A stretch of 37,825 nt of DNA from Streptomyces sp. NRRL F-5123 (lineage in GTDB: Bacteria > Actinomycetota > Actinomycetes > Streptomycetales > Streptomycetaceae), in contig NZ_JOHY01000062.1 of NCBI RefSeq assembly GCF_000721495.1, forward strand, positions 1 to 37,825, written 5' to 3'. The notes beneath the pieces were generated by a model. The model saw only the letters and a list, made by a program, of their open reading frames with translations, was not told the DNA's origin and did no database searches. Positions 1-37,825 of the stretch are shown here, piece after piece (the first letter of the stretch is position 1; each line of letters opens with the position of its first letter). The position numbers and the translations under genes are program-made.

Positions 1-56
1 CACCGAGATCTACACGTAAGGAGTCGTCGGCAGCGTCAGATGTGTATAAGAGACAG
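1..56 (+). other. Illumina Nextera i5 adapter (assembly contamination)
   Basis: Bases 1-15 match the end of the P5 flow-cell primer, 16-23 (GTAAGGAG) are an i5 index, 24-37 (TCGTCGGCAGCGTC) are the Nextera read-1 primer, and 38-56 (AGATGTGTATAAGAGACAG) are the Tn5 mosaic end. This is library sequence, not genome; biological sequence starts at base 57. Any start codon placed in this stretch is artificial. Confidence 0.98.
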
Positions 57-1253
57 CCACAGGGCTACGGCCCCGCGCCCCAACCCGGCCCGGACTCCCG
101 CCGCCGGCCGCCCCCGCAGGGATACGGCCCCCCGCCCGCGCAACCGCCGAGCCCCGCGCAGGGGTTCGGGCCCGCGCCGCAGCCGTACGAGCCCGTGCCG
201 CCGCCGGTGCCGCCCTCGCCGCCGCGGGCACCGGCAACGGCACCGGCTCCGCCGCCCCCGCCCGCAGGGCCGGTCGCGCCGCGGCCCTCCGCGGAGGGGC
301 CGGTCAGTGCCGGGACGCTCGCGGGGCAGCCCGCCGCGGTGCCGTTGCCGCCGCCCGACCCGCGGAGCGGGCCCATCGTGCCGGACGCGGCCGCGGCGCG
401 GCGGCCGGGGGAGCGGACGGACCGGCCGCAGCCCGTGACCGGCTTCTTCGACCTCGGCGCGGAGCCGCCCGCCGCCGAGCCCGTGCGGCTGCCGGACCGG
501 CCGTGCCCGAGCTGCGGCGCCGCCAACCCCGCGGACCGGCACCTGTGCGCGCGGTGCGGCGCGGTGCTCGACCCGCAGGCACCGCCCCCGGCGGCGCCCG
601 CCCCCGTGCCCGAGGCGCCGCTGCCGTGGTGGCGGCGGCTGCTGCGGCGGCCGGAGCGCGCGGTCGCCGCCGGCTACCGCCCGCCCGGCCGCACCCGGCG
701 CAGGCTGCGGCCGCGCGCGGTGTGGCCCGCGGTGGCCGTCGTGCTCGCGCTCGTGGGCTGGCTGGTCCGGGACCAGCTCTCCGACCTGGTCTCGAACATC
801 CGGGACCGCTCGGCGAAGCCGGCCCCGCTGCACCCGAACAGCGCGACCGCGTCCACCGCGGACCCGGCGCACCCGGCGGGCATGGCCTTCGACGGCTACG
901 CGAACCGCTACTGGGCCCCGGCCACCCCGGGCGCGGGCGCCGGACAGTACGTGGAGGCCGGCTTCCCGCAGGCCGTGCACCTCGTGACGGTCATCGTCAC
1001 CCCCGGTTGCTCCGCGGACGACGGCACGTTCCTCACGCAGGCCCGCCCGTCCCGGATCACCCTCACCTTCTACGACACCGCCGGCCGCCCGACCACGCAC
1101 ACGGTCACCCTGCACGACCAGGCGGGCCCGCAGACCTTCGACGTCCACGCGTCCGGCGTGGCCAGGGTCCGGCTCACCACCGACGCCAGCTACGGCGCGA
1201 CCGGCGGCCACCGGCTGGCCATCGCGGAAGTGGAGTTCTTCGGGCGCCAGTGA
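57..1253 (+). CDS. Zinc-ribbon, single-TM protein with C-terminal discoidin-like domain (5'-partial)
   Basis: The N-terminus is missing because the contig begins inside the gene; 398 residues remain and the frame enters cleanly at base 57. Visible parts in order: a proline-rich, probably disordered stretch with PQGYGP-type repeats (about 1-70), more low-complexity sequence, a four-cysteine zinc ribbon (C150, C153, C164, C167), a basic segment, one hydrophobic helix (about 222-240), then a beta-rich domain (about 258-398) resembling the discoidin/F5-8C-like 'NADase-type glycan-binding' family. Basic residues before the helix suggest the N-terminus is cytoplasmic and the C-terminal domain outside. 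From memory, streptomycete eCIS loci carry a bitopic membrane protein linked to the particle (CisA) of similar layout; the LuxR and DUF4157 neighbours fit that, but assignment to CisA is inference. Enzymatic NADase activity is not implied. Confidence 0.75.
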   Translation, partial: PQGYGPAPQPGPDSRRRPPPQGYGPPPAQPPSPAQGFGPAPQPYEPVPPPVPPSPPRAPATAPAPPPPPAGPVAPRPSAEGPVSAGTLAGQPAAVPLPPPDPRSGPIVPDAAAARRPGERTDRPQPVTGFFDLGAEPPAAEPVRLPDRPCPSCGAANPADRHLCARCGAVLDPQAPPPAAPAPVPEAPLPWWRRLLRRPERAVAAGYRPPGRTRRRLRPRAVWPAVAVVLALVGWLVRDQLSDLVSNIRDRSAKPAPLHPNSATASTADPAHPAGMAFDGYANRYWAPATPGAGAGQYVEAGFPQAVHLVTVIVTPGCSADDGTFLTQARPSRITLTFYDTAGRPTTHTVTLHDQAGPQTFDVHASGVARVRLTTDASYGATGGHRLAIAEVEFFGRQ

Positions 1254-1277
1254 TCTTTCCCCAGGGCTTTTCCGCGC

Positions 1278-1322
1278 CTGGTGATCGTTTTTCCGGGTCG
1301 CCCACGGAAAAACGATCACCAG
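1278..1322. terminator. Bidirectional terminator hairpin between convergent genes
   Basis: A perfect 18-bp inverted repeat (1278-1295 and 1305-1322) with a 9-nt loop sits between the zinc-ribbon gene (ends 1253) and the LuxR gene (ends 1334, opposite strand). Runs of T in one arm and A in the other provide a short U-tract in both directions. Confidence 0.85.
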
Positions 1323-1333
1323 CGAACTGACCG

Positions 1334-1969
1334 TCAGATCAGCCCCTGCCGCATCGCATACGCGACCGCCTGCGAACGCGTCCGCAGATTGAGCCGGGTC
1401 ATCACCGAGTGCAGAATGTTCTTGATCGTGCGGTCGGAATATGCGAGCTTCAGGGCGATGTCCGCGGTGCTGCACCCCTCGGCGACGAGCCTCAGCACCT
1501 CGATCTCCCGTTCGTTGAGCCGGCTGAGATTCAGCCCGTGCGCATTCGTCCGGTCGCCCTGGAAACGCCCGACCTGCACCAGCAGCCCGCCCAGCAGGTC
1601 CGCCGGGACGTAGCCCTCGCCGCGGGCGACCGCGCCGATGACCTCCACGAGCTTCGCGGGCGAGGCCTCGGAGCGGCGGATCACTCCGATGAAGCCGCAC
1701 TCCGCCGCCTTGACCAGCTGATTCTCGTCGATGAGAGTCACGACGAGCACCCCGCGCGGGCTCCCCGCCCGGTGGATCCGGCGCAGCACACCGAGCACCT
1801 CGTCGTCCACCGCGTCGACGACCGCCACGACGACGGACGCGGCCTCGGGATCTCGGTCGAGCAGGCGGACCTCCGGTCGCAGCCGCAATTGGCTCGCCAC
1901 TCCCGCCTGAGAGATCGGATCCCAGGCGCGAAGATCGACCGCGATCCGGTCGACACTCAATTCCTTCAC
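1334..1969 (-). CDS. LuxR/NarL-type transcriptional regulator with degenerate receiver-like domain
   Basis: A 211-residue protein. The C-terminal part (about 148-211) is a typical LuxR helix-turn-helix with LNEREIEVLRLVAEGCS and DRTIKNILHSVMTRL. The N-terminal 120 residues have the alternating strand/helix pattern of a response-regulator receiver, but the usual acidic cluster and conserved lysine context are not clear, so it may act without phosphorylation. The GTG start at 1969 is preceded by a strong GGGAGGG ribosome site. It is divergent from the Ig-domain gene at 2158 and convergent with the zinc-ribbon gene, so it plausibly controls this accessory block. LuxR-type regulators beside streptomycete eCIS loci are something I recall; the functional link is inference. 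Confidence 0.85.
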   Translation of the reverse strand: MKELSVDRIAVDLRAWDPISQAGVASQLRLRPEVRLLDRDPEAASVVVAVVDAVDDEVLGVLRRIHRAGSPRGVLVVTLIDENQLVKAAECGFIGVIRRSEASPAKLVEVIGAVARGEGYVPADLLGGLLVQVGRFQGDRTNAHGLNLSRLNEREIEVLRLVAEGCSTADIALKLAYSDRTIKNILHSVMTRLNLRTRSQAVAYAMRQGLI

Positions 1970-2157
1970 ATTCCCTCCCCCTTTCGTGCGCAGGTCTCAA
2001 ACCCCTGACGTGCACTGTCGGCATCTGGAGTTCCCGTTCTGTCATCCTGATATTCCCTGAAGCGACGTACGATGACTCAAAGCGAACCCATTCCTGCCCG
2101 AAAGACTTCCTGCACGGCCACTCCGGAAGGAAAACTTCCGCTCCTACGGTGACGCGT

Positions 2158-3534
2158 ATGAGTATTTCGGCGAGCTTCGACGAGGGTGCCGTCGCCGTGG
2201 AGCCCGGCGGCGATGTGACGCTGCTGGTCCAGGTGGCCAATTCCGGTACCACCGTGGAGGAGCTGCGCCTCGAACCCGTCGGCCCCTGTGCCGAGTGGAC
2301 CGCGGTGGAGCCCGAGCGGCTGTCGCTCTACCCGGGCGCCTCGGGCAGCGCGCAGGTGCACGTACGCCCGCCGCGGGCGCCCGGCACCGCCCCGGGCACC
2401 ACGACGCTGGGCCTGCGGCTGGTGCCGACGAGCGACGCGAACCTGCCGGTCGTGGCCGAACGGCCGCTGGACGTACTGCCGTTCACCGACGTCTCCGCCG
2501 AACTGGTGCCGCGCGCCTCGCAGAGCGCGTGGCGCGGCCGGCACGAGGCCGCGGTCGACAACCGCGGCAACACGCCGCTGACCGTCACGCTGGCCGCCCA
2601 GGGCATGGGCGAGCGCGTGAAGTTCGCGCTGGAGCCCGCCGACCTCACCATTCCCTGCGGCGAGACGAAGCTGTCGCGGCTCAACGCCCGCCCGGTGCGC
2701 CGGATCTGGCGCGGGGCGCCCGCGACGCACGCCTTCCAGGTCCTCGTCACGCCCGAGCCCTCCCCGGACGGCGGCGCCCGCCCGCCCGCCGTCCTCGACG
2801 GCACGTACGAGCAGCAGGCGATCCTGCCGCGCTGGCTGCCGCGTGCGATCATCACCGCGGTCATCCTCGCGGGCGTCCTGGTCGGCCTCTGGTACGGGCT
2901 GCTGCGCCCGACCGTACGGTCCGCGGCCCGCGACGCCATCACGCCCGAGTCCATCGCCAGCGCCGCGTCCGCCACGCCGGGGACGACCGCCGGCACCACG
3001 GCCGGCACCACGGCCGGCTCGACCGCGGGCAGCACGGCGGGCACGGGCAGCACCGCCGGCACCGGTACCACCGCCCCGGCGGCGACCGCGGGCGGCACCT
3101 CCGCCGGCACCGGCAGCACGGCGGGCAGCGCGGGCGGCGCCAACCCGGGCAGCGGCGCGAACACCGCGGCCGGGACGCCGACGCGTACCAACATCAGCGT
3201 CAAGGACGCGGCCGGCGGAAGCACGAAGGCCGCCTCCTACACCGTCGCGAGCGGCAGGAGCTTCAACGTCACGGACATCGTGGTGCAGAACCCGCAGGGC
3301 GACGCGGGCACCCTCGTGGTCGCCACCGCCGACGGGCAGCTCCTCACCCTGGCGCTTGAGGACTTCCGGGCCTCCGACTACCACTTCGTCACGCCGATCG
3401 TCGTCCCGGCGGGCGGCAGGATCACCCTGACCGTCGGCTGCCGCGAGGTCGGCCGCCCGATCAAGGCGCCCGTCCCCTCGCAGTGCTCGGAGTCCGTGCT
3501 GCTCGGCGGCACCCTCCAGAGCACCACGGGCTGA
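2158..3534 (+). CDS. Bitopic membrane protein with N-terminal Ig-like domains and Ala/Gly/Thr linker
   Basis: 458 residues from the ATG at 2158; an in-frame GTG at 2149 is an alternative start. Residues 1-220 look like two immunoglobulin-like or NEW3-type beta domains (PGG/NSGTTVEE and DNRGNTPL turns). A hydrophobic helix lies at about 228-250. A linker of TAGT/TAGS-type repeats (about 275-340) leads to a C-terminal beta-rich domain of about 115 residues. There is no signal peptide, so the N-terminal domains are probably cytoplasmic and the tail external. Homologues are often labelled 'hydrolytic protein', but I see no catalytic motif supporting that name. The DUF4157 gene follows after 55 bp on the same strand, so the two are probably co-transcribed. 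I recall related proteins in streptomycete eCIS loci; a function is not known to me. Confidence 0.75.
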   Translation: MSISASFDEGAVAVEPGGDVTLLVQVANSGTTVEELRLEPVGPCAEWTAVEPERLSLYPGASGSAQVHVRPPRAPGTAPGTTTLGLRLVPTSDANLPVVAERPLDVLPFTDVSAELVPRASQSAWRGRHEAAVDNRGNTPLTVTLAAQGMGERVKFALEPADLTIPCGETKLSRLNARPVRRIWRGAPATHAFQVLVTPEPSPDGGARPPAVLDGTYEQQAILPRWLPRAIITAVILAGVLVGLWYGLLRPTVRSAARDAITPESIASAASATPGTTAGTTAGTTAGSTAGSTAGTGSTAGTGTTAPAATAGGTSAGTGSTAGSAGGANPGSGANTAAGTPTRTNISVKDAAGGSTKAASYTVASGRSFNVTDIVVQNPQGDAGTLVVATADGQLLTLALEDFRASDYHFVTPIVVPAGGRITLTVGCREVGRPIKAPVPSQCSESVLLGGTLQSTTG

Positions 3535-3589
3535 CCGGTCGCGCTGGACCCGCACCACCCCGTACGGCACCCTCCGGGAGGAGCCCGGC

Positions 3590-4450
3590 ATGCGAGCGCA
3601 CGACCACAGCGACCACGACCACGAGCACGAAGGCGCCCACCGGCAGGGCGCGGACGCCGACGCGCAGCAGCAGGCACTGCCCCATCTGCTCAGGGCGGCG
3701 GCCGCGGGCCGCACCGACGTGGTCGGCCCCGCGGGGTTCGGGGTGCTCCAGCGGCTCGTCGGCAACAGCGGGGTGGGCGCGGTGCTCCAGCGCGAGGTGC
3801 AGCACGGGCACGAGCACGACCACGAGCGCGAGGACGAGCACGAGGGCCGCGCGGAGGCACCCGGGGCCGCGCCCCGGTCGTCCGTGCACGACGTCGTCGG
3901 CGGCGGGGGCGGCGAGCCGCTGGACGCCGGGACGCGCACGGACATGGAGTCCCGGCTCGGCGCGGACTTCGGCGACGTCCGCGTGCACACCGACTCCGGC
4001 GCGCACGCCTCGGCGGCCGAGGTCGGCGCCCGCGCCTACACGGTCGGCAACGACATCGTCTTCCAGCGCGACGCCTACGACACCGCGTCCGACACCGGCC
4101 GCACCACGCTCGCCCACGAACTGACGCACGTCATGCAGCAGCGGCAGGGCCCGGTCGACGGCACGGAGACCGCGGGCGGCATCCGGGTGAGCGACCCCTC
4201 CGACCGCTTCGAGCGGGAGGCCTCGGCCAACGCCGAACGCGTCATGGCCGCCCCCTCCCCCGCGGCCGAACCCGCCGCCGAACCCACCGCCGCCGAGTCC
4301 GGACCCGCCGCCGAACCCGCATCCGCCGCGGCACCGGCCGTACCCGCGGGCGCGGCCGTCCAGCGCGAGGAGGACGACACGGCCTCCTCCGTCCAGCGGG
4401 AGCCGGAGAAGAAGGAGGACGAAGAGGAAGAGGCGCCGCCCGAAAGCTGA
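3590..4450 (+). CDS. DUF4157 (eCIS core domain) protein with HELTH motif
   Basis: 286 residues. The start is well defined by GGGAGGAG six bases before ATG. Layout: a His/Asp/Glu-rich head (MRAHDHSDHDHEHEG), then LQRLVGNSGVG and VLQREV, the short motif that commonly precedes this domain, then DUF4157 (about 100-190) with DFGDVRVHTDS, AYTVGNDIVF and the zinc-protease signature HELTH (H176, E177, H180) followed by VMQQRQG. The tail after about 215 is Ala/Pro-rich, then highly acidic, with repeated VQRE motifs. DUF4157 is known as a domain enriched in cargo and accessory proteins of extracellular contractile injection systems. No separate toxin domain follows it, so this may be a stand-alone peptidase or adaptor. 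The head could bind divalent metal, by inference. Confidence 0.85.
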   Translation: MRAHDHSDHDHEHEGAHRQGADADAQQQALPHLLRAAAAGRTDVVGPAGFGVLQRLVGNSGVGAVLQREVQHGHEHDHEREDEHEGRAEAPGAAPRSSVHDVVGGGGGEPLDAGTRTDMESRLGADFGDVRVHTDSGAHASAAEVGARAYTVGNDIVFQRDAYDTASDTGRTTLAHELTHVMQQRQGPVDGTETAGGIRVSDPSDRFEREASANAERVMAAPSPAAEPAAEPTAAESGPAAEPASAAAPAVPAGAAVQREEDDTASSVQREPEKKEDEEEEAPPES

Positions 4451-4478
4451 CGCCTCTCCCTCCGCCGTCCGCGCCCCT

Positions 4479-4506
4479 CCCCCGAGGGGGCCGCCCCTGC
4501 CGGGGC
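4479..4506. terminator. Possible terminator hairpins in convergent gap
   Basis: The 56-bp gap between the DUF4157 stop and the rtcB stop holds two small GC-rich inverted repeats: CCCC/GGGG around 4480-4490, and GCCCC-TGCC-GGGGC at 4493-4506 abutting the rtcB stop. Both stems are short, so the call is tentative. Confidence 0.35.
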
Positions 4507-5700
4507 TCAGCCCTTGACGCAGACGACCTGCTTGAGCTTGGCCACCACCTCGACCAGGTCCCGCTGCTGGTCGATGACCTTCTCGATCGGCTTGTACGCA
4601 CCGGGGATCTCGTCGACGACCCCGGCGTCCTTGCGGCACTCCACCCCGCGCGTCTGCTCCTCCAGATCCCGCGTGGAGAAGCGCTTCTTCGCCGCGCTCC
4701 GGCTCATCCGCCGCCCGGCGCCGTGCGAGGCCGAGTTGAAGGCGTCGGTGTTGCCGAGGCCGCGCACGATGTACGACCCCGTGCCCATGGAGCCGGGGAT
4801 GATGCCGTACTCGCCGCCGCCCGCGCGGATCGCGCCCTTGCGGGTGACGAGCAGGTCGACACCGTCGTACCGCTCCTCGGCCACGTAGTTGTGGTGGCAG
4901 GAGATCACCTGGTCGAAGGTGACCCGCGCCTTCTTGAACTCCTTGCGCACGACGTCCTGCAGCAGGCCCATCATCAGCGCGCGGTTGCGCTTGGCGTACT
5001 CCTGCGCCCAGAACAGGTCGTTGCGGTACGCCGCCATCTGCGGGGTGTCCGCGACGAAGACGGCGAGGTCGCGGTCGACCAGGCCCTTGTTGTGCGGCAG
5101 GCCCTGGGCCACGCCGATGTGGTGCTCGGCCAGCTCCTTGCCGATGTTGCGCGACCCGGAGTGCAGCATCAGCCACACCTCGCCGGACTCGTCCAGGCAC
5201 ACCTCGATGAAGTGGTTGCCGCTGCCCAGCGTGCCGATCTGCTGCGCCGCGCGCTCGGCCCGCCAGTGCACCGACTCGGTGAGCCCGTCGAAGCGCGCCC
5301 AGAAGTCGTCCCAGCCGGACGTCGGCATGCCGTGCACGTCACCGGGGCTGACCGGGTCGCTGTGCAGGCCGCGGCCGACCGGGATGGTCTGCTCGATCCG
5401 CGTCCGCAGCCGCGACAGGTCGCCGGGCAGGTCGTTCGCCGTCAGCGACGTCCGCACCGCGCTCATGCCGCAGCCGATGTCGACGCCGACCGCCGCCGGG
5501 CAGACCGCGCCCTGCATCGCGATGACGGAGCCGACCGTGGCGCCCTTGCCGTAGTGGACGTCGGGCATCACTGCGAGGCCCTTGATCCACGGCAGCGACG
5601 AGACGTTGCGCAGCTGCTGCATCGCGCCGCTCTCGACCGCGGCCGGGTCGGTCCACATGCGGATCGGGACCCGGACCCCGGGTACTTCGGTGTACGACAT
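4507..5700 (-). CDS. rtcB: RtcB-type RNA ligase
   Basis: 397 residues from the ATG at 5700, preceded by CGGGGGGCAGCC; longer in-frame starts reach 5799 but add non-conserved sequence. RtcB joins RNA 2',3'-cyclic phosphate (or 3'-phosphate) ends to 5'-OH ends using GTP and Mn2+, in RNA repair or tRNA splicing. The family's metal and guanylylation motifs are all readable: DVHYGKGATVG, VGVDIGCGM (Asp/Cys ligands), GTLGSGNHFIEV, MLHSGSRNIG, CHHNYVAEE and SHGAGRRMSR (the region of the guanylylated His). No archease or rtcA cyclase gene is adjacent in the window. It is transcribed toward the eCIS-like block and divergent from the lipoprotein gene at 6022. The biological substrate in actinobacteria is not evident from context. 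Confidence 0.93.
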   Translation of the reverse strand: MSYTEVPGVRVPIRMWTDPAAVESGAMQQLRNVSSLPWIKGLAVMPDVHYGKGATVGSVIAMQGAVCPAAVGVDIGCGMSAVRTSLTANDLPGDLSRLRTRIEQTIPVGRGLHSDPVSPGDVHGMPTSGWDDFWARFDGLTESVHWRAERAAQQIGTLGSGNHFIEVCLDESGEVWLMLHSGSRNIGKELAEHHIGVAQGLPHNKGLVDRDLAVFVADTPQMAAYRNDLFWAQEYAKRNRALMMGLLQDVVRKEFKKARVTFDQVISCHHNYVAEERYDGVDLLVTRKGAIRAGGGEYGIIPGSMGTGSYIVRGLGNTDAFNSASHGAGRRMSRSAAKKRFSTRDLEEQTRGVECRKDAGVVDEIPGAYKPIEKVIDQQRDLVEVVAKLKQVVCVKG

Positions 5701-6021
5701 GGCTGCCCCCCGGGACATAGACCGACTGGAAGGAACGAGCGGGACGAAGGCACGACCGTGCGTGGCCGGGCCGGACGCCTGGAACATTCCAGACATCACG
5801 GATCAATGGCGCACAACACGTCAGTTTCACACCCATACGGCATGAAACGTCTGATTCGTCGAATAGACCAACGGGTCACCCGATAAACCCACCCCCACGG
5901 GCGCTTTCCGCGCCGCGTGCGGTAGACATTGTGTCCAGGGTTCGCTCAAGCGCGCCAAGGAATTACCGCGCCGGGACCGTTACGGCACGCAGCTGCGACA
6001 CACGACATCGAGAGGCGGCAC
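5701..6021. promoter_or_regulatory. Divergent intergenic region with two inverted repeats
   Basis: 321 bp between rtcB (leftward) and a lipoprotein gene (rightward), with no convincing gene. Two candidate operators are visible: CTGGAACATTCCAG at 5779-5792, a 6+6 inverted repeat about 80 bp upstream of rtcB, and GTTTCA (5824-5829) paired with TGAAAC (5843-5848). Base composition around 5800-5960 is less GC-rich than the flanking genes, as expected for promoters. The binding proteins are unknown. Confidence 0.5.
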
Positions 6022-6942
6022 GTGAGGCAAGGGCTCCGCACAGCGCACTCCACGCGCAGGCCGCGGGCCGCGCTGGGCGCGCTGGCGCTCGCGGTCGCGC
6101 TCGGCGGCCTCGGCACGCTCACCGCGTGCACGGGCGGCGGCTCGGACAGCGCGGACGGCGACAGCAAGTCGTCGCAGGCCACCGACCAGACCGTCTCGCC
6201 CGCCCCGCCGGGCAAGTACAAGACGCTGCCGCAGCCGTGCATCGCCGTCGACCTGGACACCCTCAAGGCCGTGGTGCCGGGCGCGAAGGACTACGCCGGC
6301 ACGGAGTCCCTCACGTACGACACCGACCGCCGGGTCGGCTGCACCTGGCACGCGAAGACCGCGGACGGCGCCGACCACTCGCTGGTCATCGACATGGAGC
6401 GGGTCGTGTCGTACGACCCGGCGGTGAGCGACGAGATCGAGGCCAAGTCGGACTTCGACGCGCAGGCCGCGCTGGCGTCGATCCCGCCGCTGCCGCTGCC
6501 CGGCAGCTCGCCCTCCACTCCCCCGTCGGCCACGTCCACGCCCACGGCGTCGGGCACGGCGACCGGCAGCCCGGACTCCACCGGCGGGACCGGCTCGGGC
6601 GACGGCTCCGGCACGAACGACGCGGACGGCACGAAAGCCGCGAACGGCACGGACTCCGCGGGTGGCAGCGGCCATGACTGGGGGCCGCGGCGGCTCACGG
6701 ATGTGGGCAACGCCGCATTCATCTACGACACCCTCACCCCGGCCAAGGGCAGCAAGGGCGCCGCGGCCGCCCAGGGCGTGACCCGCCGCGATGTGACGCT
6801 CGTCTTCCGCACCGCGAACGTCGTCGTGACCATCCGCTACGGCGCCGCCTCCGCGCCCGCCGGCACCCCCCCGCAGAGCTCTGACGTGCAGCAAAGCGCC
6901 CAGAAGGTCGCCAAGCAGCTGGAGCGCAAGGTCGAGGGCTGA
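6022..6942 (+). CDS. DUF3558-like secreted lipoprotein
   Basis: 306 residues from a GTG at 6022 with AGAGGCGG just upstream. An Arg-rich n-region, a hydrophobic core and the lipobox LTAC (lipidated C36) mark an exported, membrane-anchored lipoprotein. The mature part begins with a Ser/Asp-rich tether, then a PCxAVD-type segment and a second Cys in GCTWHAK typical of DUF3558-like proteins. A long Ser/Thr/Gly/Pro linker (about 160-215) interrupts the domain before the conserved C-terminal part (FRTANVVVTIRYG). The next gene encodes a shorter paralogue with the same motif order (LPxxC, GCSW, RTGNVVVIVEY), so the pair probably arose by duplication. The linker insertion is the main difference. Function unknown. 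Confidence 0.8.
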   Translation: MRQGLRTAHSTRRPRAALGALALAVALGGLGTLTACTGGGSDSADGDSKSSQATDQTVSPAPPGKYKTLPQPCIAVDLDTLKAVVPGAKDYAGTESLTYDTDRRVGCTWHAKTADGADHSLVIDMERVVSYDPAVSDEIEAKSDFDAQAALASIPPLPLPGSSPSTPPSATSTPTASGTATGSPDSTGGTGSGDGSGTNDADGTKAANGTDSAGGSGHDWGPRRLTDVGNAAFIYDTLTPAKGSKGAAAAQGVTRRDVTLVFRTANVVVTIRYGAASAPAGTPPQSSDVQQSAQKVAKQLERKVEG

Positions 6943-7036
6943 CCTTCCGGCCGCGCGGGGGCCGCTCCGGGCACCCCTTAGGGTGGAGGGCCGACCGGCC
7001 GCACAGGCGCGACTCACGACGACTGGACCCAGGACC

Positions 7037-7768
7037 ATGGAACGACGACGACGCACCGCACCGCGCCGGGCCCTGCTGCTGGCGTGCGCCGCGGCCGTGC
7101 CCGCGCTGCTGCTCGCCGGCTGCTCCTCCGGCGGCTCCGGCTCGGACTCCGGCTCGGGATCCGGCGGCAAGGGCAGCGGCAACGGAAAGGGCAAGGACGC
7201 CACCGCGAGCGCCTCGGCGACGACGGCGGCGCCCGCACCGGAGAAGTTCGCCACGCTGCCCAACGCCTGCCTGTCGGTCGGCCAGGCGACCGTGACCGCG
7301 ATCGTGCCCAAGGCCAAGTCGCCGGCCGGCACGCCCGCCACCTCCGACGACGCCAAGGACCGCGCGGGCTGCTCCTGGACCGGCAACGGCAAGGACGGCT
7401 ACCAGTACCGCTGGCTGTCCGTCACCCTCCAGCGCTTCGCCTCCACCCCGGCCTCACCCGCCGAGGACCAGGCGAAGGAACGCTTCACCGGCCAGGCGGC
7501 CGACCTCGGCAGCACGACGGGCGCGAAGGCGTCGGCCGTCACGGGCGTGGGCGACCAGGCGTTCTCGTTCGCGGGCAAGGCCACCGTCGCGAAGGTCACC
7601 TCGCAGGACGACACCCTCCTGGTGCGCACCGGCAACGTCGTGGTGATCGTCGAGTACAACGGCGCGGGCCTGGAGGGCAAGAAGAACCCGAGCGCCTCCA
7701 CCGTTGATGCCGGCGCGCTGCGGGCCGCCAAGGAAGCGGTCGCGGCGGTCGCGGCGGCGAACGCGTAA
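7037..7768 (+). CDS. DUF3558-like secreted lipoprotein, shorter paralogue
   Basis: 243 residues from the ATG at 7037. The start gives a short basic n-region (MERRRRTAPRR), a hydrophobic core and lipobox LAGC (C29); an in-frame upstream ATG at 6983 would displace the signal and is unlikely. A Gly/Ser/Lys-rich tether follows. The domain contains LPNACLSVG, GCSWTGNG, VGDQAFSF and RTGNVVVIVEYNG, paralleling the lipoprotein encoded directly upstream, 94 bp away on the same strand. The two conserved cysteines probably form a disulfide outside the cell. The protein ends in an Ala/Val-rich helix. No enzymatic motif is visible. Confidence 0.8.
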   Translation: MERRRRTAPRRALLLACAAAVPALLLAGCSSGGSGSDSGSGSGGKGSGNGKGKDATASASATTAAPAPEKFATLPNACLSVGQATVTAIVPKAKSPAGTPATSDDAKDRAGCSWTGNGKDGYQYRWLSVTLQRFASTPASPAEDQAKERFTGQAADLGSTTGAKASAVTGVGDQAFSFAGKATVAKVTSQDDTLLVRTGNVVVIVEYNGAGLEGKKNPSASTVDAGALRAAKEAVAAVAAANA

Positions 7769-7903
7769 CAAACCCCGCCCCGCCCGTCCGCAAAGCAGCG
7801 GCAATCCGTACGTTTGTCCGGGCCGGGGGGCGCCGGGCGGTCGCCGCGGTATGGCAGTCTGGGGCCGCCAGTTGCCGAGTCGCAGTCGCAGGAGGGGTCG
7901 CGG

Positions 7904-9526
7904 GTGGCCGCGATACGTTTGACCCGCACGCACCGGATATTGGTCGGGGTCGTCGTCACGGGTGCCGTCGTCATTGCCGGCATAGGCTTCGCCGGGTCCT
8001 ACGCGGCCGTGCGCTCGCTCGCGCTGGACAAGGGTTTCGGCTGGTTCGCGAACGTCTTCCCGATCGGCGTGGACGCCGGCATCGTCGTCCTGCTGGCCCT
8101 CGACCTGCTGCTGACCTGGCTGCGCATCCCTTTTCCGCTGCTGCGGCAGACCGCGTGGCTGCTGACCGCCGCGACCATCGCCTTCAACGGCGCCGCCGCC
8201 TGGCCCGACGGGCTCGGCGTGGGCATGCACGCGATCATCCCGGTCCTCTTCGTGGTGTCGGTCGAGGCCGCGCGGCACGCCATCGGGCGCATCGCCGACA
8301 TCACCGCCGACAAGCACATGGAGGGCGTCCGCTTCACCCGCTGGCTGCTCGCGCCCTTCCCGACCTTCCGGCTGTGGCGCCGCATGAAGCTGTGGGAGCT
8401 GCGGTCGTACGAGGAGGTCATCCGGCGCGAGCAGGACCGGCTGGTCTACCGGGCGAGGCTGCGCGCCCGCTACGGCGTCGCCTGGCGCCGCCGGGCACCC
8501 GTCGAGGCGATCATGCCGCTGCGGCTGGCCAAGTACGGGGTCCCACTGGCCGACACCGCCGAGGCCGGACTCGCCGCGGCGGGCCTCGACCCCCTCGCGG
8601 GCCCCGCGCCCAAGGAGCTCACGGCCGCGGCGCCGGTCCCCGAGAAGGAGGCCGAGGCGGCGCCGCCGCAGGCCGCGACGGCTGCCGGGGCGGTGCCGGT
8701 GGCGGCGGTCCCGGAGCGCGCGGAGGGGGCGGGGGCCGGGGCGGGGCCGTACGCCGAGCCGGTCGGGCACGCGTACGACGCGCGCTTCGACCCGCGGTAC
8801 GACCCTCGCTTCGATCCCCGGTACGACCAGCAGTACGACCCGCGGCTCGACCCCCGGCTCGACCCGCAGTACGACCCGCGGCTCGATCCCCGCTTCGACC
8901 CGCAGTACGACCCGCGGCTCGACCCCCGCTTCGCCGAGGTGGGGCCCCAGGCGCAACACCCGCAGCAGGGGCCGCAGCCGCAGGGGGACGTCAGGGCGCA
9001 GCCGCACGCCGGCGGGGAGGCGGACGGCCCGGCCGGGAGCCCCTGGTTCCACGCCCAGCGGCTGCCGGAGCGCTCCCAGCCCGGCCAGGCCCAGGCCCCG
9101 GCCCCCGAGCCGGAGCCCGCGCCGGACCGGCCCCGTATCCCCACCGGCCCGGAGCGCGACCGCCCGCTCGGCGTCGGCGCGGGTCCCAATGGGGCGAACG
9201 GCGCGAACGGCGGCGTGAACGGCTCCGGGCCGCTCCCCTTCCCGGGCCAGCGGACCGAGGAGTACGCCCCGGAGCCCGAGCCCGAGCCGGAGCCCGTCGA
9301 CCCGACGCTGAACCTCCCCGACGGTGTCTCCCTCGAGGAGGCCTACTTCGCGGCGTACCGCCAGTACGTGCGCGAGAAGGGCGAATTCCCGAACGCCCGG
9401 CAGTTCTCCCGCTACCTCCCGACCGTGTACGGCGGCACCGCCCCCGAGGAGCGCACCCTCGTCACGGCCATCCGGGACATGCGCTACCGCTTCCAGTCCG
9501 AGTCGGACATCGAGCACATCCCGTAG
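7904..9526 (+). CDS. DUF2637 (SpdB2-like) membrane protein with tetrapeptide repeat
   Basis: 540 residues; GTG start at 7904 with GGAGGGG six bases upstream. The N-terminal 130 residues contain about four transmembrane helices of the DUF2637 family, related to plasmid spread protein SpdB2, then an arginine-rich cytoplasmic helix region (WRRMKLWELRSYEEVIRRE). A long low-complexity middle follows, including 13 tetrapeptide units of the form [YFL]-D-[PAQ]-[RQ]. A conserved C-terminal domain of about 60 residues closes it (EEAYFAAYRQYVREKG, FPNARQFSRYLPTVYG). Chromosomal DUF2637 genes are common in streptomycetes. In plasmids the family is tied to intramycelial transfer, but no tra/kor genes are nearby, so a chromosomal role is unknown. 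It is convergent with the secreted-protein gene, 15 bp apart. Confidence 0.85.
   Translation: MAAIRLTRTHRILVGVVVTGAVVIAGIGFAGSYAAVRSLALDKGFGWFANVFPIGVDAGIVVLLALDLLLTWLRIPFPLLRQTAWLLTAATIAFNGAAAWPDGLGVGMHAIIPVLFVVSVEAARHAIGRIADITADKHMEGVRFTRWLLAPFPTFRLWRRMKLWELRSYEEVIRREQDRLVYRARLRARYGVAWRRRAPVEAIMPLRLAKYGVPLADTAEAGLAAAGLDPLAGPAPKELTAAAPVPEKEAEAAPPQAATAAGAVPVAAVPERAEGAGAGAGPYAEPVGHAYDARFDPRYDPRFDPRYDQQYDPRLDPRLDPQYDPRLDPRFDPQYDPRLDPRFAEVGPQAQHPQQGPQPQGDVRAQPHAGGEADGPAGSPWFHAQRLPERSQPGQAQAPAPEPEPAPDRPRIPTGPERDRPLGVGAGPNGANGANGGVNGSGPLPFPGQRTEEYAPEPEPEPEPVDPTLNLPDGVSLEEAYFAAYRQYVREKGEFPNARQFSRYLPTVYGGTAPEERTLVTAIRDMRYRFQSESDIEHIP
8774..8932 (+). repeat. 12-bp tandem repeat encoding [YFL]D[PAQ][RQ] units
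   Basis: 159 bp, a little over 13 units of 12 bp, lies inside the DUF2637 gene and stays in frame throughout. Units vary mainly at the first residue (Tyr, Phe or Leu) and between Arg and Gln at the fourth, giving an array such as RFDPRYDPRFDP. Repeat number is likely to differ between strains. Confidence 0.95.
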
Positions 9527-9541
9527 GCGCGCCCGCGCCCG

Positions 9542-10840
9542 CTACGGGCGGGCGAAGACGCCGGTGGGCTGGAGCGGCTCGTAGCCGCGGGCCAGCAGTT
9601 CGGCGGTCACACCGACCGGGCCCGTCGAGCCGTCGGCGCAGGTGACCGTGAGGGCCGTGCTGTACGTGCCGCCCGGTGCCAGGTCGGTGGCGGTCGGCGG
9701 GGTGACGGTGCCGACGAGGGTGCCGTCCGGGCCCTCGGTCAGGGCGACCGGCTCGCCGTCCGCGGTCACGGTCACGTCGTCCGGGTGCAGGCCGCCCGGC
9801 CGGGAGAGCACCAGGCGCGTGCCGACGTCGGTGAAGTACGGGCCGTCCGCCGGGCTCGTGAAGTCGACCGTGCCCACCAGGGAGCAGGCGTTGTCGTCGC
9901 ACCCGCCGCCACCGCCGCCACCGCCGTTGCCGCCGCCGCCCCGCAGGGACGGCGGGAGCGCGCCGACGCGGGCGGGCGTGCCGCCGACGTCGTAGGTGCC
10001 GGGGTGGCCGGGGCCGCCCGGCGTGGTGGGCGCGAGGTCGATACTGCCCGTCGCGGTGCCGTCGACCCGGAAGTCGTAGACGGTGCCGTCGAGCGTGAGG
10101 TTGTCGACGTAGGTGTCCAGGCTCGCGCTCGCGTCGCCGAGCCGCCCGACGTTGGCGATCACGCCGATCGCGCCGCTGCCCGCACCGCCGCAGGCCGCGA
10201 CGTAGTCGCTGAACGGGTGGTCGCTGCCCGCCGCGAAGGACCCCACCGCGCGCGAGGTGCGCCACAGTGCGGCGCCGCCGGTGTCGAAGTGCCGCCAGAT
10301 GTCGGCGACCGCGCCGGCCCTGCCCTGGGTGTCGGTGGCCAGCTGCGGCTGGAAGCTGAGCGTGGTGAAGGCTCCCCCGCAGAAGCCCGGCAGCTGGAGG
10401 TTCGCACCGAAGGGGATCGCGGAGGGGGTGGAGCCGGCGGAGCTCACGTAGAGGTCGTACGACAGCGGGGACGCGGCGATCCGGCTGAACGACAGCGGCA
10501 GGGCGAAGTAGTGGGCGGCCTGCGACTGCTCGGCCTCGGCGGCACCGGTCACGGCCAGGTGCAGGCTGCCGTTGAAGCGGACGGGGTCGGCGAAGGGCGC
10601 GACCTCCTGCGTGCCGAACGGCCGCCCGGCGTTCCCCGGGTCGTCCTGCAGCCGCAGCCAGGGGCCCCGCGGCCCGAGGTCGGCGGCGGTGACCGGTTGA
10701 ACCACGGCGTCCGCCGCCCCGGCCGGCGCGGCGCAGGCGAGAACGGCGGGGGCGGCCGCGACAGCGGCGGCGGTGAGTGACGCGGCGAACCGCGCGGCAA
10801 GACGAGGCATACGGTGGGGCTCCCATCGGGATCGGCGCAT
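9542..10840 (-). CDS. Secreted protein of unknown function
   Basis: 432 residues from the ATG at 10840, chosen because GGAGG lies six bases upstream; an internal ATG at 10810 is a possible alternative. A basic n-region, an Ala-rich hydrophobic core and an AGAADA-type cleavage site indicate Sec or Tat export. The mature protein has an N-terminal beta-rich domain of about 230 residues (LSYDLYVSSAG, YVDNLTLDG), a Gly-rich hinge (RGGGGNGGGGGGG) followed by CDDNACS, and a C-terminal Ig-like domain of about 110 residues with DVTVTADGEPVALTEGPDG. Paired cysteines fit an extracytoplasmic protein. I do not recognise the family and see no catalytic signature; a surface or matrix role is only a guess. 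Confidence 0.75.
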   Translation of the reverse strand: MRRSRWEPHRMPRLAARFAASLTAAAVAAAPAVLACAAPAGAADAVVQPVTAADLGPRGPWLRLQDDPGNAGRPFGTQEVAPFADPVRFNGSLHLAVTGAAEAEQSQAAHYFALPLSFSRIAASPLSYDLYVSSAGSTPSAIPFGANLQLPGFCGGAFTTLSFQPQLATDTQGRAGAVADIWRHFDTGGAALWRTSRAVGSFAAGSDHPFSDYVAACGGAGSGAIGVIANVGRLGDASASLDTYVDNLTLDGTVYDFRVDGTATGSIDLAPTTPGGPGHPGTYDVGGTPARVGALPPSLRGGGGNGGGGGGGGCDDNACSLVGTVDFTSPADGPYFTDVGTRLVLSRPGGLHPDDVTVTADGEPVALTEGPDGTLVGTVTPPTATDLAPGGTYSTALTVTCADGSTGPVGVTAELLARGYEPLQPTGVFARP

Positions 10841-11163
10841 CAAGCGCCTCCGATGGTTCCCCCCGGCGCCCCCCTGCCGACGCCGCGCCCCACCGATGTC
10901 ACCCTGACGGCCTTGCCCTCACGCCCCGCGGCACCGCCCGCACGGCCGGGCGCCGCCCACGACGGACGGGCACCCGACCCCCCGGCCGGGCGTCCCCCAC
11001 GACGGATCGCTCGCCTCCCGGCCCCCGCCGCACCGGCCGGGCGCCACCCACGAAGCATCCCTCGCCTCCCGGCCCCCGCCGCACCGGCCAGGCACCGCCC
11101 GCTGCCAGGAGTCCGGCGGCGGATACGGCTCCCGGCCGGTGCGCCGGTCAGGCCGTCAGGCCG
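10841..11163. repeat. Intergenic region with degenerate 40-51 bp tandem repeats
   Basis: 323 bp between the secreted-protein start and the lysS stop, with no convincing gene. Four degenerate copies of a unit containing CGGCCGGGCG start near 10943, 10983, 11034 and 11085. The last two full copies share a 29-bp identical block (11010-11038 and 11061-11089, period 51). GCACCGGCC at 11081 can pair with GGCCGGTGC at 11134. At the lysS end, GTCAGGCC occurs three times in tandem (11147-11170), running 7 bp into the lysS coding end. Confidence 0.75.
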
Positions 11164-12891
11164 TCAGGCCGCGGGCGCGCCCAGCAGGGTGCGGACGCGG
11201 TCCTGGCCCACCGCGAGGAGGAGGGTCGGCAGCCGGGGGCCGGTGTCGCGGCCGACGAGCAGCTCGTAGAGCAGGGCGAAGAACGCCCGCTGGGCGACCT
11301 TCAGCTCGGGCGTCGGCTTGGCGTCGGGCTCCAGGCCCGCCTGGACCTTCGGCACCGCGTAGACCAGCGTCGTCAGGCCGTCCAGCGACCAGTGCGACGC
11401 CAGCCCGTCGAGCAGCAGCTTCAGCGCGCCGCGCCCCGCGTCGTCCAGCGCGGCGAGCCGGCCTTCGTCCGGCTCGGCCCGCACCACCGTGCGCTGCTCG
11501 GCGGGCACCTGCGTGGTGATCCAGGCCTCCGCCCGGTCCAGCCGCGGGCGCACCTCGTCCAGCGTCGCGATCGGGCGCTCCGGATCCAGCTCCGACAGGA
11601 TCCGCAGCGTCTGCTGCTCGGCGCCCGCGGTGATGTCGGCGACCGATGCCAGCGTCCGGTACGGCAGCGGCCGCGGGGTGCGCGGCAGCTCGCCCGCCGC
11701 GGTGCCGACCGCGCGGCTGTAAGCGGCCTGGTCGGCGGGCAGCGCGGCGCCCTCCTCGACCTTGCGCGTCAGGGCGTCCCACTCGTCGTAGAGCCGCTGG
11801 ATCTCCTGGTCGAAGGCGATCTTGAAGGACTGGTTGGGGCGGCGCCGCGCGTACAGCCAGCGCAGGATCTGCGGCTCCATGATCCGCAGCGCGTCCGCCG
11901 GCACCGGCACTCCGCCCTTGGACGAGGACATCTTCGCCATGCCGGAGATGCCCACGAAGGCGTACATCGGCCCGATGGGCTGCTTCCCGCCGAAGATCGG
12001 CCCGACGATCTGTCCGCCGACCTGGAAGGACGACCCCGGCGAGGAGTGGTCGACACCGGACGGCTCGAAGACGACGCCCTCGTACGCCCAGCGCATCGGC
12101 CAGTCGACCTTCCAGACCAGCTTGCCGCGGTCGAACTCGCGCAGCAGCACCGTCTCGCCGTGCCCGCACGTGCACGTGTACGTCATCTCGGTCGTCTCGT
12201 CGTCGTACGCGGTGACCGTGGTGAAGTCCTTGCCGCACTCCGCGCAGAACGGCTTGTACGGGTAATACTCCGCGCCGCTGCCGCTGCCGTCGTCCTCGGC
12301 GGCCGCGCCGGAGCCCTCGGCGGCGGCGACCTCCGCCTCGTCGAGCGGCTTCTGCTGCTGCTTGGCGGGCGCCTTCTTCGTGCGGTACTGCGCGAGGATC
12401 TCGTCGATCTCCCGGCGGTGCTGCATCGCGTGCAGCACCTGCTCGCGGTAGGCCCCCGACGTGTACTGCTCGGTCTGGCTGATCGGGTCGTACTCCACGC
12501 CCAGCTCGGCCAGCGACGCGACGATCTGCGCCTTGAAGTGCTCCGCCCAGTTCGGGTACGCGGAGCCCGCGGGGGCGGGCACGGACGTGAGCGGCTTGCC
12601 GATGTGCTCGGCCCACGACGCGTCGACGCCCGGCACCCCGTTCGGCACCTTGCGGTAGCGGTCGAAGTCGTCGAAGGAGATCAGATGGCGCACCTGGTAA
12701 CCGCGGCGGCGGATCTCGTCGGCGACCAGGTGGGGCGTCATGACCTCGCGCAGATTGCCCAGGTGGATCGGGCCTGAGGGGCTCAGCCCGGACGCGACGA
12801 CGACGGTTTTCCCGGGGGCGCGACGCTCCGACTCGGCGATGACGTCGTCCGCGAAACGGGAGACCCAGTCGGTCTCGGTGCTGGCAGCCAC
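11164..12891 (-). CDS. lysS: Lysyl-tRNA synthetase, class I
   Basis: 575 residues; GTG start at 12891 with AAGGA seven bases upstream. It charges tRNA-Lys in the cytoplasm. It belongs to the class I (archaeal-type, LysK) family rather than the usual bacterial class II enzyme: it has the HIGH-type motif IHLGN (H43-N46), KMSSSKG (K320-K325) in place of KMSKS, and a zinc-binding insert with CAEC (216-219) and a CTCGHGE pair about 20 residues later. A low-complexity acidic/Ala insert (about 178-205) precedes the zinc module. It is divergent from argS with a 246-bp shared upstream region. The stop lies in an 8-bp tandem repeat that places TGA in all three frames. Confidence 0.95.
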
Positions 12892-12981
12892 TGCTCTGTC
12901 CTTTCCCCTGCTGGGCGGGCCGCCCCGGAGGCGTCCCGCTCCCACGATTCTCCCAGACCCTCGCCCCCCGCCGGGCCGCCC

Positions 12982-13019
12982 TGTGGACAACCCGCCCCCG
13001 CCCCCACCCCTGTGGATAA
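12982..13019. promoter_or_regulatory. Pair of DnaA-box-like sites between lysS and argS
   Basis: TGTGGACAA (12982-12990) and TGTGGATAA (13011-13019) are exact reverse complements of TTGTCCACA and TTATCCACA, the DnaA boxes favoured in Streptomyces and E. coli. They have the same orientation and are 29 bp apart, in the divergent promoter region. Two boxes are too few for an origin; transcriptional control or DnaA titration is inference. Confidence 0.6.
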
Positions 13020-13137
13020 CCTGCTCGCCGATTCCGGCCGCCGTGGGAGACTGGGTCTGCTCAAAACCTGGGTCTCACCCACCACGGAGCCCGGTCCCGA
13101 GCAGCCCACGATCCCGACACACGAAACGGCACCCTTC

Positions 13138-14931
<1,794 letters not shown>

Positions 14932-14953
14932 CCGGCCTCACCGGCCGACCATC

Positions 14954-14984
14954 CGGGTGCGGCCCTCCGCCGGGGCCGCACCCG
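14954..14984 (+). terminator. Terminator hairpin after argS
   Basis: A perfect 12-bp stem (14954-14965 with 14973-14984) and 7-nt loop starts 22 bp after the argS stop. No T-run follows, as is common for streptomycete terminators. Confidence 0.65.
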
Positions 14985-15081
14985 CCTGCCGCAGGGCGGC
15001 CCCCGCTCGGCAGGCGGCCGGGCGCCGCCTGTGGTCCGATGGTGGAGTCAGCAGCGGCACCGAGGGCGGACGGACAGGCAC

Positions 15082-16317
15082 GTGTCAGGCGACGGCGGCG
15101 ATCCGGGGATCGACTACCGGGCGGTCTACAAGGGACTCCCGGCGGGCATCGCGCTGCTCGACACGGAGCTGCGCTACATCGACGTCAACGAGGCCTACAC
15201 GCGCCTGTCCGGCCACAGCCCCGAAGACCTGGCCGGCCGCTACATCTTCGAGGTCTTCCCCGACAGCCCCGAACGCGCCGACTCCGCGAACGGCCCGGCC
15301 AACCTCGGCGCCTCACTGCGCCACGTCCTCGCGACCCACGAGCGCGACTCGCTCCCCCTCCAGCGCTACGACGTGGAGCGCACGGACCGCCCCGGCGTCT
15401 TCGAGGAGCGCTACTGGAGCACGATCAACACCCCGGTGCTCGACGCCGACGGCGAGGTCGCCCTCATCGTGCACCGCGTGGAGGAGGTCACCGCCTTCAT
15501 GAAGGCCCGTAACGGCGGCCCGGCCAGCCACAGCAAGCTGGAGGCCGAGCTGTACATGCGGGCCCGCGAGCTGCAGGAGCTCAACATGCGGCTGCGCCGC
15601 GCCCACGCCCACGAGCGGGAGGTGGCCCTCGCCCTGCAGTCCGCGCTGCTGCCCACCACCCGCCCGGTCGACCACCGGGCCGCGGTGCGCTACCAGCCCG
15701 CGGTGAGCGCGCTCAACGTGTGCGGCGACTGGTACGACATGGCGGACCTGCCCGGTAACCGCACCACCGTGGCGGTGGGGGACGTCGTCGGCCACGGTCT
15801 CACCGCCGCGACGGTGATGGGCCAGCTCAGAAGCGCGCTGAGCGCCGCCGCCCGGGTCACCGACGGGCCCGCGGCGGCGCTGGACGCGCTCAACCTCTAC
15901 GCCGAGTCCGTCGAGGGCGCGCAGTCCACGACCGTGGTCAAGGCGCACGTCGACTGGCCGGCCCGCACCATCACGTACAGCAACGCCGGGCACCCCCCGG
16001 CCGCGCTGGTGCACCCGGACGGCACGGTGGAATTCCTCGACCGGGCCACCGACCCGCCGATCGGCGCCAGCCCCGAGCCCGAACCGCGCCCGCAGGCCGT
16101 CGTCGCCTTCGAGCCGGGCGCGACGCTCGTCCTCTACACCGACGGGCTCATCGAGCGACGCGGCGAGGACATCGACGTCGGGCTCGGCCGCCTGGCGACG
16201 TCCCTGGCCCGGCACCGCGCCGCCGACCCCGAGCAGCTCGCCGACGCGCTGCTGGACGAGCTGCTGCCGCCGGACGGCGCCACCGACGACACCGCCCTGG
16301 TCGTCCTGCGACTGTGA
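15082..16317 (+). CDS. PAS-domain PP2C (SpoIIE/RsbU-type) serine phosphatase
   Basis: 411 residues from a GTG at 15082; a start 17 codons earlier is possible. An N-terminal PAS domain (about 8-120: GIALLDTELRYIDVNEAY, LSGHSPEDLAGRYIFEVF) is followed by a coiled-coil linker (about 145-185) and a PP2C-like phosphatase domain with CGDWYDM (214-220), VGDVVGHGLTAATVM (metal Asp about 234), SNAGHPPAALVH, LYTDGLIERR and TDDTALVVLR. All metal-binding aspartates appear present. Such proteins dephosphorylate anti-anti-sigma factors of the SpoIIAA/RsbV type and switch sigma factors in response to a PAS-sensed signal. No anti-sigma or anti-anti-sigma gene is adjacent, so the partner is unknown. There is no membrane segment; it is cytoplasmic. 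Confidence 0.9.
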   Translation: MSGDGGDPGIDYRAVYKGLPAGIALLDTELRYIDVNEAYTRLSGHSPEDLAGRYIFEVFPDSPERADSANGPANLGASLRHVLATHERDSLPLQRYDVERTDRPGVFEERYWSTINTPVLDADGEVALIVHRVEEVTAFMKARNGGPASHSKLEAELYMRARELQELNMRLRRAHAHEREVALALQSALLPTTRPVDHRAAVRYQPAVSALNVCGDWYDMADLPGNRTTVAVGDVVGHGLTAATVMGQLRSALSAAARVTDGPAAALDALNLYAESVEGAQSTTVVKAHVDWPARTITYSNAGHPPAALVHPDGTVEFLDRATDPPIGASPEPEPRPQAVVAFEPGATLVLYTDGLIERRGEDIDVGLGRLATSLARHRAADPEQLADALLDELLPPDGATDDTALVVLRL

Positions 16318-16321
16318 CGCC

Positions 16322-16384
16322 CGTAACGCCCGTGACGGCTATGACGGCTGTGATGCCTGTAACGGCAGCGACGGCAGTAACCGG
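16322..16384. repeat. Seven degenerate 9-bp tandem repeats
   Basis: Immediately after the PP2C stop, seven 9-bp units of the type [CT]GT[GA]ACGGC run without interruption (units start at 16322, 16331, 16340, 16349, 16358, 16367 and 16376). The array does not belong to a recognised gene. Confidence 0.85.
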
Positions 16385-16398
16385 CCCCGCCGTATGAC

Positions 16399-16435
16399 GC
16401 GCCGGGCGCCCGCCCCCCGCGCGGGCGCCCGGCGC
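16399..16435. terminator. Very GC-rich hairpin between convergent genes
   Basis: A perfect 15-bp stem (16399-16413 with 16421-16435) and 7-nt loop lies between the PP2C phosphatase stop and the ECF sigma stop. It is placed to stop transcription from both sides. The right arm sequence is partly duplicated just downstream (16431-16450). Confidence 0.7.
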
Positions 16436-16452
16436 GGGCGCCCGGCGCGGGC

Positions 16453-17481
16453 TCAGCGGGCGGGCATCGCGGCCGGCAGCGACGGCGGCAGCCCGAACCA
16501 CGGGTAGGTGCTCGCCTCGAAGCGGCTCAGCGCGGACACCCGGCCGCCGCTGAGCCCCAGCACGATCACGCCGATCCCGTACCGCTCGCCGCCCGCCGCC
16601 CGCAGGTACAGCCCGAAGGCCGGCTGGCCGTTGGCGCGGCTCGGCACCAGGTCGAAGGCCCTCCCGCCGCCGAAGAGCTCGGTGCAGAAGCGGCCCACCG
16701 CGTCCACGCCGAGGTACTCGAACGGCACCGGCGGCATGGACATGAAAACGTCGTCGGTGAACAGCGCGACCAGCCCGTCCACGTCCGCGGCCTGGTACGC
16801 CCTCACGAAGCGCGCCAGGATCTCCTCCTCGGCGGGCGAACCGGCGGCCGGCGGCGGCTCGTCGCCGGGGTCGGCGGCACGGTGGCGCTGAAGGCCCGCC
16901 CGGGCCCGCTTGAGGGCGCTCGTGACCGACTCGACGGTGGTGTCCAGCATCCCGGCGACCTCGCTCGCCCGGAAGCCCAGCACGTCCCGCAGCACGAGCA
17001 CGGCGAGCTGGCGCGGCGGCAGCAGTTGCAGCGCGGTCACGAAGGCCAGCGAGATCGACTCGGTCTGCTCGTAGCGGGCCTCGGGCCCGAGCGGTACGTC
17101 GATCGCGCCCGCGAGCAGCGCGTCCGGGAAGGGCTCCAGCCAGACCGCCTCGCCCATGCGCGAGGGCTCCGGCGGGTTCAGGCCGGGCGTGTTCCACTCC
17201 TGGGCGGGCCGCCGGGCCTGCGACCGCAGGGCGTTGAGGCAGCGGTTGGTGGCGATCCGGTAGAGCCAGGTGCGCAGCGAGGCCCGCCCCTGGAAGCCGT
17301 CGAGGCCCTGCCAGGCGGCGAGCAGGCTGTCCTGGAGGGCGTCCTCGGCGTCCTGGAGGGAGCCGAGCATGCGGTAGCAGTGCACCAGCAGCTCGCGCCG
17401 GTGCGGCTCGGTGAGCGCGCGGAAGGCGTCGCCGTCCCCGCCGCGCGCCCGGGTCAGCAGGTCGGACACCAGTGGTTTCAC
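16453..17481 (-). CDS. ECF RNA polymerase sigma factor with SnoaL-like C-terminal domain
   Basis: 342 residues from a GTG at 17481. Region 2 (about 15-85: DAFRALTEPHRRELLVHCYRM, DAEDALQDSLLAAWQ, LRTWLYRIATNRCLNALR) and region 4 (about 150-200: LPPRQLAVLVLRDVLGFRASEVA, VESVTSALKRAR) are complete. An NTF2/SnoaL-like domain of about 120 residues (215-340) follows. This layout matches the SigG-like subfamily (TIGR02960 type) of ECF factors, in which the extra domain modulates activity and a classical membrane anti-sigma factor is usually absent; none is found next to it here. The inducing signal is unknown. The promoter should lie in the 270-bp gap toward hemB. Confidence 0.9.
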   Translation of the reverse strand: MKPLVSDLLTRARGGDGDAFRALTEPHRRELLVHCYRMLGSLQDAEDALQDSLLAAWQGLDGFQGRASLRTWLYRIATNRCLNALRSQARRPAQEWNTPGLNPPEPSRMGEAVWLEPFPDALLAGAIDVPLGPEARYEQTESISLAFVTALQLLPPRQLAVLVLRDVLGFRASEVAGMLDTTVESVTSALKRARAGLQRHRAADPGDEPPPAAGSPAEEEILARFVRAYQAADVDGLVALFTDDVFMSMPPVPFEYLGVDAVGRFCTELFGGGRAFDLVPSRANGQPAFGLYLRAAGGERYGIGVIVLGLSGGRVSALSRFEASTYPWFGLPPSLPAAMPAR

Positions 17482-17751
17482 CGATTCACCGTCATGTGCC
17501 GCTCGCCTTCTCCCCACCCGCGCCGGGCACTTCCCGCCGCCACCCCGTACCGACACCGGCAGGGTCGCGAACTGGGCGGCCCGCGCCGCCAACTTGCGAC
17601 CCGGCTACGCCTTCTGCCCGGACGACGTCGGCCAGGGCCGCGGCTCGCGGGGAGGAGTACGCGGCCGCCGAGGTGCTGGACGGCGACGTGTGGACGTTCT
17701 GGTGGGACCGACCCCGCCGGGGCCGCGCAGGCGACGGCGGGGGCCGCTCCG

Positions 17752-18735
17752 TCAGAGGTTCTGCGCGACCTCGGTCGCCCAGTAGGTGAGGATCATGTTC
17801 GCGCCCGCCCGGTGGATCGAGGTCAGCGTCTCGGTGATCGCCCGCTCCCGGTCGATCCAGCCGTTCGCCGCCGCGGCCTCGACCATCGCGTACTCGCCGG
17901 AGACCTGGTAGGCGGCCACCGGCACGTCCACGGACTCCGCGACCTTCGTCAGCACGTCCAGGTACGGCAGCGCGGGCTTGACCATGACCATGTCGGCGCC
18001 CTCGGCGAGGTCGAGCGCCAGCTCGCGCAGCGACTCGCGGGCGTTCGCCGGGTCCTGCTGGTAGGCCTTGCGGTCGCCCTTGAGGCCGGAGTTCACGGCC
18101 TCGCGGAAGGGCCCGAAGAAGGCGGAGGAGTATTTCGCGGTGTACGCCAGGATCGCCACGTCCTGCTTGCCTATCTCGTCCAGCGCCTCGCGGACCACAC
18201 CGACCTGGCCGTCCATCATCCCGGAGGGCCCGACGACGTGGACGCCCGCGTCCGCCTGGACCTGCGCCATCTCGGCGTAGCGCTCCAGCGTCGCGTCGTT
18301 GTCGACCCGGCCCTCGGCGTCCAGGACGCCGCAGTGGCCGTGGTCGGTGAACTCGTCCAGGCACAGGTCCGACATGACGACCATCGAGTCGCCGACCTCC
18401 GCGACGACGTCGCGGATCGCCTGCTGCAGGATCCCGTCCGGGTCCGTGCCCTGGCTGCCCACCGCGTCCTTCACCTCGGGCACGCCGAAGAGCATGATGC
18501 CGCCCACGCCGGCGGAGGCGGCCTCCGCGGCCGCCTTGCGCAGGGTGTCGCGGGTGTGCTGGACGACGCCGGGCATCGAGGAGACCGCCTGAGGCGAGCT
18601 GATGCCTTCCCGGACGAAGGCGGGCAGGATCATCTGCGCCGGGTCCAGCCGGGTCTCCGCGACGAGGCGGCGCATCGCCGCGGACGTCCGCAACCGCCGG
18701 GGCCGCGCCCCGGGGAATTCCCCATACCTAGCCAT
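17752..18735 (-). CDS. hemB: Delta-aminolevulinic acid dehydratase (porphobilinogen synthase)
   Basis: 327 residues, ATG at 18735 with GGAGGC directly before it. It condenses two 5-aminolevulinate molecules to porphobilinogen, the second common step of tetrapyrrole synthesis after HemA/HemL. Schiff-base lysines are readable at K201 (YTAKYSS) and K253 (VMVKPALPY). The metal-site segment reads [14 protein letters not shown], keeping the first and last cysteine (C125, C135) of the zinc motif but with Asp127 where zinc enzymes have a cysteine. It is co-oriented with rex-hemACD but separated from hemD by 417 bp of repeats, so it probably has its own promoter. The end of the gene has no obvious strong terminator. 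Confidence 0.96.
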
Positions 18736-19152
18736 GCCTCCACGGTACGCCGGGCCGCGCAGTGCTCTTCCCGACGCGAAGTCGGGGCTCACGGGTACGG
18801 GGCGCGCCCCCGCCGGGCCCGCGCCTGCCGCTCCGGGCGAGCGTCCCGGGAACGCGGGCAGGTGGCGCGTGCCGCGCTGGGCGAGCGTTTTCAGGGGCGC
18901 GGGGAACTGCGCGAGCAACCACCCACCGGCCGGTGGTCCTGGGGGCACCTCCCAGGCGGAGCTCTGGGGGAGGACCGAAGAGACCCCTTGGGTCGGTGAC
19001 GACCCGCGCCCCGGTGGGGGCTTGCCGCGCAGTTCCCCGCGTCCCTAAAAAACGGGTGCCCCACGCGGCACGCGCGCCCCCGAAAAACGGGTGCCCCGCG
19101 CGGCAGAAACGCGTGCCCGGCGGGCGAGCCGTACCCTCGAGCGGACCGCAGG
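18736..19152. repeat. Composite palindromic repeat cluster between hemD and hemB
   Basis: 417 bp without a gene. 18893-18913 and 19026-19046 are a 21-bp inverted repeat with one mismatch. Between them lie the palindrome CCACCGGCCGGTGG and a CTCCCAGG...CTGGGGGAG inverted repeat, both of a type I recall as dispersed in streptomycete genomes. To the right, AAAAACGGGTGCCCC with its downstream flank occurs twice as 23-bp direct repeats (19048-19070, 19083-19105; one difference, period 35). A 21-bp stretch at 18883-18903 recurs exactly at 28872-28892. It could terminate the hemD transcript; the hemB promoter must lie in its left part. Confidence 0.8.
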
Positions 19153-20880
19153 TCAGACGCGGCGGCGGCGGGCGCCCGGGCGGCGTTCGCTGGGCCTCGT
19201 GACGGGATCACCGGCGAGGACCGCCGCGTCGCGGCGTGACGCGCCGAAGTCCGCGAGGGCCTGCGCAAGCGCGTGCACCGACGGCTCCGGGGCCATCACG
19301 TCGACCCGGAGCCCGTGCTCCTCCGCGGTCTTGGCCGTCGCCGGCCCGATGCAAGCGATGACGGTCACGTTGTGCGGCTTCCCGGCGATGCCGACCAGGT
19401 TCCGTACCGTCGAGGACGAGGTGAAGAGCACCGCGTCAAAGCCGCCGCCCTTGATCGCCTCTCGGGTGTCCGCCGGCGGCGGCGAGGCGCGCACGGTGCG
19501 GTAGGCGGTGACGTCGTCGACCTCCCAGCCGAGGTCGACCAGGCCCGCGACGAGCGTCTCGGTCGCGATGTCGGCGCGCGGCAGGAAGACGCGGTCGATG
19601 GGATCGAAGACCGGGTCGTACGGCGGCCAGTCCTCCAGCAGGCCCGCGGCGGACTGCTCGCCGCTGGGCACCAGGTCGGGCTTGACGCCGAACTCGACGA
19701 GCGCCTGCGCGGTCTGCTCGCCGACCGCGGCGACCTTTATCCCGGCGAAGGCACGCGCGTCGAGCCCGTACTCCTCGAACTTCTCGCGCACCGCCTTGAC
19801 CGCGTTGACGGACGTGAAGGCGATCCACTCGTAGCGGCCCGTGACCAGGCCCTTGACCGCGCGCTCCATCTGCTGCGGGGTGCGCGGCGGCTCCACGGCG
19901 ATGGTGGGCACCTCGTGCGGCACGGCGCCGTACGAGCGCAGCTGGTCGGAGAGCGAGGCGGCCTGCTCCTTGGTGCGCGGTACGAGCACCCGCCAGCCGA
20001 ACAGCGGCTTGGACTCGAACCACGACAGGTGCTCGCGCCGCCCGGCGCGCTCGCCGACCACGGCTATGGCCGCGACCGAGTCCTCGGGCGTGGGCAGCGC
20101 CTTGGTGGCCTTGAGCTCGGCGGCGATGGTCGCGAGCGTCGCGGTCCAGGTGCGCTGCCGGGTGGTGGTGCCGGCGACGGTCACCGTCAGCGGCGTGTCC
20201 GGCTTGCGGCCGGCGGCGACCAGCTCGGCGGCGGTGGCGGCGACGGTCTGCAGGGTGGTGGAGACCACCAGCGTCGCGTCGCTGGCGCCCGCCTCGGTCC
20301 AGCAGCGCGCCGAGGCGGTCGGGGCGTCCACGAAGCGCACCCCGCCGTCGAGCGGCACTCCGGCGTACGCGGGCACGCCCACCTCGGTGGCGACGCCCGG
20401 CACGACCTCGAAGGGGATGCCGGCCTGCGCGCACGCGAGCATCTCGGCAGCGGCGCAGGCGTCCAGGCCGGGGTCGCCCGCGACCGCGCGGACGACCCGC
20501 TTGCCGGTCCGCGCGGACGCCATGACAAGCTGGGCAGCGGCATCGGCGAGGGCGGAGGTGTCCAACACCGCGCTGCCGACGGCCGGTTCGGCTGCCTCCG
20601 CGGTGTCGCCGGACGGCTCGGCGGTGCCGACGTCCGCGCGGGCGTGGGTGCGGACGACATCGAGCACGGAGCGGTCGCCGACCAGCAGGTCGGCGAGGGC
20701 GAGCGCTTCGACGGCACGCAGGGTCAGCAGCCCGGGGTCACCGGGCCCGGCACCGAGGAAGGTGACGTGACCGTGGACGGTCCGCCCGGCGGGGCCGGGG
20801 CTTGCGGCGCTGCCGGCCGGCAGTGTCGCACCGGCCGCGCCGGTCACAGGGTTGGTCGTAGCGACGGCGGCGGGGTTCAA
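19153..20880 (-). CDS. hemD: Uroporphyrinogen-III C-methyltransferase / uroporphyrinogen-III synthase fusion
   Basis: 575 residues if the TTG at 20880 is the start; that TTG overlaps the hemC stop (TTGA) and is preceded by GGGGGAG. The N-terminal half (about 40-290) is a SUMT-type methyltransferase with the SAM loop GAGPGDPGLLTLRA and VVPGVATEVGVPAYAGVPL. The C-terminal half (about 310-560) is HemD, with LVPRTKEQAASLSDQLRSYG, FTSVNAVKAVREKFEEYG, VFLPRADIATETLVAGL and FTSSSTVRNLVG. HemD cyclises hydroxymethylbilane, made by HemC upstream, to uroporphyrinogen III; the methyltransferase half would direct it to siroheme or cobalamin, although parts of its active site look diverged. The fusion is usual in actinobacteria. 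Last gene of the rex-hemACD operon. Confidence 0.93.
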   Translation of the reverse strand: MNPAAVATTNPVTGAAGATLPAGSAASPGPAGRTVHGHVTFLGAGPGDPGLLTLRAVEALALADLLVGDRSVLDVVRTHARADVGTAEPSGDTAEAAEPAVGSAVLDTSALADAAAQLVMASARTGKRVVRAVAGDPGLDACAAAEMLACAQAGIPFEVVPGVATEVGVPAYAGVPLDGGVRFVDAPTASARCWTEAGASDATLVVSTTLQTVAATAAELVAAGRKPDTPLTVTVAGTTTRQRTWTATLATIAAELKATKALPTPEDSVAAIAVVGERAGRREHLSWFESKPLFGWRVLVPRTKEQAASLSDQLRSYGAVPHEVPTIAVEPPRTPQQMERAVKGLVTGRYEWIAFTSVNAVKAVREKFEEYGLDARAFAGIKVAAVGEQTAQALVEFGVKPDLVPSGEQSAAGLLEDWPPYDPVFDPIDRVFLPRADIATETLVAGLVDLGWEVDDVTAYRTVRASPPPADTREAIKGGGFDAVLFTSSSTVRNLVGIAGKPHNVTVIACIGPATAKTAEEHGLRVDVMAPEPSVHALAQALADFGASRRDAAVLAGDPVTRPSERRPGARRRRV

Positions 20881-21905
20881 AGTGTGCGCTCCCCCATAAG
20901 ACCCGCCGCGCCCTTCGCGAGCATCTCGGCGGCGAGTTCGCGGCCCAGGGCACGCGCCTCGTCGCCGGACGCCGGAACGCGGCCGGTGATGGACATCTGC
21001 ACCAGTTCGGTGCCGTCGGTGGTGCCGACGACGCCGCGCAGGCGCAGCTCGGTAGTCTGCCCGTCGTCCACAAGGTCGGCCAGTGCGCCCACAGGGGCGC
21101 TGCAGCCGGCCTCGAGGGCGGCGAGCAGGGATCGTTCGGCGGTCACGGCGGCCCGGGTTCCCGGGTCGTCGAGTTCGGCGAGCCGTGCGGCCAGCTCCGG
21201 GTCCGAAGCGGCGCACTCGACGGCCAGCGCACCCTGTCCGGGAGCGGGCAGTACGGCGTCGGTCGGGAGCAGCTCGGTCGCCTCGGCGATCCGGCCGATA
21301 CGGTTCAGCCCCGCGGCAGCCAGCACGACGGCGTCGAGCTTGCCGGAAGTAACGTACCCGATCCTGGTGTCAACGTTGCCACGGATCGGAACGGTCTCGA
21401 TGTCCTGGCCGTGTGACCGCGCCCACGCGTTGAGCTGCGCCATGCGGCGCGGCGAGCCGGTGCCGATCTTCGCTCCGGGCGGGAGGGCCGCGAAGGTCAG
21501 CCCGGAGCGGGCGACCAGCGCGTCGCGCGGGTCCTCACGCACGGGCACGGCCGCCAGCACCAGGCCGTCGGGGGCTGCGGTGGGCAGGTCCTTGAGGCTG
21601 TGCACGGCGAAGTCGATCTCGCCGGCCAGCAGCGCGTCGCGCAGCGCGGACACGAAGACGCCGGTGCCGCCGATCTGCGCCAGGCTCTCGCGGGAGACGT
21701 CGCCGTAGGTGGTGATCTCGACGAGCTCCACCTCGCGCCCGGTCAGGGCGCGGACCTGGCCGGCGATCATGCCGGACTGGGCCATGGCGAGCTTGCTGCG
21801 CCGGGTGCCGAGCCGCAGTGCGCGGCCGGGGGCGCCGGACGGGGGCGCGGGGGTGGTCGCCGGGGTGGCGGGGGGGTTCGCGGGGGTGTTCGCGGGGTTA
21901 GTCAT
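20877..21905 (-). CDS. hemC: Hydroxymethylbilane synthase (porphobilinogen deaminase)
   Basis: 342 residues. It polymerises four porphobilinogens into hydroxymethylbilane using a covalently attached dipyrromethane primer. The primer-carrying cysteine is C268 (EAGCSAPVGA) and the catalytic Asp is D106 (VHSLKDLP); RLGTRRSKLAMAQS, IGTGSPRR and IRGNVDTR bind substrate. The first 27 residues are a Pro/Thr/Ala-rich extension not found in most homologues. The ATG at 21905 overlaps the hemA stop by 8 nt (ATGACTAA) and the stop overlaps the hemD TTG start, so translation is probably coupled along the operon. Confidence 0.96.
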   Translation of the reverse strand: MTNPANTPANPPATPATTPAPPSGAPGRALRLGTRRSKLAMAQSGMIAGQVRALTGREVELVEITTYGDVSRESLAQIGGTGVFVSALRDALLAGEIDFAVHSLKDLPTAAPDGLVLAAVPVREDPRDALVARSGLTFAALPPGAKIGTGSPRRMAQLNAWARSHGQDIETVPIRGNVDTRIGYVTSGKLDAVVLAAAGLNRIGRIAEATELLPTDAVLPAPGQGALAVECAASDPELAARLAELDDPGTRAAVTAERSLLAALEAGCSAPVGALADLVDDGQTTELRLRGVVGTTDGTELVQMSITGRVPASGDEARALGRELAAEMLAKGAAGLMGERTL

Positions 21906-23238
21906 CGCCGCTCTCGATTCGGTCGGGCACCCGGGCCGCCGTGGGCCTGGGGGTTTCGGCCCGGCTGACGGCGGCGACCGCCTGCGGGTCGAGGTCGAAG
22001 AGTTCCCGCAGCGCGTCGGCGTACCCGGCACCGCCGGGCTCGCCCGCGAGCTGCTTGACCCGCACGGTCGGCGCGTGCAGGAGCTTGTCCACGACGCGGC
22101 GGACGGTCTGGCCGATCTCCGCGCGTTGCTTGTCGTCCAGGTCGGGCAGCCTGCCGTCGAGCCGCGCGAGTTCACCCGCGACGACGTCGGCGGCCATCGC
22201 GCGCAGCGCGACCACGGTCGGGGTGATGCGGGCGGCGCGCTGGGCGGCGCCGAAGGCGGCGACCTCCTCGGCGACGATGCCCTGCACGGCCTCCACGTCG
22301 GCGGCCATGGGCGCGTCCGCGGACGCCGCGGCGAGCGACTCGATGTCGACGAGGTGGACGTGGTCCAGGTCGTGCGCCGCCGGGTCGACGTCGCGCGGCA
22401 TCGCGAGGTCGAGTACGGCCAGCGGGCCGACCGCCCTGAGGTCGTCGGCGGTGAGCACCAGGCCGGTCGAGCCGGTGCACGACACCACGACGTCGGCGTC
22501 GGCGAGCGCGGCCGTGAGCTTGGCCATGCCCACCGCGTACGCCTCCGTGCCCTGCTCGGTGAGCTGGGCGGCGAGCCGTACGGCCCGCTCGGGGGTGCGG
22601 TTGGCGATCGTCACGCGGGCCACGCCGGAGCGCGCCAGGGTGGCCGCGGCCAGCGACGACATCGAGCCGGCGCCGACGACCAGAGCGCGCTTGCCGGCCA
22701 GCGGGCCGGTCACGGGGGCGAGCTGGGCCAGCCCGAAGGTGACCAGGGACTGCCCGGCGCGGTCGATGCCGGTCTCGGAGTGCGCGCGCTTGCCGACCCG
22801 CAGGGCCTGCTGGAAGAGGTCGTTGAGCAGCCGCCCGGCGCTGTGCAGCTCCTGCCCGACGGCGAGCGCGTCCTTGATCTGGCCGAGGATCTGGCCCTCG
22901 CCGACGACCATCGAGTCCAGACCGCACGCCACCGACAGCAGGTGGTGGACGGCGCGGTCCTCGTAGTGGACGTACAGGTGCGGCGTCAGCTCGTCGAGGC
23001 CGACCTCGCTGTGCCGCGCCAGCAGCGTGGACAGCTCGGCGACACCGGCGTGGAACTTGTCGACGTCCGCGTACAGCTCGATGCGGTTGCACGTCGACAG
23101 CGCCACGGCCTCGCTCGCGGGCTCGGTGGCGAGCGTGTCCTGGAGCAGCTTGGCGCGCGCGTCCGCGCTCAGCGCCGCCCGCTCCAGCACGCTCACCGGC
23201 GCGCTGCGGTGCGACAGTCCGACGACCAGAAGACTCAT
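21898..23238 (-). CDS. hemA: Glutamyl-tRNA reductase
   Basis: 446 residues; ATG at 23238 with GAGGG upstream. It reduces glutamyl-tRNA with NADPH to glutamate-1-semialdehyde, the first committed step of C5-pathway tetrapyrrole synthesis. The catalytic cysteine is C50 (STCNRIELYA); GLDSMVVGEGQILGQIKDA and the NADPH loop VVGAGSMSSLAA are intact, and the C-terminal dimerisation helices are full length. It follows rex and a 23-codon frame in one operon, so expression should rise when the NADH/NAD+ ratio releases Rex from the upstream operator. The C-terminal tail after about 415 is variable and Pro/Ala-rich. Confidence 0.97.
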   Translation of the reverse strand: MSLLVVGLSHRSAPVSVLERAALSADARAKLLQDTLATEPASEAVALSTCNRIELYADVDKFHAGVAELSTLLARHSEVGLDELTPHLYVHYEDRAVHHLLSVACGLDSMVVGEGQILGQIKDALAVGQELHSAGRLLNDLFQQALRVGKRAHSETGIDRAGQSLVTFGLAQLAPVTGPLAGKRALVVGAGSMSSLAAATLARSGVARVTIANRTPERAVRLAAQLTEQGTEAYAVGMAKLTAALADADVVVSCTGSTGLVLTADDLRAVGPLAVLDLAMPRDVDPAAHDLDHVHLVDIESLAAASADAPMAADVEAVQGIVAEEVAAFGAAQRAARITPTVVALRAMAADVVAGELARLDGRLPDLDDKQRAEIGQTVRRVVDKLLHAPTVRVKQLAGEPGGAGYADALRELFDLDPQAVAAVSRAETPRPTAARVPDRIESGDD

Positions 23239-23306
23239 GCACATCCCTCGCTACGCTCGGGCTGGCCTTCGTCCAGGACGCGCCTTTCGATCACTCGCTC
23301 GCTCAT
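23235..23306 (-). CDS. 23-codon frame bridging rex and hemA
   Basis: The ATG at 23306 overlaps the rex stop (ATGA) and the TGA at 23235-23237 overlaps the hemA start (ATGA), so the rex stop, this frame and the hemA start form a continuous chain. The predicted peptide begins MSERVIERR, is charged, and contains DEGQPERSEG. GC at third positions is visibly lower than in neighbouring genes, which argues against a long-conserved protein. The hemA ribosome site (GAGGG) lies inside it. It may serve as a translational coupler or leader rather than a functional peptide, or the frame may be fortuitous. Confidence 0.4.
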   Translation of the reverse strand: MSERVIERRVLDEGQPERSEGCA

Positions 23307-24022
23307 GCGGGCATCACGGCGGGAACGTCCCCGTCCGGCTCCTGGCGGCCGTTCTCGCCCTCGCCGGCCTTGCGCTGCTCGTGGAAGGCGAGGATCTGCA
23401 GCTCTATGGACAGGTCCACCTTGCGCACGTCCACGCCGTCCGGCACGGTCAGCACGGTCGGGGCGAAGTTCAGGATGGAGGTCACACCCGCGCCGACCAG
23501 CCGGTCGGTGACCTCCTGCGCGGCGCCCGCGGGCGTCGCGATGACGCCGATGGACACCTGGTTGTCGGCGACGATGCTCTCCAGCTCGTCGATGTGCCGC
23601 ACCGGCAGGCCCGCGACCAGGCGCCCGGCGAGCCCCGCGTCGGCGTCCAGCAGCGCGGCGACGCGGAAGCCGCGGGAGGCGAAGCCGCCGTAGTTGGCGA
23701 GCGCGGCGCCGAGGTTGCCGATACCGACGATGACGACCGGCCAGTCCTGGGTGAGTCCCAGTTCCCGGCTGATCTGGTAGACGAGGTATTCGACGTCGTA
23801 GCCGACGCCCCTGGTCCCGTACGAGCCGAGGTAGGAGAAGTCCTTGCGCAGCTTGGCCGAGTTGACTCCGGCGGCAGCGGCGAGTTCCTCCGAGGACACG
23901 GTGGGCACCGAGCGCTCGGACAGAGCGGTCAGCGCCCGCAGGTACAGCGGAAGCCTGGCGACGGTGGCCTCGGGGATCCCTCGGCTGCGGGTCGCCGGTC
24001 GGTGTGATCGGCCAGTTGCCAC
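23303..24022 (-). CDS. rex: Redox-sensing transcriptional repressor Rex
   Basis: 239 residues; GTG at 24022 with AGGAG upstream. Rex is a cytoplasmic dimer that binds its operator when NAD+ is high and leaves it when NADH rises, de-repressing respiratory genes. The winged-helix domain (about 15-85) has VSSEELAAAAGVNSAKLRKD and FSYLGSYGTRGVGYDV; the Rossmann NADH-binding domain has VVIVGIGNLGAALANYGGF (GIGNLG at 100-105); the swapped C-terminal helix contains SIELQILAFHEQRK. An operator-like site upstream at 24099-24116 predicts autoregulation, and hemA, hemC and hemD downstream fit the known rex-hemACD arrangement of S. coelicolor. Confidence 0.97.
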   Translation of the reverse strand: MATGRSHRPATRSRGIPEATVARLPLYLRALTALSERSVPTVSSEELAAAAGVNSAKLRKDFSYLGSYGTRGVGYDVEYLVYQISRELGLTQDWPVVIVGIGNLGAALANYGGFASRGFRVAALLDADAGLAGRLVAGLPVRHIDELESIVADNQVSIGVIATPAGAAQEVTDRLVGAGVTSILNFAPTVLTVPDGVDVRKVDLSIELQILAFHEQRKAGEGENGRQEPDGDVPAVMPA

Positions 24023-24087
24023 GGTGCTCCTGCGGGTAGAGCTGGGCTGAGAGCGGCCACGGTCGTTGGAGCCGCCCCGTGCACGCC

Positions 24088-24116
24088 AGGCTATGTCTTT
24101 GTGAACGCGTGCACAA
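24088..24116 (-). promoter_or_regulatory. Rex operator over inferred rex promoter
   Basis: TTGTGAACGCGTGCACAA (24099-24116) matches the Rex consensus TTGTGAANNNNTTCACAA with one substitution. On the minus strand, a -35-like TTGTGC (24116-24111) and a -10-like TAGCCT (24093-24088) are 17 bp apart, so the operator covers the -35 and spacer. It lies 77 bp upstream of the rex start. The operator is read directly; the promoter elements are inferred. Confidence 0.85.
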
Positions 24117-24153
24117 AGATGGTGTCCGATTTGCCCGGCGGAAGTGATGGGCA

Positions 24154-24906
24154 TCACGCACTCCCATCTCGGACATTGGGCACGTACTGCCCCGCCGAAA
24201 CGTTGCTGCGCCGCTTCCACAATGCCTCCGCCGTACGCGGCAGGCCACCGGCCTCGGGCCAGCGCACTTGCCCTGCCTGCGACAACCGCTCCGCCAGCGC
24301 CTGCGCGGCCGAGTCCGCGCCGACCGTACCCGTCTCCGCCACGAAGTGGCCGAAAAGCGCCGCTGTCGTACGGGCGTCCCCCAGTGCGGTGTGGGGGACC
24401 TCACCACCGAGCCCCAGCGCGCGGGCGCACGCGCGCAGTGACAGCCCGTAGGTGTCCCCCGCAGCGTACGCGGCGGCCATCCGCATCGTGCACAGCTCGG
24501 GTACGGCGGGCAGCCGTATCCCGATCCGGGCGTACTCGGCGGCGAGGAACGCCCGGTCGCAGCCGACGTTGTGCCCGACCAGCACGCGGCCGCGCAGCAG
24601 TGCGAGGAGCCGTCCGGCGATCCCGGCGAAGTGCGGCGCCCCGCTCAGGTGGGCGGGCTCTATGCCGTGGATGTGGGTCGGCCCCACAGGGCCGAGCGGA
24701 TCGACGAGCGTGCTGAACTCGCCCTCAGGGGCGAGGTCGGGCCCGAGCAGCACGACCCCGACCTCGACGACGCGGTGCCGCCGCGAGGACGAGCCCGTCG
24801 CCTCGACGTCCACCACGGCGAATCCGCTCGCCACGGCCGCCTCCACCGAGGGCACGGGTCGGCCGGGCAGGGTTCCGCCGGGCGCGGGGCCTTCCACCGA
24901 GGGCAC
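24154..24906 (-). CDS. DnaQ-like 3'-5' exonuclease (DEDDh family)
   Basis: 250 residues; the GTG at 24906 has GAGGAG eight bases upstream and is preferred over the GTG at 24915, which overlaps that ribosome site. All four acidic residues and the histidine of the DEDDh nuclease are present: D33 and E35 (VVDVEATG), D117 (GHNVGCDRAF), H172 and D177 (HTALGDARTT). The fold matches the epsilon/RNase T superfamily. It is not fused to polymerase or GIY-YIG domains and is too distant in context to call the replicative proofreading subunit. It lies just upstream of rex on the same strand, but the Rex operator between them suggests separate transcription of rex. Confidence 0.88.
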   Translation of the reverse strand: MPSVEGPAPGGTLPGRPVPSVEAAVASGFAVVDVEATGSSSRRHRVVEVGVVLLGPDLAPEGEFSTLVDPLGPVGPTHIHGIEPAHLSGAPHFAGIAGRLLALLRGRVLVGHNVGCDRAFLAAEYARIGIRLPAVPELCTMRMAAAYAAGDTYGLSLRACARALGLGGEVPHTALGDARTTAALFGHFVAETGTVGADSAAQALAERLSQAGQVRWPEAGGLPRTAEALWKRRSNVSAGQYVPNVRDGSA

Positions 24907-24992
24907 TCGGCACACTCCTCATACATCGCCCCCGGCCGCACAAAACGCCCCCGATCCTACCTGACCTCGCACTACGGGGAGAACGGCACGCG

Positions 24993-25262
24993 TCAGGCGG
25001 AGAGGGCGCGGTGGAGGCGGGCGCGGTCGACGCGCCAGAAGGTGTGCTGCTCGCCGTCCACGAGGACGACGGGGATCTGCTCCCAGTACCGCCGGTACAG
25101 CTCCTCGTCCTGCGTGATGTCCTGCTCCAGGACGACCGCCCCGGTCGCCGCGGCGACCTCCTCGACCACGGCGCGGGCGTCGTCGCACAGATGGCACCCC
25201 GGCTTGCCGATCAGCGTCACCGTCCGCGCGGCTCCCGCGCCCTCGTTCGTCATGCCGCTCAT
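24993..25262 (-). CDS. Glutaredoxin-like thioredoxin-fold protein (DUF836 type)
   Basis: 89 residues from the ATG at 25262 (AGGAG five bases upstream). A short thioredoxin fold: VTLIGKPGCHLCDDAR carries the CxxC pair (C23, C26), and IPVVLVDGE supplies the cis-proline loop. The C-terminal helix contains WRVDRARLHRAL. It probably reduces or reversibly thiolates protein disulfides in the cytoplasm; the partner is unknown. It is divergent from the HAD phosphatase gene at 25349 and lies upstream of the exonuclease gene on the same strand, with 86 bp between. Confidence 0.85.
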   Translation of the reverse strand: MSGMTNEGAGAARTVTLIGKPGCHLCDDARAVVEEVAAATGAVVLEQDITQDEELYRRYWEQIPVVLVDGEQHTFWRVDRARLHRALSA

Positions 25263-25348
25263 TGTGACTCCTGGCCGACACGGTCGGTTCACGCACCGGC
25301 ATCGTGCGCGAACCGGCCCTGTCGCACGGGGTCGTTATGCTCGACGGC

Positions 25349-26287
25349 ATGGCCGCTCTCAAATGGCTCACCCCCCGCAGGCAGTCCGCCACGCAGCGGA
25401 GCGTGGAGGCCGGCGAGGCCGCCGCGGAGGCGGCGCTCGCGACGTCGCCCCGGCCGGAGGACACCGCTCCGCAGGAGCGGGACGGGACGGCGGAGGTCTC
25501 CTTCCCCGACTCCGGTGATCCGCGGGCCGCCGCGTTCTTCGACCTCGACAACACCGTGATGCAGGGCGCCGCGATCTTCCACTTCGCCCGCGGCCTGTAC
25601 AAGCGGCATTTCTTCGACACGCAGGACCTGCTGCGGTTCGCGTGGCAGCAGGCGTACTTCCGGATGGCCGGCTCCGAGGACCCCGAGCACATGCAGGACG
25701 CGCGGGACAGCGCGCTGTCGATCGTCAAGGGGCACCGCGTCGAGGAGCTGATGGCGATCGGCGAGGAGATCTACGACGAGTACATGGCCGGCAAGATCTG
25801 GCCGGGTACGCGCGCCCTCGCGCAGGCGCATCTGGACGCGGGCCAGCGGGTGTGGCTGGTGACGGCCGCGCCGGTGGAGACGGCGACGATCATCGCCCGC
25901 CGGCTGGGCCTGACCGGCGCGCTCGGCACGGTCGCGGAGTCGGTGGACGGCGTGTACACCGGGCGGCTGGTCGGCGAGCCGCTGCACGGCCCCGCGAAGG
26001 CCGAGGCGGTGCGGGCGCTGGCGATGACCGAGGACCTGGACCTGTCGGCGTGCGCGGCGTACAGCGACTCGCACAACGACATCCCGATACTGTCGCTCGT
26101 CGGCCACCCGTACGCGATCAACCCCGACAGCCGGCTGCGCAGGCACGCGCGCGCCGAGGGCTGGCGGCTGCGCGACTACCGCACCGGGCGCAAGGCGGCC
26201 CGGGTCGGCATCCCGGCCGCCGCGGGCCTGGGCGCCCTCGCGGGCGGTGCGGCCGCGGCGGTCGCGATCAGCCGCCGGCGCAAGTAG
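25349..26287 (+). CDS. HAD-IB family phosphatase with hydrophobic C-terminal tail
   Basis: 312 residues from the ATG at 25349. It has the HAD catalytic motif FFDLDNTV (nucleophile D65, acid D67), motif II in [10 protein letters not shown], a conserved lysine in [10 protein letters not shown] and the metal motif [14 protein letters not shown], as in SerB-like IB phosphatases. The first 55 residues are a variable basic/acidic leader, and residues 285-308 form an Ala/Gly-rich hydrophobic segment followed by SRRRK, which could anchor it to the membrane. A conserved homologue sits beside bldN in S. coelicolor as I recall it. The substrate is unknown. Confidence 0.85.
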
Positions 26288-26610
26288 CCGCGCCCGAAGG
26301 GGACCCGGCATCGTACGGCCCCGCGGAGCTGCCCGGTGTGCGCCCCCGCGCACGGCGCGCACACGGTCACATCACGGCCTCTGTGCGAGCTGTTCACGAA
26401 CCGAAGTGGTCAACAACAGTCGCCTGTTCGATAATTGGTCGATCGTCAATCCGCACAGGAAATGGCGTAAACGACGATTTGCGCAACTCGGTGTAGCGTC
26501 TCCTGTACGAAGCGTTATTCTCCTCAGACGCAATCCGGTACCCACGCGTCGCCACGACGGGTGAACGGTCCCGTACTGCTCGTGATGGAAGTTCTGCCTC
26601 TGGGAGTCCC
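26288..26610 (+). promoter_or_regulatory. bldN upstream region with BldD-box-like site
   Basis: 323 bp without a gene, markedly more AT-rich around 26390-26530 than the flanks. At 26484-26496 CAACTCGGTGTAG fits the BldD consensus TNACNCNGNGTNA at every core position (ACxCxGxGT), missing only the outermost T and A. BldD is known to repress bldN directly in S. coelicolor. The site is about 115 bp upstream of the bldN start. The -10/-35 elements are not clear enough to place. Confidence 0.65.
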
Positions 26611-27414
26611 GTGTACCCACACGACGGGGTTGACACCTCCGGCCTGGCTGCGCTGCGTGCCCTGGTGCTCCGGCACCTGGTGTACGCCGTCCCCGCGCAC
26701 GCCGTGCCCGCCCTCGCCACGTCAGGTCCCACCGTCCCCGGGCCCGCGTACGCGCTGGCCGAAGTCAGCACAGCCGCAGGCAGACGCACCCGCAACAGCC
26801 CGGGCTCCGCCGCCACCCACGCCGCCGCCCCCGGCGCCCAGCCCCGCCGCCCCGCCGCCGACACCGACTCCGGCCGCATGATGGACCTCGTCGAACGCGC
26901 GCAGGACGGCGAGACCGAGGCCTTCGGCCGGCTCTACGACCACTACAGCGACACCGTCTACCGCTACATCTACTACCGGGTCGGCTCGAAGGCGACCGCC
27001 GAGGACCTGACCAGCGAGACCTTTCTGCGCGCACTGCGCCGTATCGGCACCTTCACCTGGCAGGGCCGCGACTTCGGCGCATGGCTGGTCACCATTGCGC
27101 GCAATCTGGTCGCCGACCACTTCAAGTCGAGCCGTTTCCGACTGGAAGTGACCACCGGCGAGATGCTCGACGCGAACGAGGTCGAACGAAGTCCCGAGGA
27201 TTCGGTCCTGGAGTCGCTGTCCAACGAGGCGTTGCTGACCGCGGTGCGCAAACTCAACCCGCAGCAGCAGGAATGCGTGACGCTGCGCTTCCTGCAAGGG
27301 CTTTCGGTCGCCGAGACGGCCCGGGTCATGGGAAAGAACGAGGGCGCGATCAAGACGCTGCAATACCGCGCCGTCCGCACGCTGGCCAGACTCCTCCCCG
27401 ATGACGCGAGGTGA
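26611..27414 (+). CDS. bldN: Developmental ECF sigma factor BldN
   Basis: 267 residues from the GTG at 26611 (GGGAG upstream). The protein has an unusually long N-terminal extension of about 90 residues (MYPHDGVDTSGLAALRALV...) before the sigma domains, as in S. coelicolor BldN, where it is a pro-sequence removed by proteolysis. Region 2 (about 95-165: EAFGRLYDHYSDTVYRYIYY, TAEDLTSETFLRALRRI) and region 4 (about 205-260: LNPQQQECVTLRFLQGLSVAETARVMG) are complete. It directs transcription of aerial-development genes such as bldM and chaplins. The anti-sigma gene rsbN follows after 193 bp with its own promoter, and the upstream region carries a BldD-like site. Confidence 0.96.
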   Translation: MYPHDGVDTSGLAALRALVLRHLVYAVPAHAVPALATSGPTVPGPAYALAEVSTAAGRRTRNSPGSAATHAAAPGAQPRRPAADTDSGRMMDLVERAQDGETEAFGRLYDHYSDTVYRYIYYRVGSKATAEDLTSETFLRALRRIGTFTWQGRDFGAWLVTIARNLVADHFKSSRFRLEVTTGEMLDANEVERSPEDSVLESLSNEALLTAVRKLNPQQQECVTLRFLQGLSVAETARVMGKNEGAIKTLQYRAVRTLARLLPDDAR

Positions 27415-27447
27415 GCCCCCCGTGGCACCGCACGATCATCACACCTG

Positions 27448-27476
27448 CGTAACCCAACTGGCGCGGTACTCGTTGC
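27448..27476 (+). promoter_or_regulatory. Sigma-BldN-like promoter upstream of rsbN
   Basis: CGTAAC (27448-27453), a 17-bp spacer, then CGTTGC (27471-27476) closely fit the sigma-BldN consensus I recall as CGTAAC-N16-CGTTGA. It is about 132 bp upstream of the rsbN start. It implies that BldN drives synthesis of its own antagonist. Transcription start not known. Confidence 0.7.
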
Positions 27477-27607
27477 TTCCCATGCGGACACCCGCGCACC
27501 GCCCCGCGCTCCTCGCTTTTCACCCGTTCGGGTGCAAGGCCGAAGAGCCGCGCAACCCCCGGGCGGTGCGGGGAGTCGAGTGTGGATGACGAGAGGAGGT
27601 GCCGCGC

Positions 27608-28858
27608 GTGATCGGACAGGCAACGGCACACCGCCGGGCGAACGCCTTCGCCCAGGCGCTTGAGGACCGCGAGGCCCTTGACGAGCGCGAAGGCGCCGCG
27701 GCCCGCCAGGAAGGCGCCGCGGACGGCCGCCCGCACGGCACGTCAGGCGCCGGGCACGGCAGCCACGCGGCGGCCCGGCACGCCGACCCCGAGCAGGGCG
27801 CCCTGCTGGCCCTCGCCACGGCGCTGGCCGAGCAGCCGCGGCCCACGCTCGACCCCGAGCGCAAGACCGTGCAGCGCGCCCAGCTCATCGCCGCCATGGA
27901 GCAGGCCCTCGCCGACGGCAGCTTCCCGGTGACCGCCCGGGTGCCCGAGCAGCGCGGCGACGGCAAGGGCGGCAAGAGCAGGAGCGGGCTGCGCCGGCTC
28001 GCCCCGGGCGGCAAGCTGTCCCGGCGGCTCGCGGTCGGCGGGCTCACCGTCAGCGTCGCCGCGGGCGCCTTCGGCGGGGTCGCCGCGGCCAGCACCAACG
28101 CGCTGCCCGGCGACACGCTCTACCCGCTCAAGCGCGGCATGGAAGACCTCAAGCTCGACATGGCCAGCGGCGACGCCTCGCGCGGCAAGATCTACCTCGA
28201 CATGGCGTCCACCCGGCTCCAGGAGGCCCGCCGCCTCATGGACCGCGGCCGCGGCGGGCAGCTCGACGACGAGTCGGTGGCCGAGGTGCGCAAGGCCCTG
28301 TCGGGCATGCACCAGGAGGCCACCGAGGGCCACAAGCTGCTCAGCCAGGCCTACCAGCACGACGGCGACCTCCAGCCGATCGAGACGCTCAACAACTTCG
28401 CGGAGGCCCACCGCCAGGGCTGGACGGATCTGCGCGGCAAGCTGCCCACCCAGCTCACCGACGTCTCCGACCAGGTCTCCTCGGTCTTCGACGCCATAGA
28501 CCAGGAGGTCGCGCCGCTCCAGGGGCTGCTGCCCCAGCCGAAGAAGAAGGAGTCCCGCGGCTCCGGCTCCGGCGGTACGGGCGGCGGTTCGACCGGCAGC
28601 GCGTCCGCCTCGCCCTCGGCGCCGTCCGGCGCGACGCCCGGCGCGGACGGTACGCCCGGGGCGACCCCGTCGCCGTCCGCGACGACCCCCGCCCAGGGCC
28701 TGATCGGCGGCACGAACCCGCTGGGGCCCCTGCCCGGCCTCACCGCCCCGTCCACCTCGGCGTCCCCGCCGCCCACGGACCACTCCGTGACCCTGCCGCC
28801 CCTCCTCCCGGGCCTCCTGCCCGGCCTGGGCCTGGGCACCTCGGAGGACGACGAGTAG
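27608..28858 (+). CDS. rsbN: Membrane anti-sigma factor RsbN
   Basis: 416 residues; GTG at 27608 with GAGGAGG eight bases before. The N-terminal cytoplasmic part (1-135) should hold the sigma-binding helices (HRRANAFAQALED, PEQGALLALATALAE, RAQLIAAMEQAL). One transmembrane helix spans about 141-162, followed by an extracytoplasmic DUF5667-type helical domain (about 165-310: LPGDTLYPLKRGMEDLKLDM, RLQEARRLM, HKLLSQAY) and a Ser/Gly/Pro-rich tail. It lies directly downstream of bldN, and in streptomycetes RsbN binds BldN and delays sporulation. It has no zinc-binding HxxxCxxC anti-sigma signature, matching its known atypical fold. Confidence 0.93.
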   Translation: MIGQATAHRRANAFAQALEDREALDEREGAAARQEGAADGRPHGTSGAGHGSHAAARHADPEQGALLALATALAEQPRPTLDPERKTVQRAQLIAAMEQALADGSFPVTARVPEQRGDGKGGKSRSGLRRLAPGGKLSRRLAVGGLTVSVAAGAFGGVAAASTNALPGDTLYPLKRGMEDLKLDMASGDASRGKIYLDMASTRLQEARRLMDRGRGGQLDDESVAEVRKALSGMHQEATEGHKLLSQAYQHDGDLQPIETLNNFAEAHRQGWTDLRGKLPTQLTDVSDQVSSVFDAIDQEVAPLQGLLPQPKKKESRGSGSGGTGGGSTGSASASPSAPSGATPGADGTPGATPSPSATTPAQGLIGGTNPLGPLPGLTAPSTSASPPPTDHSVTLPPLLPGLLPGLGLGTSEDDE

Positions 28859-28871
28859 GCGCGCGCCGGGT

Positions 28872-28920
28872 GAGCGTTTTCAGGGGCGCGGGAGACCGCG
28901 CCCCTGCGGGGCGCAGCCCC
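28872..28920. terminator. Hairpin after rsbN built from a dispersed repeat
   Basis: CAGGGGCGCG (28881-28890) pairs perfectly with CGCGCCCCTG (28897-28906) over a 6-nt loop. A second small hairpin, GGGGC-GCA-GCCCC, follows at about 28908-28920. The element lies between convergent rsbN and the acyltransferase gene. Its first 21 bp (28872-28892) are identical to 18883-18903. Confidence 0.75.
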
Positions 28921-28937
28921 TCCGCCGGCGCGCAGCC

Positions 28938-30083
28938 TCAGAAGAACACCGAACGGCGCTGCACCAGCAGCTCGTAGAGCGTGTGCTGAATCGTTTCGCG
29001 TACCTGGTCCGTCAGGTTGAACACGAGCATGGGATCCTCCGCCGCCTCCGGCGGGTAGCCGTCCGTCGGGATCGGCTCGCCGAACTGGATCACCCACTTC
29101 GTGGGAAGCGGAACGACGCCCGCGGGGCCGAGCCACGGGAAGGTCGGGGTGAGGGGGAAGTAGGGCAGGCCCAGCAGCCGGGCGACGGTCTTCGCGTTCC
29201 CGAGCATCGGGTACGTCTCCTCCGCGCCCACCACCGAGCACGGCACGATCGGCGCCCCCGTCTTGAGCGCGGTCGCGACGAAGCCGCCGCGCCCGAAGCG
29301 CTGGAGCTTGTAGCGGTCGGCGAAGGGCTTGCCGATGCCCTTGAAGCCCTCCGGCATGACCCCGACGACCTCGCCCCGCTCCAGCAGGATCTCCGCGTCC
29401 TCCGCGCAGGCCAGCGTGTGGCCGGCCTTCCGGGCCAGCTCGTTGACCAGCGGGAGCACGAAGACCAGGTCCGCGGCGAGCAGCCGCAGATGCCGCTTGG
29501 CCGGGTGGTGGTCGTGCACCGCGACCTGGGTCATGAGGGCGTCCAGCGGCAGCGTGCCGGAGTGGTTGGAGACGACGAGCGCGCCGCCCTCGGCGGGGAT
29601 GTTCTCGATACCGCGGACCTCGACGCGGAAGTACGACTCGTACAGCGGCCGCAGCACCGACAGCAGGACGTGGTCGGTCAGCTCGGCGTCGTACCCGAAT
29701 TCGTCGACCTCGTAGTCGCCCGTCACCCGGCGGCGCAGGAAGGCCAGGCCCGAGGCGACCCTGCGGTCCCAGTCGTCGCCCAGCAGCCGACCCGCCACCG
29801 CCCCGAACAGCCCGCCGCCCGGCGCCCCCGCGGCCTCCTCCGGCCCGGCGTCCGCGCCCGTACGGCCGCCCGCGGCCTGCGACGGGATCCCCGGCACGGC
29901 ACTGCCGCCTTCCGGCCCCGAAGCACCGCCGGAACCCGAAGCGGAACCCGCTCCCCGGCCGGAAGCGGAAGCGGCGGCGCGCCGCCCGCGCGCCCCCTCG
30001 TCGAACGGGATCACCTTCGCGTCGCCCACGGCCCCTGCTCCTTCCGCCGAACCTGAAGCATCCCTCAGCGCACCCTCGCTCAC
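28938..30083 (-). CDS. Lysophospholipid acyltransferase (PlsC-like) family protein
   Basis: 381 residues; the GTG at 30083 overlaps the epimerase stop (GTGA), so the two genes are translationally coupled. The first 115 residues are a Gly/Ala/Ser-rich disordered leader. The LPLAT domain carries VVSNHSGTLPLDAL (the NHxxxxD catalytic motif), MPEGFKGIGKPF (phosphate-binding PEG motif) and APIVPCSVVG. There is no clear transmembrane helix; hydrophobic stretches near LVFVLPLVNELA may associate with the membrane. It would acylate lysophosphatidate or a related lysolipid, but specificity cannot be read. It is convergent with rsbN, and the conserved position next to bldN/rsbN in streptomycetes is from memory. 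Confidence 0.88.
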   Translation of the reverse strand: MSEGALRDASGSAEGAGAVGDAKVIPFDEGARGRRAAASASGRGAGSASGSGGASGPEGGSAVPGIPSQAAGGRTGADAGPEEAAGAPGGGLFGAVAGRLLGDDWDRRVASGLAFLRRRVTGDYEVDEFGYDAELTDHVLLSVLRPLYESYFRVEVRGIENIPAEGGALVVSNHSGTLPLDALMTQVAVHDHHPAKRHLRLLAADLVFVLPLVNELARKAGHTLACAEDAEILLERGEVVGVMPEGFKGIGKPFADRYKLQRFGRGGFVATALKTGAPIVPCSVVGAEETYPMLGNAKTVARLLGLPYFPLTPTFPWLGPAGVVPLPTKWVIQFGEPIPTDGYPPEAAEDPMLVFNLTDQVRETIQHTLYELLVQRRSVFF

Positions 30084-31144
30084 CGCGCGTCCCCCGCCCC
30101 GCCCGGGACCGCCGCCGCGAGCCGGTCCACGCCGGCGGCGAGCAGCCGCGGGGGCAGCAGCCCGGGCCCGTGGGCGCGGGCGAAGTCGTGGAAGGCCTCG
30201 GCCGTGGTGTAGGCCGGGATGAAGCCGAGCGTCTCGCGCATCTCGCGGGTGTCGACGACCCGCCCGTGCGTGAGCAGCCGGATCTGCTCGGGCGAGAAGT
30301 CGGTGACCGAGGCGGTGCGCAGCAGCTGCCCGATCCACGTCACCGCGGGCAGCAGCACCGGCACGGTGGGCTTGCCGAGCCGCCGCGCGGTCTGCGACAG
30401 CAGCAGCACCCCGTCCCCGGCGATGTTGAACGTGCCGCTGTTGAGGGTGCCGCGGCGGGCCTCGCGGGAGGCCAGCACCAGCACGTCGACGACGTCGTCC
30501 TCGTGCACGAACTGCAGCCGCGGGTCGTAGCCGAAGACGGTCGGCAGCACCGGCAGCTTGAAGAACTCCGCGAGCGGGGTGTCGGCGGTCGGCCCGAGGA
30601 TGTTCGCGAAGCGCAGCACCGCCACCGCGACGTCCGGGCGGCGCCGCGCGAAGCCGCGCACGTACCCCTCGACCTCGACCGCGTCCTTCGCGAAGCCGCC
30701 GCTGGGCAGCGACTTGACCGGGGTCGTCTCGCGGAGGACCGCGGGGTCGCGGGGCGCGGAACCGTAGACGCTCGTGGTCGACTTCACGACCAGCCGCCGT
30801 ACGGTGGGGGCCTTCTGGCACGCGCCGAGCAGCTGCATCGTGCCGATGACGTTGGTCTCCTTGACCTGCGTGCGCCCGCCCGAACCCAGCGGGGTGCCGG
30901 TCACGTCCAGGTGCACGACGGTGTCGACGCCGTGCTGGGCCAGCACCTTGGCGATCATCGGCTGGCGGATGTCGGCCCGGACGAACTCGGCGTCGCCGAG
31001 GTCGTGCTCGGGTGGCACCGCGTCGACCGCGACGACCCGGGCCACCGCCGGATCGCGCTGGATGCGCCGGACGAACCGCCCGCCCAGCTGCCGCGCCGCG
31101 CCCGTGACGAGCACCACGCCGCCGCCCACTCTGCCCTCGATCAC
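30080..31144 (-). CDS. NAD-dependent epimerase/dehydratase family protein
   Basis: 354 residues; GTG at 31144 with GAGGAGG upstream. The N-terminal Rossmann motif is VVLVTGAARQLGGRF (GxxxxxG extended-SDR type), followed by DTVVHLDVTG, LVVKSTTSVYGSAP and FVHEDDVVDVLVLA. The usual catalytic YxxxK reads YVRGF here (in VEVEGYVRGFARR), so the conventional tyrosine/lysine pair may be altered and the protein may be a binding or atypical oxidoreductase member. The C-terminal part holds a basic, hydrophobic helix region (LLPAVTWIGQLL). It is the first gene of a two-gene unit with the acyltransferase, suggesting a lipid-linked role by inference only. Confidence 0.85.
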   Translation of the reverse strand: MIEGRVGGGVVLVTGAARQLGGRFVRRIQRDPAVARVVAVDAVPPEHDLGDAEFVRADIRQPMIAKVLAQHGVDTVVHLDVTGTPLGSGGRTQVKETNVIGTMQLLGACQKAPTVRRLVVKSTTSVYGSAPRDPAVLRETTPVKSLPSGGFAKDAVEVEGYVRGFARRRPDVAVAVLRFANILGPTADTPLAEFFKLPVLPTVFGYDPRLQFVHEDDVVDVLVLASREARRGTLNSGTFNIAGDGVLLLSQTARRLGKPTVPVLLPAVTWIGQLLRTASVTDFSPEQIRLLTHGRVVDTREMRETLGFIPAYTTAEAFHDFARAHGPGLLPPRLLAAGVDRLAAAVPGGAGDAR

Positions 31145-31270
31145 GCTCAGCGCCTCCTCAGGGGAACACCCGCACCGTATCCCCTGCGCCCGGACGCCGC
31201 CCGCCCCGACACAGACCCGTCACCGCGCCGACCCGCGCGCGTTCCCGCCCGTCCGGGCCCGGACAGCGCA

Positions 31271-31310
31271 CTGCCCTCCCCCGCCGCCCGGAGGCGGTGG
31301 GGGAGGGCAG
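31271..31310 (-). terminator. Strong hairpin downstream of the small ribosome-associated gene
   Basis: A 17-bp stem with a single G.U pair (31271-31287 with 31294-31310) and loop CCGGAG lies about 70 bp past the minus-strand stop at 31380. It is well placed to separate this gene from the epimerase unit starting at 31144. Confidence 0.75.
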
Positions 31311-31379
31311 GAAGCGGGACGGCGGCCGCAGGGCCGGAAGGTCGCCCGCGCTCGTCCCCGCCGGAGGCGGAGGCGGCCG

Positions 31380-31478
31380 CTACTTCTTGTTGCGGCGCTG
31401 AACACGCGTCCGCTTGAGCAGCTTGCGGTGCTTCTTCTTGGCCATACGCTTGCGCCGCTTCTTGATGACTGAGCCCAC
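31380..31478 (-). CDS. 32-residue ribosome-associated protein (bS22 / AURKAIP1-COX24 family)
   Basis: GTG at 31478 with GAGGG five bases upstream. The peptide is extremely basic ([19 protein letters not shown], then [10 protein letters not shown]), which is the whole of the small AURKAIP1/COX24 domain found as ribosomal protein bS22 in actinobacterial ribosomes. Such short genes are often missed in annotation. It has its own upstream gap of 136 bp to the bdtA-like gene and a strong terminator after it, so it is probably expressed separately and strongly. Confidence 0.92.
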
Positions 31479-31614
31479 GACTACCCTCGCTTCGTTTTCA
31501 CTCGGTGCGGGGCGTCCGAGCCCACACGACCTTCGTCGGCCAAGCCTACCCGCCCGGAGCGGAGGGGCATAAACGAGGCCCACGCCAAGCCGTCATCTGC
31601 CCGCCGGGGCGTTC

Positions 31615-31827
31615 TCAGGCAGATTCCACCCCCACGTACGACTCCCGGAGGTACTCGTGGACGGCCTGCTCCGGAACCCGGAACGAGCGGCCCACGCGAA
31701 TCGCCGGCAGATGACCGCTGTGCACCAGGCGGTACACCGTCATCTTCGAGACCCGCATCACCGCCGCAACTTCGGCGACGGTGAGAAAGACGACCTCGTT
31801 CAGAGGGCGCGTTTCAGTAGTAGCCAT
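31615..31827 (-). CDS. bdtA: MerR/excisionase-type HTH protein, BdtA-like
   Basis: 70 residues; ATG at 31827 with AGGTG upstream. Almost the entire protein is a small winged helix-turn-helix (about 14-55: FLTVAEVAAVMRVSKMTVYR, LPAIRVGRSFRV) with a short C-terminal helix. The same fold occurs in BldC, but the sequence differs. The position next to the bS22 gene and the conserved phosphatase matches the S. coelicolor gene I remember as bdtA, a BldD target near bldN. The symbol rests on that synteny. It probably binds DNA cooperatively as a small developmental regulator. Only a BldD half-site-like TCACAC is seen upstream. Confidence 0.8.
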   Translation of the reverse strand: MATTETRPLNEVVFLTVAEVAAVMRVSKMTVYRLVHSGHLPAIRVGRSFRVPEQAVHEYLRESYVGVESA

Positions 31828-31955
31828 GTCACACCTGAACCTTCCGCACACGCCGGGCACCGGCTTCCCCTCCGGCGACTCAAAGCGGCATGTGCGCTCC
31901 CCACCAGATTAGGGGCGCATGAGGTATGTGGGGAAGAGGAGTTGCCTATGGATGA

Positions 31956-32777
31956 CTACTGTGACAGCCAGGCCCGTTTGAGCACGTAGCGCGTCAATGG
32001 CCGGTAGTAATCGGACCTTACGGCGTCGTCCACCGGCACCGCCACCGATACGCTTCCCTCCGCCTCGGCGACGAAAACCGCGGGGTCGTCGCAGTCCGCC
32101 AGCCCGATGGCTTCAACACCCAACTGACCTGCGCCGCACACGAATCCGTGATCTCCGACCACGAGTCCCGGCAGCATTCCGCCGTCCTCCGCGGCCGCCG
32201 TGAGGGCCGCTCTGACCGGCAACGGCGAGTGGGTGTGCGCCCCCGGCTCGACCGGCCCGCCGTCACCCTCCGTGGCCGCGGGGCGGACGACGGCGACCCC
32301 GCCGACGTAGCGCAGGAGGTGGCGGCGTACGCCGAACTGCGTGCGCATGTCCACTCCCGGGCCATACGCAGGGGTGAGGACGACACATCCCGCCGCCGAG
32401 AGCGCGGCCGCCAAGGATGCGTAGAAACCGAGGAGGCGATGTGGATGTCCTGTGCCCAGGAGGATCGGAATACGGTCACGGGCCGCCCGGGCCAGCCGCT
32501 CGGCGAAAGCGTCCAGCGCCGCGACCGTGCAGTCCGGGTCGATCGCCTCCTGACCCGTGGTGTGCGCGGGGTCCGGCGACACCCCGCACCGGTCCGCCAT
32601 CAGCCGCAGCAACTCCGGTACGTCCCAGGCGCCCTGCGGGTCCAGGCCCAGCGTCAGCCGCGGATCCCGCGCGGCGAACAGCCGGTAGCTCGCCAGGCTC
32701 TTCTCACGCGGCGTGCCGACCCTGCCGGCCAGGCCCGTCGCCTCCAGATGCGCGCGCAGCGCGCCGACACTCACCAC
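31956..32777 (-). CDS. Conserved actinobacterial phosphatase-like protein
   Basis: 273 residues with tandem GTG starts at 32777 and 32774. Streptomycete homologues are labelled 'phosphatase', but I cannot identify a standard phosphatase signature. Conserved-looking segments are RIPILLGTGHPHRLLGFY, VVLTPAYGPG, LVVGDHGFVCGAGQLGVEAIGLADCDDPAVFVAEAEG and VDDAVRSDYYRPLTRYVL. The glycine, histidine and aspartate-rich middle could bind metal or phosphate. It is cytoplasmic, with no signal or membrane segment. It lies between acuC and the bdtA-like gene on the same strand with gaps of about 120 bp each side. Confidence 0.75.
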   Translation of the reverse strand: MVSVGALRAHLEATGLAGRVGTPREKSLASYRLFAARDPRLTLGLDPQGAWDVPELLRLMADRCGVSPDPAHTTGQEAIDPDCTVAALDAFAERLARAARDRIPILLGTGHPHRLLGFYASLAAALSAAGCVVLTPAYGPGVDMRTQFGVRRHLLRYVGGVAVVRPAATEGDGGPVEPGAHTHSPLPVRAALTAAAEDGGMLPGLVVGDHGFVCGAGQLGVEAIGLADCDDPAVFVAEAEGSVSVAVPVDDAVRSDYYRPLTRYVLKRAWLSQ

Positions 32778-32898
32778 GCCATGATCGTCCCGGCCCGCCC
32801 GCCCGGCGGCACCCCGAACCGGCCGAATTCACCCACCGGAAACCCGTCCGGTCCGTCCCCTGCCGCGTCCGCCGTTGCGTCCGCGCGCAGGACACCCG

Positions 32899-34092
32899 CT
32901 ACGGCAGCAGGCCGTGCAGCGGGAAGACGGCCCGGCGGGTCGCCAGGACGGCCTGGTCGAGGCGGTCGGCGGGGTCGTAGCCGGCCTCCTCGAAGCCCGT
33001 CCAGCGCGGCTCGCGCCCGTCCGTCATCCGCAGCGGCGCGGGCTGCCGGGTGCGCGCGTACACCTGGTGCCGCCACTCCTCCGGCACCTGGGTGCCCGGC
33101 GCGAGGGGCTCCCCCGCGGCGATCGCCACCAGGTGCGTCCAGGTGCGCGGCACCACGTCGGCGACCGCGTACCCGCCGCCACCCAGCGCCACCCAGCGCC
33201 CGCCCGCGTACTCGTGCGCCAGCGCGTGGCAGGCCTCGGCCACCGCCCGCTGCGCGTCCACCGTCACCGCCAGGTGCGCGAGCGGATCCTCGACGTGCGT
33301 GTCCGCCCCGTGCTGGCTGACCAGCACCTGCGGCCGGAAGGCGGCCAGCAGTTCGGGCACCACCGCGTGGAAGGCCCGCAGCCAGCCCGCGTCGCCGGTG
33401 CCCGCCGGAAGCGCGACGTTGACCGCGCCGCCCTCCGCGTCGGGGCCGCCCGTCTCCTCCGCCCAGCCGCTGGTGTGCGGGAAGAGGGTGCGCGGATGCT
33501 CGTGCAGCGACACCGTCATGACCCGCGGGTCGTCCCAGAACGCCGCCTGCACCCCGTCCCCGTGGTGGACGTCCACGTCGACGTACGCGACCCGCTCCGC
33601 GCCCAGCTCCAGCAGCCGCGCCACCGCGAGGGCCGCGTCGTTGTAGACGCAGAAACCGGAGGCCGCGCCGGGCATCGCGTGGTGCAGGCCGCCGGAAAAG
33701 TTCACCGCGTGCTCCGCCTCGCCGCGCCACACCGCCTCCGCCGCCGCGACCGACTGGCCCGCGATCAGCGCCGAGACCTCGTGCATCCGCGGGAAGACGG
33801 GATTGTCCGCGGTGCCGAGCCCGTACGCGGCGAAGGCGGCGTAGGAGGTCCGCACCGCGTCCGGGTCCTGGCCCGCGCGCCGCACCGCGGCCACGTAGTC
33901 CCCGTCGTGCACGAGCGCGAGCGTCGACTCGCCCGCGGGCGGCGCCGCCACCACCGTCAGCGCCCGGTCGAGACCGACCGCCCGCACCAGATCCCGGGTG
34001 AGCGTCAGCCGCACCGGGTCCATCGGGTGCCCGGGCCCGAAGTCGTAGCCGGTGACCCGCTCATCCCACATCAACAGTGCTCGGCCGCTCAT
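32899..34092 (-). CDS. acuC: AcuC-type histone-deacetylase-family protein
   Basis: 397 residues, ATG at 34092. The class I/II deacetylase motifs are all present: GHPMDPVRL, the active-site His pair GLHHAMPGAASGF (H137, H138), zinc ligands in YVDVDVHHGDGVQ (D172/D174, H176), LVSQHGADTHVEDPL and LGGGGYAVADVVPRTW. AcuC removes acetyl groups from lysines, classically reactivating acetyl-CoA synthetase; no acs or acuA gene is adjacent, so the substrate is open. The first 32 bp overlap the end of the MFS gene upstream on the same strand, pointing to co-transcription with it. Confidence 0.93.
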   Translation of the reverse strand: MSGRALLMWDERVTGYDFGPGHPMDPVRLTLTRDLVRAVGLDRALTVVAAPPAGESTLALVHDGDYVAAVRRAGQDPDAVRTSYAAFAAYGLGTADNPVFPRMHEVSALIAGQSVAAAEAVWRGEAEHAVNFSGGLHHAMPGAASGFCVYNDAALAVARLLELGAERVAYVDVDVHHGDGVQAAFWDDPRVMTVSLHEHPRTLFPHTSGWAEETGGPDAEGGAVNVALPAGTGDAGWLRAFHAVVPELLAAFRPQVLVSQHGADTHVEDPLAHLAVTVDAQRAVAEACHALAHEYAGGRWVALGGGGYAVADVVPRTWTHLVAIAAGEPLAPGTQVPEEWRHQVYARTRQPAPLRMTDGREPRWTGFEEAGYDPADRLDQAVLATRRAVFPLHGLLP

Positions 34093-35320
34093 GGCCGACA
34101 CCGTACCCGCCGCCCGCCGCCCCGAAGGACCTGGCGTAATGCAGTGTCGCCGCCACCAGCACCATCGGTACGAGCATCGCGCCACGGTAGCTCCACGCGT
34201 CGCCCAGCGCGCCCACCAGCGGCGAGCCGACGAGGAAGCCCACGTAGTTGAAGACGTTCAGCCGCGCGATCGCCGCGTCCGAGGCGTGCGGGAACATCCG
34301 CCCGGCCGCCGCGAAGGTCTGCGGCACGATCACGCACAGCCCGAAGCCCAGCAGTGTGAAGCCCAGCATGCCGACCCACGCCCCCGGTGCCACCGCCACC
34401 ACCGCGAAGCCCGCGACGGCCACCACCGTCCCGAGCCGCACCACCGGCGCGGCCCCGTACCGCCGCACCCCGAAGTCGCCGACCGAGCGGCCGAGCAGCG
34501 TGGTGACCATGTAGACGGCGTAGGGGACGGTGGAGAGCTGGTCGGAGCTGTGCAGGGTGTCCTGGAGGTATTTCGCGCTCCAGTTGGAAACCGTCGAGTC
34601 ACCGATGTACGCGAAGGTCATGACGAGGCACAGCGGCAGCAGCACGCGCATCGCGACCTGCGGGACGGGCGAGTCCTTCCCCGCGGCGGACTCCCGGACG
34701 GCGGCCTCGTGGGCGGCGGGCCCGTCGTCGGCGTCGCGGTACCAGCGGCTCGCGGTGAGCGTCAGCGGGATCATCACCGCGGTGAAGGGACCGTAGACCG
34801 TCACCAGCTCGATGTGCCAGTGCGCCCCCGACCAGGCGAGCACGGAGCCGACGATGCCGCCGAGGCTGTAGGCGGCGTGGAAGCCGAGCATGATGCTGCG
34901 CCCGTACGCCCGCTGCAGGCTGACGCCGAGCATGTTCATCGAGGCGTCCAGGCCGCCGACGCACACCCCGAAGAGCGCGAGCGTCACCGCGGCCGCCCAC
35001 ATCCGGTCCCCGGCCCCGAGCCCGACCAGCACCAGCGCGACGACCGGCTGCACCCAGCGCAGCACCACGCTCGGCCGCACCCGCCGCACCAGCTGCTCGG
35101 TCAGGACGCTGCCCACGCCCGCCAGGATCGGCACCGCCGCCAGGAAGGCCGGCAGCAGCCCGTCACTGATCCCGTAGCGGTCCTGGATCGCCGGAATCCG
35201 GGTGACCAGCAGCGCGAAGAGCGCCCCTTGCGCGAAGAAGCTCACCGCCAGGGCGGCGCGGCCCAGCCGCAGCGGCCGGGCGGGCTGCGTGACGTCGCCG
35301 ACGTCGCTTGCGTCGCTCAT
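34061..35320 (-). CDS. Major facilitator superfamily transporter
   Basis: 419 residues, ATG at 35320. Twelve hydrophobic segments can be counted, with a central charged loop (about 205-225: RDADDGPAAHEAAVRES) between the two six-helix halves. MFS-type motifs include TRIPAIQDRYGISDGLLPAF and LFGVCVGGLDASMN in the N-terminal half and GFGLCVIVPQTFAAAG in the C-terminal half. Substrate cannot be deduced. Overlaps acuC by 32 bp, so the two form a transcription unit. No strong ribosome site precedes the start. The upstream gap (35321-35490) carries short direct repeats and presumably its promoter. Confidence 0.9.
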   Translation of the reverse strand: MSDASDVGDVTQPARPLRLGRAALAVSFFAQGALFALLVTRIPAIQDRYGISDGLLPAFLAAVPILAGVGSVLTEQLVRRVRPSVVLRWVQPVVALVLVGLGAGDRMWAAAVTLALFGVCVGGLDASMNMLGVSLQRAYGRSIMLGFHAAYSLGGIVGSVLAWSGAHWHIELVTVYGPFTAVMIPLTLTASRWYRDADDGPAAHEAAVRESAAGKDSPVPQVAMRVLLPLCLVMTFAYIGDSTVSNWSAKYLQDTLHSSDQLSTVPYAVYMVTTLLGRSVGDFGVRRYGAAPVVRLGTVVAVAGFAVVAVAPGAWVGMLGFTLLGFGLCVIVPQTFAAAGRMFPHASDAAIARLNVFNYVGFLVGSPLVGALGDAWSYRGAMLVPMVLVAATLHYARSFGAAGGGYGVGHERPSTVDVG

Positions 35321-35362
35321 GAGCGAGCACGCTAGACGCGAAAGCTACGGATGAGTAGGTGT

Positions 35363-35457
35363 CCGGCGTCACGATCCGGCGTCACCTCTGACCTGGGAAT
35401 CGCCTGGGACGCACCTGGGGGATGCGCCTGAGACCCCCTGGGGGATGCGCCTGAGAC
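35363..35457. repeat. Two short direct-repeat pairs upstream of the MFS gene
   Basis: CCGGCGTCAC occurs twice (35363-35372, 35376-35385; period 13). A 21-bp sequence beginning CCTGGGGGATGCGCC occurs twice exactly (35414-35434, 35437-35457; period 23), with shorter CCTGGG echoes on both sides. The array lies between the HAD gene end and the MFS start. Confidence 0.85.
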
Positions 35458-35490
35458 GCTCCTGGGTGCGGGACGCGCGCGGCCGCGGCC

Positions 35491-36138
35491 TCAGCCGAGG
35501 AGCAGGCCGGGCAGCTCGGCCATACCCCCGAAGAGCGCCGTGGCGTCACGGAGCTTCGCGGCGGGCGTCATCGCGGTGTAGCCGAAGACGTCCATCCCGG
35601 CCGCCCGCGCCGCCGCCACCCCGAGCGCGCTGTCCTCCACGACCACGCACCGCTCGGGCGCCACGCCCATCGTGCGGGCGGCGTGCAGGAAGAGGTCCGG
35701 CGCAGGCTTGCCGCGGCCCACGTCCTGCGCGGAGAACAGACGCCGCTCGTCGAAGCGCCCGTAGAGCCCCGTCGTCCGCAGCGCGACCCTGATCCGCTCG
35801 TGCGTCGCCGAGGACGCCAGGCAGTACGGCACCCCGTCCGCCGCCAGCTTCTCCAGCACGGTCCCGGCCCCCTCGACCGCCCGCAGCTCCCGCTCGAACG
35901 CCGTGAAGACCCGCCCGTGGTAGGCCGCGTCGAACCCCTCCGGCAACGTACCGCCGTGCCGCTCCCGCACGACGTCGTGCACACGGTGCATGGCCGCGCC
36001 CATGAAGTCCCGGATCGACTCCTCGGCCGTGGTCGGGTACCCCGCCTCGGTGAGGCACTCCGCGAGGATGCGGTTGGAGATCGGCTCGCTGTCGACCAGC
36101 ACGCCGTCGTTGTCGAAGATGATCAGTTCATACTGCAC
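35491..36138 (-). CDS. HAD-IA hydrolase (beta-phosphoglucomutase/phosphatase-like)
   Basis: 215 residues, GTG at 36138. Motif I is IIFDNDGVLVDSEP (nucleophile D9, acid D11), with the alpha-helical cap between about 15 and 85. Motif II is LASSATHERI, the motif III lysine lies in VGRGKPAPDLFL, and motif IV is VVVEDSALGVAAARAAGM. The series matches the subfamily that includes beta-phosphoglucomutase and sugar-phosphate phosphatases; the Asn between the two aspartates is common in actinobacterial members. Substrate unknown. It is co-oriented with the HxlR gene upstream but separated by 93 bp containing a 14-bp tandem repeat. Confidence 0.9.
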   Translation of the reverse strand: MQYELIIFDNDGVLVDSEPISNRILAECLTEAGYPTTAEESIRDFMGAAMHRVHDVVRERHGGTLPEGFDAAYHGRVFTAFERELRAVEGAGTVLEKLAADGVPYCLASSATHERIRVALRTTGLYGRFDERRLFSAQDVGRGKPAPDLFLHAARTMGVAPERCVVVEDSALGVAAARAAGMDVFGYTAMTPAAKLRDATALFGGMAELPGLLLG

Positions 36139-36187
36139 GGACCCACTCTAGGCGGCGCCGGCGCGCGGGCCGGTGGTACGGGGCCGG

Positions 36188-36215
36188 GTCAGCCGGGGCC
36201 GGTCAGCCGGGGCCG
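36188..36215. repeat. 14-bp tandem duplication
   Basis: GTCAGCCGGGGCCG is repeated head to tail (36188-36201, 36202-36215) in the gap between the HxlR regulator stop and the HAD gene start. Confidence 0.85.
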
Positions 36216-36231
36216 TCGGTGCCCGCCCGCG

Positions 36232-36672
36232 TCAGCGGATGTCGTGGTCGGGGTGGGCGTCGTCGTAGGCGTGCCGGGCCTCGGCGATGACACCGCGGTG
36301 GGCGAGCGACCAGTCGGCCAGCGCCTTGACCAGGTGGGTGAGCCCGCCGCCGGTCTCGGTCAGCCGGTAGTCGACCCGCGCGGGCACGGTCGGGTAGACG
36401 GTGCGCAGCACGAGCCCGTCGCGCTCCAGCCGGCGCACGGTGAGGGTGAGCATGCGCTGCGAGATGCCGTCGATCGCCCGCTGCAGCTCCCGGAAGCGCC
36501 GCGGCCCGCCCGCCAGCTCGACGATCACCAGCACCGACCACTTGTCCCCGATCCGGTCCAGCACGTCCCGGATACCGCAGTCGGGGTGCTCCGCCCGCCC
36601 GCACGGATCCAGCGCGGCGGGCGTCGTCGGCCCGGTGACCGGTGAGGTTACCCCGGTGTGCGTGACGGACAT
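36232..36672 (-). CDS. HxlR-family regulator, QorR/YtfH-like
   Basis: 146 residues; ATG at 36672 with AAGGAGG seven bases upstream. Typical HxlR winged helix: [40 protein letters not shown] and [27 protein letters not shown]. Two N-terminal cysteines (C24, C32) sit just before the DNA-binding domain, where the redox-sensing cysteine of QorR/HypR-type regulators lies. It is divergent from a QorB-like quinone reductase gene, the same pairing as ytfH-qorB in E. coli and qorR-qor2 in corynebacteria. It probably represses both genes until its cysteine is oxidised by quinones or oxidants; this is inferred from family and context. Confidence 0.88.
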
Positions 36673-36850
36673 CGAAATGCCTCCTTGTGGCCGGTGAGCA
36701 GGCGATCAAGGATCAAGCGTAGTTACCGGCGAGAACCACCGCCGGGAACCGCGGAGAACGACAAACCACGGCGAACGACGACCGCGCAGAGCGACGAGCC
36801 TCTGACAACGGCAACCCGCTGCGAACGACGACGGAAGACTGCGACTGATC
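36673..36850. promoter_or_regulatory. Divergent promoter region with 12-bp direct repeats 50 bp apart
   Basis: GCGAACGACGAC occurs at 36771-36782 and 36821-36832, exactly 50 bp apart (about five helical turns), with weaker GAGAAC copies at about 36731 and 36755. GTAGTTACCGG (36719-36729) lies nearer the regulator gene. These are candidate operator elements for the HxlR protein; no binding data are known to me. Confidence 0.45.
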
Positions 36851-37648
36851 ATGATTCTGGTAACCGGAGCGAACGGAAACCTCGGCAAGGCCACGCGTGC
36901 GGCCCTCCACGCCCGCGGCGAGACGGCCCTCGGCGGCAGCCGCACCCCGTCGGAGGGCATACGCCTCCTCGACTTCGACACCCCCGCAACCCTCGACCTC
37001 TCCGGTGTGACGACGCTGGTCCTGGTCTCCGCGGGCTACGCCGAGGACGACGTGGTGATCCGCCGCCACTCGGCAGCGCTGGACGCGGCCGTACGGGCCG
37101 GGGTCGGCCACGTCGTCTACACCAGCCTCACGACCGCGGGCGACCACCTCGGCTTCGCCCTGGCCCACCGCGCCACCGAGGGCCTCCTGCGGGCGAGCGG
37201 GCTGCCCTGGACGATCCTCCGCAACGGCCTGTACGCCGAGCTGTTCGGCGCCCTGCTGGCACCGGCGGGCGACATCGGGGTGGATTCCCCGTTCGGCGAC
37301 GGCGCCCTTGCCGCGGTCGCGCGGGACGACCTCGCCGAGGCTGCCGCGGTGGTCGCCGCCGACCCTGCCGCACACCGGGACCGCGTCTACGACCTGGTCG
37401 GCACGCCGATCACGGCAGCGCAGGTGGCCGCCGAGCTGGGCGCCCCGCACCGCACCCTCGACCTCGCCGAATACCGCCGCCGGCTGCTGGAGGCGCCGGG
37501 GCTGCTGCCCTTCCAACCCCCGATGCTGGCCTCGATCGCCTCAGCCGTCCGCCACGGTTTCCTGGCCGCCACCGCCCCCGACCTCGCCGAACTCCTCGGC
37601 CGCGAGCCCCTGGACCCGCTGCCGATTGCCGCGGCGGCGGCGAAGTGA
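36851..37648 (+). CDS. NmrA/QorB-type NAD(P)H:quinone oxidoreductase
   Basis: 265 residues, ATG at 36851. The dinucleotide-binding motif is at the extreme N-terminus (ILVTGANGNLGKATRAAL, GxxGxxG), as in atypical SDRs of the NmrA/QorB group. VGHVVYTSLTTAG, FALAHRATEGLLRASGLPWTILRNGLYAE and FGDGALAAVARDDLAEAAA follow the family closely, while the catalytic Tyr/Lys pair of classical SDRs is absent, as expected. It would reduce quinones with NADPH in the cytoplasm, protecting against redox cycling. The divergent HxlR regulator supports the QorB identity. A small GGGCC-TTTC-GGCCC hairpin (37654-37667) and the long hairpin at 37676 follow the stop. Confidence 0.88.
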   Translation: MILVTGANGNLGKATRAALHARGETALGGSRTPSEGIRLLDFDTPATLDLSGVTTLVLVSAGYAEDDVVIRRHSAALDAAVRAGVGHVVYTSLTTAGDHLGFALAHRATEGLLRASGLPWTILRNGLYAELFGALLAPAGDIGVDSPFGDGALAAVARDDLAEAAAVVAADPAAHRDRVYDLVGTPITAAQVAAELGAPHRTLDLAEYRRRLLEAPGLLPFQPPMLASIASAVRHGFLAATAPDLAELLGREPLDPLPIAAAAAK

Positions 37649-37675
37649 CCGCTGGGCCTTTCGGCCCCTGAACGC

Positions 37676-37722
37676 AGAAATGCGTCAGCCCCCGTGCTGG
37701 GCACGGGGGCTGACGCATTTCT
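37676..37722. terminator. Strong bidirectional terminator between qorB-like gene and rRNA operon
   Basis: A perfect 22-bp inverted repeat (37676-37697 with 37701-37722) and 3-nt loop lies 8 bp past the 3' end of the 5S rRNA gene on the minus strand and 28 bp past the oxidoreductase stop on the plus strand. It carries ATTT/AAAT-rich ends, suiting termination of the rRNA operon. Confidence 0.92.
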
Positions 37723-37730
37723 CAAAATTT

Positions 37731-37825
37731 GTTCGGCGGTGTCCTACTCTCCCACAGGGTCCCCCCTGCAGTACCATCGGCGCTGAAAGGCTTAGCTTCC
37801 GGGTTCGGAATGTAACCGGGCGTTT
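37731..37825 (-). rRNA. rrf: 5S ribosomal RNA (5' end truncated by contig edge)
   Basis: Read on the minus strand, the sequence runs from AAACGCCCGGTTACATTCCG through GAACCCGGAAGCTAAGCC and GGGAGAGTAGGACACCGCCG to the mature 3' end near 37731. That is about 95 of roughly 120 nt; the first 25 or so lie beyond the window. The 23S and 16S genes would follow to the right. Contig breaks here are expected because rRNA operons are multicopy. Confidence 0.97.

Follow-up and report, generated by a model that had tools for sequence, protein, structure and literature searches.

Probable accessory end of a type IId contractile injection system at a contig edge of a Streptomyces draft genome

Identity of the locus

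Positions 57-4450 of contig C62 from the draft genome of Streptomyces sp. NRRL F-5123 (G000; placed near Actinacidiphila) very probably (about 0.88) represent the accessory end of a complete contractile injection system (CIS) of the Streptomyces type IId. The whole contig of 37,825 nucleotides was analysed and is referred to here as the window. We base this identification on the gene content, on the protein families involved, and on the uninterrupted gene order seen in two relatives. While this type of machine is already known, the grouping of its accessory genes and the DNA signal that they have in common are less well described. Open reading frames and family profiles placed the four genes of the segment where a preceding sequence-only reading had located them, and the features of the region are as follows:

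1..56, no strand: adapter-like sequence, a contig-edge mark and not biology
57..1253, forward: 3' part of a cisA-like gene; start codon outside the window, N-terminus probably on C100
within 57..1253, forward: Pro-rich segment of the cisA-like gene
501-569, forward: zinc ribbon of the cisA-like gene (Pfam matches below cut-off)
about 711-764, forward: transmembrane (TM) helix of the cisA-like gene
813-1250, forward: discoidin/CBM32-like domain of the cisA-like gene
1278..1322, no strand: perfect 18-nt inverted repeat (loop of 9 nt), lying where the cisA-like and luxR genes converge
1334..1969, reverse: LuxR/GerE-type regulator (PF00196, E 4e-12)
2094..2111, reverse: conserved 18-bp element in the divergent luxR/effector promoter region (sequence conservation)
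2158..3534, forward: predicted Sco4256-type effector gene (structure model, homologues, swapped C-termini, published effector family)
2158-2823, forward: two Ig-like N-terminal domains (model, pLDDT mostly > 90)
2833-2937, forward: TM helix of the Ig/TM protein, followed by a disordered linker
3175-3522, forward: C-terminal beta domain of the Ig/TM protein (model)
3590..4450, forward: small DUF4157/eCIS_core protein, 286 aa (PF13699, E 7e-32, above cut-off)
3917-4150, forward: DUF4157 core domain with HExxH (HELTH in the translation)
4507..5799, reverse: RtcB ligase gene, bounding the locus and outside it (PF01139, E 2.5e-125)

At the left contig end, the adapter-like sequence, which we take to resemble an Illumina Nextera adapter, interrupts the cisA-like gene. 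It is regarded as an artefact because an identical piece of 34-36 nt also ends contigs C118 and C2.

Structural genes and gene order

The sequence-only reading had taken the segment for the probable accessory end of an extracellular CIS locus cut by the contig edge, with the structural genes lying outside the window. For the two families scanned (PF04984, sheath; PF04865, baseplate J), there were indeed 0 profile matches within the window, and those of the genome fell on C2, C100 and C44 only. The proposed profile search recovered sheath, tube, baseplate and AAA+ ATPase genes from two other contigs of this genome, C100 and C24. The 11.5-kb contig C100 encodes the sheath, two tubes, CIS_tube, the spike, PAAR, gp25, baseplate J and Tail_P2_I, and ends with the first part of a cisA-like gene; all of its core structural families score above the Pfam cut-offs, and three of its proteins (sheath, baseplate J and Tail_P2_I) can be matched to chains of solved S. 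coelicolor CIS structures (E 4e-205, 5e-237 and 1e-39, respectively; structure 9GTP is named S. coelicolor). The AAA+ ATPase gene is found on a separate contig (C24:1539-4277; PF00004 above cut-off) that also carries an effector C-terminus, and its product is 86% identical to the AAA+ protein encoded beside the effector of A. cocklensis (G012). The 3' end of C100 encodes the apparent N-terminus of the cisA-like gene, the remainder of which starts C62 after an assembly gap, in agreement with a CIS locus cut by the left edge of the window. The order of the locus would most likely be the reverse complement of C24 (AAA+ ATPase, effector C-terminus), a gap, C100 (sheath to Tail_P2_I, start of cisA), a second gap, and the window; the C24-C100 and C100-C62 joins are inferred, since each falls at a break in the assembly. 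A search of other contigs for the body of the large effector did not find it.

The genomes of A. cocklensis and A. acididurans (G022) each carry these genes in the predicted order on one uninterrupted contig, ending with CisA, LuxR (reverse), the Ig/TM protein (forward) and the DUF4157 protein (forward), and with an AAA+ homologue in the corresponding place; these single contigs bear out the assignment to the accessory end. Between the AAA+ and sheath genes of A. cocklensis lies a frame that spans about 1,500 aa and includes extended hydrophobic segments. By eye it resembles Tme, the tape-measure-like effector of S. davawensis, but no DUF4157 domain was found in it.

The absence of sheath and baseplate J matches from the window itself would also be expected if the four genes were chance neighbours unrelated to any CIS. 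Against this stand the order conserved in the two relatives and the strong linkage between the Ig gene and the sheath: a sheath match is present in 21/22 Ig-positive vs 3/19 Ig-negative genomes (Fisher p 1.4e-7, kinship not corrected), and in each of the 21 genomes with both, an Ig match lies on the contig of the sheath, within 20 kb of it (compared by eye). Given this linkage and the uninterrupted A. cocklensis contig, we reject chance neighbours as extremely improbable and retain the explanation of a CIS accessory end.

Compared with the S. coelicolor CIS (CISSc; SCO4242-SCO4263), the present system shares the sheath, baseplate J and Tail_P2_I by sequence, a CisA-type gene after the baseplate genes, a LuxR regulator, and an Ig/TM effector with a variable C-terminus. 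It differs in that luxR, the effector gene and the DUF4157 gene follow cisA, and in that no ricin-lectin match was obtained with Pfam for the effector C-terminus in the window.

The probable membrane adaptor CisA

The first gene had been described as encoding a zinc-ribbon/TM/discoidin-like protein. Its C-terminus matches the NCBIfam family NF047619 (NADase_discoid; E 6e-25) above the family cut-off and Pfam PF25302 below it. Judged by architecture and place, the gene at 57-1253 is a probable cisA: it encodes a Cys-rich/zinc region, one TM helix and a sugar-binding-like C-terminal domain, and sits downstream of baseplate genes. In S. coelicolor, CisA (SCO4242) is a membrane adaptor required for membrane recruitment and firing, and the two proteins have in common the Zn/Cys-rich and Pro-rich region, the single TM helix, the conserved C-terminal domain, and the position of their genes after the baseplate genes. 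The inverted repeat that follows is probably a bidirectional terminator.

The LuxR regulator and the conserved 18-bp element

The assignment of the second gene to the LuxR regulators holds, and its product is 97% identical to the A. cocklensis counterpart. From its family and place, we classify it as a SlpR/SCO4263-type regulator; among 67 loci compared, luxR is the divergent neighbour of the Sco4256-type effector gene in 60. SCO4263/SlpR is a published CIS activator that acts on the sheath operon. SCO4263 carries one TTA codon, which places it under bldA control, whereas the window luxR has 0; an internal TTA is present in the window-type luxR of A. acididurans. The genome examined here has two CIS loci, which may differ in bldA control: in the luxR gene on C2, codon 22 of the longest open reading frame is TTA, but the start codon of this gene is uncertain.

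Located 44-47 bp upstream of the effector start, the 18-bp element (2094-2111) occurs in 58 of 61 LuxR-effector intergenic regions, a recurrence that may be new to the literature, and it probably serves the effector gene as an operator or a promoter element. A whole-genome search with a 17-base pattern returned one exact copy, that in the window, and two with 2 mismatches, vs 10 matches for a reversed control. Across the 1.2 Mb of the 67 loci, eight matches above 11 bits lie away from luxR, one of them between the sheath and DUF4157 genes of an Amycolatopsis locus (L136). A. acididurans has one additional match of 12.3 bits, and scores barely above 11 may therefore be due to chance. No match above 8 bits was detected on C100, C24 (1-20000), C2 (404000-428586) or C44 (55000-79850). 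An operator common to the effector and the sheath is unsupported, and since the element went undetected on C100, it does not show that the window LuxR controls the structural genes.

The predicted Ig/TM effector

That the third gene encodes an Ig-domain bitopic protein is upheld by its structure model, with two Ig-like domains and one TM helix, and can be sharpened to an effector of the Sco4256 type already in print. The protein (2158-3534) scored above the cut-off of no Pfam or NCBIfam family; among the matches listed, those from the fold search mainly cover residues 1-222. By family, architecture and place it is a predicted Sco4256-type effector, with an Ig N-terminus of chaperone-like fold, one TM helix, a variable C-terminus and linkage to a CIS locus, all of which it shares with Sco4256-Sco4258; it differs from these in that its C-terminal domain is not of the ricin type and its gene adjoins cisA. 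The C-terminal domains of 22 homologues are swapped (matches at E up to 0.01): RicinB_lectin_2 in 8, CDtoxinA in 4, ChW in 3, and, weakly (E 7.5e-4), PG_binding_1 in 1.

The sugar or wall binders among these domains (RicinB_lectin_2, ChW and the weak PG_binding_1) would also suit a bitopic protein that resides in the membrane and, with its N-terminus inside and a wall- or glycan-binding domain outside, takes part beside CisA as a second protein for docking or sensing. Its layout matches that of CisA, and a table in the glycoproteome section of PMC6593405 includes a SCO4256 row tagged 'Membrane'. Sco4256-Sco4258 are, however, published CIS effectors, and Sco4256 is present in purified particles; about 85% of the tubes of the triple mutant are reported to be empty, its phenotype is that of a CIS mutant, and toxicity of the proteins is seen in E. 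coli. Together with the CDtoxinA matches, these data make a resident protein unlikely, and we favor a cargo effector.

The small DUF4157 protein

Identification of the fourth gene product as a DUF4157 protein stands, with its eCIS_core domain, and can be refined in that Pfam recognises neither a toxin domain nor a second domain in it. Its N-terminus is rich in His, Asp and Glu, and its C-terminal tail is acidic. The gene adjoins that of the effector in 56/67 loci, and HExxH is kept in all 56 of these DUF4157 neighbours of homologous effectors. This conservation, and the published designation of DUF4157 as a core domain of candidate CIS effectors, would fit a protein that is itself injected as a zinc peptidase and is not an adaptor. 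We consider such a role improbable in view of the short polypeptide with its low-complexity ends and single recognised domain, and the other DUF4157 proteins of the genome (frames scanned) are longer (C72, 971 aa; C21, 659 aa; C50, 399 aa). Moreover, S. lividans has a small protein with DUF4157, Sle2 (SLIV_17110), for which binding to both the tube initiator and the cargo Sle1 is published. The window protein is likened to Sle2 by family, architecture and place, as both are small, possess the DUF4157 core and lack a recognised toxin domain; here the gene adjoins a Sco4256-type effector, and the large cargo gene is at the sheath end. The preferred role remains that of an adaptor.

Working model and a possible accessory cassette

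If what has been published for S. coelicolor and S. lividans applies here, the window LuxR would switch the cluster on and the particles would assemble in the cytoplasm. CisA would reside in the membrane, with the zinc-ribbon/Pro-rich end facing the cell interior and the sugar-binding-like domain exposed outside, and would recruit particles and permit their firing. The Ig/TM protein would serve as cargo effector, and the small DUF4157 protein would bridge the cargo and the spike/tube-initiator end and would not be a toxin. The element at 2094-2111 would be the site at which the effector promoter is engaged by the regulator or by RNA polymerase.

A possibly new feature is a cassette in which the effector has LuxR on one flank and a DUF4157 gene on the other. 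In these species the cassette occupies the opposite side of the structural operon: its three genes lie beside cisA in the window, and on the AAA+ side in most of the 67 loci. Tentatively, and with more doubt than confidence, we suggest that these three genes make up a cassette that is portable and carries a conserved operator of its own at the effector promoter, and in which the identity of the effector would change by swapping the outside domain. Such a cassette would shift as a whole with respect to the structural operon, and arming may therefore be switched separately from building. No description of the three-gene cassette or the 18-bp element was found in the literature searched, a partial search that is weak evidence of absence, and the same search gave no publication match for a CIS in Actinacidiphila.

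Implications

Where a contig edge severs an accessory end, relatives can serve to identify and place it. The locus adds a second layout, in rearranged order, from which it can be seen which of the accessory genes stay together, and its short conserved element makes regulation of the effector directly testable. Published work describes Streptomyces CIS as acting inside the producing cell and driving regulated cell death; the switching, arming and docking of these machines are therefore a live question.

Genes and edges of the contig

The window is the complete contig C62 (37,825 bases), one of the 250 contigs that make up an 8.80-Mb draft genome. The four neighbouring genes that the sequence-only reading had described at 57-4450 as encoding a zinc-ribbon/TM/discoidin-like protein, a LuxR regulator, an Ig-domain protein and a DUF4157 protein are all present, the Ig type being assigned from a predicted structure model.

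Features at the left end of the window
1-56, adapter-like sequence, part of which also terminates contigs C118 and C2
57-1253, + strand, truncated cisA-like gene; C-terminal domain above the NCBIfam NF047619 cut-off (E 6e-25)
1334-1969, - strand, LuxR gene; family assignment above the curated cut-off
2158-3534, + strand, gene of a membrane protein with two Ig domains; predicted structure model
3590-4450, + strand, DUF4157 gene; family assignment above the curated cut-off
4507-5799, - strand, rtcB, past the DUF4157 gene and outside the four-gene group

Pfam and NCBIfam profile searches found no family above cut-off for the Ig protein, and its model comprises two Ig-like domains followed by a single TM helix (226-260) and, beyond a disordered linker (273-337), a beta domain at the C-terminus. 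At the right end of the contig lies a 5S rRNA gene with its 5' end cut (37731-37825; Rfam RF00001), so that the break probably falls at an rRNA operon.

The injection machinery on other contigs

Searches of the same genome for the sheath of a contractile injection system (CIS) led to two places, on contigs C100 and C2, and those for baseplate J to C100 and C44. Contig C100 carries, in this order and all above cut-off, genes for sheath, tube, tube, CIS_tube, spike, PAAR, gp25, baseplate J and Tail_P2_I; a protein encoded between the tubes (3153-4880) matches no Pfam family. The sheath, baseplate J and Tail_P2_I of C100 match chains of the S. coelicolor CIS, the entry 9GTP being named as such. 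C100 ends in coding sequence for the N-terminus of a protein with a zinc ribbon and a Pro-rich segment, the window starts within the Pro-rich segment of a protein of this kind, and both ends are present in the homologue of Actinacidiphila cocklensis (G012). Contig C24 begins within the C-terminus of a large effector, adjoined by an AAA+ ATPase gene. Given the cisA-like halves on C100 and C62, and the effector C-terminus and AAA+ gene on C24, the order of the locus is most likely rc(C24) - gap - C100 - gap - C62, with joins drawn across assembly gaps.

A. cocklensis and A. acididurans (G022) are listed under the genus given for the window genome. In A. cocklensis, a single contig holds, in order, AAA+, an effector-like frame (~1,500 aa, opposite strand), sheath, two tubes, spike, gp25, baseplate J, Tail_P2_I, CisA, LuxR, Ig protein, DUF4157 protein and fragments of rtcB. 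Identity is 86% for AAA+, 97% for the sheath, 98 and 100% for the tubes, 96% for the spike, 97% for gp25, 96% for baseplate J, 92% for Tail_P2_I, 86% for CisA within its aligned region, 97% for LuxR, 80% for the Ig protein and 76% for the DUF4157 protein. A. acididurans has the same order at lower identities, with no rtcB within the stretch examined. The proposal that the four genes form the accessory end of a CIS locus cut by the contig edge is supported: the sheath, tube, baseplate and AAA+ families it called for were found on C100 and C24, and the order is unbroken in both relatives. The frame between AAA+ and sheath in A. cocklensis (L043:317-4900, - strand, counted within the stretch examined) has hydrophobic stretches and no Pfam family above cut-off, and is a probable tape-measure-like cargo.

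A second locus and further cargo candidates

The genome has a second type IId CIS locus, split between C2 (~413370-428586; stretches L008, L009), which ends in adapter sequence, and C44 (~69800-79020; stretches L070, L071), on which the C2 part probably continues. This locus brings its own genes for a LuxR regulator, an Ig protein, a PD40 protein, an AAA+ ATPase, sheath, tube, baseplate and a CisA-like protein. Exact 99-nt overlaps pair the contig ends C100:1-99 with C60:1-99 and C24:1-99 with C118:6210-6308, as if a near-identical middle of two large effector genes had been collapsed in assembly; no contig of the genome was found to contain this middle. The second large effector shows, in its C-terminal part (C118:5179-6306; stretch L069), AID/APOBEC-like deaminase matches below cut-offs (best E 9e-4). 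Three more DUF4157 proteins, encoded apart from CIS structural genes, are candidate orphan cargo.

DUF4157 proteins apart from CIS structural genes (coordinates within the stretch examined)
L010:6454-9369, contig C72
L011:7105-9084, contig C21
L012:8703-9902, contig C50; Endonuclea_NS_2 domain above cut-off

Linkage of the Ig gene to the sheath

Linkage was assessed in 41 genomes (the own genome and 40 relatives), with the Ig search scoring up to 40 candidates per genome, so that misses are possible. The Ig protein occurs in at least 22 of the 41, the sheath in 24 and both in at least 21; among the matches listed, one genome has the Ig protein without a sheath (G003, a weak match), three have a sheath without the Ig protein (G018, G025, G039) and 16 have neither. 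All 21 genomes with both have one Ig match within 20 kb of the sheath on the same contig, as judged by visual comparison of their places.

A scan of named genomes yielded 67 Ig-protein loci, some cut by contig ends. LuxR is the divergent neighbour of the Ig gene in 60, and 56 have a DUF4157 gene no more than 2.5 kb beyond the Ig gene, convergent in 54 and on the same strand in two, which are the two Actinacidiphila loci of the set (L080 and L081). Within the stretches examined, including those cut by contig ends, an AAA+ match occurs in 51 of the 67 loci, a structural gene in six and CisA in four. The sheath search covered the genomes of 32 loci and found a sheath in every one; in 30, a sheath lies no more than 30 kb from the Ig gene (contigs matched by coordinates only); the exceptions are L105 and L133, the latter locus itself having baseplate genes and CisA. 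Unlike in A. cocklensis and A. acididurans, the LuxR/Ig pair lies on the opposite flank of the sheath in four relatives (G014, G006, G008, G021), and likewise in the second CIS locus on C2.

Published roles and possible regulation of the cassette

By architecture and place, the four window genes fit the published roles of CisA, Sco4256-4258, SCO4263 and Sle2. SCO4242 (CisA) is described as a bitopic membrane protein on which firing depends (PMC12237407), in which a Cys-rich region precedes the TM segment and the conserved C-terminus is of carbohydrate-degrading type (PMC10020575). Sco4256-4258 share a common N-terminus, one TM segment and C-terminal domains that are ricin-like in two of the three; they are toxic in E. 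coli, tube filling and stress-induced death depend on them, and effectors of this type are reported from 47 of 94 CIS-positive strains (PMC10066040). Homologues of SCO4256 are reported from 90% of 105 type IId loci (PMC10020575). Transcription of the sheath operon depends on the LuxR regulator SCO4263 (PMC2000904, PMC8505568), and Sle2 is a small DUF4157 protein whose binding partners are the tube initiator and cargo (PMC13277306).

A conserved 18-bp element (window 2094-2111) keeps a constant spacing to the start codon of the effector gene in 58 of 61 LuxR/effector intergenic regions. TTA codons occur in the luxR frames of C2 (L008:11010-11711, start codon uncertain) and of A. acididurans, and the luxR frame of the window contains none; bldA control may differ between loci, with the C2 frame read subject to its uncertain start. 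The CIS is of known type and its accessory cassette is rearranged; in our view, the proposed regulation and portability of this cassette are the parts that would be of specialist interest as new.
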